A stretch of DNA of 64,000 nucleotides from a virus. Under the pieces are notes generated by a model. The model did no database searches. It was not told the origin of the DNA and saw only the letters and a list, made by a program, of their open reading frames with translations. The stretch covers positions 87,661-151,660 of the IMG/VR virus record IMGVR_UViG_3300032087_002150; one strand, given 5' to 3'. Below are positions 1 to 64,000 of this stretch, piece by piece. The translations under genes were made by a program, and so were the position numbers. Position 1 is the first letter of the stretch, and every line of letters starts with the position of its first letter.

Positions 1-139
1 TTTTGTTAGGACGGTCAAGAGTCGGGTCTACCTGTAGTCCACAAATCAAATAATCACATTGGTCTTTGGCATCACGAAGCATTTGTACATGTCCAGCATG
101 CAGCAAATCAAAAGCACTACAAGTAAACCCAACTCTCAT
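1..139 (-). CDS. Nucleotidyltransferase (cytidylyltransferase-like), 3' part beyond the window
   Basis: Only the first 46 codons are inside the window. The N-terminus reads MRVGFTCSAFDLLHAGHVQM, then a helix and a second strand. The FDLLHAGH segment is the HxGH nucleotide-binding motif of the TagD/glycerol-3-phosphate cytidylyltransferase superfamily, which joins a CTP or ATP nucleotide to a phosphorylated small molecule. The start ATG overlaps the stop of the upstream dioxygenase gene (ATGA), so the two are translationally coupled. The substrate cannot be told from the fragment. By position it could belong to sugar or alcohol activation linked to DNA or surface modification, but that is inference. 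Confidence 0.8.
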   Translation of the reverse strand, partial: MRVGFTCSAFDLLHAGHVQMLRDAKDQCDYLICGLQVDPTLDRPNK

Positions 140-1560
140 CCGAAAAACTCCTCAAGCGAACCTGCTTGTTGGAAAGCATTAGGATGATATTCCATCAACA
201 TGGACTTACCACCCTTCTTTTCAAGGTATTCATACCACTCAGTCTCATCCCACATGCCAGGGGAGACACCATTCCAATACTCGCGCCATAACTTATGCTC
301 TTTGTTAAGTCGGCGGTCATCAACGTATTGTTTACGATACGACTCATACTCCCAAGAACCCAACTTATCCATATCCTCGCGGAAGTAATATACCAGAGAC
401 ATACGCATCAAGTCATCTTCACCTGAGTCGGGTGCTTCGATAGGAGTGTTGCCATGGATCACTCGCATGTTATCAACGAGTAGCAGGTCTCCTGGTCGAA
501 CGTTGATAGCAACGCGAACCTCTGGACAAACAAGATAACCACCCTTCCAGTTTCGCTTACCGTCACTGATCACAGTCAGGTTTGAGAATCCTGGGACGAG
601 CGAACCTTGGTCACGGTGGCATGCCATACGTGCATTACGATCCTTGGTGGTTGTGTTCACTGTAATCGTAGTGAAGGTTGTATCCTCGCCGATCAAGAAA
701 CGGTTGTCCAATCTATCAGCAAATGCTTTCTGCTTGCTGTATCGTTCAGGAAGCAACTCGGCGAAAGTCTTGTCGAGTTTACGAGCGAACGGATATGACT
801 TCTCAAACTTCTCACGGTTGTGGTCAACGTATGAAGTCGCCCGACCATATGGGATACGTGGGTATCGACCATAGAAACCTGCGATACCTGACCAGATAGC
901 AGTCGCATAAGAAGTATCGGAGATCATGGTATCACGAACACGCTGAGCATATATTGATGCTGCATGAATATCTGGAGAATAACCAAGACCCTTGGTCAAC
1001 TCAGAAAGTCGCACCATTAGTTTCGGAAAGAACCCATCATACTCGCCGAACTCTTTCTCAATAGCAGTCGTCAACCAAACTTCGCCTCTCGCCTGCTCAT
1101 CGTTGCTGCTTTTAGCAATCTCTTCCAACGGATCAGATCCGTCGATGCTTGGCGGTTGCCCTTTGATGTACCAATCGAGGACTCTACTTTGAAACGCAGT
1201 GACCCACTCGCGACCATATGACTTGCCTTCCCTCGGACCTGCTGCTAGACCACGATTGTTCGACTCAACTGCTGCGCCATACAACCCTTCAAGAGCACCG
1301 TCCTGTTCTTCCTGAGTAAACACACCCTTGCGGAACTTAAACGCAATACGATCCTCGTTTAGAGTATCACCTGTCAACGAGTTACTCGGAAGATAAAAAT
1401 CTGTATCTCTATCAATCAAGATGTCATAGTGTTCCTCGTCAACAAACTGACCAAGGACTTTGTCTTCAGACTCTATGAAGTTAGCAATGTATACATCTTG
1501 ACCTTCGTCACCAGTGAACCAGTCCCAAGTGTAGTTTCCGTGTTTGATTTTTTCGTTCAT
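136..1560 (-). CDS. TET/JBP-like Fe(II)/2-oxoglutarate dioxygenase (candidate DNA base hydroxylase)
   Basis: 474 residues. The C-terminal half carries a complete dioxygenase core: H315-x-D317 in CHRDQGS, then GFSNLTV, GGYLVCPEV and NVRPGDLLLVD, the distal His H369 in HGNTPI and the 2OG-binding Arg R386 in RMSLVYYFRE. The GF-NL-V, GG-LV-P, VR-GD and R-x5-Y pattern is that of phage TET/JBP enzymes, which hydroxylate thymine or 5-methylcytosine in DNA. This is far longer than the small prolyl-hydroxylase-like oxygenases common in marine phages. The N-terminal ~290 residues are not recognised. The start is set by an AGGAAC Shine-Dalgarno. A sigma70-like promoter ends only 7 nt before the ATG. Activity on DNA is inferred from family, not shown. 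Confidence 0.72.
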   Translation of the reverse strand: MNEKIKHGNYTWDWFTGDEGQDVYIANFIESEDKVLGQFVDEEHYDILIDRDTDFYLPSNSLTGDTLNEDRIAFKFRKGVFTQEEQDGALEGLYGAAVESNNRGLAAGPREGKSYGREWVTAFQSRVLDWYIKGQPPSIDGSDPLEEIAKSSNDEQARGEVWLTTAIEKEFGEYDGFFPKLMVRLSELTKGLGYSPDIHAASIYAQRVRDTMISDTSYATAIWSGIAGFYGRYPRIPYGRATSYVDHNREKFEKSYPFARKLDKTFAELLPERYSKQKAFADRLDNRFLIGEDTTFTTITVNTTTKDRNARMACHRDQGSLVPGFSNLTVISDGKRNWKGGYLVCPEVRVAINVRPGDLLLVDNMRVIHGNTPIEAPDSGEDDLMRMSLVYYFREDMDKLGSWEYESYRKQYVDDRRLNKEHKLWREYWNGVSPGMWDETEWYEYLEKKGGKSMLMEYHPNAFQQAGSLEEFFG

Positions 1561-1567
1561 AGTTCCT

Positions 1568-1596
1568 ATTCTACTAAATCACAAATCAAAAGTCAA
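1568..1596 (-). promoter_or_regulatory. Sigma70-like promoter before the TET/JBP-like gene
   Basis: On the minus strand TTGACT (1591-1596) and TAGAAT (1568-1573) are separated by exactly 17 bp. The -10 box ends 7 nt before the ATG at 1560, so the transcript would be leaderless or nearly so. The promoter overlaps the 3' end of the 56-residue gene. Confidence 0.55.
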
Positions 1597-1749
1597 TACC
1601 TGAGAATCAACCATTGTAAACTTTTGACTTTTGGTTCGTATCTCTAATCCGTTGTATTTATGTTTGATCCCGTTTTCAGTCATTTCCTTAGATAAAGAGG
1701 CGAGGTCATTGTACTTCATTGATTTCTTCTTGGGAATATATTTCTTCAT
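1579..1749 (-). CDS. Small basic hypothetical protein (56 aa)
   Basis: An open frame of 56 codons starting MKKYIPKKKSMKYNDLASLS and ending in VLTFDL. Its ATG overlaps the stop of the upstream oxygenase gene (ATGA), the same coupling used throughout this operon, which is the main support for it being real. It fills what would otherwise be a 185-nt gap. The N-terminus is lysine-rich. No domain is recognised. Its 3' end contains the promoter of the next gene. Confidence 0.6.
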   Translation of the reverse strand: MKKYIPKKKSMKYNDLASLSKEMTENGIKHKYNGLEIRTKSQKFTMVDSQVLTFDL

Positions 1750-2261
1750 TTATTATGTTTCTTTGCACCTTTAAGGTACTCATTACCACAATCAGAATGC
1801 GGTCCATTGGCATCAACGTAATGTAAGAAGGATTGGTAAACCATACCATCTGGATTAGAATCTCTCCAGTGCATCAATGGGCGGTGGTATACTACTGCGT
1901 CACCTTGTTCCATAGCATATGAACCACCATCCCAATGAAACTCCCAAGGAGATTTTTCATTGCGAAGGCAAACAGTGACACTGACTTGACAAGCAGGACG
2001 ATCGCTGTGCTTCTCTAAGGTTTCTCCTACGGAATATATTCTACAATAGTCGTAAGTTGGAATGAGTTCTAATCCAGTAATAGATTCCATCTTCTCGAGA
2101 GAATCTTCTAGTAAGTCCCAGTTTGCACCATAGATTGCCCAAGAGTTTCTACATTGACCGTCATCAAACTGCATATTTTCTTTCATGCTTTCCATTCTAT
2201 CTGCGTATTGATTCGCAGTGTCAATGTCCAAGAACCCTTTTACGACTTGCGCGAGTTTCAT
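1746..2261 (-). CDS. Fe(II)/2OG oxygenase, small phage type
   Basis: 171 residues. The metal triad is visible as H85-S-D87 and H131 (PLMHWRDSNP), within a jelly-roll that ends in QSFLHYV. This is the small prolyl-4-hydroxylase-like oxygenase common in T4-like marine phages. The usual 2OG-anchoring Arg/Lys after the distal His is not in its standard place (VYQSF); R133 in HWR may take the role. The substrate is unknown. The ATG overlaps the end of gp46 by ATGA. It lies between the recombination genes and the TET/JBP-like gene. Confidence 0.75.
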   Translation of the reverse strand: MKLAQVVKGFLDIDTANQYADRMESMKENMQFDDGQCRNSWAIYGANWDLLEDSLEKMESITGLELIPTYDYCRIYSVGETLEKHSDRPACQVSVTVCLRNEKSPWEFHWDGGSYAMEQGDAVVYHRPLMHWRDSNPDGMVYQSFLHYVDANGPHSDCGNEYLKGAKKHNK

Positions 2262-3976
2262 GCTGCTATCTTCGAGAAGTTTTTATCTTTAACGAACTCA
2301 ATCTTAGAGTCGAACTTACCCTCAAGCATTTCACCTTTGTGTGAAATGATAAACACATTGGTATCTTCGCCGAGAGTATGAATAATCTTCATTAGGTTTT
2401 CGATACCTGCTTCATCTAGCGATGAGTCGAACGTCTCATCAAGGATGAGAAGATTAGTACTGATACTGTTCTTCATCTTAGCAACCTGTCGCCAAGTAAA
2501 CAAGAGCGCCAAGTCGATACGTTGCTTCTCGCCCTCAGAGAAAGAGTCATAGGTAAACGAATCACGGTGGCGCGATCGTATAGTTTCTTGGAAACTTTCG
2601 TTAAGGTCAAAGTGAACATAGAAGTCTAGGATAGACAGATACTGATTGACGAGCTTGTTGATAACAGGCAAGTATTGTTTTACGATTTTAGTTTTGATGC
2701 CAGTATCCTTCAGCATCTCTGCTATCACACTGTTGTATGCTGCTGTATCATTTAGTTTATTTCTAGTGTCCATCAACTCATGGTATTCTTTTACTAGAAC
2801 ATCATAATCGTCGTTCGCCTTAGCAAGATCTGATTTATCATCGGACAAGTTTTCAATGTCGTACTCAGCAATCTGTATTTCCGAGTTACACTTGTTAATC
2901 AAATCTTGATGCGTTTGTATCTCGTTTCTCCATTCTTGATTCTGACTTGACCTAGACTCGCCTTCAGCAAGACGCTCGGTTACTTCTGCTGTTTCCTCTG
3001 TGATTTTAGCAAGAGATGATTGAAACTCTGTTGCTGTGACTTTTGCTTGCTCGATTTTCCCTCTTTTGAGTTGCTCGTCGATGTCTTGCTCACAGGTGGG
3101 GCAGGTCTGGTTGTTCTCATAGAATCGTGTTTCCTTGACTAATGCTTTGATTTTAGTTTTTATTTCAGTATTGGCAGATTGAAGATCGACCAAAGCAGAT
3201 CTCGCTTGAGTGAGTTCTTCTTCTAATCCTATACTGTTCCCAGAGATTTTATCAGTCAGTTCTGTGATGCTATTAATATGTGATTCTTTCTCATCCTTGT
3301 ATCGTTGGATGAGTTCTTCTTTTTCCTGTTTAGCATCATGATTGAGTTTAGAGATATCGCGAATGTATTTCTTTTGTGCTTCAGTTTTGGTTTCGTTAAT
3401 CTCAATGTCATGGTATGCTTGATTAATCTTTTCTTTCAATGCTGAGTTTCGTTCTTTCAGCAACGCATTCATCTTAGAGAACACGCCGATATCAAGTAGA
3501 TCTTCGATCACTTCCCTACGGTTGAACGCAGACAGTTGCATAAATGGAGTGAAGGAAGAAGAACCAAGTACCACTACCTGATGAAATGTTTTATGGGTCA
3601 ACTTCAGAATATTCTGCTCTAGGACTTTTTGATATTCTTTGTTGTGAGAGTTTTGATTGAGCAGAGTACCGTCAACATATATCTCAAACTTCGCAGGTTT
3701 TAATCCACGAAACACCCTGTACTTTTTAGCACCGATAGTAAACTCCACCTCTACTTCACACTTCTTATCGTTGACCGAGTTGACCAGTTGTGGTTTATTT
3801 ATGTTTCTGTGCGCTTTGCCGAACAATGCGAACGAGATAGCATCGAGCATAGTTGATTTACCCGAACCGTTTTGTCCAACAACTAATGTGTGTTTGCTCG
3901 CATCTAAACTTATATCCGTCCAGTTGTTACCAGTGGACAAAAAGTTTTTGTATCTAACCGATGTGAAATATATCAT
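2258..3976 (-). CDS. gp46: gp46 recombination endonuclease subunit (Rad50/SbcC-like)
   Basis: 572 residues. Walker A GQNGSGKS at 34-41, two long coiled-coil arms (about 170-280 and 300-400), the zinc hook CPTC at 292-295 between them, then the ABC signature FSEGEKQRIDLALLF and Walker B LLILDETFDSS near the C-terminus. With gp47 it forms the Mre11-Rad50-type nuclease that resects DNA ends for recombination-dependent replication and degrades host DNA. Length and layout match the family. It overlaps the glutaredoxin-like gene by ATGA and is in one operon with gp47. Confidence 0.96.
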   Translation of the reverse strand: MIYFTSVRYKNFLSTGNNWTDISLDASKHTLVVGQNGSGKSTMLDAISFALFGKAHRNINKPQLVNSVNDKKCEVEVEFTIGAKKYRVFRGLKPAKFEIYVDGTLLNQNSHNKEYQKVLEQNILKLTHKTFHQVVVLGSSSFTPFMQLSAFNRREVIEDLLDIGVFSKMNALLKERNSALKEKINQAYHDIEINETKTEAQKKYIRDISKLNHDAKQEKEELIQRYKDEKESHINSITELTDKISGNSIGLEEELTQARSALVDLQSANTEIKTKIKALVKETRFYENNQTCPTCEQDIDEQLKRGKIEQAKVTATEFQSSLAKITEETAEVTERLAEGESRSSQNQEWRNEIQTHQDLINKCNSEIQIAEYDIENLSDDKSDLAKANDDYDVLVKEYHELMDTRNKLNDTAAYNSVIAEMLKDTGIKTKIVKQYLPVINKLVNQYLSILDFYVHFDLNESFQETIRSRHRDSFTYDSFSEGEKQRIDLALLFTWRQVAKMKNSISTNLLILDETFDSSLDEAGIENLMKIIHTLGEDTNVFIISHKGEMLEGKFDSKIEFVKDKNFSKIAA

Positions 3977-4224
3977 AAGACAGGGAACCTTTCTATCAGA
4001 TCATAGAACCCACCAATGAGTTCATCGTCAACCCAAACAATTGGTAAGGGTTTATCACTAACCCAATATTTTGCGACTTCTTCCGGAGGATTTTTTGCCA
4101 TTCCAATATCAAACTTTAGAAACTTGTATTCTATTTCTAAAAGTCTACAGTGCATTTCGCAACGTTTTGACCAAGCACAAATATCCTCACCAAATGGGCC
4201 AGTCATGCCAACTATTACAACCAT
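3973..4224 (-). CDS. Glutaredoxin-like protein
   Basis: 83 residues with a thioredoxin-fold pattern: N-terminal strand MVVIVGMTG, an active-site-like CAWSKRC, then KFLKFDIG, the cis-proline segment LPIVWVDDELIGGF and a final helix. The active site is monothiol (CAWS) rather than CPYC, with two further Cys close by. It may reduce ribonucleotide reductase or act in redox or metal handling. The chosen ATG at 4224 overlaps the gp47 stop (TGATG); a TTG one codon upstream is the alternative. It sits between gp47 and gp46, overlapping both. Confidence 0.75.
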   Translation of the reverse strand: MVVIVGMTGPFGEDICAWSKRCEMHCRLLEIEYKFLKFDIGMAKNPPEEVAKYWVSDKPLPIVWVDDELIGGFYDLIERFPVL

Positions 4225-5285
4225 CAAGAGATTTCCATAGTTTGCGCTTCTACCATCAAGTCTGTCATTTCTTTCTTGATACGTTCTTTATCTAAGATAG
4301 TTTCAACGTTGTCAACATACTGTGATAGCAAAGTAGATGTATCTTCAACTTCAAGTCCTTCGTCGCTTACCGACTCACCAGTAAACTCATTGAAGTCCTC
4401 TTGTATTTTAAGATCATAGATATCGCGTTGCTGAATCCTGTCGATGAATCTCTCGAAAGTAAACCCATCGGTCTTATTAATCACAACAACCTTCACGAAC
4501 CTCTTGTCCAGTATGGACAAGTCCATCTCGTTGTAATCTTCCTTCTCATCATCATAGCGAATGCGATGGAAAAGTGTCAGCGGATTACGAACAGGAGTTA
4601 GTTCGCGAGTCTCAGTATCAAACACATGAAAGAACTTGTCATCATGTGCATCATTCCAAAAGAACTCCATCTGAGAACCAAGGTAATGAATGTTGCCTTG
4701 ATTAGACTTACAGTGATAATGTCCAGAGAGTACCAACTCAAACCTGCGTAGATTATCAGTAGACATACCGTGAGTACAAGGCACGCCCCGAAGCATATCA
4801 AACCCATTCAACTCAAAGTGACCGCCTACAACATCTGCCTTACAGTTTACTAGAAACTCATTTATTTCTTCCTCATTGTCTTGGCATATCCAAGGAACCA
4901 AAGCAAACTTCAACCCATCATAATCAAGGACAGTTGCTTGTTGTACAATGTTCACCTCGTTCATGTAATGACCGAGCAGTTCCTTCAATGAGTTGAGTTC
5001 GTTGGTATTCTTATAATAGGTGTCATGATTACCAGGAATGATGTCCATCGTAATCTTATCTTTACGCAACCTTTCAAGAAACACCTTACGATTACTGTTC
5101 AGTGCTTTGAAGTTAATGAACCTTCGGTGTTCGTAATAGTCACCAAGGTGCACGATATGTTTGATGTCGTTCTCTTCCAGATATGGAAAGAACACTTCGT
5201 TATAGAAGCGTTCTTGGTAATCTATAAAAATATCTGAAGAGTTCCTGATACCACAATGGGTATCGTTTAGTATGGCAAACTTCAA
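4224..5285 (-). CDS. gp47: gp47 recombination nuclease subunit (Mre11/SbcD-like)
   Basis: 353 residues with the metallophosphoesterase motifs in order: NDTHCG (D8, H10), HLGDYYEHR (D49), PGNHDTYY (N86, H87, D88), GGHFELNG and LSGHYHCK. These bind the two Mn ions of Mre11-type nucleases. The C-terminal ~90 residues are acidic and would contact gp46. It lies 2 nt downstream of gp55 and 5' of the glutaredoxin-like gene and gp46 in one coupled operon. Confidence 0.96.
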   Translation of the reverse strand: MKFAILNDTHCGIRNSSDIFIDYQERFYNEVFFPYLEENDIKHIVHLGDYYEHRRFINFKALNSNRKVFLERLRKDKITMDIIPGNHDTYYKNTNELNSLKELLGHYMNEVNIVQQATVLDYDGLKFALVPWICQDNEEEINEFLVNCKADVVGGHFELNGFDMLRGVPCTHGMSTDNLRRFELVLSGHYHCKSNQGNIHYLGSQMEFFWNDAHDDKFFHVFDTETRELTPVRNPLTLFHRIRYDDEKEDYNEMDLSILDKRFVKVVVINKTDGFTFERFIDRIQQRDIYDLKIQEDFNEFTGESVSDEGLEVEDTSTLLSQYVDNVETILDKERIKKEMTDLMVEAQTMEIS

Positions 5286-5287
5286 AA

Positions 5288-5884
5288 CTATTCCTCTAGG
5301 AATTCTGTGAGGTCTGAGTCAACTTGATATGATTTTTTACGATTAGCGACCTTGGTCACTTTCTTATACTCATCAACTGCTTTGTCTTTTTCTTTCACGT
5401 CATCAATGCGGCGACGAAGATTATCAACAAAGGACTGCACTGCTTTTGCTACTTGCGGATCTTCGTCAGGGTCAACCATAAACTCTTCGATGCCTGACTC
5501 AGCAAGGAACTTTAGTTTTACGTCTTGTTGTTTCTTTTCTTTCTTGATACGACGAATGAACGCAAACCAAGAGATCTGAGTAAAGTATCCGAATGCGTTT
5601 GGTTTACCCTTTCTAGTTGCTGCTTCAATGTTGTAGTTCCCCACAGCATTCAAACAGTTTTCAACTGCGTCCATCACCATTTCTTCACGATAGGTGTATC
5701 GGACAAAGTTTGATTTATGCGAAAGACCTTCAGCAATTTTTAGAAAGCAGCGAGCAATGTAATCGGTAACCATCGGATCGGGTTGATTCTTTTCCCTCGC
5801 CTCTCTAACGGTCTTTACATAATCTACGACTGCTTGTGAAAACTCTTTGTTATTCACATAATGTGGACGTTCGCTCGGTTTCAT
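5288..5884 (-). CDS. gp55: gp55 sigma factor for late transcription
   Basis: 198 residues. The central part (REEMVMDAVENCLNAVGNYN, KPNAFGYFTQISWFAFIRRI, KKEKKQQ) is the reduced sigma-70 region 2 typical of T4 gp55, which recognises the TATAAATA octamer. The C-terminus DLTEFLEE resembles the sliding-clamp-binding tail that couples late transcription to replication. It has its own sigma70-like promoter (5913-5941), in line with being made before late genes are switched on. Confidence 0.95.
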   Translation of the reverse strand: MKPSERPHYVNNKEFSQAVVDYVKTVREAREKNQPDPMVTDYIARCFLKIAEGLSHKSNFVRYTYREEMVMDAVENCLNAVGNYNIEAATRKGKPNAFGYFTQISWFAFIRRIKKEKKQQDVKLKFLAESGIEEFMVDPDEDPQVAKAVQSFVDNLRRRIDDVKEKDKAVDEYKKVTKVANRKKSYQVDSDLTEFLEE

Positions 5885-5912
5885 AATAACTCCAAAAAAT
5901 ACAACAAATAAT

Positions 5913-5941
5913 ATTGTACTCTAAAATGATTGAAATGTCAA
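5913..5941 (-). promoter_or_regulatory. Sigma70-like promoter before gp55
   Basis: Minus strand TTGACA (5936-5941), 17-bp spacer, TACAAT (5913-5918). The -35 box is a perfect match and overlaps the stop codon of the upstream gene. This is the clearest host-type promoter in this part of the window and would give early or middle expression of gp55, gp47, glutaredoxin and gp46. Confidence 0.75.
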
Positions 5942-6327
5942 TCTTTTGGTTTAAACGTGACTACATTGTTTTCGAGAGGAGTTTTGGGTACTGGTTCGCC
6001 GTTACCCAATGCCTCTTGAATAGTCTTACAAGAAGTTAGATACTGATCTATGAGAGAATCTGCTGGTGTGCAAAGGCAGACTACTGATATTGGGTTTACT
6101 GCGCAATGAGTTTCTAAGTTTTCAGTGTATGCAATAAACGGTTTCATCACATAATAGTTTCTTCCCTCAATAACTTCAAGGTCGTCATAATCAAGATCAT
6201 CCAGTTCGTTAACAGTTACCGCATAGTTCAACGTAAAAGAATTTTCATCTTGCTCAATCATTTGAGCAATGACGACGTCCCCTGTATTGAGAAGGAATTG
6301 CCCGATAGAAGGTCTACTGATATTCAT
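5938..6327 (-). CDS. Conserved hypothetical protein between uvsW and gp55
   Basis: 129 residues. The N-terminal half looks like a small beta-barrel (GQFLLNTGDVVIAQM, RNYYVMKPFIAYTENLE), followed by a helix (DSLIDQYLTSCKTIQEAL) and a disordered tail. Small proteins of this style sit between uvsW and gp55 in marine T4-like phages and look Sm/Hfq-like, but the function is not known. The start overlaps the uvsW stop by ATGA. Confidence 0.75.
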   Translation of the reverse strand: MNISRPSIGQFLLNTGDVVIAQMIEQDENSFTLNYAVTVNELDDLDYDDLEVIEGRNYYVMKPFIAYTENLETHCAVNPISVVCLCTPADSLIDQYLTSCKTIQEALGNGEPVPKTPLENNVVTFKPKD

Positions 6328-7787
6328 ATATGCACCTTGTGTAGTTCAAAGTCAAACTTCTCTCTATTGTAGATCTTGATCCGCTCGCCTGAGTGATTCA
6401 AAGTGAAGTTCTTTTTCGACTGCCATTGTAAGTCGTCGCAGAGATCATAGAGTTTTGTGTCTTGACCATTGTCTGCTTTTCTAAGTCCTCTACCGATTGA
6501 CTGTAGAACTTTGACTTGTGATTTAGATGGACTTGCAAAAATAATGTTATGGAGGTTCCTAATGTTAATACCAGTAGAAAAAGTGCCAAGACTTGCAACG
6601 ATGATAGCATTTTTTGATCCCTCTACGATTCCCCGTATTGATTCTCTATCCGAAACGTCAGTACCGCCATGTACATAGAAAACACTGTCAAACTTTTCTT
6701 TTATTAACTTATGGAGCACTTCACCATGCTTCTCAACAAACTGAAAGAGAACTAGAGTGTTGCCTGTTTGAGTCAATGCGAGATTGCGTATCAAATTGTT
6801 TCTAGGTTCATATCCAACAAGGAAGTCCACTTCTTCCTGATAAGTTCTCCCTACATTCATTCTACGCAGTTCTTTCGGATAGTCAAGAACTAATACATCT
6901 ATTTTTAGTTTAGCGAGAGTGCCCTGATCTTGTAGGTCGCGAGTGAAGGTCACTCTCTTGGTTGGTCCGAATAATCCCTCAAGCACAAGTTTATTCACCT
7001 GAGTTCCGTCGAGCGTTCCTGTTGTACCAAACCTATAATCTGCCTCGAGGCATTTATTCATCAGGGTTGTTAATGACTTCGCCTTAAATAAGTGACACTC
7101 GTCGCCAAACACACAACCGAACTGCTCGAACCATTCTTTGCCCAAGCGATAGACTGACTGCCAAGTTGTGATGACTACCCTCTTGTCAGTCTTTTTATCT
7201 TTGCCTGAGTATATGATATGACATTCCTCAGGAGAGTCGAATCCATAGTCCTCAAAGTCCTTGTACATCTGCTCAACCAACGATGTTGTTGGCACGACTA
7301 TTAGTACCGACTTCTCATGTTGATCAAGATACCAACGCATTAGGTTATAGATTATGAACGACTTACCAGAACCTGTCGGTGACAGCAAGAGGCAGCGTTT
7401 GCGTTCTATACCGTGTACGATAGCATCATACTGATAGTCGCGAGGAGCGAAAGGCATTCCCCACATTGCTTGAGAAGCAACTAACTTCTGATGATCCACC
7501 TTGTTAGTTGCATTGGGTAGACCGTAGGGACTGTCCTTCAACTGTATATGGTAGTGACGATCTGCTGCGAACCTACAAAGTTTCGTATACAATCCAACGT
7601 TGAGTTCACAAGTCAGCGAGTTGAACAAACGAATCTTACCGTCCCACTGTCTGCGCCGCACAGCAGGCATAAACTTAGCACCAGGAACGTTGAATGAAAA
7701 ATACTCACTCAGCTCGTGCCGAACTCCTGGTTCGCAGAGAACTGCCATCATAGAATGGTTCTGCATTTGAAGAGTGAGTGTTGCCAC
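6324..7787 (-). CDS. uvsW: UvsW RNA-DNA and DNA-DNA helicase
   Basis: 487 residues, superfamily 2 helicase. Walker A LLSPTGSGKS (134-143), motif Ia VVPTTSLVEQ, DECH box GDECHLF (229-232), motif III TGTLDG and motif VI SIGRGLRK. In T4 UvsW unwinds R-loops and branched DNA, ending origin-dependent replication and favouring recombination-dependent replication. The start appears to be GTG at 7787, overlapping the upstream stop as TAGTG. An in-frame ATG 21 nt further on is possible. Confidence 0.95.
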   Translation of the reverse strand: MATLTLQMQNHSMMAVLCEPGVRHELSEYFSFNVPGAKFMPAVRRRQWDGKIRLFNSLTCELNVGLYTKLCRFAADRHYHIQLKDSPYGLPNATNKVDHQKLVASQAMWGMPFAPRDYQYDAIVHGIERKRCLLLSPTGSGKSFIIYNLMRWYLDQHEKSVLIVVPTTSLVEQMYKDFEDYGFDSPEECHIIYSGKDKKTDKRVVITTWQSVYRLGKEWFEQFGCVFGDECHLFKAKSLTTLMNKCLEADYRFGTTGTLDGTQVNKLVLEGLFGPTKRVTFTRDLQDQGTLAKLKIDVLVLDYPKELRRMNVGRTYQEEVDFLVGYEPRNNLIRNLALTQTGNTLVLFQFVEKHGEVLHKLIKEKFDSVFYVHGGTDVSDRESIRGIVEGSKNAIIVASLGTFSTGINIRNLHNIIFASPSKSQVKVLQSIGRGLRKADNGQDTKLYDLCDDLQWQSKKNFTLNHSGERIKIYNREKFDFELHKVHI

Positions 7788-7966
7788 TAGATACCGTAGA
7801 TGTCTTTTCTAAAATCTTCACTTTTACCAAACTGCGCTGCTGCTTCTTCTTTCGCTTTCGCTAGAACGATAGGCGAGTTTGGCTTACGTTTCGCTCGATA
7901 AGAACCATGCGAACTTAACTTTGCTCTCTTTCTAACTTTCAGACTGACTTTCATCGTCTTCGACAT
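7787..7966 (-). CDS. Small basic conserved hypothetical protein
   Basis: About 59 residues from MSKTMKVSLKVRKRAKLSSH to the end FRKDIYGI, strongly basic in its first half. I choose the ATG at 7966, preceded by GGAAG, so it overlaps the 3' end of the upstream gene by 35 nt. ATGs at 7984 and 7954 are alternatives. It could bind nucleic acid by charge. Its place between uvsY-linked genes and uvsW suggests a recombination role, but no family is recognised with certainty. Confidence 0.65.
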   Translation of the reverse strand: MSKTMKVSLKVRKRAKLSSHGSYRAKRKPNSPIVLAKAKEEAAAQFGKSEDFRKDIYGI

Positions 7967-8312
7967 ATCGCTTCCACACTCCATCTGTTGTCAATTTAAA
8001 ACATGCTATAAAAAAATCAGGGCGAGTGTTACTCGTCCATTCTTCAGGGGCAATCATACTCATAACATCTTGCCCTTTATTATTGTACAGATAATACTTC
8101 TTCCCAATGATGGGAGTAACGCCGATAGCAGCATTCTCCACACGTGTAGTATCTTGTACCAGTTTCACAAGAGCATCATACTCCTCTTGTAACTTTTCTA
8201 TCCTGCCTTCTATATATTGGTTTCCCTTCAGTGGGTTGCCATGGTCAACGATAGCAGGAAAAGAAGGTGTCGTACCATAAGCGAGCAGAGATTTTTTATC
8301 CCCCTGACTCAA
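7932..8312 (-). CDS. DUF2452-like conserved phage protein, TTG start
   Basis: 126 residues. The features KKSLLAYGTTP, a helix IEKLQEEYDALVKLVQDT, GKKYYLYNNKGQDVMSMIAPEEW and the final KLTTDGVWKRY match a small conserved protein found next to uvsY in marine T4-like phages (DUF2452 type). The only start in frame after the upstream TAG is TTG at 8312, with AGAGG about 9 nt before it, so a TTG start is likely. It overlaps the 3' end of uvsY by 17 nt. Function unknown. Confidence 0.65.
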   Translation of the reverse strand: MSQGDKKSLLAYGTTPSFPAIVDHGNPLKGNQYIEGRIEKLQEEYDALVKLVQDTTRVENAAIGVTPIIGKKYYLYNNKGQDVMSMIAPEEWTSNTRPDFFIACFKLTTDGVWKRYVEDDESQSES

Positions 8313-8736
8313 ACCTTCGTACCTCTATGATATTTCGAATGTGTTGATGACGCCACTTTATACCCTCTACCATTTCCTTCAACGCATCAACCATTGCTTT
8401 ATAGTAAGCAATCTTTTGCTCGCTCTGCTGTATCTCTTTATCACTGTCATAATAATAACTGAGATCGCCTTTCATAATCTTCAAACCATCGAAAGGATCA
8501 TGTTCCCACCCAAGCGAGTTTATTTCTTCTTGAGACAGTTTTCCGTTATACCAAAGGAACTTATTCTTCAACAACACTTGTTGATTCGATTCCGCTCTCT
8601 TCAATAGAAGTTTCGCTTGGGTCAAATAACCCAGATACTTTGCGTGTAGTTTTGGTGTGTCACGAGAACAATCATCTAACTTATGGGATATCTCACAATC
8701 TTGCGACCATTGCGCAAGAATATCATCAAGATTCAT
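8296..8736 (-). CDS. uvsY: UvsY recombination mediator
   Basis: 146 residues, matching the usual UvsY length. The N-terminus MNLDDILAQWSQDCEI, the long helix KYLGYLTQAKLLLKRAE, LWYNGKLSQEEINSLGW and the C-terminal KWRHQHIRNIIEVRRFESG are characteristic. UvsY loads UvsX recombinase onto gp32-coated single strands. The gene heads the uvsY, DUF2452, basic protein, uvsW and gp55 gene string and follows a tail-tube-fold gene by 3 nt. Confidence 0.93.
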   Translation of the reverse strand: MNLDDILAQWSQDCEISHKLDDCSRDTPKLHAKYLGYLTQAKLLLKRAESNQQVLLKNKFLWYNGKLSQEEINSLGWEHDPFDGLKIMKGDLSYYYDSDKEIQQSEQKIAYYKAMVDALKEMVEGIKWRHQHIRNIIEVRRFESGG

Positions 8737-8739
8737 ACT

Positions 8740-9252
8740 TTACTCTATTTCAAAATAACTAAACCTGAAACTCGCTGGGAAACTGACATACTCAACTCCT
8801 TGGTTCTGCGCCTCAAACTGAATGTCGCCGATAGCAACTGGGATACAGTCTCTATACTTAAACAGTTTGTTTTTATTGTTCGCGCTGTTGAGTGCAGTGA
8901 TTACTATGTCAGCATATGTTGGTGTAGTGCTACTTGATCCACCAAAGTCATTTCTCTTGGCGATCTGTTCATTGTTAACCAACCTTAACATCCAATCATA
9001 CAACTCAGTGTAGGAGTTTAAATCCTCATCTAACAACACGTTCATCGTCAGTTCGCCGTACTGCATTTGGTTTCCTGGCATAGGAACACCTGCTATACGT
9101 TGGTATGGTGTTTCAGCTGCTGGGTTTGATGCTCCAGGATGATTGATAGATTGTACGAAAAACTCAAGATTCGCATAATTCTGACGATCAATGATGACCC
9201 GAAACCCAGTCGGTTGAAAAAGGTTGATGTTGGTTGTTAAATTGTTGGACAT
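8740..9252 (-). CDS. Tail-tube-fold virion protein (possible gp3 counterpart)
   Basis: 170 residues. The pattern FQPTGFRVIIDRQNYANLEFFVQ, GVPMPGNQMQYGELTMNVLLDEDL, YTELYDWMLRLV and a C-terminal beta part ending FRFSYFEIE is that of T4-like tail-tube/baseplate-tube proteins. In marine T4-like phages a gene here, after gp23 and before uvsY, is often called gp3 (tail completion); I cannot confirm that. The ATG at 9252 is preferred over a GTG two codons upstream and follows AGGGAAAG. It has its own sigma70-like promoter. Confidence 0.75.
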   Translation of the reverse strand: MSNNLTTNINLFQPTGFRVIIDRQNYANLEFFVQSINHPGASNPAAETPYQRIAGVPMPGNQMQYGELTMNVLLDEDLNSYTELYDWMLRLVNNEQIAKRNDFGGSSSTTPTYADIVITALNSANNKNKLFKYRDCIPVAIGDIQFEAQNQGVEYVSFPASFRFSYFEIE

Positions 9253-9277
9253 GTACACTTTCCCTATTGAAAGGTCT

Positions 9278-9306
9278 ATTCTATACTATTTAGGCATAAA
9301 AGTCAA
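9278..9306 (-). promoter_or_regulatory. Sigma70-like promoter before the 8740..9252 gene
   Basis: Minus strand TTGACT (9301-9306), 17-bp spacer, TAGAAT (9278-9283), the same two hexamers as the promoter at 1568-1596. A CCTAAATA octamer (9287-9294), a possible weak late promoter, lies inside the spacer. It would drive the 8740..9252 gene and uvsY. Confidence 0.6.
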
Positions 9307-9314
9307 TAGGGTAT

Positions 9315-9338
9315 AAAAAATGCCCCAAAAGGGGCATT
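9315..9338 (-). terminator. Rho-independent terminator after the secreted-protein gene
   Basis: An 8-bp stem (AATGCCCC with GGGGCATT, loop of four) at 9319-9338, followed on the minus strand by a run of Ts. It ends the transcript of the 9357..9752 gene just upstream of the next promoter. Confidence 0.85.
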
Positions 9339-9356
9339 CTCTCTCAAGATAAAAGT

Positions 9357-9752
9357 TTATCCTGCTGGACATACTGATGCGTCGTCAGATGCATCAAACT
9401 TCTCGTCACCGCAACCATAAGTACGGTCGTTGTTCGTGTCACAAGCACGTTCCCATGCCTGATCAGCAAACGAGTAACCAAACTCATAGAGCACATGTGC
9501 TTTACACCACTCGTGCGAACCAACAGGGTTGGGGTTAGGAGTTGGTTCTGGGCGATCTACCTTCTCAGTTGGCCACTGCTTTTTAAACTGCACTGACTTT
9601 GAGTATGGGTGATAAGACCAAAGGTTTGGTTGCTTAGAAACGAAAATGTATTCGTCGTCAGCAACAGTGTAGACATCACCGTTATCATAAGTGATGGTAT
9701 GAGCGTGTGCCAAGATGGGCAGGCACAATAAGAAAAGAATAATATTTTTCAT
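9357..9752 (-). CDS. Secreted protein with signal peptide and Ca-loop-like segment
   Basis: 131 residues from MKNIILFLLCLPILAHAHT, a clear signal peptide with cleavage expected after AHA. The mature part starts TITYDNGDVYTVADDEYIFV, passes a proline-rich linker (RPEPTPNPNP), and ends in a Cys-containing domain with a DTNNDRTYGCGD loop resembling a dockerin or EF-hand calcium loop. The ATG at 9752 has GGAG at good spacing; a longer start at 9779 would place charged residues before the signal. Similar periplasmic proteins follow gp23 in marine T4-like phages. Function unknown. The gene is a single-gene unit between two terminators. Confidence 0.7.
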   Translation of the reverse strand: MKNIILFLLCLPILAHAHTITYDNGDVYTVADDEYIFVSKQPNLWSYHPYSKSVQFKKQWPTEKVDRPEPTPNPNPVGSHEWCKAHVLYEFGYSFADQAWERACDTNNDRTYGCGDEKFDASDDASVCPAG

Positions 9753-9764
9753 ATCATCTCCAAG

Positions 9765-9798
9765 TTTGTTTCGAAACAAAATGCAACCTCATGTTGCA
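9765..9798 (-). promoter_or_regulatory. Structured leader of the secreted-protein gene
   Basis: Two inverted repeats lie in the leader: a perfect 16-bp palindrome (9765-9780, half-site TTTGTTTC) and a hairpin with 6-bp arms TGCAAC/GTTGCA (9782-9798). The palindrome ends about 8 nt before the Shine-Dalgarno, so it could be an operator or an mRNA stability or translation element. Confidence 0.5.
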
Positions 9799-9802
9799 GT
9801 AT

Positions 9803-9810
9803 TACTTATA
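9803..9810 (-). promoter_or_regulatory. Late promoter variant TATAAGTA
   Basis: Minus-strand TATAAGTA, one base from the T4 late octamer, about 50 nt before the secreted-protein gene and directly after the gp23 terminator. No other promoter is visible for this gene. Confidence 0.5.
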
Positions 9811-9815
9811 CAAAT

Positions 9816-9839
9816 AAAAAAGGGGGACCGAAGTCCCCC
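9816..9839 (-). terminator. Rho-independent terminator after gp23
   Basis: Stem GGGGGAC/GTCCCCC with a UUCG-type loop (9822-9839), followed by a T run on the minus strand. It lies 45 nt after the gp23 stop and ends the head operon. Confidence 0.9.
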
Positions 9840-9884
9840 CACACAAATACCGATTTTTATTATTATTGTTCGGTATACCGTATC

Positions 9885-11225
9885 TTAGGCAGAAACCATC
9901 AGGTTGTCTACACGGAAGATGCGGTAGTATTGGTTGGTCTTAGCAGAAGCGAGACCATCAGCAGGTGAGTTACCTACGAATGGGTTAGACGCCATGCCAT
10001 AACGAGTCTTAAACCCGATACGTGGCTGGAAGTCGTTCTCGCCGACAGCGCGAACCATCTGGAGTGGTACATATGGGCAGTAGAATACACCTGCGTCATA
10101 TGGGTTAGTGCCCTTGTAACCAACAGTTACATAGTCAGCAACCGCATATGGGTCGATGTAGATGCGCATACGACCGTTCAGAACACCAGCAAAAGTGTTA
10201 CCAGTGTCGTCAACTTCCAGAGAAGTGCTCAGAGCAGGAGCGTAGTCAAGCATACCAGAAGCAGCGAGAGCAGTAGCAACATCAGAAGATACGATTGCTA
10301 CGTTACCCTTACCACGACGAGTTTCTTTAGCGATAGTGTTCGCTTCACGATCCAGTTGAACCAGCAGACCCTTGAACTTCTCAACAGACCAACGACCATC
10401 AGCGTCCGTAGACAGGTCGAAGATACCGTTGGTAGCAGTGTTAGCAGTCAGTGCACCAGTCTTCGCTTGGCTGTTGATAGTACGGATAACTTCGCGGTTG
10501 ATTTCAGCAAGGATTTCTACTGAAAGGATGTTAGCGAGTTCCGCTTCAGCGTCAAGACCGTGGATTGCTTTCAGGTCTTGAGCGAGTTCGATGGTGTACT
10601 CTGCCTTCAGCGCACGTGACTTAGCAGTTACAGTCGCCTTCTCGATGGTGAAACCCATCTCGTTGAAGTCAGAAACACCGCCAGTGCCGAGTGCTTCAGC
10701 GTCAGCAGTTGGCATACCGCCACCAATGCTTGGACCAGAGCGGTCGTCATTGATAGTGCTGTCGCCGTTTGAGTCAGTTACACCGTCAAGACCAGAAGGA
10801 CCAGCAGTGTGAGTCGTAGAAGAGTCACCAGAGTATGGTACAACTGCTTCGTTGAACAATGCTTCTTGATCTACAGTAGTGCCAGAAGCTGCTGACTTGT
10901 AGCGAGACTTCATAGCGAAGATCAGACCAGTAGGACCAGACATTGGTTGAACACCACATACGTCGTATGCCATCAGGTTAGGCATAGCGCGACGAACGAG
11001 CGAGATCAATACTGGGTTCCAGTTGTCAGCACTTGAAGTATTGTTAGCAGCAGCAGCTTCGTTCAAGAAAGATGACTGAGCACCTTCAGCGCGCATTGCT
11101 GCTTCTTGGTTTTCAAGAATAGCAGCAGTTACTTTGCGACGATAAGCATCTTTGATGTCGCCTGCTGATTCTTCGTTAAGTACTGGTGCCCACTTCTGCA
11201 CCAGTGATTCGTAGTTCAAATCCAT
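9885..11225 (-). CDS. gp23: gp23 major capsid protein
   Basis: 446 residues. The N-terminus (QKWAPVLNEESAGDIKDAYR), LIRLVRR-type segment ISLVRRAMPNLMAYDVCGVQP and the HK97-fold core are those of T4 gp23. The processing site of the prohead protease is likely after E56 in FLNE/AAAA, removing the scaffold-binding delta domain. Length is slightly below T4 gp23, as usual in marine relatives. A strong AAGGAG ribosome site lies before the ATG. It is the last gene of the head operon and ends at a strong terminator. Confidence 0.97.
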   Translation of the reverse strand: MDLNYESLVQKWAPVLNEESAGDIKDAYRRKVTAAILENQEAAMRAEGAQSSFLNEAAAANNTSSADNWNPVLISLVRRAMPNLMAYDVCGVQPMSGPTGLIFAMKSRYKSAASGTTVDQEALFNEAVVPYSGDSSTTHTAGPSGLDGVTDSNGDSTINDDRSGPSIGGGMPTADAEALGTGGVSDFNEMGFTIEKATVTAKSRALKAEYTIELAQDLKAIHGLDAEAELANILSVEILAEINREVIRTINSQAKTGALTANTATNGIFDLSTDADGRWSVEKFKGLLVQLDREANTIAKETRRGKGNVAIVSSDVATALAASGMLDYAPALSTSLEVDDTGNTFAGVLNGRMRIYIDPYAVADYVTVGYKGTNPYDAGVFYCPYVPLQMVRAVGENDFQPRIGFKTRYGMASNPFVGNSPADGLASAKTNQYYRIFRVDNLMVSA

Positions 11226-11253
11226 TTTTATTTCTCCTTATGGGTAATATGGA

Positions 11254-12285
11254 TTAAGATCGATTGATTTTTCGCATGGCGTTGAGGTAAGATTCCATTG
11301 AAGGAGCAACTTCTTCAGAAACAACGTCGCCGTCAGTTTCTTCGACAATCTCTTCTTCGGTTTCTACCGTCGCCTTAGCAAAGAATGACTCTTTGATAGT
11401 AGCAACTTTGGACGCAAACTGTTCAGCGTCATCAAAGTCAACACCTTCTACCAGAGAGTAGAACTTCTCTTTCTGAGTATCAGCGAGTTCAGATGCTGCT
11501 TCGGCAACGATTGCTGCACGCTTCAGACCTTCAACTTCTTCACTCAGAGAAATCGCATCAGCAGTGGTCTTGTTGAGAGCTTCTTCGAGTTCTTCAACTT
11601 GATCTGCCAAATCGTCAACGAGGTCAACCTTGGATTCTGGCACGTCGATGTAAGACTCAGTGAAGAGGTTCTTCAACCCTTCCATGAAGTTCTCAGCAAT
11701 CTCAGCACGCAGACCAGTTTGGATAGCGACTTTGTTGTCTTCCATCCACTGCTCAACCACGTAGTTCAGGTAGGAATCAACCTTTTCAACCAACTCAGTC
11801 TTCTGCGCAGCAGTTTCCTCAGCGAGTTTTTCTTCGTAGGATGATTCGATTCGCTCTACTTCTTCAGAGAGCTTTGATTTCAATGCTGCTTCAAAGATTA
11901 CAGCAGTTTTTGCCTTAAACTCATCGCTGAGAGTGGCTTCAGACTCGACTAATGCTGCGAGTTCTTCAGAGTGAGTATCTGCTTCCGCAACTACTTCTTC
12001 CTCTTCCAACTCGACTTCTTCGCCCATCATCTTACCGTATGCTGCTTGAAGGTCAACCTTCTTCATAGCATTCAACTTACCGTACATAGCATTAATCATA
12101 CCTGCTTTGGTCTTTGGCATTGGTTCGCTGTTGCTCTTGTCACCCGTACGAGCAGGTGCTTTATCAGTTGCGTCTGCTGCCTTATCGACAGATGCTACTG
12201 ATTGTGCTTCAGCGTTTTTCATATCATGCCCTTTTGCTTCCGCAACTTCCTGCTCATCGCGGAGTTCAATGTTTTGATCTTCCAT
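11254..12285 (-). CDS. gp22: gp22 prohead core scaffold protein
   Basis: 343 residues, very acidic and largely helical/coiled coil (90-290, rich in E, A, K and L), without folded-domain motifs. It has several possible gp21 cleavage points of the L-x-E type. It lies between the protease gp21 and the capsid gp23 as in T4, and it forms the internal core on which the capsid assembles before being degraded. It is longer than T4 gp22 (269 aa), mainly through a low-complexity N-terminus. Confidence 0.9.
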   Translation of the reverse strand: MEDQNIELRDEQEVAEAKGHDMKNAEAQSVASVDKAADATDKAPARTGDKSNSEPMPKTKAGMINAMYGKLNAMKKVDLQAAYGKMMGEEVELEEEEVVAEADTHSEELAALVESEATLSDEFKAKTAVIFEAALKSKLSEEVERIESSYEEKLAEETAAQKTELVEKVDSYLNYVVEQWMEDNKVAIQTGLRAEIAENFMEGLKNLFTESYIDVPESKVDLVDDLADQVEELEEALNKTTADAISLSEEVEGLKRAAIVAEAASELADTQKEKFYSLVEGVDFDDAEQFASKVATIKESFFAKATVETEEEIVEETDGDVVSEEVAPSMESYLNAMRKINRS

Positions 12286-12298
12286 TGTGTTCTCCTTA

Positions 12299-12970
12299 TT
12301 AAAAAGATCTTTTTAAGGATGAGAGGAAATTTTTGTACTCAACGATTTGATCCACGCCATTAATAGACGGAAGCGCATCGACATGAGTTTCGATTTCAGT
12401 CTCTTGTTCCTCACATATCTCTTGAGCAGTAAGTACGCCATTGTTCCAGACCCATTCAACACCTTCCATGATTCCATTAACAAATGCTCCTGGTGCAGAT
12501 GGATCTTGCACGATGTCAACCGTGCTTAAAACAAAGTCGTCCTTAACATACATTGCGCCATTGCGCTGCTCAAGACTACCCATTCCACGAGTTGAGACAC
12601 CAAGATTTACACCGCCCTCAAGCAATCCCTGTACGATCTTGCCCATAGGAGTATCTAATATTGATGCCTTTCCGATAACATCATTGCCTTCAAAGTGAAG
12701 GTCAGTGATCTTATGCGAAACTTTGTCGAGGTTGACGGTTGGACCATCAGGATGGTTCAGTTCGCCAACTGCTCTATCTTTTGCGACCTGCTCGGAAACA
12801 TACTTCTCGACGGCAGACTCCATAATTGGTTTAGGGTACACCCTACCATTACGGTTCTTCTGCTCTGCCTGAGCAAATACACCTTCGATAACATATGACT
12901 TCTTGCCGTCTTTTCTTTCTTCGACAAGACACTGTAGTGTGTTGTCATTATATTCAGCAATTAGTTTCAT
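12299..12970 (-). CDS. gp21: gp21 prohead core protein and protease
   Basis: 223 residues, herpesvirus-assemblin-type serine protease fold. VIEGVFAQAEQKNRNGRVYP opens the fold, the catalytic His is H73 in GELNHPDG and the nucleophile is S126 in GVSTRGMGS. It cleaves scaffold and capsid proteins at L-x-E sites and then itself. The ATG overlaps the stop of the preceding small gene (ATGA). Length and motifs fit T4 gp21. Confidence 0.96.
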   Translation of the reverse strand: MKLIAEYNDNTLQCLVEERKDGKKSYVIEGVFAQAEQKNRNGRVYPKPIMESAVEKYVSEQVAKDRAVGELNHPDGPTVNLDKVSHKITDLHFEGNDVIGKASILDTPMGKIVQGLLEGGVNLGVSTRGMGSLEQRNGAMYVKDDFVLSTVDIVQDPSAPGAFVNGIMEGVEWVWNNGVLTAQEICEEQETEIETHVDALPSINGVDQIVEYKNFLSSLKRSF

Positions 12971-13167
12971 GTTAGTTCCTTGATCGCAGTTTCTATTGAT
13001 TTTTGTGCGTCCCTTTGACTACGGAACGTATCTAACATATCTCCGTCAATATAGGCAACGAAACCTTTGGCAGTCTTTTGTATCTCAGTTTTAATTCTGC
13101 GATACTTCTTCGTCCAGACTACTTCGCCCTTCGGTTTGCGTTGCCTTAATTCGGAGAACGTAATCAT
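12967..13167 (-). CDS. Small prohead core protein, gp68 position
   Basis: 66 residues, basic, with MITFSELRQRKPKGEVVW, a strand pair around GFVAYIDGDMLDTF and a helix QRDAQKSIETAIKEL. It lies between the gp67-like gene and gp21, where T4 has gene 68, and similar short proteins occur there in marine T4-like phages. Homology to T4 gp68 (141 aa) cannot be shown by eye, so the name rests on position. Confidence 0.7.
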   Translation of the reverse strand: MITFSELRQRKPKGEVVWTKKYRRIKTEIQKTAKGFVAYIDGDMLDTFRSQRDAQKSIETAIKELT

Positions 13168-13173
13168 AAGATT

Positions 13174-13181
13174 TATTTATA
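13174..13181 (-). promoter_or_regulatory. Late promoter octamer TATAAATA before the gp68-like gene and gp21
   Basis: Exact TATAAATA on the minus strand overlapping the stop of the gp67-like gene. The start site would fall at or just before the ATG at 13167, so the gp68-like gene may be read leaderless, or the promoter may mainly serve gp21 and the genes after it. Confidence 0.6.
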
Positions 13182-13692
13182 CGTTTTCTTCTTCTGATTC
13201 GTCTTCAGACTCTTCAGAGTTTAAAATTTCTTCAACTTCATCAGCATAGAGTCCAAGGGTATCCTCTGGTTCCTCATGCTCTTCCTCATCAGGAAGTTCT
13301 GCTACTGGTTCTTCTGGAGTAGGTTCTTCTTCTACTTCAGGTTCTTCAACCTCAGCAACTTCTGGTTCCGCTTCTGCCTCTGCTTCGACTTCAACTTCAG
13401 TCTCTGCTTCCGCTTCCGCTTCTATTTCTGCATCAACCTCGTCTATTGCTGCCTCTACTTCCTCATCAGAAAGTTCTTCTTCGGCACCGTTATAAACTTG
13501 ATTGGCGATTCGAATCTTTTCTTGGTCCATAGCATCATTGATTCTATCTTGAATCAAATCTTGGAACATTTTACTAGAGGTGAAAGCATCACCCTTTTCA
13601 ATTGAGTTCACCAAATCAGCAACTGTAACAGTTACAGGTTCTTGTGTCTCGTTTGAGACATCACTCATTTCAACTTCAGGTTTAGTTTCCAT
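13177..13692 (-). CDS. Acidic prohead core protein, gp67 position
   Basis: About 171 residues from METKPEVEMS. The first third holds an ordered helix segment (VADLVNSIEKGDAFTSSKMF, then QDRINDAMDQEKIRIANQVY). The rest is almost purely Glu, Asp, Ala, Val and Pro, ending in SEESEDESEEEN. T4 gp67 is likewise small, acidic and in the core. AGGAG lies 6 nt before the ATG at 13692; ATGs at 13695, 13698 and 13713 are alternatives. It overlaps the end of gp20. Confidence 0.75.
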   Translation of the reverse strand: METKPEVEMSDVSNETQEPVTVTVADLVNSIEKGDAFTSSKMFQDLIQDRINDAMDQEKIRIANQVYNGAEEELSDEEVEAAIDEVDAEIEAEAEAETEVEVEAEAEAEPEVAEVEEPEVEEEPTPEEPVAELPDEEEHEEPEDTLGLYADEVEEILNSEESEDESEEENV

Positions 13693-15256
13693 CATCATCT
13701 CCTGCTGGTTCATCACCTAGTTCATCTTCTTTGGGACCTTCATTCGCTATAGCGAGGTCCATTTCTTCTATTTCTTGATCGGTAAAATGAAATACATTTT
13801 TCATTACCCATTCTTTAGAAAGATATTCACCAACATACTGGGATGCTTGATCCATTAGACCTAAACGCTCTCGGAACACTTCAGCATCTTTCAGTTCAGT
13901 ATAATGATTATCTTTATAAAAGTCTACTCGAATGCGATTGTGGAACAGTTCCATCCAATCACTATCAGTAATAATTCCTTTCAGTACAAGTTGCTGTCGA
14001 AGAATATGAATGAACAACTTGCTGAATCTAGCACGTAATCGTGAGATAAACTTCTGGAATTTAATTTCTTCACGATTGATCTCAGTAGCACGACCGAGCG
14101 AATACGCTTGCTCCTGCTCCAGTCGAGATACTGGCACGTTCAGTGCTTGATAAACCTTGCGCTGGAAATACTTGATGTCATCAATCTCACCAAGATTTGA
14201 ACCGCCAGGAAGTGTAGTCACCTCAGTTCCGCGACCACCTTCTCGGCGTGGTAACCAGAAGTCATCAAGCATAGACATATGCTTACGGGAATCTTTCAGT
14301 TCGCCAGTTGCCTGATCATATACCAGTTTGTTTCTGTAGCGAGTCATCAAAGAGTTTACATACTCTTCTGCCTTACCCTTCGGCAAGTTACCAGTGTCAA
14401 CGTAAAAGATTCTTCGCTCGGGTGCACGCGCCAGTCGATAGATAATCAAGGAGTCTTCCATCATACGCAACTGATTAATTGGTCGCAGTGCTTTATGAAG
14501 GTGAGAAATGACTTTCGCTTTCGTGTCGTCCAGTACACCTGAAGTGACATAACTTACTGAGTCAACGCTGAGTTTAACTGCTTGGTTCGCTGTTGGATCT
14601 ACACCAGCAGGAACACCTTTCTTGGTTTCAAAGTTCTTATCAGAGAAAAGATAGAACTCTTCAACCTTGTTTACAACTTTTACACCTGATGCTTTATCTT
14701 CTTTCTTCTTGACGTTACGCACCTTGCGCATCTTCATAGAGTCGATGTATCGAACCTCTTGAATACCTGCTTTCATGTTTGCGTTATCAACAATCAGGTG
14801 ATGGTACAGTCTACCGTCAATGTACCAACTACGGAAAATGTCATGAGCACGCTCATTAAAGGTGAGCATATTCAAAACATTTTGGAATTCTTCAACAATC
14901 TTTTTCTTAATACCAACAGAAACATCAACCCTATCAAGATTGACTTCTACTACATTTTCGTCGTCAGGTATTACGATTGCTTCGTTTACAATTTCTTCAA
15001 TCGCCATATCAACTTCAGGGTGAGTTGCTGCTTGACGATATTTTCGAATGAGGTCTGCCTGATCTTTTACTTGAAGATCGGCATAGATATTCATGTGAGT
15101 GCCATATGCATACGAAGGAGCAGTTACATAACCTGCGCCATCGTCGTCAGTTGGCGGAACAACTGATGCAGCAGGAGCCGGTGTTACAGCATCCTGATCT
15201 TTTTTAGACCGCCTGATCTCAAAACCAAATAATTTAATTCCGTCGCCTTCTGCCAT
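13682..15256 (-). CDS. gp20: gp20 portal vertex protein
   Basis: 524 residues, the usual portal length in T4-like phages. Recognisable parts are IRKYRQAATHPEVDMAIEEI, the EVNLDRVDVS segment, WYIDGRLYHHLIVD, RRIFYVDTGNLPKGKAEEYV, the stretch LPRREGGRGTEVTTLPGG and RLEQEQAYSLGRATEINREE. It forms the dodecameric ring for DNA entry and tail attachment and starts prohead assembly. The C-terminus is acidic. It lies 3' of gp19 and a terminator hairpin and is probably expressed from the TATAAGTA late promoter variant. Confidence 0.96.
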   Translation of the reverse strand: MAEGDGIKLFGFEIRRSKKDQDAVTPAPAASVVPPTDDDGAGYVTAPSYAYGTHMNIYADLQVKDQADLIRKYRQAATHPEVDMAIEEIVNEAIVIPDDENVVEVNLDRVDVSVGIKKKIVEEFQNVLNMLTFNERAHDIFRSWYIDGRLYHHLIVDNANMKAGIQEVRYIDSMKMRKVRNVKKKEDKASGVKVVNKVEEFYLFSDKNFETKKGVPAGVDPTANQAVKLSVDSVSYVTSGVLDDTKAKVISHLHKALRPINQLRMMEDSLIIYRLARAPERRIFYVDTGNLPKGKAEEYVNSLMTRYRNKLVYDQATGELKDSRKHMSMLDDFWLPRREGGRGTEVTTLPGGSNLGEIDDIKYFQRKVYQALNVPVSRLEQEQAYSLGRATEINREEIKFQKFISRLRARFSKLFIHILRQQLVLKGIITDSDWMELFHNRIRVDFYKDNHYTELKDAEVFRERLGLMDQASQYVGEYLSKEWVMKNVFHFTDQEIEEMDLAIANEGPKEDELGDEPAGDDDGN

Positions 15257-15282
15257 ATTTGAAATCTCAGTTGTGGAAGAAA

Positions 15283-15300
15283 GGGGGAGCGAACTCCCCC
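15283..15300 (-). terminator. Terminator hairpin between gp19 and gp20
   Basis: Stem GGGGGAG/CTCCCCC with a UUCG loop, then TTTCTT on the minus strand. It lies 32 nt after the gp19 stop and 27 nt before the gp20 start, so it partly or fully separates the tail and head units. Confidence 0.75.
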
Positions 15301-15310
15301 TGCTTTACTT

Positions 15311-15318
15311 TACTTATA
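15311..15318 (-). promoter_or_regulatory. Late promoter variant TATAAGTA before gp20
   Basis: Minus-strand TATAAGTA just upstream of the terminator hairpin and about 55 nt before gp20. The hairpin would lie in the leader of this transcript, which is odd; its real strength is uncertain. Confidence 0.35.
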
Positions 15319-15331
15319 GTCTTCTTGCAAG

Positions 15332-15880
15332 TTATCCAAGAATAGCACTATTCGTCCAGTAGTCGTACTCAATTGTCACAGTAAAGGTCTCGATTTCACC
15401 CGCCTGAGCAAAATCAAGGTCAATAGCAGACACGTTAGTTGGGAACGCATTCTTAAGGATGTACTTGCCCTTAGAACTTGGTGTACCCTGTTGATCTGCC
15501 TGATGAACTTCCATATCAACAGCATATGTGCCGATACCAGAGTTATTTGACTGTTGACCTTCGTTGCTTTCATGGGTGTTGATACCGCTCATCCATGCCT
15601 CAAACGCACCACGGAGTTCGTGGTCTACATCATTGTAAACCGTGATAGTCCATGGTTCGAATGTTCGGTCGCCTGCCAACTTAATGATCCTGCCTCGGAA
15701 TGGTACTTCTACCAGTCCAACCGTGCTAGCAGGCAACTGGGCACTGCGGCACATAAATGAGGCAAGTTCATTGTCACCACCAGCATATCCTGGGAAGTTG
15801 ACTTTGACCTCGAACATATTGGCACGAGCGCCACCCTTGACCAACTTACCGCGAAACTGATCTACATTAAGAATTGCCAT
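15332..15880 (-). CDS. gp19: gp19 tail tube protein
   Basis: 182 residues. FRGKLVKGGARANMFEVKVN, FMCRSAQLPASTVGLVEVPF, GRIIKLAGDRTFEPWTITVY and the C-terminal EIETFTVTIEYDYWTN match the T4-like tube monomer. It polymerises as hexamer rings inside the sheath. It lies between gp18 and gp20 with AAGGAG before the ATG, and a terminator follows. Confidence 0.96.
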   Translation of the reverse strand: MAILNVDQFRGKLVKGGARANMFEVKVNFPGYAGGDNELASFMCRSAQLPASTVGLVEVPFRGRIIKLAGDRTFEPWTITVYNDVDHELRGAFEAWMSGINTHESNEGQQSNNSGIGTYAVDMEVHQADQQGTPSSKGKYILKNAFPTNVSAIDLDFAQAGEIETFTVTIEYDYWTNSAILG

Positions 15881-15908
15881 TTTAGTATCTCCTTGTAGTC
15901 GTTACGGG

Positions 15909-17693
15909 TTAGAATTGAATGCCAGAGTTAACGATCTCTTCAAAGTTCGCACCAGTTCTAGTAGCAACAAAGTTCAACGTGATGAAGTTGATGCTTCTAG
16001 ATGGCTTGATGAAGAGTGTCGCAACGAACTCGTTACGATCGATAACTTCTGGGGTGTTGTTACGCTCGTCACACTGTACGAAGAAGTCCTGAATACCACG
16101 ACGTGCTTGAATCTCTCGCAGGAGAGGTTCTACAATCGCTACGAACTCGGCGCGAGTAAACTCGTCGTTGAATTCGAACAGGAAGTTACGTGCAGCAACA
16201 GAGATCGCTTTCTCGAGAGCAAGGAACAAGCGTCGAACATTGATGCGATCAAACGCAGATGGTCGAGCAAGTTTAGTCTTGTCGCCGAACAGGATAATAC
16301 CACGTCCTGGGAACTGAACAATTGGGTTTACACCCTTTTTGTACAGTTCGTCACGCTCTGCTTTACTTGGTGAATAAGCGAGGTTGGTCACACCAACATA
16401 CTCACCGCGTCGCTCACCAGCAGGTGACCACCATGGACCATAGTTTGTGTCCGCAGCAGCCATAATACCAGCAGTGGTAGAAGCAGCAGGAATGTAGATG
16501 TAGTTGTCGTTGTACTTGTCGTATACACGCAAGAAGTTGTTATCAACGATCAAGTAAGAAGACGCTGTAAACTGATTAGTAGTTTCCAGAGTGTCATTTA
16601 CTGGATCAATGTTGTTAACAACGTCATCGCGAGCAGGCGACGCAATAGCAACACAATCTTTTCGGGTTACGCCAGCAATTGCGGCGAGGTCATTAACGAG
16701 AGTGACTTGATCAGTCGTCGACGACATACTTGGAGCAATCAACAATGAAACGTCAATTTGCTCTACGTCTTCGAACTCATCGAATCCGTTTTGGATATCA
16801 CCGACATCCAAAGCAGCGCCATCACGTCCACCAGAAAGAGCAGTGTTAGCAGAGTCTTCAGACCAAGATACGTTAGTGGCGTAGTTGGTAGTTCCTGAAG
16901 TAGCAGGAGCAGTGCCCCAAGTGGCAGTAGCAATGGTGTTTACTGAGTCGACATCACCGGACCAAATATAATTTGAACCGTTGTTCAGCACAGTTTTGAA
17001 GAAGTTGTCAGAACCGTCTACAGTCTTGGCGCCAGAAGCGACAGACAGGAATGGGAATGTCTCGAGGACAGTTCCTTTAGTTCCTGAGATAAGACCGTCT
17101 GAGTCAACTACTACAAGGTGAATTTCGTCATGTAACACAGTTCCTGGTCGGTCAAGTGCCCATTGAGAAGTTCCTGGGATAGCATCAAACTTATCTGAAT
17201 AATCCCATGCTGCCCAGTTAGTGGCAGTCTGAGCAGATGAGTCAGTTTCGCCTGATTCAATAGCGAAAATAGAAACTGCGAGAGAGTTACCGAGCTCTCC
17301 TGGATACTTTGCGACAAACATGTCGAGTCCAGATTGTTGCTCGAAGTGATCTTCATTCTTGACTTGGTGCTTAGTAGCAGTCAAAGAAGAGTTAAGTGCG
17401 CTGTCACCGATAGCGACGCTACCAGATGGAATCGCACGACAGACTTGCAGGTTCCCAGAATAACGCAGGTACTGAGCACAGGAGAAATAATCTACTGCGT
17501 GATCAGCATCTGGCGTACCAAACTCTCTTGCGAGTTCATCTTCATTAGAGACGATAGTTGGTACTTCAACGGGACCCCACTTAAATGCTCCGACATATCC
17601 AGCAAGCGAAGTATCAACATTTGGGACCACAGGGGTCAAGTCGAATTCGCGAACTACGATAGCAGGAGACAGAGATGGAGCTGTAAGTGCCAT
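15909..17693 (-). CDS. gp18: gp18 tail sheath protein
   Basis: 594 residues. The N-terminus SPSLSPAIVVREFDLTPVVP, then GAFKWGPVEVPTIVSNEDEL, and the conserved C-terminal part (NPIVQFPGRGIILFGDKTKL, FDRINVRRLFLALEKAI, FEFNDEFTRAEF) identify the contractile sheath subunit. The variable middle holds the surface-exposed insertions typical of marine gp18. A TATAAATA promoter lies 75 nt upstream. Confidence 0.97.
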   Translation of the reverse strand: MALTAPSLSPAIVVREFDLTPVVPNVDTSLAGYVGAFKWGPVEVPTIVSNEDELAREFGTPDADHAVDYFSCAQYLRYSGNLQVCRAIPSGSVAIGDSALNSSLTATKHQVKNEDHFEQQSGLDMFVAKYPGELGNSLAVSIFAIESGETDSSAQTATNWAAWDYSDKFDAIPGTSQWALDRPGTVLHDEIHLVVVDSDGLISGTKGTVLETFPFLSVASGAKTVDGSDNFFKTVLNNGSNYIWSGDVDSVNTIATATWGTAPATSGTTNYATNVSWSEDSANTALSGGRDGAALDVGDIQNGFDEFEDVEQIDVSLLIAPSMSSTTDQVTLVNDLAAIAGVTRKDCVAIASPARDDVVNNIDPVNDTLETTNQFTASSYLIVDNNFLRVYDKYNDNYIYIPAASTTAGIMAAADTNYGPWWSPAGERRGEYVGVTNLAYSPSKAERDELYKKGVNPIVQFPGRGIILFGDKTKLARPSAFDRINVRRLFLALEKAISVAARNFLFEFNDEFTRAEFVAIVEPLLREIQARRGIQDFFVQCDERNNTPEVIDRNEFVATLFIKPSRSINFITLNFVATRTGANFEEIVNSGIQF

Positions 17694-17768
17694 TTTAGTT
17701 TCCTCTTTGCAAAAAGAAATTATAAGTTTTATACATTATAAGGTCGGCACCTAAGTGCTCAATGCATT

Positions 17769-17776
17769 TATTTATA
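17769..17776 (-). promoter_or_regulatory. Late promoter octamer TATAAATA before gp18
   Basis: Exact octamer on the minus strand in the 94-nt gap between gp17 and gp18. A second, weaker CCTAAATA (17785-17792) overlaps the gp17 stop. This would give high late expression of gp18 and gp19. Confidence 0.8.
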
Positions 17777-17787
17777 AGTTGGTATAT

Positions 17788-19413
17788 TTAGGCGTAATCC
17801 TCAGGGTTATAGACCAACCATGGGTCTGCCTTCTCCTCATATGATACTTCAGGAACTTCTTCTTGCTTAAATCCGAAGGGTGGGACGTCTTCTTCTATTT
17901 CTTGCATACGTTGCTCAAACATCATTTTCTTAATATTGATATCAGTCATCTCTGCAAAGAATGTAGTTTGTACCAAGAAACCGAACATAACAAGGTTCAT
18001 GACCAAGTCATCGTGATTCCCGTCTTTCGCTTCGTATGATGCACCCTTTGCTTCAAAGGTGCTTATTTCTAGTATAGTGTTTTCATCCACAATGTCAAGT
18101 TTGCGCTCTTCCAGTAAGTCTTTAAATCCTGAGCATCCAAGACGTTTAGTTCGTCTTGTCATCTCTACGCCGATACCACTAGATTTTACTGTAGAGGACA
18201 TGTGCACGTTTTCATATTCTCGTTCGTGATATAATCCAGAACAAACCAGTTGACCTGCATCGTTAGATTCTATCACCACATATGCTTGATTGTAAGAAGT
18301 CGCCCATTTATAAATAATATCTGGGAAGAGTAGTGGAGAAATAAGATTGTTGCGATACACTGCTACCTGTTTGAAAGGTCTACTGCTAATGTCGATGACG
18401 TTAAACGTACTATAATCCTGTCCTCTCCCTTTACTTACGTCAACACACATGACGTATTGTGACCCCTTGCGAGGTTCATCGTAAACAAGTAGATCACCGC
18501 CCTCGAGAATTTTCTTGGGTCGACCTGCCTTCAGGTTTAACAGGGTCTCGGCATTGATTAACGTATCGCCTGTACCGAAGAAGGTGTTGCCAAACTCCTG
18601 ATCAAACTGTATCTGAGAAGTGTTATTAATCGTTTCTTCTTTCCACTTCTCGTCTCTCCCAGGAACGTCCCACCAATCTACACGGAACGGTTTATATTCA
18701 TTCACACCCTGTACGGCACCTTCCCATATCTTATGGAAAGGATTACCGATACCGTTGGCGGTAGATGTAATGATCACCTTCGTATCTTTACCTGACGAAA
18801 CCACAGGGTAAGTTGAGGTGTAAAACTCCGCTGCCCTTTCGACGAACGCAAACTCGTCAAGGAACAGTAGGTTTACAGACTGACCACGAATAGATGATCC
18901 GGAAGTCGCTGCGGCAAATATCTTTGAGTTATTACTAAACTCTATACTACCTTTGTTTAGAACCTTACATCCTGGTTGTAGATAAAAAGGCAGGTTCTCT
19001 AGCATCAAGGTGATACGCGAAAGCATCTCCCTCGCAGTCGCACCCTTGTTAGCAAGGACTGCTACAGTTTTCTCAGGGTGAAATATAGCATACCAAAGGA
19101 GATATGCTACCGAGGATATAGACTTACCAGACTGACGACAAGCAAGGACAACAGTAAAACGGTTGTCATTAAATTGCCGGAACATTTCCTCTTGATATGG
19201 GTACAACTCAAACGGGACTAGACCATCGTTGAGATTAATGATTTTTAAATGGTTAGTAGCAAAGTGAGCAGGGTCCGACATACACTTGGCGTACTCGGCA
19301 ACTTTTTCTTGAGTCCAATCCTCCTGTATGCCATCTTTCTTGACATGAGGATTACCGAGATAGTGCGTGTCGGGTTTAGACTTGGTCGTGTCCTGAATCT
19401 GCGAGGGCATCAT
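17788..19413 (-). CDS. gp17: gp17 terminase large subunit
   Basis: 541 residues. The ATPase has Walker A CRQSGKS (92-98), Walker B VNLLFLDEFAFV and coupling motif ITSTANG; the nuclease has MCVDVSKGRGQDYS, the VIESNDAG segment and a late acidic residue near NHDDLVMNL. It packages DNA at the portal. It overlaps the 3' end of gp16 by 38 nt. The start MMPSQIQ has no strong Shine-Dalgarno, in line with coupling to gp16. Confidence 0.97.
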   Translation of the reverse strand: MMPSQIQDTTKSKPDTHYLGNPHVKKDGIQEDWTQEKVAEYAKCMSDPAHFATNHLKIINLNDGLVPFELYPYQEEMFRQFNDNRFTVVLACRQSGKSISSVAYLLWYAIFHPEKTVAVLANKGATAREMLSRITLMLENLPFYLQPGCKVLNKGSIEFSNNSKIFAAATSGSSIRGQSVNLLFLDEFAFVERAAEFYTSTYPVVSSGKDTKVIITSTANGIGNPFHKIWEGAVQGVNEYKPFRVDWWDVPGRDEKWKEETINNTSQIQFDQEFGNTFFGTGDTLINAETLLNLKAGRPKKILEGGDLLVYDEPRKGSQYVMCVDVSKGRGQDYSTFNVIDISSRPFKQVAVYRNNLISPLLFPDIIYKWATSYNQAYVVIESNDAGQLVCSGLYHEREYENVHMSSTVKSSGIGVEMTRRTKRLGCSGFKDLLEERKLDIVDENTILEISTFEAKGASYEAKDGNHDDLVMNLVMFGFLVQTTFFAEMTDINIKKMMFEQRMQEIEEDVPPFGFKQEEVPEVSYEEKADPWLVYNPEDYA

Positions 19414-19741
19414 GTTGAGGAGTAATATCCTTTTCGTTCACTTGTTTCAGCGCACGCTGAAGATCGGTAGTTGAACCGATAAAAACATTCGTCGTTTCTT
19501 GTTTAGGTAGTGCCTTGACATCTTCCTTTTCTATATCCTTCTTTTGCTTGTGAAGGTTCATCAACTGTTGAGAAACATCAGAGGTGTCTTTTATAAGTTT
19601 GGCAAGAACTTCATATGCTCTGGGGTGTTCGCTGCTCTTAGCGACTTCAATCATTTCTTCTACACCGTCGCGACCCTTGCCGATTAAATCGTACAGAGTT
19701 TCTCTGGCGAACTGGTAGTCATTATCTTTATCTGATTCCAT
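19376..19741 (-). CDS. gp16: gp16 terminase small subunit
   Basis: 121 residues with the typical helical core: FARETLYDLIGKGRDGVEEM, EHPRAYEVLAKLIKDTSDVS and a long coiled-coil helix LMNLHKQKKDIEKE, then a tail NVFIGSTTDLQRALKQ. It recognises DNA and stimulates gp17 ATPase. The C-terminus overlaps gp17 in another frame. The ATG abuts the gp15 stop. Confidence 0.93.
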   Translation of the reverse strand: MESDKDNDYQFARETLYDLIGKGRDGVEEMIEVAKSSEHPRAYEVLAKLIKDTSDVSQQLMNLHKQKKDIEKEDVKALPKQETTNVFIGSTTDLQRALKQVNEKDITPQHDALADSGHDQV

Positions 19742-20553
19742 TATGGATTATTAAAATAGTCATGAGGCACATAGGTATCACTATCTAGTATTGACGGCGA
19801 TACGGTATAATCAGAGTCCAATGAAACTGGACGAGGATTCGTTTCAACTCTTACAGTCTCCAAATACCTATCAGAGTCAGCAGAGTTAATATCCATATTG
19901 TACATATCCATGTCGATACGAGTAATAATCTTGCCTTCGTCTGGTTTTGGACCATAGAAGTTTACTTTCATATCAAAGGTCAAGGTATAGATTATCGTAC
20001 GACGATCTTCCATCGCTCCTTCAAAGTTATCAGTAAATGCTACCGACTGTAATATTACAGGAACGTCTTCTTTGATATCCGGATAATCTTCAATCGGTTT
20101 AAAACTTACTGTGTATTGTGGAGCAAAGTAAGGCAATATTTGTTCTACTACTTGTAGGGCATCGTTGTGCTGTTTAGCATAAACATTAAGTTCAAACGTA
20201 ATAATGTATGGAGTTGCAGTGTAGAACTTACTCGCTTTCTGACTGTCTTCAATACCAGTTCTAGTAAAATAATTGGTCTTAGGAAGTTGTCGTTGAGCAT
20301 CATACGCAATTGATAGAACTTCAAAGGACATACGAGGCAGTTTGATTGCTAACTGTCTTTCATTATCCTCGCCCTGATTCATTTCATTGATACGTTCTAA
20401 GAACTTACGAGCAGGCGCATACGCCAGAGGAACTTTTTGCTGGGCATAAACATTATTACCATCACGGCGAATCATGTATAGGTTGTTGAACATCGCACCA
20501 AATACTGCGACGCACTTCCTAACTCGCTCGTGATAAAAATGACCGCCAAACAT
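19741..20553 (-). CDS. gp15: gp15 tail sheath stabiliser / neck connector
   Basis: 270 residues. FGGHFYHERVRKCVAVFGAM, LYMIRRDGNNVYAQQKVPLA, RKFLERINEMNQ and LPRMSFEVLSIAYDAQRQLP are hallmark segments of gp15. The protein forms a hexamer at the head-proximal end of the tail and joins to the neck. The order gp13, gp14, gp15, gp16, gp17 is as in T4. Adjacent starts and stops overlap. Confidence 0.96.
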   Translation of the reverse strand: MFGGHFYHERVRKCVAVFGAMFNNLYMIRRDGNNVYAQQKVPLAYAPARKFLERINEMNQGEDNERQLAIKLPRMSFEVLSIAYDAQRQLPKTNYFTRTGIEDSQKASKFYTATPYIITFELNVYAKQHNDALQVVEQILPYFAPQYTVSFKPIEDYPDIKEDVPVILQSVAFTDNFEGAMEDRRTIIYTLTFDMKVNFYGPKPDEGKIITRIDMDMYNMDINSADSDRYLETVRVETNPRPVSLDSDYTVSPSILDSDTYVPHDYFNNP

Positions 20554-21497
20554 TAACTAAAATCCCCAAATGGATTATCTTCGCTGAAGTCTACGAACTC
20601 TAATACAGAAACATCAAAGTCAGTGACGTTAGAAGTCCAAGTACTGCTCGCTCCTATTGGATTTATATCTCCACCAGCAGCGCCAGATTGAATCTGTTGT
20701 AGTTCAGCAACAGCAATAGGAGTAGCGATAGAAGTCGCAACTCCGACGCTATCAACAGAGAAAACTTGCCTTGTGGTAGTAAAGGACTTGTACTCACCAG
20801 AGGTGTTACCAACGTTGGCAAGTCTCATAATATTATCGGAATCAGACCAGTGTACAACTTCACCAGTAACAACATAATCGTCGAATGCTTGAGTAACTCT
20901 ATCCCCTCTAGTGAATCCATTAGAGGCAGAGTCCATAGTAAGTTGCCACTGATATGCGGCGAACTCTTCAATGTCGTCGATGCCCTGATATGTACCAGTA
21001 CTGAACCGTTCTCCACTGTACTCGAACAACTCAAGTCTCATTCTGAATACAGGAAGTTGCCCTAACTGATAGAAAGGATTCTCATCTTCTACCTTCATAA
21101 TCTCAAAGGTAGAACCAGATAATGGAATGTGTATCAGGTCGCCTTCGCGAGGACGATAGTAGACATCATCTTTTTTCTCAACATACTGACGAATCTCGCT
21201 GTTAAATCTACGGCGAGCCATAATAACTGTGGCAGCATCACGGATCTCTACACCAAACTTTTGAAAGAGGTCGCCCTCTCCATCGTATCCTTCTACGTTT
21301 TCAACATAGACTTCTACTTTGAATGCATATCGAAACTCTGAAAGAATCTCATCATTAAAGACCATATCTCTGGACACAACTTCTCGGGGCAGATAATAAA
21401 CATCTTGCCCATAGAACTTGAGAGATTCAACGATTAGATTTTCGTAGAGAGCTTGTTCAGATTTTACGTTGTGGCGAAAGTGTACTGAAGTTGCCAT
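20553..21497 (-). CDS. gp14: gp14 neck protein
   Basis: 314 residues. NVKSEQALYENLIVESLKFYGQ-type N-terminus, YYLPREVVSRDMVFNDEILS, FGVEIRDAATVIMARRRFNS, YRPREGDLIHIPLSGSTFEI and RMRLELFEYSGERF match T4-like gp14, which with gp13 forms the neck ring below the portal. The C-terminal half is a low-complexity extension typical of marine versions. Confidence 0.95.
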   Translation of the reverse strand: MATSVHFRHNVKSEQALYENLIVESLKFYGQDVYYLPREVVSRDMVFNDEILSEFRYAFKVEVYVENVEGYDGEGDLFQKFGVEIRDAATVIMARRRFNSEIRQYVEKKDDVYYRPREGDLIHIPLSGSTFEIMKVEDENPFYQLGQLPVFRMRLELFEYSGERFSTGTYQGIDDIEEFAAYQWQLTMDSASNGFTRGDRVTQAFDDYVVTGEVVHWSDSDNIMRLANVGNTSGEYKSFTTTRQVFSVDSVGVATSIATPIAVAELQQIQSGAAGGDINPIGASSTWTSNVTDFDVSVLEFVDFSEDNPFGDFS

Positions 21498-21501
21498 GAC
21501 G

Positions 21502-22260
21502 TTATCCTACAAAGAAGTCTGGCGGCACTTCCTGTTCGAGACGCATTCTTTCTCGAATCTTTTCCTGTTCTTCTCTGCCCTCTTCGATATAGCGAGCGCC
21601 ACTAATGGTGACGCCGCCAGGAAGTTGCATACCTTCAAACTTTGACATATTTTGACCCCACTGCTCTTTGATAAGGGCAGTGGTATAGTCCTTAATGAAC
21701 ATATCATTGTAGATATTGGTATGCGTTGTTGGATCAACGGTTTGATAAACTTCAAGAGCAATATATTTTCCAGCACTCAAGGTGCCGTCTTCAATATCGC
21801 TGTGCATATATAAACGATTTTGCCGACGTGCAAAAGTAATTAAAGGTAGACCATTGACTTTCATATCAATCAACTCCATGTACTGACGAACTTGGTCATA
21901 GTACGACAGACCGCCATAACCAACATCAGACATTTGATGAAAGTCGCTCATGGCAAATTGGTAGTTGAATGAAAAGAAATTAGAACTGTTAATGACCGAA
22001 GCACTAACAGGGAACATTTTAGTTACATACAATATATTTGTAGGTAGAGTAATATATTTGTTTGTAATGTCGTCAGATGTTAACTGATGTTCGTAATAGA
22101 CGCGCATAGTTGCGTCGTGATGAAACTCTTGATACAACTGAATGGCATCATCAATCTTATCTTCGATTTGATCTTCATCGACGTTGACTTCAACAACTGG
22201 TTCACCCAGTCTACGAAGGCAAAATTCGATCAGGTCAGCGCGAGATGAAACTACCGCCAT
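21502..22260 (-). CDS. gp13: gp13 neck protein
   Basis: 252 residues. SSRADLIEFCLRRLGEPVVE, VDEDQIEDKIDDAIQLYQEF, ITLPTNILYVTKMFPV and YIALEVYQTVDPTTHTNIYN, then FIKDYTTALIKEQWGQNMSK, are characteristic of gp13, the protein that closes the portal channel and docks the tail. It begins the neck operon and lies 1 nt downstream of a fibre-like gene. Confidence 0.95.
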   Translation of the reverse strand: MAVVSSRADLIEFCLRRLGEPVVEVNVDEDQIEDKIDDAIQLYQEFHHDATMRVYYEHQLTSDDITNKYITLPTNILYVTKMFPVSASVINSSNFFSFNYQFAMSDFHQMSDVGYGGLSYYDQVRQYMELIDMKVNGLPLITFARRQNRLYMHSDIEDGTLSAGKYIALEVYQTVDPTTHTNIYNDMFIKDYTTALIKEQWGQNMSKFEGMQLPGGVTISGARYIEEGREEQEKIRERMRLEQEVPPDFFVG

Positions 22261-22261
22261 G

Positions 22262-23035
22262 TTATGCTCCGTTCAGCAATGTACCAGCAGAGTCGTAAAT
22301 TCCGATACCATTAAAACCATCAACTTGATCTGCGTTGAGGTTTGTTACTTTAGTTGTTGATGCAACAGTAAAAGGTGCTGTTCCTGTTGTGTTACTGAAG
22401 TTAACAGTTGCACCAGCAGCAGCAGTAAGTGTAGTTCCGTTATCGAACGTCAGCGTACCAGTAGTGTAGTTATCGGTAGCACCGCTGCTAAGGAACAATG
22501 GGGCATTTGAATCAATTTGACCTTGAACCTTTGCCGAATCGTACGACTCAACAGTAGCAAAGGAAAGTACACCAGATCCATTCGTAGTTATAAACTGATT
22601 AATTGCGCCATCAGAAACAGGATAAGTCAATCCGTTTAATACCGCACCACCAGATGCTGTTAAAGTATTAGTAAAAGTTTTAGCACCAGAAACAGATTGC
22701 GTACCAGTTAGTGTAACAGCAGCAGAATCAATCTGACCTAGAACTTTCGCGGAATCATATGATTCTACAGTTGCAAAAGAAAGTGTGCCTGAACCGTTTG
22801 TGGTTATAAACTGATTGATAGCACCATCAACAGTAGGATAGGTCAGACCATTTAAGACAGCACCGTTGGATGCAGTCAAAGTATTAGAGAACGTCTTAGC
22901 ACCGCTAATCGTTTGACTAGTGCCGAGAGTTACATAATTGTTTGTAACATCTGAATTTAATGCCTGAAAGTTGGAGTCTAACTCTGTGAAGGTTAGTGCA
23001 GATCCTTTTACGTTTCTTAGAGTGAGTTCGGCCAT
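22262..23035 (-). CDS. Small tail or neck fibre protein (repeats)
   Basis: 257 residues. The N-terminus MAELTLRNVKGSALTFTELD resembles marine fibre proteins. It holds two near-identical copies of about 61 residues (VTLG/VTLT-TQSISGAKTF-NTLTAS to SFATVESYDSAKV), each beginning with an SGAKTFxNTLTAS motif. The C-terminus ends IYDSAGTLLNGA, a motif shared with the fibre at 33938..35092. Its place before gp13 suggests a collar or whisker fibre, but a baseplate fibre cannot be excluded. Confidence 0.65.
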   Translation of the reverse strand: MAELTLRNVKGSALTFTELDSNFQALNSDVTNNYVTLGTSQTISGAKTFSNTLTASNGAVLNGLTYPTVDGAINQFITTNGSGTLSFATVESYDSAKVLGQIDSAAVTLTGTQSVSGAKTFTNTLTASGGAVLNGLTYPVSDGAINQFITTNGSGVLSFATVESYDSAKVQGQIDSNAPLFLSSGATDNYTTGTLTFDNGTTLTAAAGATVNFSNTTGTAPFTVASTTKVTNLNADQVDGFNGIGIYDSAGTLLNGA

Positions 23036-23060
23036 ACCATTATTTCCTCAGGCAAGTTGA

Positions 23061-23078
23061 GGGGGAGGATACTCCCCC
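23061..23078 (-). terminator. GC-rich hairpin upstream of the gp13 operon
   Basis: Stem GGGGGAG/CTCCCCC with a 4-nt loop between the 23122..23502 gene and the 22262..23035 gene. The T tract on the minus strand is poor (TCAACTT), so it may be a weak terminator or an mRNA-end stabiliser. Confidence 0.5.
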
Positions 23079-23121
23079 TTGATCTTTATTCATCACGAAT
23101 CAACAACTGATTCGTTTTAAA

Positions 23122-23502
23122 TCAGTTTGGCGCTTCGTAAGTCAGTGAAGAAATACTGATAGTATCGCCAGCACCGATAGAGGTAGATGACAAGATAATG
23201 TCGCCACCGCCACCAGTAGCAGTAACTGAACCAGTGAAGCAAGAATCACCAGCGCCAGAGAATACAGTAAACTTAGTTACAGTACCTGCTTTACAGTTAG
23301 TGTCGTCTGTGATTGCAGCAGCAGTAGCAATACCGTTAGCAGCAGCACCGAAAGCAGTTGCGCTAAAAGCAAGTGAAGCAACTACTGAGTCGTTCTGACC
23401 ACCATTCTGGAACTTAATAGAACCAGCACCGCCAGCGTCAATCAGGTCAACAACATAATCCGCAATACCGTTGCGAACATCAGTTGGGTGAGTAACAGCC
23501 AT
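23122..23502 (-). CDS. Putative virion structural (decoration-type) protein
   Basis: 126 residues. It starts MAVTHPTDVRNGIADYVVDL and is rich in Gly, Ala, Ser and Thr with an all-beta pattern and the AITDDTNCKAGTVTKFTVFS segment. Very similar small proteins occur among structural genes of many marine tailed phages and are usually called virion structural. The two Cys (about 70 and 88) might form a disulfide. A GGAG ribosome site precedes the ATG. The exact role is unknown. Confidence 0.65.
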   Translation of the reverse strand: MAVTHPTDVRNGIADYVVDLIDAGGAGSIKFQNGGQNDSVVASLAFSATAFGAAANGIATAAAITDDTNCKAGTVTKFTVFSGAGDSCFTGSVTATGGGGDIILSSTSIGAGDTISISSLTYEAPN

Positions 23503-23523
23503 TTTAATCTCCTTTAGGATTTA

Positions 23524-23688
23524 TTACTTTTGTTTTTCATCCCGCTCTTTGCCGTCGGCGACAAGTTTAGCGAGTTGCTCTTTCGAGACTTTTGCGGTCA
23601 CTTTCACCTCTTCACGAGTGCCATCCTTTCGGATAACTGTGGCGGTGCCCGTCAACTTTCCAAGACTTGATTTAGTCTTAATACCCAT
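23524..23688 (-). CDS. Small conserved hypothetical protein (54 aa)
   Basis: 54 codons: MGIKTKSSLGKLTGTATVIR, then a hydrophilic strand pair and helix ending RDEKQK. The amino-acid pattern is protein-like (KDGTREEVKVTAKV) and it fills the 214-nt gap between two genes. A TATAAATA octamer directly abuts the ATG, so that promoter could not serve this gene with a leader. Function unknown. Confidence 0.6.
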   Translation of the reverse strand: MGIKTKSSLGKLTGTATVIRKDGTREEVKVTAKVSKEQLAKLVADGKERDEKQK

Positions 23689-23696
23689 TATTTATA
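23689..23696 (-). promoter_or_regulatory. Late promoter octamer TATAAATA adjacent to a start codon
   Basis: Exact octamer touching the ATG at 23688. The start of transcription would fall inside the 54-codon gene, so the promoter likely serves 23122..23502 while the small gene is read from the promoter at 24106. Confidence 0.6.
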
Positions 23697-23715
23697 ATCC
23701 TCAATGATTTAAAAA

Positions 23716-24072
23716 TTATTTAGTTACGCTCTTAGAGACAATTATTTTACCTTCTAAGATTCGTTCAACATACGGATTACCTGATGCTGAATCCGTATAT
23801 TCAATCTCCACGTCATAAACATACCTCCTCCTGGTCAAGGAGTCGGTTTGTGTGTTAGTGAGGATTATATCAATAATCCCGTCACTAGCAGGGGAAATAA
23901 CTCTAGCGTCAAATGAAACTGCTTCTGAGGAGTCTGCCCCATAACTACGATTAATCTTTCCTCTAACAGTGGTATTCGCTAAATCCCTGTAAGATGCATC
24001 TGCGTCAAGAAGTCTCAAACGCCATCTAGCGTCTGCTCCTTGATCTACATATAAATCTTCATACAATGCCAT
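23716..24072 (-). CDS. Putative tail or baseplate beta protein
   Basis: 118 residues. MALYEDLYVDQGADARWRLR, LANTTVRGKINRSYGADSSE, a middle IIDIILTNTQTDSL and ending ERILEGKIIVSKSVTK. The layout resembles the N-terminal beta-sandwich of BppU-type fibre or upper-baseplate proteins. It is the first gene after the 1229-residue repeat gene and has a late promoter 34 nt upstream. The function is inferred only from fold pattern and place. Confidence 0.6.
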   Translation of the reverse strand: MALYEDLYVDQGADARWRLRLLDADASYRDLANTTVRGKINRSYGADSSEAVSFDARVISPASDGIIDIILTNTQTDSLTRRRYVYDVEIEYTDSASGNPYVERILEGKIIVSKSVTK

Positions 24073-24105
24073 CTGTTATATCCAAGTATCTTTTTTAACT
24101 ATTCT

Positions 24106-24113
24106 ATTTATAC
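24106..24113 (-). promoter_or_regulatory. Late promoter octamer TATAAATA before 23716..24072
   Basis: Exact octamer overlapping the stop of the 1229-residue repeat gene, 33 nt upstream of the next ATG. Confidence 0.75.
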
Positions 24114-27100
24114 TTCAATCTGACCAAGTGGTCGTCTGATAGTAATTGTCGACAATGCAGGTTTATATATTCTAAATGCTTTAACCAGCGGAATCGCCTC
24201 AGTCAACTCTGTACGTTGGGCAACACCCTCTACTGAAGATACACCAACCTCATCAGCGGTTAGATCTGCTTCTATCGAGAATACAGTTCGTTTAGTTACA
24301 GCATTAACTACTGAAGGTTGAGCATCTAAACCTGCAACGCCATTACTATCTGGCACACCTGTTGCTACAACCACTATTCTCTCAGCAACACCAGATGCTG
24401 AAGATGATCCTGCTTCTACAGATAGTCCACCTTGGTCATCAACTTCTCGATCACCAACACCAGCAACTCCGGAGGCACCAACTTCAGCAGCAGTTAGAGC
24501 ACCGTCTACTATGACAACTACTCTTTCAGCAACTCCAACTACTGTTACATCTTGAACAACAGCAGCGCCAGAACCAACTACGGTTCTTTCAGATACACCA
24601 GCAACAGTCGAAGATTGAGCAGCAGGAGTTGCGTCAGTGTCAACAACGGCACGTTCTGCCACACCAGTAACATCAGATGCATCCGCTACCACCAAAGCAG
24701 CGTATTCTGTTACAACTTCACGTTCGCCGTTACCAGTTACAGAAGAAACACCAACTTCAGCAGCAGTTAGATCGCCGTCTACTATTACGACAGTTCTTTC
24801 TGCTACGCCAGATACAGTTGCTTCTTGCGCCTTTGGCGTTCCTGACGAATTGGCAACAATTTCTGGTACAACTTCTACCTGTGAATCGCTAGGTTGTAGT
24901 GAACCAGTTGCTGTTATAACACGTTCCGCTACACCAGCGACAACGTTGTTAACAGTAGGTCTTAGGGCATGCGTAGCAAGGTTATCATCAATCTCACGTT
25001 CAGCAACGCCTGCGACTCCCGAAGCACCAACTTCCGAAGCACTTAGATCGCCATCTACAATAACAATAGTTCTCTCTGATACGCCAGAAACGGTAGAGGA
25101 TTGAGCAGAAGAAGTTGCATCAATATCGTTTATAGTTCTAATACCAGATCCATTAACTGCTGCATCTTGTGTAGTTAAGGAAACTGCTGATCTAATCTCA
25201 CGCTCTGCTACACCAGCAACAACGTTGTTGAGCGTAGGTCTTAGAGCATGGGTAACGCCATCGTCTTCAATCTCGCGTTCTGCTACACCAGCGACACCGG
25301 AAGCACCAACTTCAGCAGCAGTTAGATCTGTTTCAACAGATACGACAGTTCTTTCTGCTACGCCAGATACAACAGCATCCTGCGCCTGTATAGCACCTGT
25401 TGAGTTAGAAGTTATTTCTGTAACAGCAGTTACAACTGGCGCATCGGTGGTAAGAGTAACTGCTGACCTAATCTCACGCTCGGCAACACCAGAAACATCG
25501 GAAGGATCGTCAACTATTAGCGCAGATTGCTCGGTGATTATTTCGCGCTCACCATTACCAGCAACTACTGAAACACCGATTTCATCAGCGGTTAGATCTG
25601 CTTCAACAGATATAACAGTACGTTCGGATGTACCTACAACAACAGAAGATTGAGCAGCAGGAGTAGCATCAACATCATTGATTGTACGTTCTGCTGTTCC
25701 TGCTACAGAAGAAGAATCAACAGCGAGTGCTTGTACAACGTTGTTAGTTTCAATCTCGCGTTCTGCTACACCAGCAACACCAGAAGATCCTATCTCTGAA
25801 GCAGTTAATGCTCCGTCAACGACAGTGATTTCTCTTTCTGCTGTGCCAACAACAGTTACATTTTGAGCAGATAAGGTCGCGCCTGATCGTATTTCTCTTT
25901 CCGCGACTCCCGATACTATTGCGTCCTGAGATGCTACTTGCGGTGGTATCGGATCTCTTACAGTTCTTTCAGATACACCACCAACCGTCGAAGACTGGGC
26001 AGTAAGAGCGGTGTCAACATCAACTATAGTCCTTTCCGCAACACCAGTTTCAATACTAGAAGATTGAGCAGCAAGCGCAGTGCTGACGTCTACAATGATG
26101 CGCTCAGCGGCACCAACAACAGCAGAAGGATCATCTATCGCAAGCGCACTTACCTGAGTAACAACGTTTCGTTCAGCGTTACCTGTGGTTGCCGCTACTC
26201 CAACTTCAGCAGCAGTTAAATCAGTGTCAACTCCAACTATGGTGCGCTCAGCGACTCCAGTTTCTATAGTTGAAGAATCAGCAGCAAGAACAGTATCTAC
26301 ATCAACAATGCTGCGCTCAGCAAAACCACCTGTACCACTACCACTCGTTTGTAGAGAAGAACTTAAGACTGATGGTCCTTTAGTTGCGGTGATATTTGTA
26401 ATGTTATTTTCTGTTGGTTTTAGTGCTATTGCTCCAGCAACTATAGTACGCTCAGCAACGCCAGCAACTACATTGTTTTCTGATGGTTGTAAGGCAGCGG
26501 AAGTTACTCGTCCAATATTTGCTGTTACTGTAACTTGAGAAGGAGTATCTACTTCTGCTGCTGAGACAACAGTTACAATAGAACGTTCGCCATCACCAGC
26601 AACATCAGTAATAACTGATTCGTCATCGTGTAAAGAACCAGATCCAGTGATTTCACGTTCAGATACACCAGCAACAACAGAAGATTGAGCAGTAGGAGTT
26701 CCCGATCCAACTATGGTTCTTTCCGATACACCAGAAACAGTAACATCTTGAGAAGCAGGTGTGGCATCTACATCTGCGATGATACGCTCTGCGACACCAG
26801 AGGCACTAGATGGATCTGCGTTTACATCACCATCAACTTGCCCATGTACTTCAAGTTCAATAACACGCTCGGCAACACCAAAGACTAAGTTATTTGAAGT
26901 TGGTTGCGGAGCACCAGAACCTGTAATAACCCTCTCGGCGGCACTAGCAACGGTGCTACTTTGTGCTTGTATCGCAGCACTCTCAGATACAATAGTTCTT
27001 TCTGCTACGCCAGATACAGTAACGTCTTGAGCAGATATCGTAGGTGATGTTACAAACCCTTGATTACCTGATCCAGAAACAGAAGATGATTCCGCTGTTA

Positions 27101-27797
27101 CTGTAATGCCACCTTGATCATCGATGATTCTTTCAGCAACGCCAGCAACTACATTGTTAGCAGTAGGTTGTAACGTGCCTTGAGCAGTACGAGAAGCACG
27201 TGCTTCTCCAGATACATTATTATTAGTGATAGGTTGAAGTGCCGCTGATCCAACTTGTGTTATTTCGCGTTCGGCGGCACCATCTACTGCTACATTTTGA
27301 GCAGATACAGCACCTGATGCATTTCTAGTTGCTGTAGCGGAACCAGAAACAGTAGAATTTTGTGCTTGCGGGGAACCACTACCATTACTTGTGATTACAG
27401 TGGTTCCAGAAACAGAAGATTCTTGAGCAGCAGGAGTAGCATCAGTATCTACTACACTACGTTCGGCAATACCTGCGACGTCTGATGCGTCAGATACAAC
27501 GAGGGCAGCGACCTCAGAGACAACTTCACGTTCACCATTACCAGTTACGGAAGAAACACCAATCTCATCAGCAGTTAAATCTGCTTCGATTGTTGTTACA
27601 GTTCTCTTGGTAGTACCTGAGACGGAAGAATCTTGTGATTGGGCAGCGCCAGATCCAGTAATCTTGCGCTCGGCAACTCCAGAGACTGTTGCGTCTTGCG
27701 CTGTTAGTTCAACGACGAGTCTATGCTCGCCGCCAACATATCCAGAATCATGATACGTATCGTCTACGTATGGGATAAACTGTGCTGATGATGCCAA
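24108..27797 (-). CDS. Giant GVAER-repeat protein (1229 aa), putative fibre
   Basis: 1229 residues made almost entirely of degenerate repeats of 20 to 26 residues, each ending in a motif like SGVAERTI or AGVAEREI. I count about 38 with a clear ER and around ten degenerate ones. Three unit types recur: short (VDVDATPAAQSSTVSG), long (VDGDLTAAEVGASGVAG) and an NNVVAG type (HALRPTLNNVVAG). The N-terminal ~30 residues (QFIPYVDDTYHDSGYVGG) and the last ~35 (KAFRIYKPALSTITIRR) are unique. No Cys. It is likely an extended beta-fibre or filament. Its neighbours are fibre genes. Promoter: possibly CCTAAATA at 27836. Confidence 0.75.
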   Translation of the reverse strand: MASSAQFIPYVDDTYHDSGYVGGEHRLVVELTAQDATVSGVAERKITGSGAAQSQDSSVSGTTKRTVTTIEADLTADEIGVSSVTGNGEREVVSEVAALVVSDASDVAGIAERSVVDTDATPAAQESSVSGTTVITSNGSGSPQAQNSTVSGSATATRNASGAVSAQNVAVDGAAEREITQVGSAALQPITNNNVSGEARASRTAQGTLQPTANNVVAGVAERIIDDQGGITVTAESSSVSGSGNQGFVTSPTISAQDVTVSGVAERTIVSESAAIQAQSSTVASAAERVITGSGAPQPTSNNLVFGVAERVIELEVHGQVDGDVNADPSSASGVAERIIADVDATPASQDVTVSGVSERTIVGSGTPTAQSSVVAGVSEREITGSGSLHDDESVITDVAGDGERSIVTVVSAAEVDTPSQVTVTANIGRVTSAALQPSENNVVAGVAERTIVAGAIALKPTENNITNITATKGPSVLSSSLQTSGSGTGGFAERSIVDVDTVLAADSSTIETGVAERTIVGVDTDLTAAEVGVAATTGNAERNVVTQVSALAIDDPSAVVGAAERIIVDVSTALAAQSSSIETGVAERTIVDVDTALTAQSSTVGGVSERTVRDPIPPQVASQDAIVSGVAEREIRSGATLSAQNVTVVGTAEREITVVDGALTASEIGSSGVAGVAEREIETNNVVQALAVDSSSVAGTAERTINDVDATPAAQSSVVVGTSERTVISVEADLTADEIGVSVVAGNGEREIITEQSALIVDDPSDVSGVAEREIRSAVTLTTDAPVVTAVTEITSNSTGAIQAQDAVVSGVAERTVVSVETDLTAAEVGASGVAGVAEREIEDDGVTHALRPTLNNVVAGVAEREIRSAVSLTTQDAAVNGSGIRTINDIDATSSAQSSTVSGVSERTIVIVDGDLSASEVGASGVAGVAEREIDDNLATHALRPTVNNVVAGVAERVITATGSLQPSDSQVEVVPEIVANSSGTPKAQEATVSGVAERTVVIVDGDLTAAEVGVSSVTGNGEREVVTEYAALVVADASDVTGVAERAVVDTDATPAAQSSTVAGVSERTVVGSGAAVVQDVTVVGVAERVVVIVDGALTAAEVGASGVAGVGDREVDDQGGLSVEAGSSSASGVAERIVVVATGVPDSNGVAGLDAQPSVVNAVTKRTVFSIEADLTADEVGVSSVEGVAQRTELTEAIPLVKAFRIYKPALSTITIRRPLGQIEV
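24220..27690 (-). repeat. Coding tandem repeats of the GVAER protein
   Basis: Nearly 50 tandem units of about 60 to 78 bp within one gene. At DNA level the copies differ at many third positions, so the array is old or has been shuffled, not a recent expansion. Confidence 0.8.
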
Positions 27798-27838
27798 GGT
27801 GTTACCTTTTTATAGTTATAAATCAGTACAACTACTAT

Positions 27839-28510
27839 TTAGGCAGTTTCTATTTCCTCAATCACGTTTTCGGCCATTGCTTTTCCTCGTTCATCACCAT
27901 TAAAGACGAATGCTATAGTAGTTCTGAGGCAATTGGTCTTAGCAGCATGATATAAAAGTCTATCAGGTTCTTCATATGTTCCATAATATCCATACTTACA
28001 CTGCCAACCCTTCACGTCAGGGATTACTACATGTTCTTTGGTTTTGGGATCAATATGTTCCCATTGCCCGTCACCGCTTTCAGACCAAGTAAAGATAATA
28101 TTAAATCCTGGTGCGTTGGCGTTGTTATGCCAACCAATATAACCTTTTGGGGGGTAAACCATAGAAAGTGCTTTACGGTGAGCACCAAGATAAATGCAAA
28201 CATCATCAACAAGTTGTTCACCCTTTCCCGCGAGTTCTACTTGTTTGTCGATATCGGCGTATCGAAAGTGTTCCGCTCTCAGTTCAAATCCCATCGATGA
28301 TTCTGGGTATCCAAAATGTTCTCTACCTTTGTAGATTATTTGTTTGCGGTAATCGTCTCCAGTGTACCAGTCAGCATCATCATCTTTGTTGTAGTTGCTG
28401 ACTTTTGCAATGTCAATCGTTTGTACTAAATCAGAATATTCGTTTAACAGATCTAAGAATTCTTCATTGCGAATAATCGCAGTGTTCATCGGTTCAGCAT
28501 AAAAATCCAT
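27839..28510 (-). CDS. Fe(II)/2OG oxygenase-like protein in the fibre cluster
   Basis: 223 residues from MDFYAEPMNT. The core is YIGWHNNANAPGFNIIFTWS, WEHIDP, GWQCKYGYYG, LLYHAAKTNCLRTTIAFVF. H128, H188 and R196 sit where the oxygenase metal and 2OG ligands are expected, but the HxD aspartate is replaced by Asn (H128-N-N130). Such proteins occur in marine T4-like phages. It may be an active variant with changed metal binding, or inactive. The ATG at 28510 is chosen; a TTG four codons upstream is possible. Its place suggests fibre modification. Confidence 0.6.
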   Translation of the reverse strand: MDFYAEPMNTAIIRNEEFLDLLNEYSDLVQTIDIAKVSNYNKDDDADWYTGDDYRKQIIYKGREHFGYPESSMGFELRAEHFRYADIDKQVELAGKGEQLVDDVCIYLGAHRKALSMVYPPKGYIGWHNNANAPGFNIIFTWSESGDGQWEHIDPKTKEHVVIPDVKGWQCKYGYYGTYEEPDRLLYHAAKTNCLRTTIAFVFNGDERGKAMAENVIEEIETA

Positions 28511-28514
28511 AATA

Positions 28515-30650
28515 TTAATCAACTCTCACATATAGCGTATAAGTTTCAATCGTCTCCGGAGTATTAGTTAGTGTCGCACCAGTGTATTGCCCAGTGTATT
28601 GAGCAGTATAGTTTCCAGTGAAGTTCGCAGTATAAGTTCTTGATCCAGCAAATCCTCGTATGCCCAAAAATGTTCCTGGTGTGAGGTAGTTAGAGCTTGC
28701 ATAGTTTCTAGATCCACCAAAGGATCTGGTACCACCAAATGTTCGAATACCTGTGAAGTTAGCATTCGCAAAACCAGCAAAGGTGCCAGGGACTGGACTG
28801 GTGAAAGTACCAGATCTCGCACCAGAATAGTTTGCGGGAGTTACACCTAGGAAAGCAGCATTTGATGCAAAGTTTCCTGCCCTCACTCCAGAATAGTTTG
28901 CTGGTGTTACTCCGAGGAAGTTATTATTGCTCGCAAAACTTCCTGGTCTCACACCAGTATAGTTCGCTGGAGTGGTTCCCAAGAAGTTAAAGTTCGCGGC
29001 GAAGTATGCGTTTCTTGTGCCGAGATAAGATGATGTTCTACTGCCAAGATAGTTTCTTACCCCAAGATACCCACGAGGACCGACATAGTTTCTGGTGCCA
29101 GCAAACTGCCAAGTTCTCGATCCAGCGAATAATCGCCAACCGTTAAAGTTCTTCGGTCCTTGGAACCAGCGCAATCCAGTAAAGGGGAGTGGTTCAAAAG
29201 GTTGGAAACGAGTGAATACCCTTGCCCCTTGATAACCGCCAACACCCAAGAACGACTGATAAACGCCAAAGTTTGCTGGCATTGGACCATTGAAGTTTGC
29301 AGATCCACCAAATGTTTGTTGCGCTCCTTCGAAGTAAACGGATCTCGCAAAGTTTGCAGGGGTGGTGACAGAGAAATAAGCACTTCTTGGACCCAAGAAA
29401 CTTCTTGGTCCAACATAATATGTTGGCGTAACACCTCCAAATGCAGCAGATCTCGTACCAGCAAAACTTCTGGGTCCAACGTAATATGTTGGAGTTGTTC
29501 CTAGGAAGTTTGCTGCTCTTGTACCAGCAAAACTTCTTGGTCCAGTATAGTTTGCTGGGGTGGTGCCAAGGAAGTTAAATGCACGGTTTCCTACATAAGA
29601 ACCTGTTCTTACACCAGCATAGTTTGCTGGTCTCGTTCCCGCAAAAACTGCTGGAGAAGTAAAATTGGCAGGACTTGTATAGTTACCAGCATAGTTTCTC
29701 GAACCACCAAATGCTCGCACTCCAGTAAAATTGGCAGGAGAAGTATAAGTGGCAGCGTAGTTCCTAGTACCAGAATATTGAACATTAGAATATCCAGTGT
29801 ACTGACCTGCGTATTGTTGGTCCGCAGTAGTATAACGAGTGTCTACAGCTGTACCACGTGCTTCCCAAGTTCCTGTTCTCGTAGGTGCGCCCTGTGCCGA
29901 TGAGCGTAGTTCGTATGTACCGACTTCTCCATGCCTAAAATATTTTCCTGCTATCTGTCCAAAGGTAAGCGACATCTCTGAATCAGTCATCGCTTCTAAA
30001 CCACCATCATATGACGCTAGAGGATAGGAACCATACTGTGTTCGTTTGACGTGCATCGCATTACATTTAGCAGGAGCAGTAATAGTCTGTCTCTGCCAAA
30101 TACTATACTGAGTTACATTGCCATCTGTAGTTGTATCAGTAAAAACATTAGAAAGAGTGGCAGACCAGTCTCCGCTCGGAGCAGAGGCAGCAAGTCTTTG
30201 CGATCCAGGATATTCATTTGACTGTATAATTGACATGAGCGATTGCCCGATGCCATCCATAGCATCAGAATCCATATCAAATATGTTACCGTCCGACTCA
30301 TAAACAGGACGACGAAACAATCCCGTACTCTGGTCGTCCAGTTTTACTGCTCCGGAAGCACTATCACCCTTTAATTGATAGAGAGTAGTTGTGGTCGATC
30401 CAATAGAAAGTGAAGATCCTGGGTGTGTTCCTACTGCTTCGTTATAGAAAGTGTCAGTGTATGAACCAATGGCAGAATCTCTATGCGCGATTGTAATAGA
30501 TGATTTAATAGCAGTGGGACCAAGAGTCCCTCTTTCAGCAAAGCGCAATCCCGCCTGATACGCGAGATAGTTCTCATTGGTAGAAGTCGCCCTTTGCAAA
30601 TTGCCAGACGCATCTTTTTGAATAATTGGTAATTTGTAAGGTTTCGCCAT
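28515..30650 (-). CDS. YxGxR-repeat tail fibre protein B (711 aa)
   Basis: Residues 1 to about 270 are a non-repeated head with IGSYTDTFYNEAVGTHPGSS and YELRSSAQGAPTRTGTWEAR. Residues about 275 to 690 are dense units such as ANYTGPRSFAGTRAANFLGT, spaced 6 to 8 residues with an aromatic-x-Gly-x-Arg core. The last part is TIETYTLYVRVD. Head and tail are paralogous to the protein at 31968..33920. It is likely a virion fibre with a repetitive shaft. It starts with its own late promoter. Confidence 0.75.
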   Translation of the reverse strand: MAKPYKLPIIQKDASGNLQRATSTNENYLAYQAGLRFAERGTLGPTAIKSSITIAHRDSAIGSYTDTFYNEAVGTHPGSSLSIGSTTTTLYQLKGDSASGAVKLDDQSTGLFRRPVYESDGNIFDMDSDAMDGIGQSLMSIIQSNEYPGSQRLAASAPSGDWSATLSNVFTDTTTDGNVTQYSIWQRQTITAPAKCNAMHVKRTQYGSYPLASYDGGLEAMTDSEMSLTFGQIAGKYFRHGEVGTYELRSSAQGAPTRTGTWEARGTAVDTRYTTADQQYAGQYTGYSNVQYSGTRNYAATYTSPANFTGVRAFGGSRNYAGNYTSPANFTSPAVFAGTRPANYAGVRTGSYVGNRAFNFLGTTPANYTGPRSFAGTRAANFLGTTPTYYVGPRSFAGTRSAAFGGVTPTYYVGPRSFLGPRSAYFSVTTPANFARSVYFEGAQQTFGGSANFNGPMPANFGVYQSFLGVGGYQGARVFTRFQPFEPLPFTGLRWFQGPKNFNGWRLFAGSRTWQFAGTRNYVGPRGYLGVRNYLGSRTSSYLGTRNAYFAANFNFLGTTPANYTGVRPGSFASNNNFLGVTPANYSGVRAGNFASNAAFLGVTPANYSGARSGTFTSPVPGTFAGFANANFTGIRTFGGTRSFGGSRNYASSNYLTPGTFLGIRGFAGSRTYTANFTGNYTAQYTGQYTGATLTNTPETIETYTLYVRVD
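28570..29825 (-). repeat. YxGxR coding repeats, fibre B
   Basis: About 60 short units of six to eight residues with an aromatic residue, Gly and often Arg, for instance NYVGPR and FLGTTP. The DNA copies are diverged, with variable length. Confidence 0.75.
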
Positions 30651-30682
30651 GACTATCTGCTATGCCGATGAATTTATTAATC

Positions 30683-30690
30683 TATTTATA
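30683..30690 (-). promoter_or_regulatory. Late promoter octamer TATAAATA before fibre B
   Basis: Exact octamer in the 54-nt gap after the glycosyltransferase gene, 32 nt before the fibre ATG. Confidence 0.8.
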
Positions 30691-30704
30691 CGTTTAGCAA
30701 CTGC

Positions 30705-31487
30705 TTATGGTTTGCCTTCAAAATGATCCCCAACCTGAATCGCTGTTATTTCAGATAGATTTCTAGTAGCAGTATATGATTTATGATATAAAACTGTATT
30801 TTCTGGCATAGGCACTTCCCTATGCAACAAAGACCAATAGTTCCAACGATAGTTGTCTTCAAAAACACCAATCTTCAAGTCTTTATACTTCTCAACTTTT
30901 TCTGTTAACCACCAAAGAGTAAACTGATCCCAATGCCTTAAATGGTATGGGTAAGTTTCTTTATCATAGTTCCCCTCTTCATCGGTCGGCCACCAATGAC
31001 CTGCTCTTTGCTGCACATAAATGTCATACCATTCTTGCATAAATTCCATGACTAGAGGGTTGCTGCTATCATACAAACAAACGCCACCGCAAAGAGTAAA
31101 CTTACCGCCAGGAAAATCTATGTCTCTAAAGATATGATAACACTCTTCTCTTAAGTCAGTGAATACCATATCATTATCGCCGAGTTCATCAAACACCAAG
31201 GCGATGTCTTCATGCAAACATTCCATATCTGCGTCAATATAGAAAGTTTTATCGAATGGACTTTGAGCCATGCCCCAAAGTTTCGCTCTGTAGTTGTCGT
31301 CGCAGAAAATTATATGATCAGCAATCTTTTCCCGACCATCACAAAACCGTTCTTCGGTTACAAAGCAGACTTTTGCCTCGGGGTGATAGTCCTTTATCTG
31401 CTCTATAAGATTTAATGCCCAAGCATAGTAGACATCTTCTTTAGAGGCAACAATCAAGTATCCGTTATTTTGACTCTGCTGCTTCAT
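30705..31487 (-). CDS. GT-A-type glycosyltransferase
   Basis: 260 residues. A Rossmann-like start (GYLIVASKEDVYYAWALNLI), then FYIDADMEC with the metal-binding D85-x-D87, GGVCLYDSSNPLVMEF, HWDQFTLWWL and a late LYHKSYTATRN. This fits nucleotide-sugar glycosyltransferases of the GT8/GT-A type. It lies between the two paralogous fibre genes and overlaps the coiled-coil gene by 23 nt. A role in sugar decoration of fibres is inference; it might act on a host glycan instead. Confidence 0.75.
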   Translation of the reverse strand: MKQQSQNNGYLIVASKEDVYYAWALNLIEQIKDYHPEAKVCFVTEERFCDGREKIADHIIFCDDNYRAKLWGMAQSPFDKTFYIDADMECLHEDIALVFDELGDNDMVFTDLREECYHIFRDIDFPGGKFTLCGGVCLYDSSNPLVMEFMQEWYDIYVQQRAGHWWPTDEEGNYDKETYPYHLRHWDQFTLWWLTEKVEKYKDLKIGVFEDNYRWNYWSLLHREVPMPENTVLYHKSYTATRNLSEITAIQVGDHFEGKP

Positions 31488-31944
31488 TAGTTACAAATCC
31501 AATACCAAGTTCTTCCATCATGATTAGTTGAGCGTACAAGTTGAGTTCTACAAGATTCTTAGAACGTCGCAGTTTGCTCTTTAAAGTTTTATTGGAAGTG
31601 TTTTTGATTTGATCGATTTCTAGGATTTTGATCTTGGCGTCAAACAGTTTTTCTAACTCTCTCGCCTGCTCTTCTGCCTTCTTCCTTTGCTCGTCGATTT
31701 CCTTTTCTTTGGATTTGCGTTCTTGACGTTCTTTGGTGTTCTCGTCAATTTTTTCCTCACCAATCTGTTCTAACAATTCGGTGAAGTCGGGATTTAAATC
31801 CCCATTAATGTCAAACTTCCGGACAGTAACGACTTGAGAGATTTCTCTGTTATTTTCGTCAGTAATTAAAAGAATGGCTTCTGCCATTTCTTTTTCTTCA
31901 TTGTGCCAAAAGGCATTGTCCATCCACTTTCTGGTCGCCATCAT
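31465..31944 (-). CDS. Coiled-coil protein between fibre A and the glycosyltransferase
   Basis: 159 residues. MATRKWMDNAFWHNEEKEMA, a beta part AILLITDENNREISQVVTVR, then a very charged helix from about 68 to 105 (ENTKERQERKSKEKEIDEQR) and a C-terminal helical part. It looks like a fibre assembly chaperone or adaptor, but no family is recognised. It starts MM with AGGAG before it and overlaps the glycosyltransferase. Confidence 0.6.
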   Translation of the reverse strand: MMATRKWMDNAFWHNEEKEMAEAILLITDENNREISQVVTVRKFDINGDLNPDFTELLEQIGEEKIDENTKERQERKSKEKEIDEQRKKAEEQARELEKLFDAKIKILEIDQIKNTSNKTLKSKLRRSKNLVELNLYAQLIMMEELGIGFVTNEAAESK

Positions 31945-31967
31945 AAACTCCTATGATATAAAATAAT

Positions 31968-33920
31968 TTAAGTTGCTGACACCCTTGTATATAGTGTATA
32001 TGTTTCCACATCTACTGGCACTGCCACCAGAGTTTCGCCAGCATATTGATTACCAAACTGTCTCGTATAGTATCTAGTGTATTGTCCAGTGTACTGCCCT
32101 GCATAATAACCAGTGTATGTTGCTGATCTTGTTCCGGTGAAGTTGATACTAGAAGGACCCAAGTACTGATCAGCATAGTTTCGGTTGCCAGTATAGTTTG
32201 CTGCGAAGTTTCTGACTCCTAAGAAGTTAACAGGTGCACTTGTATATTGTCCTGCATAGTTTCTTGAACCAGCAAACTGCCTAGTGCCAGCAAACTGTCT
32301 AGTTCCTGGGAAGTTTGCTGCTCTAGTTCCTAAGAAAGCACGAACCCCAGAATATGCAATATAGTTAGTGGATGCGAAATAATTATTTCCTAGGAAGTTA
32401 GCAGGTGTTGCTCTGACTCCAGAATAAGTTGGGAATCCAGTAAAAGTTGCAGGAGCAGGTCCCAAGAAATTCGTAACAGGTCCAGAGAAGTTTTCAGATA
32501 CCGCAACAAAGTTATTCGTTGGTCCTGGTCTCACCCCTGAAAAGAAATTCGGAAAACCTGCTTCAAAAGGTGCGGTGTTGCCTAATCTTTGACCAGTGTA
32601 AAATGCTGGTCCAACAAAGGTGCCAGGAGTAGGCGCACCAAAGGTTGTATAACTGCGTATTCCAGAATAAGAGCGAGTTCCTGCGAAGTTTGCTTGCCTA
32701 ACACCCACATAGGATGATGCAATATTAGCAGTGAAGGTTCCTGGAGCAGGTCTAGTTCCTAGGAAGTTTCTAGAACCAAGGTAAGAGGATGTTCCGAAAG
32801 CAGTAAAGGTCATTGGAACATAATCTGTTGCTGGTCTCACGCCCAAGAAGTTAGTCAAGGCAGAAGTAAACTGTGTTGTGGCGCTTGTGTATTGCCCAGC
32901 ATAGTTCCTTGACCCCGCAAACTGACGAGTTCCCGCAAAGTTTACAGGATTTGCTCTAACGCCAGCAAAGGATTCAGATTTAGTTCGTGATCCACTAAAA
33001 AGAACTTGCCTTACACCGAGGAAAGTTGCGGGAGGATTTTCATACCTTAATCTTGTGTATTGCCCAGTGTACTGTCCACTGTACTGAGTAGCGAACTGTC
33101 CAGTATACTGAGTTCCAGCATATTGCAGAATCTGTGTGGTGTTCTTTGTATCAACAGCAGTTCCTCTTGCTTCCCAAGTTCCGGAAGCAGTTGGAGCACC
33201 TTGCGCTGAAGAGCGCAGTTCGTATTCACCAACTCCGTTCGTATAGTACCCATAACGAATCATACCGTTACCGATTTCACCAACTTCTGATGCCGACAAC
33301 TCCTGAAAATCAAAATCGTTTATTCGTTTAATTGGATAATATACTTCTGAGTCAACATTGATTGTGAATTTGCGCCAAATATGATAATCAGTTGTCCCGT
33401 CAGTTTTAGTATCACTGAAGCAAGTATCAATCCATTTTTCGTATTCTGCTGATGGTTGAGTAGAGGACAACCTGAAAGTTCCAACTCTTTCTTCAGAATG
33501 GACAATTTCGTTTACTCTGAGAGCAAGAAGTTCATAACTCGCAGAATCCATAGGGTGTAATCCACCGTCTGAATCTACAACAATCATGTTCTCAACTACG
33601 CCATCAAATGGCACCTCATAAACTGAGTCCAACATCTGATACAATGTTGTAGTGGTAGTTGATGGTGCGGAAATGGACGTTCCTGGGTGCGTTCCGATTG
33701 GATCAGTGTAGAACGTATCGGTAAAAGTACCAATAGCAGAATCTTCAGCAGTATTCGTTAAGGTAATAGCACCGGAATATCGTTTACCTACTGAATCGAA
33801 TGCACCGACAAGTGCAAGACCACCTTCGTTGGCGAAGAGTTCTTCTTCCAACAAGGTCATTTGTTTAAGATCGCCGCTTGAGTTTAGGATCTTTATCGGT
33901 ATGCTATTCCAAGCAGACAT
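31968..33920 (-). CDS. YxGxR-repeat tail fibre protein A (650 aa)
   Basis: The head (1 to about 260) carries DSAIGTFTDTFYTDPIGTHP and GEYELRSSAQGAPTASGTWE, paralogous to fibre B. Residues about 263 to 632 are YxG units, for example YAGTQYTGQFATQYSGQYTG near the start and NYADQYLGPSSINFTGTRS near the end, closing with VETYTLYTRVSAT. The presence of two copies with different repeat content in one genome suggests host-range diversification or heteromeric fibres. Confidence 0.75.
   Translation of the reverse strand: MSAWNSIPIKILNSSGDLKQMTLLEEELFANEGGLALVGAFDSVGKRYSGAITLTNTAEDSAIGTFTDTFYTDPIGTHPGTSISAPSTTTTTLYQMLDSVYEVPFDGVVENMIVVDSDGGLHPMDSASYELLALRVNEIVHSEERVGTFRLSSTQPSAEYEKWIDTCFSDTKTDGTTDYHIWRKFTINVDSEVYYPIKRINDFDFQELSASEVGEIGNGMIRYGYYTNGVGEYELRSSAQGAPTASGTWEARGTAVDTKNTTQILQYAGTQYTGQFATQYSGQYTGQYTRLRYENPPATFLGVRQVLFSGSRTKSESFAGVRANPVNFAGTRQFAGSRNYAGQYTSATTQFTSALTNFLGVRPATDYVPMTFTAFGTSSYLGSRNFLGTRPAPGTFTANIASSYVGVRQANFAGTRSYSGIRSYTTFGAPTPGTFVGPAFYTGQRLGNTAPFEAGFPNFFSGVRPGPTNNFVAVSENFSGPVTNFLGPAPATFTGFPTYSGVRATPANFLGNNYFASTNYIAYSGVRAFLGTRAANFPGTRQFAGTRQFAGSRNYAGQYTSAPVNFLGVRNFAANYTGNRNYADQYLGPSSINFTGTRSATYTGYYAGQYTGQYTRYYTRQFGNQYAGETLVAVPVDVETYTLYTRVSAT
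32025..33130 (-). repeat. YxGxR coding repeats, fibre A
   Basis: Short coding repeats of the same aromatic-x-Gly-x-Arg style as fibre B, with extra YTGQ/YAGQ units. Confidence 0.75.
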
Positions 33921-33937
33921 ACTGTATTATCCTTTCT

Positions 33938-35092
33938 TTAAGCGTTCAACAATGTGCCATTGCGATCATAAACGTTCGGGACTCTGGCGTTGACTTCGGC
34001 AAGTGCTCCGTGGACAGTTTTAGCAGTTGTATGCGGAGTGGCATCACCAGAGGCAGGCATTTCTATTGCTCGAGAGAAAACGATATCTGCGCTGTCAGTT
34101 CTCCACACTTCCTGTGAAGCAGAATAAAGTCCAGTGTAGAAAATTATGTCGCCGGAATTATTAACAATACTGGCAAACTCAGAACCTTCTACAGAATCAG
34201 TTTGAAAGTGAATATGCCCATTACCAGAAGCAAGGCGCACATCCGAGTCAGCATCAAGAGTAACACCACCAACAGCGGTAGTAATCATGAGAGTGCGAGC
34301 AACTTCCATTCGAGTTTCTGCTGGCGCGAGGTTCCAACTGATAACCTGATCGCTGTCTCTATAGAAGTAAATATTACCGTCATAGGTGTCTAGTGTCATA
34401 TCGCCTGTAACATCAATATGGTATCCACCAGTTACTTCTAGTTTATTATCTGGACCAAAGGTGTACTCGTATCTTGTATTGCTACCTCGCATGAAGGTAA
34501 TACCAGAAGCAGAATCTGCTACTTGCAGAGTCAACTGACCATCAGTTGAAATGGTGTAGTCGCCAGTTACAGAATCTATGTTACTGGTTCCCATCGTACG
34601 ATTGAATCGAGTGACGCCGCCATCTTTATGGACGATGACCCCACCATCAGCATCTAAGGTAATGTTATTTTGAACATCGAATGAAAGATCGCCTGTTACT
34701 GTGTGCGTTTCATCGCCAACAGTGATTACGGCGAGAGCGGAGTCAGTGGTAATCTTACCTGCGTTAGCATCAAATACTGCTTCGATTTCATTAATGGCGT
34801 CAACAATCACCTTCGCTTCGGTGTCCAAGTCAGCACCACTACCGCCACCAGCACCGTGCAAGTCGCTGTCAAGTTCGTTGAGAGCGTCTACAAGGGTGTT
34901 CGCGGTAAAGTCGGTCAAACCCCTTACCTTACCCAAATTGCCTGATGTTTCTGGTCCAATAGCGGAATCCAGATACTTCATATCTGAGTCAACAATATCA
35001 CCGAAATGATTAAGGTCAGTGATTAGTTGTTGAAAGGTATCCGTCGTCTGAAATAGAGGATGGTCGCTGTCATGAAACATGTTATTCGACAT
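33938..35092 (-). CDS. Tail fibre-like protein with YDxxGTLLN end
   Basis: 384 residues. The N-terminus (MFHDSDHPLFQTTDTFQQLI, FTANTLVDALNELDSDL) is alpha-helical; the middle is beta-rich with repeats of the LTLQVADSASGITFMRG and MTLDTYDGNIYFYRDSDQV type, as in shafts of marine fibres. The C-terminus VYDRNGTLLNA matches the end of the 22262..23035 protein. A small conserved gene and the DUF4815-like giant lie upstream. The receptor is unknown. Confidence 0.65.
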   Translation of the reverse strand: MSNNMFHDSDHPLFQTTDTFQQLITDLNHFGDIVDSDMKYLDSAIGPETSGNLGKVRGLTDFTANTLVDALNELDSDLHGAGGGSGADLDTEAKVIVDAINEIEAVFDANAGKITTDSALAVITVGDETHTVTGDLSFDVQNNITLDADGGVIVHKDGGVTRFNRTMGTSNIDSVTGDYTISTDGQLTLQVADSASGITFMRGSNTRYEYTFGPDNKLEVTGGYHIDVTGDMTLDTYDGNIYFYRDSDQVISWNLAPAETRMEVARTLMITTAVGGVTLDADSDVRLASGNGHIHFQTDSVEGSEFASIVNNSGDIIFYTGLYSASQEVWRTDSADIVFSRAIEMPASGDATPHTTAKTVHGALAEVNARVPNVYDRNGTLLNA

Positions 35093-35093
35093 T

Positions 35094-35324
35094 TTAGTGC
35101 TTCTCTATCATTGTTTTTATTAGGTCTTTAAGTTCCGAGAACTCTTTTTTTAAATCAGCGATATCTTCTTGCATCGCTTTTTCTTTTTCCCTTTTGGCGA
35201 TTACACGTTTTTTCATTTCGCGTGCACGCTGTATTTCTTCCTTGTTTGTATTTAGTATTGCGCCAGTAGAGAGGTCTTTAACTAGACTAGAATGACCCTC
35301 AACATGCCTAAGTTCTTTTTTCAT
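35094..35324 (-). CDS. Small conserved coiled-coil protein (76 aa)
   Basis: 76 residues. It contains HVEGHSSLVKDLSTGAILNT followed by a strongly charged helix (REMKKRVIAKREKEKAMQED) and a C-terminal leucine-patterned coil (LKKEFSELKDLIKTMIEKH). Similar short proteins lie among tail genes of marine T4-like phages. It starts within the stop of the giant upstream gene (TGATG). The role is unknown. Confidence 0.7.
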   Translation of the reverse strand: MKKELRHVEGHSSLVKDLSTGAILNTNKEEIQRAREMKKRVIAKREKEKAMQEDIADLKKEFSELKDLIKTMIEKH

Positions 35325-38300
35325 CAGATCAAAGCAATCGCTTTAATGTCTCGAATGATCGGAACTTGACAACTATTCCTGGTTCTCAACACTATTTTTA
35401 TTTGGAACTGACGGAAGTCAGGAAGGTTGCCATCAATCCCGCCTAGAAGATACCTATACTCGCTATATGTAATCTCTCCAGGACCCTGAACATACAGGTT
35501 CTTAGGAGGATCATTATCTGGGACGACTCGCTCCCAGTCTACAGTATAGATATCCTGATCATCGCCAGTAGTTGTTCGATAATATAAATCGAAATCTGCT
35601 TCTGGCGGTACGTGCAACTTAGCAATAATTCGCAAACCATTTCCTGCCTCAGGGAGGATAATTGGTTTTGTAATATGCTTGGATGGAGTAGTACCAGACA
35701 ACGGATGAGTTTCAGGCAGGAAGTCTTGTGGAGCATTCCTTACGGTATCAGCACCATCAGAATCCCATGCTTGGTTGTCAACGATGTAGTTAAGCATGTT
35801 TGCTCCGACACCTTGAATATCAATCATCGGAGTCAAATCAGAAACGTAACCAGACGCTTTCACAGATTGCGCTCTAGGACCGCCAAAGTTGGAAACCTGA
35901 GATGTTTGTAACTTAGTGGTAACAACGATTGAAGGTTCTCCATTCAACGCTGTTGGACTCAAAGTTTGATCACTATTAGCGAGGTAACGAGGTGTGTCAA
36001 AGTATATTGTCTCAAATGGAGTCAATGTAAACATTCCATTACCATTTGTTCCTGGGGTTGACGTATCGTCGATATCAAATCTGGTGTCTTGGGTTGGTGT
36101 AGAAAGTCCAACCTTACCATGCGAGAATCCGCTAACGAAACTTGCTTGATACTGAATACTGGTTCCTGTGAATTCTACATCAGAAACATTCCAAGTAAAC
36201 CTGTCGATATTACAAGCGGAAAGACTGCTTACTGAATCTGCGCCAAACTTACCAGTCGAAGTAAAGGTTGATCCGTCATTAATGGCAACATAATAACCAT
36301 TAACATCAGGATCCACAACCACGTTGGCACTGTCCATAATTGAACCGCCAGTAACACCGTTGTAATCAGTTCCTGATCCTAATCCTCGGATAATAACCTT
36401 ATCGCCGTCTAGCAAGTTGTGGTACTTGTGCTCAACACGGAAACGAGTTAGGTCGTCCGAATCAACAGATAAACTTGTTGCATAATTGTGGTTAACTCTA
36501 AAATCTGGTTGATTGTAGAAATTAACAAATCCTTGCTTCTTGAACTTCGCAGTATAGATACGGAATGCCAAATCTTGATTCTGTTTTGGAGTCCAAGTAG
36601 AACCGTTCTGAGACAAGAAGAGAGAACCAGTTGCAGGTTGCTTAGAAACACGCTTATCAGTTCTACCGATTACCAGATCATATGTTGTTGCTACAAATGC
36701 CTCGTATCCATCACAGTCTGACAATAGAACCAGAGCGTATTCTTTACCCGCCTGAATATAAATTGGTTCTTCAAACTCAAAAGTTACTGGGTTCGCTAGA
36801 ATATTATCCAGAGTAGTTTCGTCAGGATCGGTCACATTAGGAATCGCAGCAACCACATCACGCACTTCTTTAGCGGTCTTATAAACACAGTGCTGCTCGC
36901 TTATAGGCGCACGGTTCGGAGTTCCGTTTGTCACATCTCTTATCTGTAACTGTAGTTGAACTTGAGGTTCACTAGCAGCAGGTGCTCTCCGCATAAACAC
37001 ATCAATCTTGGTGATGAATGCTCCGCTAGTCATGGATGAAGCGACTAGCGAGAAAGTCTGCGCCAATGGATCATATGGAACCCAAACAACTTCGCTTTCT
37101 GTCGAGATCGTTTCGCTTTCTAACGTCTCTGCCACTCGATCAATATAATCCTCAGTTCTAACAACGCGAGTGCTTACAATATCTCTCCTTCTGGTGATTG
37201 CACGACCAGCAGCGCGATATCTTGTTTTCGCTCTAGAAAGTGCGTCGCTACTTACGCCAGAAGAAACGTCCAAAAGTTTTACTTCGCGCGAACCAACTCT
37301 AAACTTCCATCCGGCATAGTCATAAACAGCAGGATCTCCTGCGCCGAAACGAGCAACACCTTCTTTAACTTTCTTCAACCAAGTTTCAAGTTCTTCTTCG
37401 TAAGGGAACACTTCAGATTCAGGAACAGGGATGACTGCTGTATTCGGGATGAACAAATCAAAATACAGATTACCGAATTGGTCTGAAATAAGAACGTTTT
37501 CGTTTGAAACATTGAGAGAATTAGGATGCTTCTTCATCCAAGTAGCAACAGGCGCATATTGTTTATTTTGTGCACCTGCGTCCAGCAATGTGGTGTAAGA
37601 ACCTTCGTCCCGACTCAATACCCACTGATCCATCCTAACTCCGTCGAAGTACAACCAGAAACGTGTATCTGGGCGCAGACCTTCTGCTTTACCGAGCACT
37701 CGTCGAGCTCGGATAAATGGAACAGTACTTACATCTATGATCTTATCTTCGTCGAAAGTTTCAATTTGATCGCTTACTACGCGAGTGCGAACACGCTCAG
37801 TAATTCTTTGAGTAACTCGGCGAGTGGTTGTCGTTCTTTCGATTTCTCGCTCGACACGACCTGCCTCATTAATTCTACGTCCACCCAAATCTCTAGTTGT
37901 GGTTCTTGTAGAAACAAAGGTAGCAGTCCAAGTTCTAGGAACATATGCAGATAGATCATTCAACTTAATGTAAATGGTTTCGTTGGTAATATTTCTATCA
38001 GGCAAGCGATGATTGTCTACCCAGAAATCAGCGGAAGGTCTTAGTTTCAGATTACCTTCACCAGCAAATACGTTAAATGGGTTGACATTATAGTACCCAC
38101 GTTCTTCGTATGAGTATGGGGTCATCCATGAAATTACTTCTTGACTTAGAGCGGAATCAAGAACTTCTTGATAGTCCAGCATCAACATATCGCCCTTTCG
38201 GACAATGTTGCTCAAAGAAGGAATAGTAGTTGTGCCTCTTGCTCCGGATACCGAGTCGCCTGAATCGTAGATAAAGTCGTTCCAGAACTTAGTATGCTTC

Positions 38301-41152
38301 GGTTGAATCTCGCCCTTTAACGTATCAAGAGTCTGCGTGATCCAACTTTCGTCATCAATAAAGTTCGGTCCAACTTCTGCTGAAGCGAGGGCAAGTCCAT
38401 AACTGAAATCGTCAACGAAGAAACCAGTCTTAGAGCGAATATTCCCTTCGCCATCCTGCTCGATAAGATTTTGCGCTTCTTGTTCGATAAACGAAAGGGC
38501 AACAGTTTCTTCCAATCGCCCGACTCGGTTTCTTAGACGATCGATGTCTCGCATAGTGTAGCGAGGATATCGGTTAGTGGAAACCATCAAATCCCTGACA
38601 GATTTAGTATTGCCGTTCAACAAAATATTGAAGAGGCGCATTGTACTTTCATCTGGTTGAGGAATTCCTGGTACGAGTTCCTCATCTCCTCTCTTAGTAT
38701 AGAGAACAGGTCTAAATGTGGTTTTGTCGTATGTTAAGTTGATCCCATCTATTCTCTTATTATAGTATTCTACACCAAAACTAATTGTATCACCATCTCT
38801 AGGAATTTCATTGTAGTCTGCAGAGTTTATGGTATCTTCTAATGGGTTAAGTTTTGGACGCAGGTCGAAATACTGATGTAGAGGATATGGTTCGCCATCC
38901 AACTTGGAGACAAACGTAGGAATATCACCGTAGTCAAACTCAGGGAACTGACTTGTTGCAGATGCTGAGTCAGTAAACAAGTATGAGTTTGGTGAGAAGT
39001 ATCCGTCATTTCTAGTCCAAGTAAAGTATCCAATCTTCGCAAGGACTGAGTCGGTAAGATCACTGACTCCTCTGTTTGGGGTCAATGAAACAGGACCGTA
39101 GAAGTTATCTCGTTGTCCACCGTCAAATACGACGTTGTTAGTGATCACTGATCCATCAGAGTCAGAATCATATGCGTGGAGCAATCTCACACCGTCATAC
39201 AATCCAGACATCGCAGTTCCATCTGCTTTACTGGTAATCAGGAAACGATCACCAACAGAATCATTGTATCTTCGCAGTTTAAACCAACCTTCTGTGTACT
39301 TCTTCGTGTCTGGAGTAAGACCACCAGACTTCAATCCTTTTTGTACATAATAGTATACTTTGTAGTTGTGACCGTTTACAGGATTTGGGGGAGTAATAGT
39401 TGCTGTTCCTGACGATATAGTAATGTCACCCGCGCCGATGATAGGCGCACTATCTGTGTCAGTGTTGATGAAAACCCATTGTCCATCATCAACGAAATCT
39501 TCATCTGATCCACAAGTGAGTGATAGAGTTCCTGATGAAACCGAAACATCATCAAACCTTTGAACTGTCATTTTTACATCACTGACACTCTTAACGCGGT
39601 GGTTTGAAATTTCAAATAGAGAATTATTAACTTCCGGTCCAATTATAAATGCTTGTTGATCTTCTAATTGAAACTGTAATGTGTCAGTAGCAGATGCAGC
39701 ACCAACTTCGCGCATAGTCTCAACATCGCGGAAGTTTTTTCCTGCCTGCATTTGAATATCCATCAAATGAACTCGATATTGAGTATCAATACCTTTTACA
39801 TTATTGCCTGTTTTACCGTTGTCTACAGTTGTCCAGTCCATATTAACAACGGACTTAACTCGCGCATGACCGATACAGACACCACTTTCGTTTAGCAGTT
39901 GTTGTTTCTTCAGTAAGTTAAGGTTAGAAGGATTCCAGTCTCCTAAGAAACTATTAGTGCCTGAATCATTGCCCTTGACGCCGAGATAGTTCTTGAAGAA
40001 AACGCCTGTGCTTGTGCCTGAATCTGAAGTAGTTGAGACTGGTTTTTCAACATAAAGAACATTGTCGAGTTCTTGTTCTAAACGAAATCCGTCTACATAG
40101 GCAAGGGGATTCAATCCTTGATCATTGACTCCGGACAAGTGATATCGCATTCTCGTAGCATCACCGTTGGAGTCATCCCATTCGTCAACTTCCAAAGCAA
40201 ATTTGTTGACGATAAAGTCTCCGAGTGCTTCGTTTTGGCGAGTCGCCATTCTTCTTTCAATTTGATTAAAACTATCCGTGCCCTGTTTAATCTGTACAAT
40301 CTTAGATTCTCGAACCTTAGCAAATTCAATGAAGTCCAATCTATCAGATACTTGATTTTCAGTTATTAGTTGAAGTCGGATTCTATAGCGATCGGCACCT
40401 GGAGATGATAGGTTTGGTCGAGCACCTTGGTTGTCGTACAATCTTTCGTCATCAAGAACAGTAACAATGTCTTGTACAATTTCAAAACCAACGTTGGCGT
40501 TTGCTACTGCGCTGTGCTTAGAGATGGCAAGTTGCTGTTTCGGGGCGATAACGAAATGCCCACGAGTAAAGAAGTCAGCAGTCTGCATTGTGAAGATAAC
40601 ACCTCGTCCAGTTGAAGAGGGTTCACCAGCAGCAGTATCCTGCTTGTGTACTCGCAAGTCGCTCAACCCAGGAATTTCCAAAGTTTCTTCTTCGACAAAA
40701 GCAAGTGGGGCGGTAAAAGTATCAGTGTTAGATGCACCTGCTGCGCCTTGAGAAACATATCTTCCATATAATACAGGAAGATCGTCTCCGCTTGCAACTT
40801 CTACGTGGTTACATTGGAAAATAAGTCCAGATGTTTTGCCGCCCTGTGTACTTGTACCAGTAATTGTGGCGCCAATATAATCTTCCGGATCGTCATACAG
40901 TTCGTCAACGATCACATATGATCGAATGTCAGTACCTGCACCAGAACTCTTCGGAGCTACCGCACCGCCATCTTGAAAAATGTTTGCAGCGAACTTCGTG
41001 ATTTGATTCTGCAAGATTGTTTGTAACTGAGTAAGTTCCCTCGCCTGCAAAGGACGACCGCTGTTGAACAGGATGCGATAATATCCATCGCTATCAAGGA
41101 AATCGTCTTTGTAAACGTTCTTAAACGTGTTATCAGTATACGGATTAGGCAT
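35324..41152 (-). CDS. Giant DUF4815-like baseplate or fibre protein (1942 aa)
   Basis: 1942 residues, the largest gene here. The N-terminal part NSGRPLQARELTQLQTILQN, KFAANIFQDGGAVAPKSSG is the DUF4815 hallmark of large marine phage structural proteins. Residues about 1075 to 1130 are unusually rich in Arg and Thr (REIERTTTTRRVTQRITERV), followed by a FIRARRVLGKAEGLRPDTRF part also typical of cyanophage versions. The C-terminal 300 residues are beta-rich. It is likely a peripheral baseplate or fibre-anchor protein in place of gp9 or gp10. It has no Cys cluster or signal peptide. Confidence 0.75.
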   Translation of the reverse strand: MPNPYTDNTFKNVYKDDFLDSDGYYRILFNSGRPLQARELTQLQTILQNQITKFAANIFQDGGAVAPKSSGAGTDIRSYVIVDELYDDPEDYIGATITGTSTQGGKTSGLIFQCNHVEVASGDDLPVLYGRYVSQGAAGASNTDTFTAPLAFVEEETLEIPGLSDLRVHKQDTAAGEPSSTGRGVIFTMQTADFFTRGHFVIAPKQQLAISKHSAVANANVGFEIVQDIVTVLDDERLYDNQGARPNLSSPGADRYRIRLQLITENQVSDRLDFIEFAKVRESKIVQIKQGTDSFNQIERRMATRQNEALGDFIVNKFALEVDEWDDSNGDATRMRYHLSGVNDQGLNPLAYVDGFRLEQELDNVLYVEKPVSTTSDSGTSTGVFFKNYLGVKGNDSGTNSFLGDWNPSNLNLLKKQQLLNESGVCIGHARVKSVVNMDWTTVDNGKTGNNVKGIDTQYRVHLMDIQMQAGKNFRDVETMREVGAASATDTLQFQLEDQQAFIIGPEVNNSLFEISNHRVKSVSDVKMTVQRFDDVSVSSGTLSLTCGSDEDFVDDGQWVFINTDTDSAPIIGAGDITISSGTATITPPNPVNGHNYKVYYYVQKGLKSGGLTPDTKKYTEGWFKLRRYNDSVGDRFLITSKADGTAMSGLYDGVRLLHAYDSDSDGSVITNNVVFDGGQRDNFYGPVSLTPNRGVSDLTDSVLAKIGYFTWTRNDGYFSPNSYLFTDSASATSQFPEFDYGDIPTFVSKLDGEPYPLHQYFDLRPKLNPLEDTINSADYNEIPRDGDTISFGVEYYNKRIDGINLTYDKTTFRPVLYTKRGDEELVPGIPQPDESTMRLFNILLNGNTKSVRDLMVSTNRYPRYTMRDIDRLRNRVGRLEETVALSFIEQEAQNLIEQDGEGNIRSKTGFFVDDFSYGLALASAEVGPNFIDDESWITQTLDTLKGEIQPKHTKFWNDFIYDSGDSVSGARGTTTIPSLSNIVRKGDMLMLDYQEVLDSALSQEVISWMTPYSYEERGYYNVNPFNVFAGEGNLKLRPSADFWVDNHRLPDRNITNETIYIKLNDLSAYVPRTWTATFVSTRTTTRDLGGRRINEAGRVEREIERTTTTRRVTQRITERVRTRVVSDQIETFDEDKIIDVSTVPFIRARRVLGKAEGLRPDTRFWLYFDGVRMDQWVLSRDEGSYTTLLDAGAQNKQYAPVATWMKKHPNSLNVSNENVLISDQFGNLYFDLFIPNTAVIPVPESEVFPYEEELETWLKKVKEGVARFGAGDPAVYDYAGWKFRVGSREVKLLDVSSGVSSDALSRAKTRYRAAGRAITRRRDIVSTRVVRTEDYIDRVAETLESETISTESEVVWVPYDPLAQTFSLVASSMTSGAFITKIDVFMRRAPAASEPQVQLQLQIRDVTNGTPNRAPISEQHCVYKTAKEVRDVVAAIPNVTDPDETTLDNILANPVTFEFEEPIYIQAGKEYALVLLSDCDGYEAFVATTYDLVIGRTDKRVSKQPATGSLFLSQNGSTWTPKQNQDLAFRIYTAKFKKQGFVNFYNQPDFRVNHNYATSLSVDSDDLTRFRVEHKYHNLLDGDKVIIRGLGSGTDYNGVTGGSIMDSANVVVDPDVNGYYVAINDGSTFTSTGKFGADSVSSLSACNIDRFTWNVSDVEFTGTSIQYQASFVSGFSHGKVGLSTPTQDTRFDIDDTSTPGTNGNGMFTLTPFETIYFDTPRYLANSDQTLSPTALNGEPSIVVTTKLQTSQVSNFGGPRAQSVKASGYVSDLTPMIDIQGVGANMLNYIVDNQAWDSDGADTVRNAPQDFLPETHPLSGTTPSKHITKPIILPEAGNGLRIIAKLHVPPEADFDLYYRTTTGDDQDIYTVDWERVVPDNDPPKNLYVQGPGEITYSEYRYLLGGIDGNLPDFRQFQIKIVLRTRNSCQVPIIRDIKAIALI

Positions 41153-41164
41153 TTTTTATTTTCC

Positions 41165-42739
41165 TTACAGGTCAATCACGATCTTGACGTCTTCAGTTTG
41201 TTCGTCATCTCGAGTAATTTTAACTCTGTTATCTATGTAGATAACTTCTCCCGAGAACCTGTCTGCTTCTGCTGGTCGTAAGTGTGGTTCACGAATATTA
41301 TTAGCACTATCATTTGGAACAATTGTTCCAGTGCCCAAAGGAGATGTTCCTTCGTAAAATTCTATGTTATTTGTTCCATCAAATCTCTTAAATCCAGTTG
41401 CTCTTGTTTGATGGACATACGCAACTGCTGTTGTTGAATCATATGTAGCATCGAAGTAGTCTAGAATTGCTTCAGCATTCGAATTAGTCTGCCTTACTAT
41501 TTGGTCACCAGTTAAGTTAGCAGCAAAACCACTTGTTCCTTGTACGAACAATCTCTTGTAAACTTGGGCGGTCAGACTACTCACAACTGAATCGCCTGTG
41601 AAATCAATCAAATCTGCTGAATCTTTTAGCGGATTCTTGATCAATCCAACCTGACGGAAGTCGTTTCGCACATTAAAGTCGTTGTTTTCTACACCAGTCA
41701 GAGTTGCGTTAAACATAATTGCTGACGAGTTCAAGTTTACAACTGGGTTGCCTCCCATGCCAGAGTCACCGTCGATAATCGCGCGAAGCACACATCCAGA
41801 ACCAGTACCAACACTGTCTGGATCCAACTCTACAGATGCGTTTTTATAATTTTTACCGAACGAAAACGTCGACGCAGTAGCAGAGTCTTTCATAATTACC
41901 TGATAGACGACACCAGAGGCATTAGTCCTGGCAAACCCTCGCGCGGAGTCTCCTGGATTAGTTCTAAATCCAAGACCTCGGTTGCGAATATTTTCTCCAA
42001 ATATTTGCAGACTAATAGTGGTGTTTGCAGAATATCCACTACCACCATTTTCGACAGCAACACCGATGATTTGTCCATCAACCGCTGCTTTTTGAATCGC
42101 TAACTGATTCGCTCTTGTGGTTGTTAGTTCGTCAGTGGCAGGACCGCCGTCAGCGGAGTCAATGATTTTTTCTACTGGGATATATGATGAAGTTAAAAAC
42201 TTTCTCGCTTCAGCAGCACCAACCGTAAACAAAAACTGCCAAACATATCCGTCATTAGGGTCAGAAAAAGGTACTCCTGTAGTTGTAGCAGGTTTTACGG
42301 TAGAAGTATTTGGGTTTCCATCCGCGTCCATACCTTGTTGTAGGCAAACAAACACACTATTATCATCAGTGATCACGTAGTATGACTGTTGAATATCACC
42401 ATCTGCTCTAATGGTAGTGTTAGAACTGTAATAATTGTCCCACTGATTGTATACTGTACCAGCAATCCAGTTATGTCTTGGTACAACGTATGAAACGTCA
42501 GGAACAAGTTTCAAAGACTGTAGGGATTCTTGAAACTTTAAGGCATCATCGCGTGAAGGATTTGGAACAGGAGGATTGAGTTCGCCAGTTGTGGCAGTCG
42601 AATCCCACTCTTCTGCTCGACCAATCCCAAGATAAAAACGATCCGAGTCAGTTCCTGCTGTTTTACCAATGTTTAAGTAAGAGTCATAAATCTTTTCAAG
42701 AATTTCTCTTTTAAAACTATCTGATACTGTTGCTACCAT
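41165..42739 (-). CDS. gp8: gp8 baseplate wedge protein
   Basis: 524 residues. The pattern KREILEKIYDSYLNIGK, FYLGIGRAEEWDST, YVVPRHNWIAGTVYNQWDNY, SYYVITDDNSVFVCLQQGMD and DPNDGYVWQFLFTV is that of marine gp8. It forms a dimer in the wedge connecting gp7 and the fibres. It is longer than T4 gp8 (334 aa), as in cyanophages, by a C-terminal beta part. Confidence 0.88.
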   Translation of the reverse strand: MVATVSDSFKREILEKIYDSYLNIGKTAGTDSDRFYLGIGRAEEWDSTATTGELNPPVPNPSRDDALKFQESLQSLKLVPDVSYVVPRHNWIAGTVYNQWDNYYSSNTTIRADGDIQQSYYVITDDNSVFVCLQQGMDADGNPNTSTVKPATTTGVPFSDPNDGYVWQFLFTVGAAEARKFLTSSYIPVEKIIDSADGGPATDELTTTRANQLAIQKAAVDGQIIGVAVENGGSGYSANTTISLQIFGENIRNRGLGFRTNPGDSARGFARTNASGVVYQVIMKDSATASTFSFGKNYKNASVELDPDSVGTGSGCVLRAIIDGDSGMGGNPVVNLNSSAIMFNATLTGVENNDFNVRNDFRQVGLIKNPLKDSADLIDFTGDSVVSSLTAQVYKRLFVQGTSGFAANLTGDQIVRQTNSNAEAILDYFDATYDSTTAVAYVHQTRATGFKRFDGTNNIEFYEGTSPLGTGTIVPNDSANNIREPHLRPAEADRFSGEVIYIDNRVKITRDDEQTEDVKIVIDL

Positions 42740-42753
42740 TTTTCCCTACTCTC

Positions 42754-43599
42754 TTATGGTACAATTGTTAAACTATCGGAAGAATCAAGACCCATAGGCA
42801 TCCATTCGGATGGCGTAGCGTGCCAAATCAATTCTATTCCGCGCTTTCCTTTCAAGACCATTGAAGTTCCTGGTCCGAAATTTGATGGCGTGATAGTTGC
42901 GTTCCCGCTGTTAATGTTTACAAACTTTTTAATTTGCCCTGTTACTGTTCCATCTGGGCAAGTAATCGTCGTTGTTCCAGTGCTGTTGATGAACGTGATA
43001 GGAACCCATGGATCAGCAGCGCCAGAAGCAGTTAATTCTTCTGTGTTTTGAATGATCGGAGCATCTACGTACAAACCTCCTTCATTTAAAGGAGTGATTC
43101 GAATATCAACGTCAGTTGTTCCACTTGCAGCATCGCTATCAACGCACAACTTTATGGAATTGACAGAATCGCCGTTATCCAATCTTAGAAAATGTGTTGA
43201 AGAAGTGACGCCATTTAACTCTAGAATCTGATTACCATTGGAGTCATGAATCATGCCAACCTTTGGTGTAGTCAAAGTCTTATTAGTCAGAGTGTCTATA
43301 GTATTTTTAAGAACTACAGTACCAGTCGTATTTGGCAAAGTAATTGTTTTATTACTACCAGTCGCGACATCACCAACTAACGTAGTTGTATATGATCCTA
43401 CATCTGAATCGCCAAAAATAATATTACCATCGGAATCTAGGTGAAAGTTTCCCGTCGCTGCATCTGAATCGCCAAGGAGTTCGAAGATTGTTTCAAAATT
43501 CCCGTTGATTTTATCAGCAGCAGCGCGCAGAGTATCACCAGTGCCATCATTAGCAGTGGTTCCGTTCAGCAATATTAGTCGGTTTGTACTGTGTGCCAT
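42754..43599 (-). CDS. Short tail fibre-like protein
   Basis: 281 residues. The N-terminus STNRLILLNGTTANDGTGDT, LRAAADKINGNFETIFELLG and the VLKNTIDTLTNKTLTTPKVG segment are widely used in fibres of marine phages as an attachment head and shaft. The C-terminal half has a compact beta domain (ITPSNFGPGTSMVLKGKRGI). It lies between the gp7-position gene and gp8 with its own late promoter. Confidence 0.7.
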   Translation of the reverse strand: MAHSTNRLILLNGTTANDGTGDTLRAAADKINGNFETIFELLGDSDAATGNFHLDSDGNIIFGDSDVGSYTTTLVGDVATGSNKTITLPNTTGTVVLKNTIDTLTNKTLTTPKVGMIHDSNGNQILELNGVTSSTHFLRLDNGDSVNSIKLCVDSDAASGTTDVDIRITPLNEGGLYVDAPIIQNTEELTASGAADPWVPITFINSTGTTTITCPDGTVTGQIKKFVNINSGNATITPSNFGPGTSMVLKGKRGIELIWHATPSEWMPMGLDSSDSLTIVP

Positions 43600-43625
43600 T
43601 TTTGCGTTCCGTAAATTCTACTGTT

Positions 43626-43633
43626 TATTTATA
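43626..43633 (-). promoter_or_regulatory. Late promoter octamer TATAAATA before 42754..43599
   Basis: Exact octamer in a 40-nt gap, 26 nt before the fibre ATG. It would also serve gp8 and the genes after it. Confidence 0.8.
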
Positions 43634-43639
43634 CCAGTT

Positions 43640-45184
43640 TTATGAAGTTCCACTAGGATTATGAATAGTTCCATCACTATCTATAGGCAATAATGGATTT
43701 TCTGTATATTGGATAAGATTATCGTCATTCGCCCCAAATACACTTGTGTTTCCTAGACCATCACTGTCGCCATTCAAGAAAGCATTTTTCAACCGTCCAG
43801 AAGAAGAACCTGCCATTGCTGCCAGTCTATCTCTAATTAACTCGGTATCTGGTGCTGTCGAACTATCGCGAAGATCGTTAGGGAACTTTATAGTCGTGAA
43901 GTTGCCTGATCCATCACTATCGTATCCATACCACTTATCTTCATCAAGCAGGTTAATTGTGTTTGAAAGGTCAGCATATGTGCCATCAATCGTTCTTCCT
44001 TCAATGAGATCTGCCTCATAGATTGATTTATACTGAGTGTGCCAACCACCAACGTTGCGAGGATGCGTCATATCATTAACGCGAGTCCTAATCTTTTCAC
44101 CATATGGTCCTGGTCCAATCTCTGTGATTGAAGTAGAGAACAATCCTGTTCCGTTGCGCTTCAATACTTGCGCAGTAGAGAACACCTCTACAGGAGGTGG
44201 TGGTTCGATAAACGATGGTTGTGGACCCAAATTAAAGTCAAAAATCGAGTTTATCTGCACCTCACCAGCAAGGTACATACCTGCTGGATGCACGAACGTT
44301 TTGTATGCCTGCCTCCAAACTGGTACACCAATAGGAGTAGATATTAAAATTCCATACAATTGATAGAACTTATTATCAGTGATTCTTTTCAGCGTTACTT
44401 CTGAACCGATAGTTGAGTATGATCTGGTTTCTGAAACCATCTTCAGATTACTTCCGACAGGAACATACCCTGTATCATTTAAGAACTTTAATTGTGAGTC
44501 ACTATCATATAGTGATTCGCCGTTACTATCAGTTCCGATAGGAGTCAGTGGCGTTAAATATTGCCCTTCACTGTCAACTGGGGTCAATCTGATATTAAAA
44601 GCAGAAAACTCTCTCGTGTAATCTATGCCCTGCCTCAGTGGAACATATTCGCCTTGACTGTCTTGAACATATAGGTTTATTTCTGAACCCATAAAGGTAT
44701 AGGGGAAGTTATGTCCACCGTTTTCGCCTTGACCTTCAAAAATCATTTCTTCTTCGTTAGGGTCTCCAACGTAGAAAACTTCATCTTTTCCGTAACGAAC
44801 TTCAATATCGAGACCGTAAAATACACGGAAGAACTGTTTGATAGAAAACTCAGTTCCCTTTGATCGGTATAATAAGTTTGAATATTGTAACGAAGTTCTT
44901 TTATCTTGGAACGATTCGTAGTATGGTTTACCCATCAAGAGTTCGTTGGCAATAAAGTCGAGCAACTCAACCTTCGCGCCAGTTACGTCTCTGTTCAACA
45001 ACAAATCATTTAGTGCTTCAGTCGCTGCACCTTCTTCCTCTAATGTTTTATAATATTCTTGTAGGAAGTTTACAAGTTTTGGGTACTTGGTGTCAAAATG
45101 TCCGGGCAAGGTCTCATAAACCTGATACTTATCAAGGTCAAGTTTATGGCGATAAACGTCTGTTAGAGTTTTATCTAATGGCAT
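43640..45184 (-). CDS. Baseplate protein at the gp7 position
   Basis: 514 residues. The N-terminal part HFDTKYPKLVNFLQEYYKTL, LLLNRDVTGAKVELLDFIAN, YSNLLYRSKGTEFSIKQFFR and VFYGLDIEVRYGKDEVFYVG occurs in large baseplate proteins of marine T4-like phages encoded downstream of gp6. T4 gp7 is twice as long, so this may be only part of its function or a different wedge protein. The remainder is beta-rich. Confidence 0.65.
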   Translation of the reverse strand: MPLDKTLTDVYRHKLDLDKYQVYETLPGHFDTKYPKLVNFLQEYYKTLEEEGAATEALNDLLLNRDVTGAKVELLDFIANELLMGKPYYESFQDKRTSLQYSNLLYRSKGTEFSIKQFFRVFYGLDIEVRYGKDEVFYVGDPNEEEMIFEGQGENGGHNFPYTFMGSEINLYVQDSQGEYVPLRQGIDYTREFSAFNIRLTPVDSEGQYLTPLTPIGTDSNGESLYDSDSQLKFLNDTGYVPVGSNLKMVSETRSYSTIGSEVTLKRITDNKFYQLYGILISTPIGVPVWRQAYKTFVHPAGMYLAGEVQINSIFDFNLGPQPSFIEPPPPVEVFSTAQVLKRNGTGLFSTSITEIGPGPYGEKIRTRVNDMTHPRNVGGWHTQYKSIYEADLIEGRTIDGTYADLSNTINLLDEDKWYGYDSDGSGNFTTIKFPNDLRDSSTAPDTELIRDRLAAMAGSSSGRLKNAFLNGDSDGLGNTSVFGANDDNLIQYTENPLLPIDSDGTIHNPSGTS

Positions 45185-45189
45185 TTTAT

Positions 45190-47112
45190 TTACTCAGTGT
45201 CGACCAATATTGCCTTCGCGAAAGATTCTTCAGCGTCATACTTAACTACGTTATTCAACTTTGCCACCACAACTGATTCATTTGCCGGAACCGCAAAAAT
45301 TTTGATAAAGTTTCTGGCGTTCGGAATACTTTGAACAGTAAGTCCGTCGATTTTCACGATTCCCTCGGCGGCATTGTAAGAACCAATATTACTTACCAAT
45401 ATCCTCCCTGAGATACTTACCAACTCAAGATCGCTAGAAGGTTTGCTATCAAACACAACTGGATTTATTCCTGGTGGAGAAATTCTAACTCTCTTATCCA
45501 ACTTGTTGCGAATAAAGCATGTCTGGTTTCGGTATATGAACAAAGAACTGGTGATTGTCGGTTCAATAACGAGTGTTGGATCCCTCAATGCTACAGGGAA
45601 ATACAATTCATGATTTTGCTGTAAGTTGTAAACTGGGGTAATTCTTCTGTTTATCCTAATATTGGATCTAGAAGAAAGAACTGACGGGTTAGTAGCATCA
45701 ATTTTAGTCAACATATTAGATCTACGGAAAACTTGATCAAACTTACCTGTGTTGTCATTAAAGTAGTTATCAATGGCAGTTTGAACATCAGCGCGAATCG
45801 TAGACTCAGTATTACCTGTTAAAGAAGGGTTCCACTGGAAAAAAGTTTGCGCAGAAATAAAAGTTTCCACTGGATCGGTGAAGTTTAATCGGAAAGAAGC
45901 GATCGAAAACTCATCTGCTAGGTCAAGTATGCCTCTCCTAACAAGGTCAATGGTGGCATTGGTCAAGTTCTCTTTGAATACAATGGAAGTGAACACCGCA
46001 CCATAGTCTGGTTTGTCGTCGTCTTCGCCGCCCCAAGATTTGATGTCGTCAATATAGTTTGCGTATCTCTTCAAAATAATTGCAGAATAGTCTGTTGCTG
46101 TTACCATTCGGTTTTGAGCAGCATACTGGTATGGCGCTCTTATTCTGATAGATTCGATATCTTCTTTATCGTCACCGCCAGCAGATCTGGTCTGTACTGA
46201 AATACTAACATCTTCATCAGGAACAGCAATTGCGTCTCCTGTTTGCCTCTCAACGAATTCTAGAGAACTACTCAATCGCAGAGTTGGAATATTGTTAGCA
46301 ATTGCCCCATTAGTTCGCAGATAGTTAATGTTAATAACATTACCTGCTTGCGGTGCTTGTCCTAAAGAATTTCCGTTACCGAAAGTCAATTCATAAAATC
46401 CGTTCGGGGATTCTCTCAATACGTACAAGCGAGAAAGTTCAGTAATGGTTGTTGCGTTTAACAGATTAGTATGCTCCACCGAACTACCATCAGTCGCTGC
46501 TGCTTCTTGATTGGTGTAAACTTTTACGATTGCAGTGTTGATATCAATGTTTTCATCAGGGATAACATAAACTGTGTCCACAACATCACCAACAACAAAC
46601 TGTAAGTTTACTTCTTCGCCTTCAAACACTCTAATCGGTTGTGATGCGTCAGCAGTTGGGGCAAACCTGTAGACTTCACCGCCTCTAGAAACAGCACTAA
46701 TAGATTCTCTGTTAGAAAATGTATAGTCGATTCCGTCTTTTACACCTCGAAGTACCAGTTGTCCTGGTTGCAAAGTTTGATTGTTTGCTACGTTTAATAG
46801 ATCGACTGTATTAACTTCTACCTCAACCGTAGACTCTGGAGATTTTTTAGAATTCGGAACATAACCCAAAGACTCAGCAAGGGATACAACAGATGGACGC
46901 AGTTGAGCAGTAACGAGATAAGATTCGTTTAGAGAAAAGTTTGCGATAAGACCATTTAGATGCGTATTATATGCCAAAACATCTAGGATGTTTGATAATC
47001 CAGATGCCTCGAAATCGTAATCTTCAAACTCCTGAGTGTCTTTCAAAGACTGCTTAAGAGTATCTTTGATCTGTTGAAAATCTAACTTTGAAGAATTAAT
47101 TGTTGTTGCCAT
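45190..47112 (-). CDS. gp6: gp6 baseplate wedge protein
   Basis: 640 residues, close to T4 gp6 (660). FQQIKDTLKQSLKDTQEFED, DYDFEASGLSNILDVLAYNT, HLNGLIANFSLNESYL and ESLGYVPNSKKSPES are signature segments of the gp6/J-like baseplate family; ENLTNATIDLVRRGI is in the C-terminal half. It forms the iris that holds wedges around the hub and opens on contraction. It overlaps gp25 by TAATG. Confidence 0.96.
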   Translation of the reverse strand: MATTINSSKLDFQQIKDTLKQSLKDTQEFEDYDFEASGLSNILDVLAYNTHLNGLIANFSLNESYLVTAQLRPSVVSLAESLGYVPNSKKSPESTVEVEVNTVDLLNVANNQTLQPGQLVLRGVKDGIDYTFSNRESISAVSRGGEVYRFAPTADASQPIRVFEGEEVNLQFVVGDVVDTVYVIPDENIDINTAIVKVYTNQEAAATDGSSVEHTNLLNATTITELSRLYVLRESPNGFYELTFGNGNSLGQAPQAGNVININYLRTNGAIANNIPTLRLSSSLEFVERQTGDAIAVPDEDVSISVQTRSAGGDDKEDIESIRIRAPYQYAAQNRMVTATDYSAIILKRYANYIDDIKSWGGEDDDKPDYGAVFTSIVFKENLTNATIDLVRRGILDLADEFSIASFRLNFTDPVETFISAQTFFQWNPSLTGNTESTIRADVQTAIDNYFNDNTGKFDQVFRRSNMLTKIDATNPSVLSSRSNIRINRRITPVYNLQQNHELYFPVALRDPTLVIEPTITSSLFIYRNQTCFIRNKLDKRVRISPPGINPVVFDSKPSSDLELVSISGRILVSNIGSYNAAEGIVKIDGLTVQSIPNARNFIKIFAVPANESVVVAKLNNVVKYDAEESFAKAILVDTE

Positions 47113-47618
47113 TATCGTAACCTGTTCAAGTTTACTCTTGCTGAAAATTGCCCTTGGGAATTGTCTATTTCAAATTCTACAATAATAGCAACTGTGTTTC
47201 TAAGACTATCCCTATCGAATATGCTTGCTGCGCCTGAATTAACGAGTCTGTTTCCGTCATAAAATTTAACGTCAGTGACAGTTACTCTCGGTTCATCTCT
47301 ATTAAGTGCTCTGATAATTTGCCTTCTAACCAACTCTTCAGAGTATGTTTCAACCATGTCGAACAACATTGATCTGAGGTTCGCACCGTAATTTGGGTTG
47401 AAAGGTTTTTCTAGTCTGTCAGTCAGTAAGACGTTTTCCACTGCTTGAATTACAGCAGCAGTGTCAACTTTTTTATAGACGTCGCCTTGCTTCTTGCCAT
47501 CTTCATTAATAGATCCTGGCTTAGCAGAAAAAGACAAATCTATGTCTTTGTAGTCTATTTTTTTCCCAGTGACTAACGTAGTATCAGTCTTTCCTGGGGT
47601 GACTCGTTTCAGTGCCAT
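47112..47618 (-). CDS. gp25: gp25 baseplate wedge protein
   Basis: 168 residues, lysozyme-like wedge fold. The key strand-turn includes RLEKPFNPNYGANLRSMLFD and ALNRDEPRVTVTDVKF with the conserved E-P-R core of gp25/TssE proteins. It joins gp6 and the sheath. It starts the gp25-gp6 operon from its own TATAAATA promoter. Confidence 0.96.
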   Translation of the reverse strand: MALKRVTPGKTDTTLVTGKKIDYKDIDLSFSAKPGSINEDGKKQGDVYKKVDTAAVIQAVENVLLTDRLEKPFNPNYGANLRSMLFDMVETYSEELVRRQIIRALNRDEPRVTVTDVKFYDGNRLVNSGAASIFDRDSLRNTVAIIVEFEIDNSQGQFSARVNLNRLR

Positions 47619-47645
47619 TCTTATTATCCGATGGTTTGATACATC

Positions 47646-47653
47646 TATTTATA
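47646..47653 (-). promoter_or_regulatory. Late promoter octamer TATAAATA before gp25
   Basis: Exact octamer in the 41-nt gap after the spike gene, 27 nt before gp25. Confidence 0.8.
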
Positions 47654-47659
47654 CTGCTA

Positions 47660-50044
47660 TCAGTCGGTTATTTCTATAAGGTCTGCGCCTGACAACAATT
47701 GTCTGTTGAAGTATGTACAAACTTTCATCTCAAAAGTTGCCTTAAAGTCTTTTTCGATTTTAGGCATCACCACTATTAGTTGTTGAGTAAGAACATTATC
47801 TGGTCGAGTATAATCATAATCCAAACTTAACTGGTCGTAGAAGAACAAGTCTCGAATATGCAAAGAAAGTTCAAAGGTCGCGCTATAGTCGATCTTTCCG
47901 CGAGAGTTATAAAGAGTGTACGCGCATGCGCGACCCTCATACTTCAACTCATTAATATATGGTGCGCCTTGTACAATAGATTTTTGACAACTACCGCCAT
48001 CTTCTTTCCGATATGGTTCTCTCCAGTATCGCTTGATAGCAGGTTCACTAGAGGAACCGTCGTACTTTCTACGGATACCGTTCGCTGGGTTGTAATATCC
48101 TTCCGTAACCTGTAATCTGAAGTTGCTAAACTCTTTCAGAGAAGAAACACCTTCCATCAACCATGCATGCAGATAAAACTGTCGCGCGAGGTCTTGTCGA
48201 TCTTTAACGATAGGAACAAAGTCCAAAGAAGTTTTAGATCCTGGGGCACCAAAGAACTTAGACATGGTGCTAGACTTAGACAATCTGGTTTTACTTGTGA
48301 TCGGCGCATCCATTTTATCAGGGTTGTAGAGAGGATCTGCCAAAATAGTTCTAGTTGCCGCCTGTTTATTTTTAGGCAAGAATGTTTTGGACGCACGCTC
48401 TACTGGGTTACCAAGAAGCGAATATCCAAACCTTGCTGTTGGGATACTTGTACCAGTTCTCTTAATCTCGTATGGAGCAGATGGACCAGGATCTTTGTAT
48501 TTTGCGCTTAACCTGTTTTCGTCTAGCAATGATTGTATACACTTTGGTCCATCAGTTTGACCTTCTGGAGAAGTTGCCGTATCGTTAGCACCGTCCATCG
48601 TTCGCAACTTGGAGCGAATCTCTGGCGTTTCTGGTGTCCAGTTGAAGTAATAAGTGTATGTGTCGTTCTTCGCAATCTTATCTTCAATGGTATCGTCGTG
48701 GTCGATAACAACCTTACGAACAGCATATGGGGAAGTCTTGTTCCATACTTCCCACCACTTAGTCGGGTTTCCGTAATACTGGTACAAAGGTTCGTGCCCT
48801 AATATATTCTCTGAGTGCTCCGAACTCATGGCAAGTCCTTGGTTTAATCCTCCTGGCAATCCTGGGATAATCCACCAATCTGGGTCGTCATTGAGCACAC
48901 TACCATCAAATCGCATGGATTGCAGAACTACATGGTTATCCTTCGCGTTCCAACCCCACTCAAATTGATAATCTGGTTTTACGCTCATCGGCGATGGAGT
49001 AAACGTACCAGGAACTCCTCCGACACTACTTGCTACCAATGCGCCACTCGCAGCAAAGGCAGAGTGGGCATGCTCGGAAAACTTGGAGTATTTCGCAGTC
49101 CATGCTTCAAGGGCACGACCTACAAGGTTGCCATGAAATACTGTATTCTTGCCTTGTGTATCATCACCGCCACCAGTGAACAAAGATCCAAAGAAGTGAA
49201 ACTCCTCACCTCCAATCTTACCCTTTCTTCCGATAATATGCATACGATCAGATGAGAATGTAGTAAACCCGCCACAAGCAGTTGTGAGATGTTTTTCTGC
49301 TGTCATACGAATACCGCGACGAGCGTTCGGAATAATATCTTTATTCGACAGGATTCGATAATCGCCTTTTGTGATTACCTTATGCTCACTCGCAGTAAAA
49401 TCTACGACGTCACCCCAGACCTTTGTATCTTTATTACCACGAACAATGGTTTGATGCGTGTCACCAGTTTCAGTAATATAAGAACCATGAATCGAGTGAT
49501 TGTGATTCGCCCCAATATCTACGTTCATTGTACCACCAACAGTCAGATTATAGTTTCCGTTGACTGTTAGATTCATGTCCCCGTCGTATGTTATGTTGCC
49601 TTCACCCTGCACAATCAGTTCGTGATCTGCACCAACCACTTGAACCTGATGCGTACGCGAAGCGATAAGAACTGAACCGTCTTGCTTTAGTTCTACGCCT
49701 GCGCCAGTGTGATGTTTGATCAGGATCCGCTGATTCCCAGGAGTATCATCTATCTCAAACGAATGACCTGATGGTGTTACGTTTGCTTGGTTAAATGGGA
49801 ATATAGAAGTTGTGCCGATCGGGACATCAAAACTGACGCCCATAGTGCTTCCGCGCATCCAAAGATCATTGACCTTGACGCCGCGACCAGCAGCACTTAC
49901 GTTAGAAGAAAACCAGGTGTACCGTAAAGGATACTCACCTGTTGGATCCACTGATCCATCTAGCGGTATGCCTGTTGTTAACTCCTCGCTTTCTGCATTA
50001 GGGTCATTAATTCTGTCTGTAACTTTATTAGAACCAGTGGTCAT
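47660..50044 (-). CDS. Baseplate spike protein with gp5C-like beta-helix
   Basis: 794 residues. Residues about 85 to 230 show short strand repeats (GEGNITYDGDMNLTVNGNYN, LTVGGTMNVDIGANHNHSIH, KVWGDVVDFTASEHKVITKG) like the triple beta-helix of T4 gp5C or VgrG. A peptide-rich C-terminal half of about 400 residues (ETPEIRSKLRTMDGANDTAT and beyond) is not recognised. The OB-fold and lysozyme parts of gp5 are in another gene (52578..53477), so the classical gp5 seems split. It is likely the membrane-piercing spike. Confidence 0.65.
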   Translation of the reverse strand: MTTGSNKVTDRINDPNAESEELTTGIPLDGSVDPTGEYPLRYTWFSSNVSAAGRGVKVNDLWMRGSTMGVSFDVPIGTTSIFPFNQANVTPSGHSFEIDDTPGNQRILIKHHTGAGVELKQDGSVLIASRTHQVQVVGADHELIVQGEGNITYDGDMNLTVNGNYNLTVGGTMNVDIGANHNHSIHGSYITETGDTHQTIVRGNKDTKVWGDVVDFTASEHKVITKGDYRILSNKDIIPNARRGIRMTAEKHLTTACGGFTTFSSDRMHIIGRKGKIGGEEFHFFGSLFTGGGDDTQGKNTVFHGNLVGRALEAWTAKYSKFSEHAHSAFAASGALVASSVGGVPGTFTPSPMSVKPDYQFEWGWNAKDNHVVLQSMRFDGSVLNDDPDWWIIPGLPGGLNQGLAMSSEHSENILGHEPLYQYYGNPTKWWEVWNKTSPYAVRKVVIDHDDTIEDKIAKNDTYTYYFNWTPETPEIRSKLRTMDGANDTATSPEGQTDGPKCIQSLLDENRLSAKYKDPGPSAPYEIKRTGTSIPTARFGYSLLGNPVERASKTFLPKNKQAATRTILADPLYNPDKMDAPITSKTRLSKSSTMSKFFGAPGSKTSLDFVPIVKDRQDLARQFYLHAWLMEGVSSLKEFSNFRLQVTEGYYNPANGIRRKYDGSSSEPAIKRYWREPYRKEDGGSCQKSIVQGAPYINELKYEGRACAYTLYNSRGKIDYSATFELSLHIRDLFFYDQLSLDYDYTRPDNVLTQQLIVVMPKIEKDFKATFEMKVCTYFNRQLLSGADLIEITD

Positions 50045-51522
50045 TAGAATTTCTTCTCCATAGCGTCAGGGTCTTTGGTTAATATATCTGGACCTTGACC
50101 TTCAAGTGCCTTCAAGATGTCCTGAGGAGACAGTGCAGGATCGTTTGGAGGATCCATATACAAACTCTGCTTATTAAAATTGTTGTACACATAGTCGCGC
50201 ACATCAAACCCAGGATCGTTTTGGGACACGTCTACATCCATATGACCCAATGCCTGCCCACCAGGATATTGGTCAAAGAACGTTCTAAAAATTTGATACA
50301 AACTATTATATTGAGACTGTGTAATGCTTCTCGGCGAAACTTCTATTTCCATATCCCTCGAATCTGAAGGTACATTAACACCGCCAACTAAGCACACACC
50401 AATCGAGTATGCATTATGGTTATTAACTGGGCAATGATTTCCTACGCTGTTTAGAGGAACACCTCTTTCAACTGCTCCATCTCTACGGATAATTAAGTGA
50501 TATGCATTATCGCCTGCTCCAGTTAATTTAGTCAACTGCGCAGCGGTAAGATTAGCGTTCGTAAAAGTTTCAGACCAATGCACGATTATCTCGGAAATAT
50601 CGCGAGTCATACTCGCCATCTCCGCTTCAAGTTCTTCTATAGAAGAAATGTAGGTGCTACCTGCCTGAATATTACTCCCACCTATTTCATAACTAGGAGG
50701 TCCGACAATATCAAGTTCTTGCTCTTCTGTTAATCCTATGATAGTTGGAGCAACATCACCAACGGTATCGGTATACTCTTTACTTGAGTTTGGTCCACCA
50801 TTTATCCCTTGTATCGCGTTACCAGCAAGTTCTTTTGCATTTTCTACTGATAGTTCGGAAGTGTCAATTATTCCCGCAGCATCACCCGCTGCTTTTATAG
50901 ATTCTTTTACTTGTTTTGAAGTTTTTGGTCCAATAACGTCATCAACTGAAATCAAATCTTGTTGAGATAAAATTTTGTTTACAACTATTGTTTTAGCATC
51001 GTTTATTGTAGCAGGTGCACCTGTATCCGATGTTATCCCTGCTTGTAGCAAGGCATCATTAATTAGTGCCATGCTGTCGTTTACTATATTGTTCGCAGCA
51101 TTCTGCGCAAATCCTGGCAATCCAAGTTTCAAAACTTCTTGGTCAACCGCGCCAGCAATTTGCTGTAACTTCTTCTCGTATCTAGTTGTTATGGTTGCTA
51201 GTTGATTTTCAATATTAACCGAAGGTGCCTTTTTTGTCAGCACTCCAGCGATATCTGTCGACCGAAGAACATTTGCCAAAGTTTCAACACTCATTCCTGG
51301 TGTTGATCCGACCATCAACTCCGCGACCTGCTCGTATAATCCTGGCGTTGGATTTCCGTTATTTTCTCTGAGAGTTGTAGCAACCAGAGTGTCGATTTCT
51401 TCTTTAGTGCTGTCTGGCAATGTTCCTCCTGTCAGAGAATCAAACGCCGCAGCGGTTCCATTCGCCGAGACAACTGACTGTGCGATGAGAGTATTAAAGG
51501 CACTTTGTGTTCCAATCGCCAT
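50044..51522 (-). CDS. Virion N-acetylmuramoyl-L-alanine amidase (Amidase_2/PGRP)
   Basis: 492 residues. The first ~300 are helical and low complexity. The amidase domain spans about 305 to 450: EIIVHWSET (H315), AYHLIIRRDGAVERGVPLNS, GNHCPVNNHNAYSIGVCLVG, then LGHMDVDVSQNDPGFDV (H427 and D436). These are the three zinc ligands of type-2 amidases. It cuts the amide between MurNAc and the stem peptide, presumably to let the tube pass the cell wall. It lies between spike and hub genes. Confidence 0.85.
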   Translation of the reverse strand: MAIGTQSAFNTLIAQSVVSANGTAAAFDSLTGGTLPDSTKEEIDTLVATTLRENNGNPTPGLYEQVAELMVGSTPGMSVETLANVLRSTDIAGVLTKKAPSVNIENQLATITTRYEKKLQQIAGAVDQEVLKLGLPGFAQNAANNIVNDSMALINDALLQAGITSDTGAPATINDAKTIVVNKILSQQDLISVDDVIGPKTSKQVKESIKAAGDAAGIIDTSELSVENAKELAGNAIQGINGGPNSSKEYTDTVGDVAPTIIGLTEEQELDIVGPPSYEIGGSNIQAGSTYISSIEELEAEMASMTRDISEIIVHWSETFTNANLTAAQLTKLTGAGDNAYHLIIRRDGAVERGVPLNSVGNHCPVNNHNAYSIGVCLVGGVNVPSDSRDMEIEVSPRSITQSQYNSLYQIFRTFFDQYPGGQALGHMDVDVSQNDPGFDVRDYVYNNFNKQSLYMDPPNDPALSPQDILKALEGQGPDILTKDPDAMEKKF

Positions 51523-51528
51523 ATTACA

Positions 51529-52578
51529 TTATCCCTTATTTTTCGGAGGAACTTCGTCGACTGGTGAAATAAAGTTCACGATACCGTCAATCTTATCCTT
51601 CACGAACTTCAATCCTTCTAAAGGTGCATAGGTGCCGACATCTTCCGCAAGTGCTGGCAAACTGCCATCATACATACCGTTTGATTTTTCTTTGATGACT
51701 TCTTCAAGCATAGTCTTCACGCTCAGAGCAGTTGCGCCATTCACCACTCGCCATGGATAGTTGTTTCTTTCATTATCCAAGTGATATACGATATCATCGT
51801 TATCACCATCCGCGGCATCGCCTTGTTGCTCGCGAACTTGGTCGCCGCCAATCGTATAGGTGATTGTACCATAGAACCAAGCGACCTGATCACTGTAAAG
51901 AGGAACAGTGCCTCCTGGTTCTTTAAAAGTTCCGCAGACTATTTGAGCAGGAACTGCTACATCTTGCTTCCAAACATATCCAAGGTCCCAATCTTGATCT
52001 CCCCAACCCGAAGCGAGAGATCCAGTGCTCGGTTTAGTTAATGGAGTTCTTCCTGGCAGTCTAACATCGTCATCACCAAACTCTGGTTCATACCAAAATT
52101 GTGGGATGTAAACTGGCAAAGATCCTGGTGTGAGTCCACCATTACCAACTTGTTGATACAAATACTTTTGAGTTCCCGAATAGTTTACTTGGTGAAACTC
52201 ATCGTTGTACATGTGATCACCTGGCTTACCACCCTGCTCTTTCCAGTATTCAGGCAACTCCATTTCGCCGTGTACATACAACATACCTGTGCCATATGTA
52301 AGGTGATCTATGTCGGGAACTTCTTCGGTCAACGAGACCCAACCATCTGCTCTATCGTGATGGACTGGACGCATGTCATTGTAAGGGTGTTTACCGAACG
52401 AGTTTAGATTACCTGTCCTCTCGAAGTCTCGAACGCTGTATCGACCAATGTTTGATAAGTTTTCAATCAACCATTGCTTGATTCTTTCTGCGTGTGCTTT
52501 TTCAAGGTCACGAAGTCCAATCCTATCAAAAAAGTTTTTGATGTATTGATTAATTTCGCTTAAATTAATTCGTGCCAT
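51529..52578 (-). CDS. Baseplate-region hypothetical protein (349 aa)
   Basis: 349 residues, not recognised. It has a helical N-terminus (INLSEINQYIKNFFDRIGLR), many Trp/Tyr (for example GWGDQDWDLGYVWKQDVAVP) and a hydrophobic late segment (GLKFVKDKIDGIVNFISPV). It overlaps the start-stop of the OB-fold/lysozyme gene (TAATG-type) and precedes the amidase gene, so it is likely part of the hub or spike complex. Confidence 0.55.
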   Translation of the reverse strand: MARINLSEINQYIKNFFDRIGLRDLEKAHAERIKQWLIENLSNIGRYSVRDFERTGNLNSFGKHPYNDMRPVHHDRADGWVSLTEEVPDIDHLTYGTGMLYVHGEMELPEYWKEQGGKPGDHMYNDEFHQVNYSGTQKYLYQQVGNGGLTPGSLPVYIPQFWYEPEFGDDDVRLPGRTPLTKPSTGSLASGWGDQDWDLGYVWKQDVAVPAQIVCGTFKEPGGTVPLYSDQVAWFYGTITYTIGGDQVREQQGDAADGDNDDIVYHLDNERNNYPWRVVNGATALSVKTMLEEVIKEKSNGMYDGSLPALAEDVGTYAPLEGLKFVKDKIDGIVNFISPVDEVPPKNKG

Positions 52579-53477
52579 TACCTTGCTCCAAGACCACCAT
52601 AAATTGCCTTCGCCTTACCTTCTGCTGATGATTTACTACAAGCAGTTTTAGGATCAACATAATACTTCACAAGTTGTGCGACCTGTCCATTACCTTTCTC
52701 TTCAATACCGTCAACCTTCGCGCCAAACAAGTTGCCTTCAATCTCGCGCGCACGAAGCAACTTGGACATCGCATTAGAACGAGCAGTTTTAAGTTCGTGA
52801 AGAACATAAAGCAACTGTCCTTCAAAGTCTGTTGAATCTCTAGCAGGTGCCAATCTGCGTATGTATGCGTAGAAACGATAGTATCTAGGCGTGTTGGGTT
52901 GCCATCCAGCAATGCCGATACCATTACTCACGTTGGTGGGATCAAGTCCACTAATTTCTTGTAGCACTCCAGTAATTGAAGATGCTTGTTTTGCATTAAA
53001 TCCATTGTCTATAAAATAACGAGCAACATCTCCTGCTGGTTTACTGCTAGTTGTTAATATTGGATCAATCGCCTCAGCATTAGATTGTTTAAATTCATAA
53101 CTGAATGGGTTGGTCGCCATATCCTCGCGTTTTGACGCCTGAACCGTAGTTGGAAATTCAATACGAGGTAAAGAACCAAGCACCAACGGTAATTGTGAAG
53201 TTGCGCCATCTAGGAAGAATCCAAATACTAAAGCACCAGGAAGTATCTGAGAACTTGTACCGAGACCAGAAACACCATAAGTATCTCCTGGGTTCATAAC
53301 CTGCGCCCAAGGCAAGTCTCTTTGTGGGATACCAGTTTTATCTGTTGTATCTGCGTGAAGACCGTGTATGCGAATCTGTACTCTACCTTCCAATCCATAT
53401 GGAGGAGTGTTGTCGATTACGTTAGCAACGAACCAACGAACATCGTCACCGTAGTATTCCTGATTAAATGTTCTCAC
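52578..53477 (-). CDS. gp5-like hub protein: OB-fold plus tail-lysozyme domain
   Basis: 299 residues. Residues 1-105 form a gp5-type OB-fold: LEGRVQIRIHGLHADTTDK, IPQRDLPWAQVMNPGDTYGV and LPLVLGSLPRIEFPT. Residues about 145-299 resemble the phage tail lysozyme domain: ARYFIDNGFNAKQASSITGV, LQEISGLDPTNVSNGIGIAG and WQPNTP. In related enzymes a Glu directly precedes SG-DP; here it is Ile with Glu174 one place earlier, so catalysis is uncertain. There is no C-terminal beta-helix, which is in 47660..50044. It overlaps the hub gene by 4 nt. Confidence 0.75.
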   Translation of the reverse strand: MRTFNQEYYGDDVRWFVANVIDNTPPYGLEGRVQIRIHGLHADTTDKTGIPQRDLPWAQVMNPGDTYGVSGLGTSSQILPGALVFGFFLDGATSQLPLVLGSLPRIEFPTTVQASKREDMATNPFSYEFKQSNAEAIDPILTTSSKPAGDVARYFIDNGFNAKQASSITGVLQEISGLDPTNVSNGIGIAGWQPNTPRYYRFYAYIRRLAPARDSTDFEGQLLYVLHELKTARSNAMSKLLRAREIEGNLFGAKVDGIEEKGNGQVAQLVKYYVDPKTACSKSSAEGKAKAIYGGLGAR

Positions 53478-54859
53478 TTAGGAGTGCCTCCGTCATAATC
53501 GGCAACCTTTGTTACTGAGGCAACCACTTCGTGCTTTGTCGAATAGAACGCATTTCTAACTTTATGCACTAAGAAAGTACCTGATAAGTCTTTATTAAAT
53601 TCTTCGTCGCCAGCATCTTCTACGTTTGTGTTCTTGAAATTAATTTTAACAAGGTCGCCAACGGTAACACCAGAAGCACCTTCAGATAATGTTTGCCAAA
53701 AAGAGACACCAGGAAATTTTAAGTCCATCATATTTTTGTTAAACATGCTCTTTACTGCATAATGCCTTAACTTATTCAGTGCTTCTGACTCGTCGAATAC
53801 ATCGTGATAACTATTTCTATATCCATAAGTTCCATAAGAAGTTACGATGTTTATAAAACGCGAGTCAAACTGATCCATAGTTTTCGTTTCGTTCTCGATA
53901 GTCAATGTTTGTTTGTCATCGAAAACATTTTGTTCTCCCTCTGACATCATCCCATATGCTTTCATTTTCTCCAGCAACTTAGTGATGTCGTATCTTCTAG
54001 TAAACCTTTGACTGCTGAACACATCATAAGAACTTAGATTGGCACCGAGAGCACCTTCTTGTATCATTTTTAACGTATCTTGTATGTTTTCCATTAGCAA
54101 GTCTTTTACTTGGAATTTCTGCTTATCCAAGGAACCGCCACCAGTTTCCGAAGCTCGACTTTGTGAATACAGTAGAGGTTGATCGGCGTTCCAAACCTCT
54201 TTATTAAACATATATTCAATGTTACCAAATCGCATCACATCTTTACCATCATTTAATTGCTGATCGTACAATGTACAGTATGCGTAAAAGGGTGCCCCAA
54301 TACTCGTAGTTGCCCTGTCGATTAACCAATCAACAGTTTCTAGAGGTGTAATGTATGGTATGACTACTGTAACTGGTTCTTGTCGACTAGGTTCGCCGCC
54401 CATATAGTTTCTATCTGTACGAACATCAAGGTGATTCTTCAGAACTGCTTCAGAAATATCTTCTAGTTTACCACTGTATGATCTAGATATCTTAATCGCT
54501 TGATCGCGATAGGCATGCGGTGATATTAAATTTAAATGATAGATTTCCGAACGCTCGCCAACTTTAACAATTTGAACTATTGAAACCACATTGAACTTAT
54601 ACTTGACTTCAATTCCCTCTAATTCAGGGATTTCAATCGTCATAGTAAGTTCTTCAGTGCCTTTTATTTTTATTTCATCAAAAACGCCAGCGTCATCTAA
54701 AATTGCAATTTGACCGGTGATGTAAGGTTTTTCAAGATCTTCGAAAAAGTTTACCTCAACAACCATTTGCTTTAATTCATAATCTTCGCCTAATCTTTCT
54801 GCGGACAACAATGCCCCAGTGATTTTATATTCTTGCTTTACATTTTGCGGTGCTGGCAT
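53474..54859 (-). CDS. Baseplate hub protein (gp27-like)
   Basis: 461 residues. The N-terminal part EYKITGALLSAERLGEDYEL, VNFFEDLEKPYITGQIAILD, YKFNVVSIVQIVKVGERSEI and LNLISPHAYRDQAIKISRSY are typical of the marine gp27-like/gpD-like hub proteins, made of tube-like barrels. It likely forms the trimer between tail tube and spike. Longer than T4 gp27 (391 aa). It overlaps the OB-fold/lysozyme gene by ATGA. Confidence 0.7.
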   Translation of the reverse strand: MPAPQNVKQEYKITGALLSAERLGEDYELKQMVVEVNFFEDLEKPYITGQIAILDDAGVFDEIKIKGTEELTMTIEIPELEGIEVKYKFNVVSIVQIVKVGERSEIYHLNLISPHAYRDQAIKISRSYSGKLEDISEAVLKNHLDVRTDRNYMGGEPSRQEPVTVVIPYITPLETVDWLIDRATTSIGAPFYAYCTLYDQQLNDGKDVMRFGNIEYMFNKEVWNADQPLLYSQSRASETGGGSLDKQKFQVKDLLMENIQDTLKMIQEGALGANLSSYDVFSSQRFTRRYDITKLLEKMKAYGMMSEGEQNVFDDKQTLTIENETKTMDQFDSRFINIVTSYGTYGYRNSYHDVFDESEALNKLRHYAVKSMFNKNMMDLKFPGVSFWQTLSEGASGVTVGDLVKINFKNTNVEDAGDEEFNKDLSGTFLVHKVRNAFYSTKHEVVASVTKVADYDGGTPK

Positions 54860-54861
54860 GA

Positions 54862-55803
54862 TTATCTTCTACTACCAGTCAGGAGAGAGTTGTACTCTGA
54901 GACAACTTGACTGATGACGTCCCGTTTCAATACCTTTATTGATCGTTGCTCATCGTTCACTTCGCGCAAACGTTGAAAATTTGAAACTGATTGTTGAGTG
55001 GTAACACTAGTCCAGTCATAAGCATGAGGAGAAGTAGGAGCATAGGTTGGTTTTATCCATTTGCCTTCAGCATCCTCATAGTGATGTGGCGCATCATACT
55101 GTTTATATGCCTGTATTATTCTCATTACTTCAAATTGTTTATCTGAAGGAGGAACGTGATCTTGCCCTTCTTGTCCAGCAACATTCTGATTGTTCATAAT
55201 TAACTTAGCAGAGAACTCTGATGTGGTGATCAAGTTGGAAGTCAATATACCAGTTTGTCCAAGGTCTAAGTTGGGGTTAGTATTAACTGTTGTAGTAGCA
55301 GCAACGTTTATTGCACTTCCTATATTAAAGTCTAATGTTATCTGACCAAGATCATAATCAATTTTTATGATTTGCCCTGCGAGTTTATTTTCCCTCAACC
55401 AGACATAACTACCAAGTTTAAAAGTCGGAGAAGAAGATAGTGGTTTGTATACACCCAAAGAGTTGCTCAACGCTTCGCCAGAAACTCTAAAAGTAAAATG
55501 CGGATAATATTGTTGCGCGCGAAGATACAGTTGAGAGTTGTCTATCGGCCATCCTTGCTCTTTCAACTTATCGTTTAACAACCAGAAAGTCCAGTAGTAA
55601 TCAGTCGTGCCATAAATCTTATATGAAACGTGATCTGGTCTTTCCCCATTTTGAATTTGATAGTTCTGATAAAATGTACCATACTCTTTAACTTGATCAA
55701 GAGCATCAATGTATACAGTTAAATTTTGAAAGTTTACCTTACTTTCTTCGTTACCAAATTTATATTCCACCAAGGGGAATTGTCTGAAGTAGTTTGTAGT
55801 CAT
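54862..55803 (-). CDS. gp53: gp53 baseplate wedge protein
   Basis: 313 residues. YKIYGTTDYYWTFWLLNDKL and SQLYLRAQQYYPHFTF are the hallmark of gp53 (LysM-like wedge protein that clamps gp25 and gp6). The mid part with VWLRENKLAGQIIKIDYDLG is an OB/LysM-like insert; the C-terminus RSIKVLKRDVISQVVSEYNS is also typical. T4 gp53 is 196 residues; marine versions are longer. Confidence 0.88.
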   Translation of the reverse strand: MTTNYFRQFPLVEYKFGNEESKVNFQNLTVYIDALDQVKEYGTFYQNYQIQNGERPDHVSYKIYGTTDYYWTFWLLNDKLKEQGWPIDNSQLYLRAQQYYPHFTFRVSGEALSNSLGVYKPLSSSPTFKLGSYVWLRENKLAGQIIKIDYDLGQITLDFNIGSAINVAATTTVNTNPNLDLGQTGILTSNLITTSEFSAKLIMNNQNVAGQEGQDHVPPSDKQFEVMRIIQAYKQYDAPHHYEDAEGKWIKPTYAPTSPHAYDWTSVTTQQSVSNFQRLREVNDEQRSIKVLKRDVISQVVSEYNSLLTGSRR

Positions 55804-55806
55804 TTA

Positions 55807-56550
55807 TCAGTACCCCGCCAGAACATCTTCTTGAGAGATAGTTCTGGATTCAGTGAATGTTAAGTTTAAGTCTGTTTCAGCAAAGGTGCCAGTACCGCCT
55901 CCTTCCTGAAGCATAGTTTGTCCAGTCGGGTTATATGAAACCTGAAGTGCTTCTAGATAAGCAGGAACTGTTTTAGGGGCATTTTCAATTCTTTCCCCCT
56001 CGTAAAACATTTCAATTTCATATCTGTTCGGAAATCTGTAACCCAAAGAAGTTCCTTCATTTCCTCCTGCGAGCAAGGTGGGATACATTTGCGTACGAAA
56101 CTCTTTAATAATATCTTTGATGTTGTTTGCTTCTTGCTGCGAAGTCGGTATCAACTTAAAGTTGTATTGAAAAGATCTAAGACTAACCTGTTTGAACAGC
56201 GCACGTGTATTTGGGTTTGGTGATGTTTTGTTTCTTAATTGTGCCGCTACTCCTGTTCCACCAGGACCCATTCTTCTAGCAAGTTCAGCAACGGCAACAT
56301 TACCACTTTGCTTTAGAGTTTCTAGATAACCTTGTTCTTCTACTGCATTACCATCAGCTGATGCTGAAAAAGCAGCAGCGCCTGCTGCTCCCAGTCCCAT
56401 ATTTTCATATTCCATTTTATCAGCAAATAAAACTCCTGCTGGCAAATATAATTCTATGGTCTCGCCTGCTGGTCCATCGGTTTCGTCTACTGGGGTGAAC
56501 CGAACCAAACCAGGATATCCGCGATCTGCTACTGGAAATTTGTACGCCAT
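55807..56550 (-). CDS. gp48: gp48 baseplate tail-tube cap
   Basis: 247 residues. NPNTRALFKQVSLRSFQYNF, KLIPTSQQEANNIKDIIKEF, RTQMYPTLLAGG and FPNRYEIEMFYEG identify gp48, the tube-fold protein that caps the hub and starts tube polymerisation. The middle LGAAGAAAFSASADG is low complexity. Promoter TATAAATA lies 42 nt upstream. Overlaps nothing; gp53 follows after 3 nt. Confidence 0.9.
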   Translation of the reverse strand: MAYKFPVADRGYPGLVRFTPVDETDGPAGETIELYLPAGVLFADKMEYENMGLGAAGAAAFSASADGNAVEEQGYLETLKQSGNVAVAELARRMGPGGTGVAAQLRNKTSPNPNTRALFKQVSLRSFQYNFKLIPTSQQEANNIKDIIKEFRTQMYPTLLAGGNEGTSLGYRFPNRYEIEMFYEGERIENAPKTVPAYLEALQVSYNPTGQTMLQEGGGTGTFAETDLNLTFTESRTISQEDVLAGY

Positions 56551-56565
56551 GTAACCTTACTCTTT

Positions 56566-56573
56566 GCTAAATA
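56566..56573 (+). promoter_or_regulatory. Possible weak late promoter (GCTAAATA) for gp4
   Basis: Plus-strand GCTAAATA, 31 nt before the gp4 ATG. It is the closest match to the late octamer on that strand; no other promoter is visible. Confidence 0.35.
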
Positions 56574-56592
56574 TGGTTGTTATTATTTCAGT

Positions 56593-56600
56593 TATTTATA
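56593..56600 (-). promoter_or_regulatory. Late promoter octamer TATAAATA before gp48
   Basis: Exact octamer on the minus strand, only 4 bp from the gp4 start on the other strand. Transcripts of gp48 and gp4 would overlap at their 5' ends. Confidence 0.8.
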
Positions 56601-56604
56601 TACA

Positions 56605-57108
56605 ATGCCAAGAACTTATAAAGGCAAATACACTGTAAAACATCGTAGCAAGTATAAGGGCAACCCCGAGGAGGTCGTGTACAGATCTCATTGGGAAAAA
56701 TCTGTTATGCAGTGGTTGGACAACAACTCAGAAGTTGCGCAGTGGAACAGCGAAGATTTTATCATCCCATACTATTACGATGTGGACAAGAAGTGGCATA
56801 AATACCACATGGACTTCTGGATTAAGTTTAAGAGTGGGAACGTATTACTTGTAGAAGTGAAACCAAAAAAGCAAACTCAACCGCCGAAGTCAAAGAATCC
56901 TCGCTCCAAACGCTCTCTCAACGAAGCATTCACCTACATCAAAAATCGTAACAAGTGGGAGGCAGCGCAACAGATCGCTTTGGATAATGGTTACAAGTTT
57001 GCGATATGGACTGAAGATGAGTTGACCAAAATGAAGATACTCAACAAAACTCCTGGCAAACTAAAGAAACTAAAACCTCTCGCTCCATTTAAGAAAAAGA
57101 AGAATTAG
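56605..57108 (+). CDS. gp4: gp4 head completion protein
   Basis: 167 residues, one of only two plus-strand genes. EEVVYRSHWEKSVMQWLDNN, WNSEDFIIPYYYDVDKKWHK, YHMDFWIKFKSGNVLLVEVK and PKKQTQPPKSKN match the T4 gp4/gp50 head completion protein, a TnsA/endonuclease-like fold with a D-x(n)-E-V-K core (D94-type region). It works on packaged heads before tail joining. The basic C-terminus PGKLKKLKPLAPFKKKKN may bind DNA. No Shine-Dalgarno is visible. The stop codon overlaps that of the convergent tape-measure-like gene. Confidence 0.88.
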   Translation: MPRTYKGKYTVKHRSKYKGNPEEVVYRSHWEKSVMQWLDNNSEVAQWNSEDFIIPYYYDVDKKWHKYHMDFWIKFKSGNVLLVEVKPKKQTQPPKSKNPRSKRSLNEAFTYIKNRNKWEAAQQIALDNGYKFAIWTEDELTKMKILNKTPGKLKKLKPLAPFKKKKN

Positions 57109-59249
57109 ATTCTCCTTCCTCTATATGCTCCACGATGAGTTCTATCGCTCTTATCAGTTGGAGAAGGCATTGGACCAGCATTAATATTATTGTTGGTGAC
57201 ACTGTTACTTGTGTTACTTGGAGCATTAACAAGGGTTGCTGCTGCTTGCGCCGCATCTTCTTTTGCTCTTGCTGCCTTTTCGGTTTCCATACTTAAAACA
57301 TTGTCGCGAGCGATTGCCTCACCGCCACCAACATCATCGCCGAATCCAAAGAAACCTTTTACCTTGCCGAGCAGATTTGTAGCATCTTCTTTTAACTCGT
57401 CTGTTGCTGGCGCAAAGAAGTTATTGATTTTTTCTGCGATACTTTTTTCGTTTTCCCTGAGGAAGTCTTTCACTTGAGTTGGAGTGGCACCTGCATCAAT
57501 CATACGGCGAACCTTACCCATTACGATAGGACCAACCTCAAACTCTTCAAGGGAGTCCTCTAGTTCCTTGAACTCGTCAGTGGCAAGGTTATCAATCGAT
57601 TTATAGGTATCGAAACGCACCTTACCCTTACCTGTCATGTCATCGAATGAGGCGGTAACTCCTGTTTGAGTGGTAATATTTTCTGTTTGTCCAAGTTCGT
57701 TTACAACTTGTTGGTCCACGCTCTCTTTTGCATATGAGAATATGCTATCGTCCTCAATACCAGAAGCATTATCCGCAAATGTTTTCTGATAGTCATCTCC
57801 AGAAGATTCAGTAGTCACCGAAGTTTTACCTGCAAGCTGGGTAGTGCCTTCGTCAGGACGGAAAGGATAGAACGGACCAAACCCAACTGGACCGATAAAC
57901 GGAACATCAAACTCTACACGAGGAATACCTATCTCGGCGAACATATTCGTTAAAGTTTGTTGTATACCAGAAAAGTTAAACAGTCCAGCAAACCAATCTT
58001 TTAGAGAGCGGAGACCTTCTATCATCGGGTCCATCCACCAACTGTTTATTGACGCGATCTCGTCAATTAACGGATCAAACGCATTCATCGTACCGAACTC
58101 GAACGCACCTCCTTCTTCAGTTGGCATTTCACCCGTTGCTCTAGGAGCAGGTCCATCGCCAATAACCAATCCCCTCTTGCCAGTTTCTGGATTAACTTTA
58201 GTTGGAGCAGCAGGTGCGCTACCAATTACGCGACCACGCTTGCCAGGAACCTTTTGAGTTTGAGCATCTTGCTCTGCTCTAGATTCCTCATTTGCCATCG
58301 CAATTGCTTGACGCGGAGTGAAACCAAGGTCGGTAAATTTCTCTACTTGTTCTTTTGTCACTCCTTCATCGGCAATGTCAGGGTTGTCGCTTCTTTCAGG
58401 AACGTCACTTTCTAGGTCTTCAGGACCACCACGTTTGGCATCAGGAGGTGCTTCTGGTTCCTCGTCATCATCACCGCCGAACCAATTTAACGGATTAAGA
58501 TATTTTATCGCGTTCGATGCCCATTCTGTTAAACCATCCCAAAACTCTGAAAGAGCATTTTTCATACCATCAAGTGCTTCTGAGAAAGAGAATTCTGGGA
58601 AGAACTTTTTAATTGCTAGGAATGCTACTCCGATCGCAGCAGCAATGGCAAGTATAGGCAGGAGGATAGGAGCAAGAGCAGCAACTATTGGCGCCAGCAT
58701 GGCCATGAGAGCACTAAACATAGCAGTGATAGCAGGGACCACTGTTGTCATCACGAATCCAGCAACAGCACTTATCCCAGAGAATAACATACTACCCAAA
58801 GACAGCATACCAGTTTTTAGCAAACCAAGAACTTTAACAGTCTTACCTGCCCACATACCTGCTGTGTTAGTGAAGTCCTCTATTGCGGAAAAGATGCCTC
58901 CGAATAGATCTTCTTCTTGACCTTTCAAGAAACCAGATTTAAATTCTGTTTTTAATTTTTCAGTTCTTGATGGTTTGTCGTCACCGTCACCACCATCTTT
59001 CTCATCGCGACCTTTTAGTTTTTCGCGAGTGTCAGCATCTTTTTTCTCTTTTTCGTAGATACTCTTATCAGCATTGATTAGGTCAGCAAATCCTTGCGTC
59101 AACGCAGCGGGAACGGTGTTCATGAACGTGAGTAATACCTCTGACAACTGACTCAGATTATCGTTGATCTCAAAATTAGATTCTAAAGTAAGTTCTGAAA
59201 AAGTGTTCAGTTCTTTTAGTTCTGCTACGACTGACTCTAAAGATGCCAT
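57105..59249 (-). CDS. Tape-measure-like tail protein (714 aa)
   Basis: 714 residues. Helical N-terminus (SLESVVAELKELNTFSELTL), a charged segment (65-110), then a long hydrophobic, Ala-rich region (about 138-214, e.g. LGLLKTGMLSLGSMLFSGIS, AMLAPIVAALAPILLPIL) with two to three membrane-type helices, a disordered Pro/Glu part and a helical C-terminus. This layout and its place directly after gp26 and its frameshift ORF fit a tape measure, the T4 gp29 role. No T4 gp29 similarity is obvious. At about 1.5 Angstrom per residue it would measure a tail of T4-like length. Confidence 0.6.
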   Translation of the reverse strand: MASLESVVAELKELNTFSELTLESNFEINDNLSQLSEVLLTFMNTVPAALTQGFADLINADKSIYEKEKKDADTREKLKGRDEKDGGDGDDKPSRTEKLKTEFKSGFLKGQEEDLFGGIFSAIEDFTNTAGMWAGKTVKVLGLLKTGMLSLGSMLFSGISAVAGFVMTTVVPAITAMFSALMAMLAPIVAALAPILLPILAIAAAIGVAFLAIKKFFPEFSFSEALDGMKNALSEFWDGLTEWASNAIKYLNPLNWFGGDDDEEPEAPPDAKRGGPEDLESDVPERSDNPDIADEGVTKEQVEKFTDLGFTPRQAIAMANEESRAEQDAQTQKVPGKRGRVIGSAPAAPTKVNPETGKRGLVIGDGPAPRATGEMPTEEGGAFEFGTMNAFDPLIDEIASINSWWMDPMIEGLRSLKDWFAGLFNFSGIQQTLTNMFAEIGIPRVEFDVPFIGPVGFGPFYPFRPDEGTTQLAGKTSVTTESSGDDYQKTFADNASGIEDDSIFSYAKESVDQQVVNELGQTENITTQTGVTASFDDMTGKGKVRFDTYKSIDNLATDEFKELEDSLEEFEVGPIVMGKVRRMIDAGATPTQVKDFLRENEKSIAEKINNFFAPATDELKEDATNLLGKVKGFFGFGDDVGGGEAIARDNVLSMETEKAARAKEDAAQAAATLVNAPSNTSNSVTNNNINAGPMPSPTDKSDRTHRGAYRGRRI

Positions 59250-59278
59250 TTGTTATTCTCAGTTTAGGCGATATTGTT

Positions 59279-59286
59279 TATTTATA
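59279..59286 (-). promoter_or_regulatory. Late promoter octamer TATAAATA before the tape-measure-like gene
   Basis: Exact octamer directly after the stop of the frameshift ORF and 29 nt before the ATG of 57105..59249. Confidence 0.8.
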
Positions 59287-59481
59287 TCACATCCTCGCGA
59301 GTTTTCTCTGCTCTGCTTTTTCGTTTTGTTCTTTGATGTACTCAGTGAGGAGGGTTATGTAGATCTCCCTCTCCCAAGGTAACATATGCTCTAGTTCAGT
59401 TAGCGAATAATTATGATGTTGCATCAGAGCGAAGTTGGTCTTATAATGGTTTATAAGACTGTCATGAGAGAGGGTAATCAG
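59287..59481 (-). CDS. gp51-like ORF expressed by -1 frameshift from gp26
   Basis: A 64-codon open frame with no start codon near its 5' end (a TGA lies just before the slippery site and the first ATG is at codon 20). The product reads LITLSHDSLINHYKTNFALM then QHHNYSLTELEHMLPWEREI and ends in a charged helix EYIKEQNEKAEQRKLARM. The HNYS-TE-E-M-PWEREIY pattern is that of a conserved tail-assembly protein encoded after gp26 in marine T4-like phages. It is -1 relative to gp26 and begins at the slippery heptamer, giving a fusion of 303 residues. In analogy to lambda gpG/gpGT it would be a tape-measure chaperone extension. Confidence 0.75.
   Translation of the reverse strand: MITLSHDSLINHYKTNFALMQHHNYSLTELEHMLPWEREIYITLLTEYIKEQNEKAEQRKLARM
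59438..59459 (-). promoter_or_regulatory. Perfect hairpin downstream of the slippery site
   Basis: Arms GTCTTATAA and TTATAAGAC (9 bp) with a 4-nt loop, starting 21 nt after the slippery heptamer. A possible frameshift stimulator, although the spacing is longer than usual. Confidence 0.5.
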
Positions 59482-60197
59482 AAAAAATCAGTCAACCCTT
59501 TTAGTTCTAGTTCGTTCTCTGCGCCGCACTTAATACAATTAAACTGGGCAAGGTGAGTAAGTGCTGGAACATTCTGTAAGAATTCAGTAATTTTTTCCAA
59601 CTGACTCGCTGTCATAGATTGTATAAACTCTACGATCTCAGACATTTCTTGCGATTCACAATCAATCCTTTCTTCTTCGGTAATAACAGCAGCAATAGAT
59701 CTGGCGATAACTTCTAAGGCAGCGTTGACGTCCTTTTCAGCATTTTGGACATCACCTTCCATGAGAGACCCATAAGAAGGATATTGCATTTCTACTGAAA
59801 TATGATCAGTGATAGGTATGATATTATTGCCTTTGGGAACGTCAATATGCAATTGTTCGAGATTGATGACATACTCGTTTCTCATCTTGCATTTTTCTTC
59901 TTTACAGGTCATGATGATTGTTGAGGTTTCGCCTACTGACTTTGATCTAAGTTGCGTGAACATGTACTCGATATCAAATGTAGCGAGTTTGTTCATATCA
60001 ACATTTTCTGACGGGTCTAGGCAAGAAACAATCGTATCGGTCATTGCTTCAAGGCAAGTCTGTGGATCTTGAGACTCAAATGCCTGAAGTAAGATTTTTT
60101 CTTCTTTGACGAGGTAGGGTCTGTATTTAACTCGACGCCCTGTGGAGGGAATCTCCATAGTAAAATTCAGCGTCTCATTAACGCGTGGTAATGCCAT
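59478..60197 (-). CDS. gp26: gp26 baseplate hub / tail assembly protein
   Basis: 239 residues from MALPRVNETLNFTMEIPSTG (GGAG at correct spacing; a TTG four codons upstream is unlikely). RPYLVKEEKILLQAFESQDP, QTCLEAMTDTIVSCLDPSEN, FDIEYMFTQLRSKSVGE and two Cys pairs (CKEEKCKM; CIKCGAEN) identify the T4 gp26 (T4 baseplate) family. The Cys pairs likely bind zinc. The last codons GAT TTT TTC TGA contain the -1 slippery heptamer. It precedes the tape-measure-like gene, as tail chaperones do. Confidence 0.9.
   Translation of the reverse strand: MALPRVNETLNFTMEIPSTGRRVKYRPYLVKEEKILLQAFESQDPQTCLEAMTDTIVSCLDPSENVDMNKLATFDIEYMFTQLRSKSVGETSTIIMTCKEEKCKMRNEYVINLEQLHIDVPKGNNIIPITDHISVEMQYPSYGSLMEGDVQNAEKDVNAALEVIARSIAAVITEEERIDCESQEMSEIVEFIQSMTASQLEKITEFLQNVPALTHLAQFNCIKCGAENELELKGLTDFF
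59481..59487 (-). promoter_or_regulatory. gp26: -1 ribosomal frameshift slippery heptamer T TTT TTC
   Basis: In the gp26 frame the heptamer reads T-TTT-TTC directly before the TGA stop. It fits the X-XXY-YYZ rule for simultaneous -1 slippage. A Shine-Dalgarno-like AAAAGGG lies 8 nt upstream, as in dnaX, and a perfect 9-bp hairpin lies downstream. Confidence 0.75.
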
Positions 60198-60223
60198 AAT
60201 ATTCTCCAATAATATTAGGTGTT

Positions 60224-60772
60224 TTATTGAACCTCAAGTTGACTATATTGTAAGGTGACAGTCAATTCACCCACAGCACCAACTGCTTGATTGTTTAACT
60301 CAATTTCGTTAATACTTAACGGGAAACAATTTAGGATCTTTGCCGAGTAGATATCATTTCCCTGCCTATCTTGTTGCTTCACAGTAATCGGATGAACATA
60401 ATTGTCATAAAATCCAGCAGTATATGGCGCAGTAGGATTAATACAAAGATCCATCCATCCTTGAAAGTATTTTCTTGCGCTATACGTGTGCGTCAAATAA
60501 AATGTCATGGACAATACATCGACGTTATACCCAGAGGCAACCTTTATAGGTTCCATCCCAAGTTGTCGGTCCAAGGTGTTTAATGATTTCCCTGGGATTC
60601 TCACTGCTGTGCACAATTCGCTGAGTGATGTGGCGAGAGCAGCAACATCTACTGCTTCTCCACCAGGAGTAGAACCAGAAATTGGGGGCATCTCAACCAT
60701 CCACCTATTGGTGTATGCTGGTCCTTGTTCTGCTTCAAATCTTCCTCTAAGAGTATCTGTACTAAAACTCAT
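60224..60772 (-). CDS. Tail-tube-fold baseplate protein (gp54 candidate)
   Basis: 182 residues. FEAEQGPAYTNRWMVEMPPI, ELCTAVRIPGKSLNTLDRQL, YNVDVLSMTFYLTHTYSARK, YDNYVHPITVKQQDRQGNDI and LTVTLQYSQLEV is a tube-type barrel related to gp19. Located beside gp26, it may be the tube initiator (gp54 role), although T4 gp54 is longer. The start overlaps the upstream stop (TAATG). Confidence 0.7.
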   Translation of the reverse strand: MSFSTDTLRGRFEAEQGPAYTNRWMVEMPPISGSTPGGEAVDVAALATSLSELCTAVRIPGKSLNTLDRQLGMEPIKVASGYNVDVLSMTFYLTHTYSARKYFQGWMDLCINPTAPYTAGFYDNYVHPITVKQQDRQGNDIYSAKILNCFPLSINEIELNNQAVGAVGELTVTLQYSQLEVQ

Positions 60773-61374
60773 TATCGTTTCCTGGCAATCTCTCTACTGT
60801 CTTTAAACACTCTTCCTTCACCTGCTTTTCGCCAAGAGGCGAGCGGTAGATGTACAGCAACTTCCCATTCAGGGGCAGGAACATTTGCTATCCTGCCATA
60901 AATCTGATCATATCTATATCTTTTTATACACGCTTTGTGTGCGCGCAATTGAGTTCTGGATTTCAAATAATCATAATCTATCTTCAGATATGTATTCCAT
61001 CTAAACTCAGTATTACTTGCTCTTGACAGTAGATTGTAGAACAACCTTTGTCTCAGGTCTATCGGAAGGTAATGAAGATTCAATCCAGTGAATCCTTCCT
61101 TTTGCCTGCTTATCATGATAACAAGGGGGAATCTATCATAGTATGGTAGTTCCTGTTTCCCAACAGGGTTATATCTAAACAAATACATTCTACCAATAAA
61201 TTGATTCGCCGCCATTTTTATAGGAGGATTCCTAATAATACTCTGGCGATCTACTGGTAGTTTGTTTATCTCCCTGATTCTGTCGTAAAACCATTCCTGA
61301 GAAAGTTTAGTATTGGACTCAATACCTTCTTCCTCGAGAAGATCCTTATATTTTTCGAACAGGTTTTCATCCAT
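60772..61374 (-). CDS. Conserved tail-assembly-region protein (200 aa)
   Basis: 200 residues. IGRMYLFRYNPVGKQELPYY, DRFPLVIMISRQKEGFTGLN, LHYLPIDLRQRLFYNLL, HKACIKRYRYDQIYGRIA and EWEVAVHLPLASWRKA make a pattern seen in many marine T4-like phages beside baseplate genes. I recognise the family but cannot name its T4 counterpart with confidence. It is probably structural or for assembly. The promoter TATAAATA is 6 nt before the ATG. Confidence 0.7.
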   Translation of the reverse strand: MDENLFEKYKDLLEEEGIESNTKLSQEWFYDRIREINKLPVDRQSIIRNPPIKMAANQFIGRMYLFRYNPVGKQELPYYDRFPLVIMISRQKEGFTGLNLHYLPIDLRQRLFYNLLSRASNTEFRWNTYLKIDYDYLKSRTQLRAHKACIKRYRYDQIYGRIANVPAPEWEVAVHLPLASWRKAGEGRVFKDSREIARKR

Positions 61375-61377
61375 ACG

Positions 61378-61398
61378 AAGTATTTATACTAAATACTT
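61378..61398. promoter_or_regulatory. Perfect inverted repeat: bidirectional late promoter
   Basis: Arms AAGTATTTA and TAAATACTT (9 bp) with a 3-nt spacer. The minus strand reads TATAAATA at 61381-61388, and the plus strand reads ACTAAATA at 61388-61395. The gene starts are 6 nt away on the left and 2 nt away on the right, so both transcripts would be almost leaderless. Confidence 0.6.
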
Positions 61399-61400
61399 AC

Positions 61401-61664
61401 ATGAAAATACATAAGAAAATCGCTGAGTGGATCAAGTCGCTATTCATAGACCGTTATGAGATAACGATCTACTTCCCAGGACCTGTAACTGAAAATCCAG
61501 ATGGCACAAAAGTCGCTGGGAGCAACCCAAAGACTTTTATATGTAAGAAAAAACCAGTTGTAGTGAAAGGTGAATGCGAGTTCAAGTTTACAACTGTAGA
61601 AAAGAAAGTCTACAAGATCAAGACTGTCAACCCAGTTGGGTTTGATATTGTTAAGGTAAAATAA
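61401..61664 (+). CDS. Small conserved plus-strand protein (87 aa)
   Basis: 87 residues. MKIHKKIAEWIKSLFIDRYE, ITIYFPGPVTENPDGT, CKKKPVVVKGECEFKF, VYKIKTVNPVGFDIVKVK: an amphipathic helix then a small beta domain. Proteins of this form lie near gp3/gp32-type genes in cyanophages. No Shine-Dalgarno; the ATG comes 5 nt after the octamer. It ends in the gp32 terminator, tail to tail with gp32. Function unknown. Confidence 0.7.
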   Translation: MKIHKKIAEWIKSLFIDRYEITIYFPGPVTENPDGTKVAGSNPKTFICKKKPVVVKGECEFKFTTVEKKVYKIKTVNPVGFDIVKVK

Positions 61665-61684
61665 AAAAGGGCACCGAAGTGCCC
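61663..61684 (-). terminator. Rho-independent terminator after gp32
   Basis: Stem GGGCAC/GTGCCC with a UUCG-type loop (61669-61684) followed by a T run on the minus strand, 14 nt after the gp32 stop. The T run overlaps the stop codon of the plus-strand gene. Confidence 0.9.
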
Positions 61685-61698
61685 CGAGCTTCCCAAGT

Positions 61699-62607
61699 TT
61701 AATCAGCGTTCGCCAATTTCTGGAAGTAAGAGAAAGCATCCTCGTCGCCATCATCACTCGCTTCTTCAGCAGTGGCAGCGGCACTAACCTTAATCTCTGG
61801 AGCAGAAGCAACTGGAGCAGGTGCTGGTTCAGCAACTGTGTCCACTGCTGCTTCTTGCTGAGGGGTGTTAGCAGTCGCCCCCAAGACTTCGTTCAACTTC
61901 GCTTGGAGTTGATCATAGGTCTTGTAGGTGCTTGGGTCAACGAAAGTAGAAATATCATGCAGAGAGTTAACTGCTGCCTGAAGTTGTACTTCATCGCCCT
62001 CAAACAACGGAGCAGGTGCTTTAAACTCAGAACGATCATAGTTACGATACCCTTCAACGTTGCGGATCTTCAGTTGGAAGTCAGCACCGTTCCACAGATC
62101 AAAAGGATCAACAGGAGTTTCTCCAGGAAACTGTGGTTGCATCAGGTCTTGGATCTTGTCAAAGATCTTTTTACCGAACTGATACATGAAGACTTTGCCT
62201 TCATTCTCAGGCGCAGCAGGATCTGAGATAACCAAAATGTTTGTTACATAATGGAGACGTCGCTTCTGCTTACGAACCTGTTCACGATCTTCCTCATTGC
62301 CAGAGTTCCACAACTTGGAGTTGTACTCGCCGAGAGGATCTTGCTGACCGAGCGAGGTCAGAGACTTCTCGATGTACCACTTACCAGTTGGTCCCTTGAA
62401 CCCATGGTCCCAGTAGCGAACCCATGGTACTTCATTTTCGGAAGGAAGGAATCGAATGACTGCGTAACCATTGCCTGCCTTATCGACAGTTGGTTTCCAC
62501 ATATTGGTATCTTCGGAACGTTCGGTAGAACCACCAGTTGCTTCTTGAGCAGCAGCAACCAGTTTATTGATGTCGTATCGACGTGATTTTAATGCGTTTA
62601 AGTCCAT
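61699..62607 (-). CDS. gp32: gp32 single-stranded DNA-binding protein
   Basis: 302 residues. N-terminal LKSRRYDINKL carries the basic LAST-like element for cooperative binding; AVIRFLPSENEVPWVRYWDH, KLWNSGNEEDREQVRKQKRR, LHYVTNILVISDP and VFMYQFGKKIFDKIQDLMQP form the OB-fold core; after about 240 there is a Pro/Ala linker, and the acidic C-terminal tail EEASDDGDEDAFSYFQ recruits other replication proteins. The T4 zinc Cys are absent (SLGQQDPLGEYN), so there is no zinc knuckle. It has two overlapping promoters, a leader hairpin and a strong terminator. Confidence 0.96.
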   Translation of the reverse strand: MDLNALKSRRYDINKLVAAAQEATGGSTERSEDTNMWKPTVDKAGNGYAVIRFLPSENEVPWVRYWDHGFKGPTGKWYIEKSLTSLGQQDPLGEYNSKLWNSGNEEDREQVRKQKRRLHYVTNILVISDPAAPENEGKVFMYQFGKKIFDKIQDLMQPQFPGETPVDPFDLWNGADFQLKIRNVEGYRNYDRSEFKAPAPLFEGDEVQLQAAVNSLHDISTFVDPSTYKTYDQLQAKLNEVLGATANTPQQEAAVDTVAEPAPAPVASAPEIKVSAAATAEEASDDGDEDAFSYFQKLANAD

Positions 62608-62654
62608 GTGTATTTTCCTTGTATGTCTGAAATGTACAGTGTATTCAAAGTATG

Positions 62655-62674
62655 TTGAGCAATATAACGCTCAA
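62655..62674 (-). promoter_or_regulatory. gp32: Hairpin in the gp32 leader
   Basis: Arms TTGAGC/GCTCAA with an 8-nt loop, near the 5' end of the 70-nt leader. T4 gp32 represses its own translation through a leader structure at the 5' end, so this may be the same type of operator. Confidence 0.5.
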
Positions 62675-62677
62675 CCA

Positions 62678-62713
62678 TATTTATATCATACTGGATTTTG
62701 AGCAGAATGTCAA
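62678..62713 (-). promoter_or_regulatory. gp32: Overlapping sigma70-like and late promoters of gp32
   Basis: Minus strand TTGACA (62708-62713), 17-bp spacer, TATGAT (62685-62690) and, sharing one base, the exact late octamer TATAAATA (62678-62685). The gene can thus be read by both host and gp55 holoenzymes. The -35 overlaps the stop of the upstream oxygenase gene. Confidence 0.8.
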
Positions 62714-63306
62714 GCACTTTTTGGGAAGTTCATTAAGGATCTAACTCCCTTCTTACCTGCCCAACTAATCAGGATGACCCTTTTACCTTTCTTGACTTCG
62801 GTTGCTTCGTGTTGAAACCAAGCAGGGAACATTATAGTTTCGAATGGTTCTAGATCAACTTCGATTTCAATATCTGTAGTTGGCAACCAAACTTTCAGTT
62901 TCCCGCCTTCAAGGTCATCAGATTTTTCTATCATGGTGACGCAGGTAAAGTACCTATTATGCGCCGAACCTTCGGGATTATCGTCGCGGTGCTTTTTAAA
63001 TTGTTGCCCAGGAAAATATCTCACCCACTCAAACTGCGCCCACCAAAGATCTTCCGATGCTTCGGGATACCATTCTCTAAACATCTCATCAATGGTAAGA
63101 CTAACATCAAACAATCTTTTGTAGTCTATAGGCAGGTGATAGCAACTTCTATTGTGACTTGTAGATTCCCCATCTTTTTCATTATAGACCTTTGCCCTGA
63201 AGACTTGGGATTCATCTGCCTGCCACTTCTCTAAGAGAAACTCTTTTTGTTCTTCGTCAAAAATGAAATCCCGTACAAAGGGATCAGTCAATGGGTAGTT
63301 GTCCAT
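62710..63306 (-). CDS. Fe(II)/2OG oxygenase upstream of gp32
   Basis: 198 residues. Complete oxygenase site: H106-R-D108 in QFKKHRDDNPEG, the distal His H166 in FPAWFQHEATEV and the 2OG-binding Arg R176 in GKRVILISW. It is of the prolyl-4-hydroxylase-like type frequent in T4-like marine phages. It overlaps gp33 by 23 nt. Substrate unknown. Confidence 0.85.
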   Translation of the reverse strand: MDNYPLTDPFVRDFIFDEEQKEFLLEKWQADESQVFRAKVYNEKDGESTSHNRSCYHLPIDYKRLFDVSLTIDEMFREWYPEASEDLWWAQFEWVRYFPGQQFKKHRDDNPEGSAHNRYFTCVTMIEKSDDLEGGKLKVWLPTTDIEIEVDLEPFETIMFPAWFQHEATEVKKGKRVILISWAGKKGVRSLMNFPKSA

Positions 63307-63535
63307 TTTTTTCCAAGAAGTTTAAATCCATCGCCTCAGATTCAATTTTCTGTTTCAACGAGACGGAAACATACTTTCGAGAATCTTCTATTTCGATTCC
63401 ATTCTCTTCACAAGCATAGATGACCGCATCAATGTAAGGCATCTTTTTAGACATTACTATGTCTTCAACCAACTTACCGAATTTGGTTTTGGTCATAAAC
63501 TCAAGAGTATCAACAATCTCTTCTTCAGTCATCAT
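63284..63535 (-). CDS. gp33: gp33 late promoter transcription accessory protein
   Basis: 83 residues. KFGKLVEDIVMSKKMPYIDA, VIYACEENGIEIEDSRKYV and LKQKIESEAMDLNFLEKNGQ fit the short gp33 of marine T4-like phages, which bridges RNA polymerase and the sliding clamp and acts with gp55 at TATAAATA promoters. It starts with ATG ATG after GGAGGAG and overlaps the 56-residue gene by 11 nt. Confidence 0.85.
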   Translation of the reverse strand: MMTEEEIVDTLEFMTKTKFGKLVEDIVMSKKMPYIDAVIYACEENGIEIEDSRKYVSVSLKQKIESEAMDLNFLEKNGQLPID

Positions 63536-63695
63536 GAGTCTCCTCCGACTCAGTTTCTTTCTCTAATGAGACAGGGGATGCCTCTTCCTTCAGCGCATCA
63601 ATCAACTGATGCACTTCAGAGAAAGGTTTTGATGCAAGGTATTCTACAACCCTGTTAAACAGTATTGGAGGAACTGCTATGTATTGTTCGCTCAT
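63525..63695 (-). CDS. Small hypothetical protein before gp33 (56 aa)
   Basis: 56 residues: MSEQYIAVPPILFNRVVEYL, ASKPFSEVHQLIDALKEE and an acidic tail ETESEETHDD. The ATG at 63695 overlaps the stop of the upstream gene (ATGA), which supports this start over one at 63728. It may be a gp33-linked regulator; no family is recognised. Confidence 0.7.
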   Translation of the reverse strand: MSEQYIAVPPILFNRVVEYLASKPFSEVHQLIDALKEEASPVSLEKETESEETHDD

Positions 63696-64000
63696 GCCCT
63701 TTGCTCCTTCGCAAGTTCTTTCGTCCAAGTCATTCCAATATCAGGATAGAACACTCCGACATCTCTTTTCACGTTGCCATTTTTATCATATGCCAACGCA
63801 TAACACACCCATTCCATATCGCTTTCTCGGGCAGCGCCATATTTATTGTCGCACCAAACACCGTCGCGAATCCAGATACCAAGGTTCTTTACATACGTTT
63901 CAGCAATTTGAAACTCTTGTCTTTGTTTACTATCCTTGCTATCTTTTTGATGACGGATACTTTTAACTTTGTCGCGCCAAACTTTTAGTTGCTCCTTTAC
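63692..64000 (-). CDS. Hypothetical protein, 5' end beyond the window
   Basis: 102 codons of an open frame without a start in the window, ending before the TGA at 63692. Visible parts include a helix VKEQLKVWRDKVKSIRHQKD, then NLGIWIRDGVWCDNKYGAAR and CYALAYDKNGNVKRDVGVFY, ending GMTWTKELAKEQRA. The balanced composition and coupled stop make it a real gene. Function unknown. Confidence 0.8.
   Translation of the reverse strand, partial: VKEQLKVWRDKVKSIRHQKDSKDSKQRQEFQIAETYVKNLGIWIRDGVWCDNKYGAARESDMEWVCYALAYDKNGNVKRDVGVFYPDIGMTWTKELAKEQRA

Follow-up and report, generated by a model that had tools for sequence, protein, structure and literature searches.

The gp26-like gene in a 64,000-nt stretch of DNA from a marine T4-like phage (IMG/VR record IMGVR_UViG_3300032087_002150, positions 87,661 to 151,660; referred to below as the window) very probably gives rise to two proteins through a programmed -1 ribosomal frameshift at the heptamer T TTT TTC, as judged from the reading frames and their conservation in related phages. 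Most ribosomes would terminate at the TGA that follows the heptamer and release the 239-aa gp26 product, the short form of a presumed tail assembly chaperone. A fraction of the ribosomes would instead shift back by one base at U UUU UUC and read on through a gp51-type domain of 64 residues, yielding a long chaperone of approximately 303 aa. Two elements probably promote slippage, namely an SD-like AGGG approximately 8-10 nt upstream and a structure in the downstream RNA with an outer stem that would begin 6 nt beyond the heptamer. If the two forms act like gpG and gpGT of phage lambda, the short form would be expected to coat the tape measure protein encoded by the next gene, and the extra domain of the long form to recruit tail-tube subunits. 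The features discussed here are the following:

57105..59249, minus strand: tape-measure-like protein (714 aa), next gene downstream
59287..59487, minus strand: extension in the -1 frame (66 codons counted from the heptamer, and the stop), putatively the gp51-type domain at the C-terminus of the long form
59367..59376, minus strand: 3' arm of P1, a predicted long-range stem; this arm lies over the W-E-R-E codons
59438..59459, minus strand: 9-bp hairpin with perfect pairing and a 4-nt loop, enclosed by P1 (arms 59459-59451 with 59446-59438)
59465..59474, minus strand: 5' arm of P1, beginning 6 nt after the heptamer
59478..60197, minus strand: gp26-like gene (zero frame; short form of the presumed chaperone), 239 aa, PF12322 and phrog_150
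59481..59487, minus strand: slippery heptamer T TTT TTC, abutting the TGA stop; the gp26 frame divides it as X XXY YYZ
59496..59502, minus strand: SD-like AAAAGGG, candidate upstream stimulator, 8 nt upstream of the heptamer
60224..60772, minus strand: tail-tube-like protein, gene upstream of gp26, phrog_45

Two overlapping reading frames between the tail tube and tape measure genes

The gp26-like ORF extends from an ATG at position 60197 to a TGA at 59480-59478, and its 3' end reads GAT TTT TTC TGA, which places the heptamer (59487-59481) right before the stop, as the initial annotation had stated. The product matches the Pfam family PF12322 (T4_baseplate; 6e-52, above the cut-off) and phrog_150 (2e-51, profile positions 11-232). 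In the -1 frame, a TGA abuts the heptamer on its 5' side and is followed by 66 sense codons, FFLITLSHDSLINHYKTNFALMQHHNYSLTELEHMLPWEREIYITLLTEYIKEQNEKAEQRKLARM, with the stop at 59287-59289. The frame had been described as opening at the heptamer and lacking a usable start for 20 codons, and this is correct: the first ATG, GTG or TTG is the ATG within 'FALM' at codon 22 (21 codons in), and no ATG overlaps the gp26 stop in the window. Profile matches of the -1 product are to phrog_634, 'baseplate hub assembly catalyst' (3e-26), and to phrog_150 (1e-7), in the latter case at profile positions 231-281. As the gp26 product covers positions 11-232 of the latter, the two frames jointly fill one family profile, and by their profile matches to PF12322, phrog_150 and phrog_634 both frames belong to the T4 gp26/gp51 family.

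The product of the gene upstream of gp26 matches the tail tube family phrog_45 (5e-33), with a Pfam gp19 match below the cut-off (0.002). Matches of the 714-aa protein encoded downstream to tape measure families are weak but clear (phrog_58, 4e-9; phrog_305, 3e-7; phrog_28, 3e-7), in agreement with the tape-measure-like appearance noted before. The gene order in the window is therefore tail tube, gp26, -1 ORF and tape measure, and several relatives are similar. Two overlapping ORFs between a tail tube and a tape measure gene correspond to the gpG/gpGT type of layout, and the initial annotation, which had drawn this comparison, was right with regard to the organisation. The gene at 60772-61374 on the minus strand, two genes before gp26, encodes a DNA end protector (T4 gp2-like; phrog_429, 8e-44).

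In-frame T TTT TTN is found at only 3 sites among 18,691 codons (52 non-overlapping window ORFs of at least 100 aa), and the site at the end of gp26 is the only one located within 3 codons of a stop. Bare TTTTTTC, counted in any frame, is not enriched in the window (17 seen versus 24 expected), and this count was left out of the evidence. As the bare heptamer is not rare, it is its position, phase and conservation that carry the signal.

Conservation of the junction and coding nature of the -1 extension

Homologues of the -1 product were found in 807 phage records (tblastn, E up to 10); in 675 of these, the match spans 80% or more of the query. The matches mostly begin at the first residue of the query, upstream of any start. 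From five viral-contig scans and named phages, we collected 335 junctions that are non-fused and derive from phages outside T4/Tevenvirinae and Ackermannviridae. All 335 carry T TTT TTN at the same place and in the gp26 phase, so that heptamer and frame are conserved in every homologue tested outside these two lineages, and the gp26 stop follows the heptamer within 0-3 codons in 328. The groups and hosts represented include Synechococcus, Prochlorococcus, Pelagibacter, Methylophilales, Vibrio (KVP40 type), Aeromonas, Rhizobium, Agrobacterium, Sinorhizobium and Caulobacter. T4 gp51 holds both parts in one frame, and one might therefore suspect that a single gp26-gp51 ORF has lost a base in the window, either through decay of the gene or through a sequencing error. 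The recurrence of the frame relation and the heptamer in 335 junctions from independent contigs and isolates rules this out, and the junction of a second contig (L266), identical to the window over 126 nt, also argues against it.

The codons of the slip site are more uniform than their protein product would require. Among 190 representatives (junctions less than 90% identical to each other), the codon preceding the slip codons ends in T in every case (AGT, GAT, AAT, TCT, GCT or GGT) and TTT is used without exception as the first Phe codon, whereas elsewhere in gp26 C is the final base in 13-29% of such pyrimidine-ending codons. Codon usage would produce this invariant T plus TTT with a chance of approximately 10^-47 if the sequences were independent; relatives are not independent and the true figure is far less extreme. 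The pattern indicates a constraint on the slip-site codons beyond the need of the protein. In contrast, the last base of the heptamer is free (C in 188, T in 108, A in 34 and G in 5 of the 335 junctions), as predicted by the X XXY YYZ rule. This freedom also bears on transcriptional slippage, in which mRNAs gaining or losing a base within the T run would produce the fusion without any slippage of the ribosome. Runs of 8 T are present in some relatives (L005, L096), which would suit such a process, but the run in the window comprises only 6 T followed by C, which is short for polymerase slippage, and a free base after the sixth T fits re-pairing of tRNAs better than a requirement for run length. 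We regard transcriptional slippage as highly improbable.

Comparison of nearest neighbours over -1 codons 5-19 gave 305, 222 and 739 changes at codon positions 1, 2 and 3, respectively, with 574 synonymous and 424 nonsynonymous codon changes. An ATG is absent before codon 20 in 146 of the 190 homologues and present in 44, and 99 have no ATG, GTG or TTG in this stretch. Taken together, the codon-position test and the survey of start codons indicate that the -1 stretch ahead of the conserved Met codes for protein and lacks a start of its own, as is the case for the extension in the gpG/gpGT arrangement.

These results also bear on the possibility that the -1 ORF is a small gene in its own right (gp51), in which case translation would begin either by termination-reinitiation or at a start within the ORF; the ATG at codon 22 could serve as such a start, as could a near-cognate ATT that overlaps the TGA. 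Database records mostly annotate the ORF in this way, as a separate 'baseplate hub assembly catalyst', the TGATT of the window could offer an AUU start, and an ATG overlaps the gp26 stop in 14 of the 190 relatives. A separate gene would, however, leave unexplained why protein-coding sequence is conserved upstream of Met22, why 99 of the relatives lack a start codon in that stretch and why the heptamer is kept far beyond what the protein needs; in addition, T4 gp51 carries the domain covalently fused to a gp26 body. We therefore consider a separate gene improbable, though less so than transcriptional slippage. Relatives with an ATG overlapping the stop in addition to the heptamer are found among KVP40-like, Cr30, Rhizobium, Agrobacterium and phiM7 phages, and in these phages frameshifting and reinitiation may both operate. 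The overlap takes the form TAATG or TGATG, with the ATG in the -1 frame (junctions L088-L092, L183, L187, L210, L231, L237, L242, L244, L248 and L254).

Among the homologues examined, only two lineages lack the heptamer, namely T4/Tevenvirinae, in which the genes are duplicated, and the Ackermannviridae, in which an overlapping ATG is found. None of the three Ackermannviridae examined (phiMAM1, Coodle and ChubbyThor) has the heptamer and two have the overlapping ATG: in Coodle and ChubbyThor, gp26 ends in A ATT TTC ATY TAATG with the ATG in the -1 frame, an arrangement that would favour a separate gene. This is the only group in which the ORF has its own ATG and no heptamer; the minority of other phages with an overlapping ATG retain the heptamer. 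The TAATG overlap (L095, L101) begins a gp51-type ORF of 49 aa, and in phiMAM1 (L094) the overlap is TGATC, with no obvious start. As the heptamer, its phase, the start-less coding extension and the synteny are conserved outside these two explainable lineages, we infer a programmed -1 frameshift at this site, as the initial annotation had proposed.

In many GenBank records, the extension either is missing or appears as a gene of its own, 'baseplate hub assembly catalyst', whose start is arbitrary. For example, two public records annotate it from internal starts (L003, L007; codon 22 and an ATG at codon 6) and a third leaves it unannotated (L006). We suggest that a better description of the extension is that of a C-terminal domain belonging to the long form of a chaperone.

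Candidate stimulatory elements

The SD-like AAAAGGG (59502-59496) lies 8 nt upstream of the heptamer, as had been noted. SD-like words are present at positions -20 to -5 in 68% of the 190 homologues, compared with 41% +/- 3% expected from synonymous resampling, with a sharp peak starting at -12 to -15. The enriched words are of the type AGGG or GAGG and lie 8-10 nt upstream. The initial annotation had also pointed out a perfect 9-bp hairpin 21 nt downstream. This hairpin is present, but with a usual spacing between slip site and stimulator of 5-9 nt it is too distant to be the whole stimulator, and we found it to be nested in a longer predicted stem, P1, in which 59474-59465 pair with 59376-59367.

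RNA folding was evaluated against a null in which synonymous codons were shuffled within each sequence. For the window, the folding z-score is -3.1 when computed locally and -4.8 when P1 is included. In the region right after the heptamer, the mean z-score of the 190 representatives is -1.94 for 133 nt and -1.03 for 60 nt, compared with -0.52 to -0.61 for control windows inside gp26, and averaging over clusters gives -1.84 (65 clusters) and -1.39 (16 clusters, p 4e-5). The dominant pairing register joins bases 13-22 with bases 111-120 from the heptamer and retains 7.18 of 10 pairs, versus 6.17 +/- 0.08 expected. P1 exceeds the shuffles on pairing and covariation (0/500), but the covariation score is not decisive alone, as partners slid by -1 to -3 give 0.166-0.178 compared with 0.173 for P1. 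For this reason, the synonymous null, the cluster-level averages and a test on sister pairs were used instead. In the last of these, which covered 155 non-overlapping sister pairs, 27 of 55 double changes at the three wobble-wobble pairs of P1 were compensatory, versus 3-17 of 46-80 in other registers, and close relatives keep 10/10 P1 pairs through a C-G to T-A change. In other lineages (P-SSM2, S-MbCM7), the RNA is predicted to fold instead into a compact hairpin that follows the heptamer by a few nt. RNAalifold gave no consensus structure over 89 diverse sequences, and an Rfam search returned no family. A downstream RNA structure that is not universal is thus likely, and it may act to stimulate slippage. 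If the stem is real, it would represent a testable frameshift stimulator under strong coding constraint.

Relation to T4 gp26/gp51 and other tail assembly chaperones

PF12322 matches both T4 gp26 and T4 gp51. T4 gp26 matches phrog_150 only up to position 235 of 282, and T4 gp51 covers positions 13-280 and in addition matches phrog_634; the two T4 proteins are therefore relatives that represent a short form and a long form. The gp26-like product resembles their gp26 part, and in an alignment the C-terminus of T4-type gp51 falls on the -1 product of the window, LSHDSLINHYKTNFALMQHHNYSLTELEHMLPWERE. Unlike in the window, where one gene carries a conserved slip site, the short and long forms of T4 are encoded by two separate genes on opposite strands, and the 3' end of T4 gp26 (GAG TTC TTT GAG TTA CTA TAA) has no slip site.

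The arrangement shares with lambda gpG/gpGT (Xu, Hendrix and Duda 2004; PMC5009743) the gene order before the tape measure gene, the start-less C-terminal extension and a presumed short/long pair. It differs in its poly-T heptamer, the conserved SD-like element and the candidate long-range stem, and its proteins belong to the T4 gp26/gp51 family, sequence similarity to lambda not being part of the likeness. The frameshifted chaperone described for Vandenendeviridae and Andersonviridae likewise has an open -1 frame and, where its short gene ends, a poly-T slip motif (GTTTTT; PMC12846349); these are other phage families with another motif, likened here by motif and frame only. In a Foldseek search of the PDB with the AlphaFold2 model of gp26 (pLDDT 91.6), the top match by probability was the HK97 chaperone 2OB9 (0.85), with an E-value of only 0.41 over approximately 100 columns and a TM-score of 0.25 by query and 0.49 by target. 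A sequence search of the PDB gave no match, and Foldseek with the T4-type long form gave no significant match there. A gpG/gpGT-like role is the best reading of the model match, the gene order and the published T4-like chaperone assignment. Matches to pf16 'gp26/gp51' and to P22 gp26 were rejected, as the gene numbers are unrelated.

According to the initial annotation, such an arrangement is not a textbook feature of the T4 lineage. This holds for a review from 2016, which describes G-T frameshifting as conserved in long-tailed phages 'except T4' (PMC5009743), but not for later work. Vladimirov et al. 2022, as cited in PMC10885494, identified short and long chaperone genes in T4-like phages, some of which, according to the same citing text, have one short and one long fused gene and no frameshifting; PMC12846349 credits the same study with poly-T frameshift signals in T4-like phages. 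Judging from these citing passages, the core principle is probably already published. Among the open papers searched, none described a frameshift at the cyanophage gp26/gp51 junction. The long-range stem enclosing the 9-bp hairpin and the comparison of routes may be the new parts.

The T4 exception appears to be confined to T4 and its near relatives, and large marine and alphaproteobacterial T4-like groups would keep slippage in the same gene family. We propose that the family reaches a short/long pair by slippage, by slippage together with an overlapping restart codon, or by gene duplication, and that the long-range stem, of approximately 10 bp and closing approximately 90 nt after its 5' arm, is a conserved, previously undescribed RNA element setting frameshifting in marine T4-like phages, with a compact local hairpin in its place in other lineages; taken jointly, these proposals seem to us evenly balanced between right and wrong. 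In Rhizobium phage RHph_TM61 (L099, 2890-3790), we also observed a distant gp26-like protein (phrog_150, 4e-8) whose overlapping downstream ORF lies in the +1 and not the -1 frame, possibly representing a +1 frameshift chaperone.
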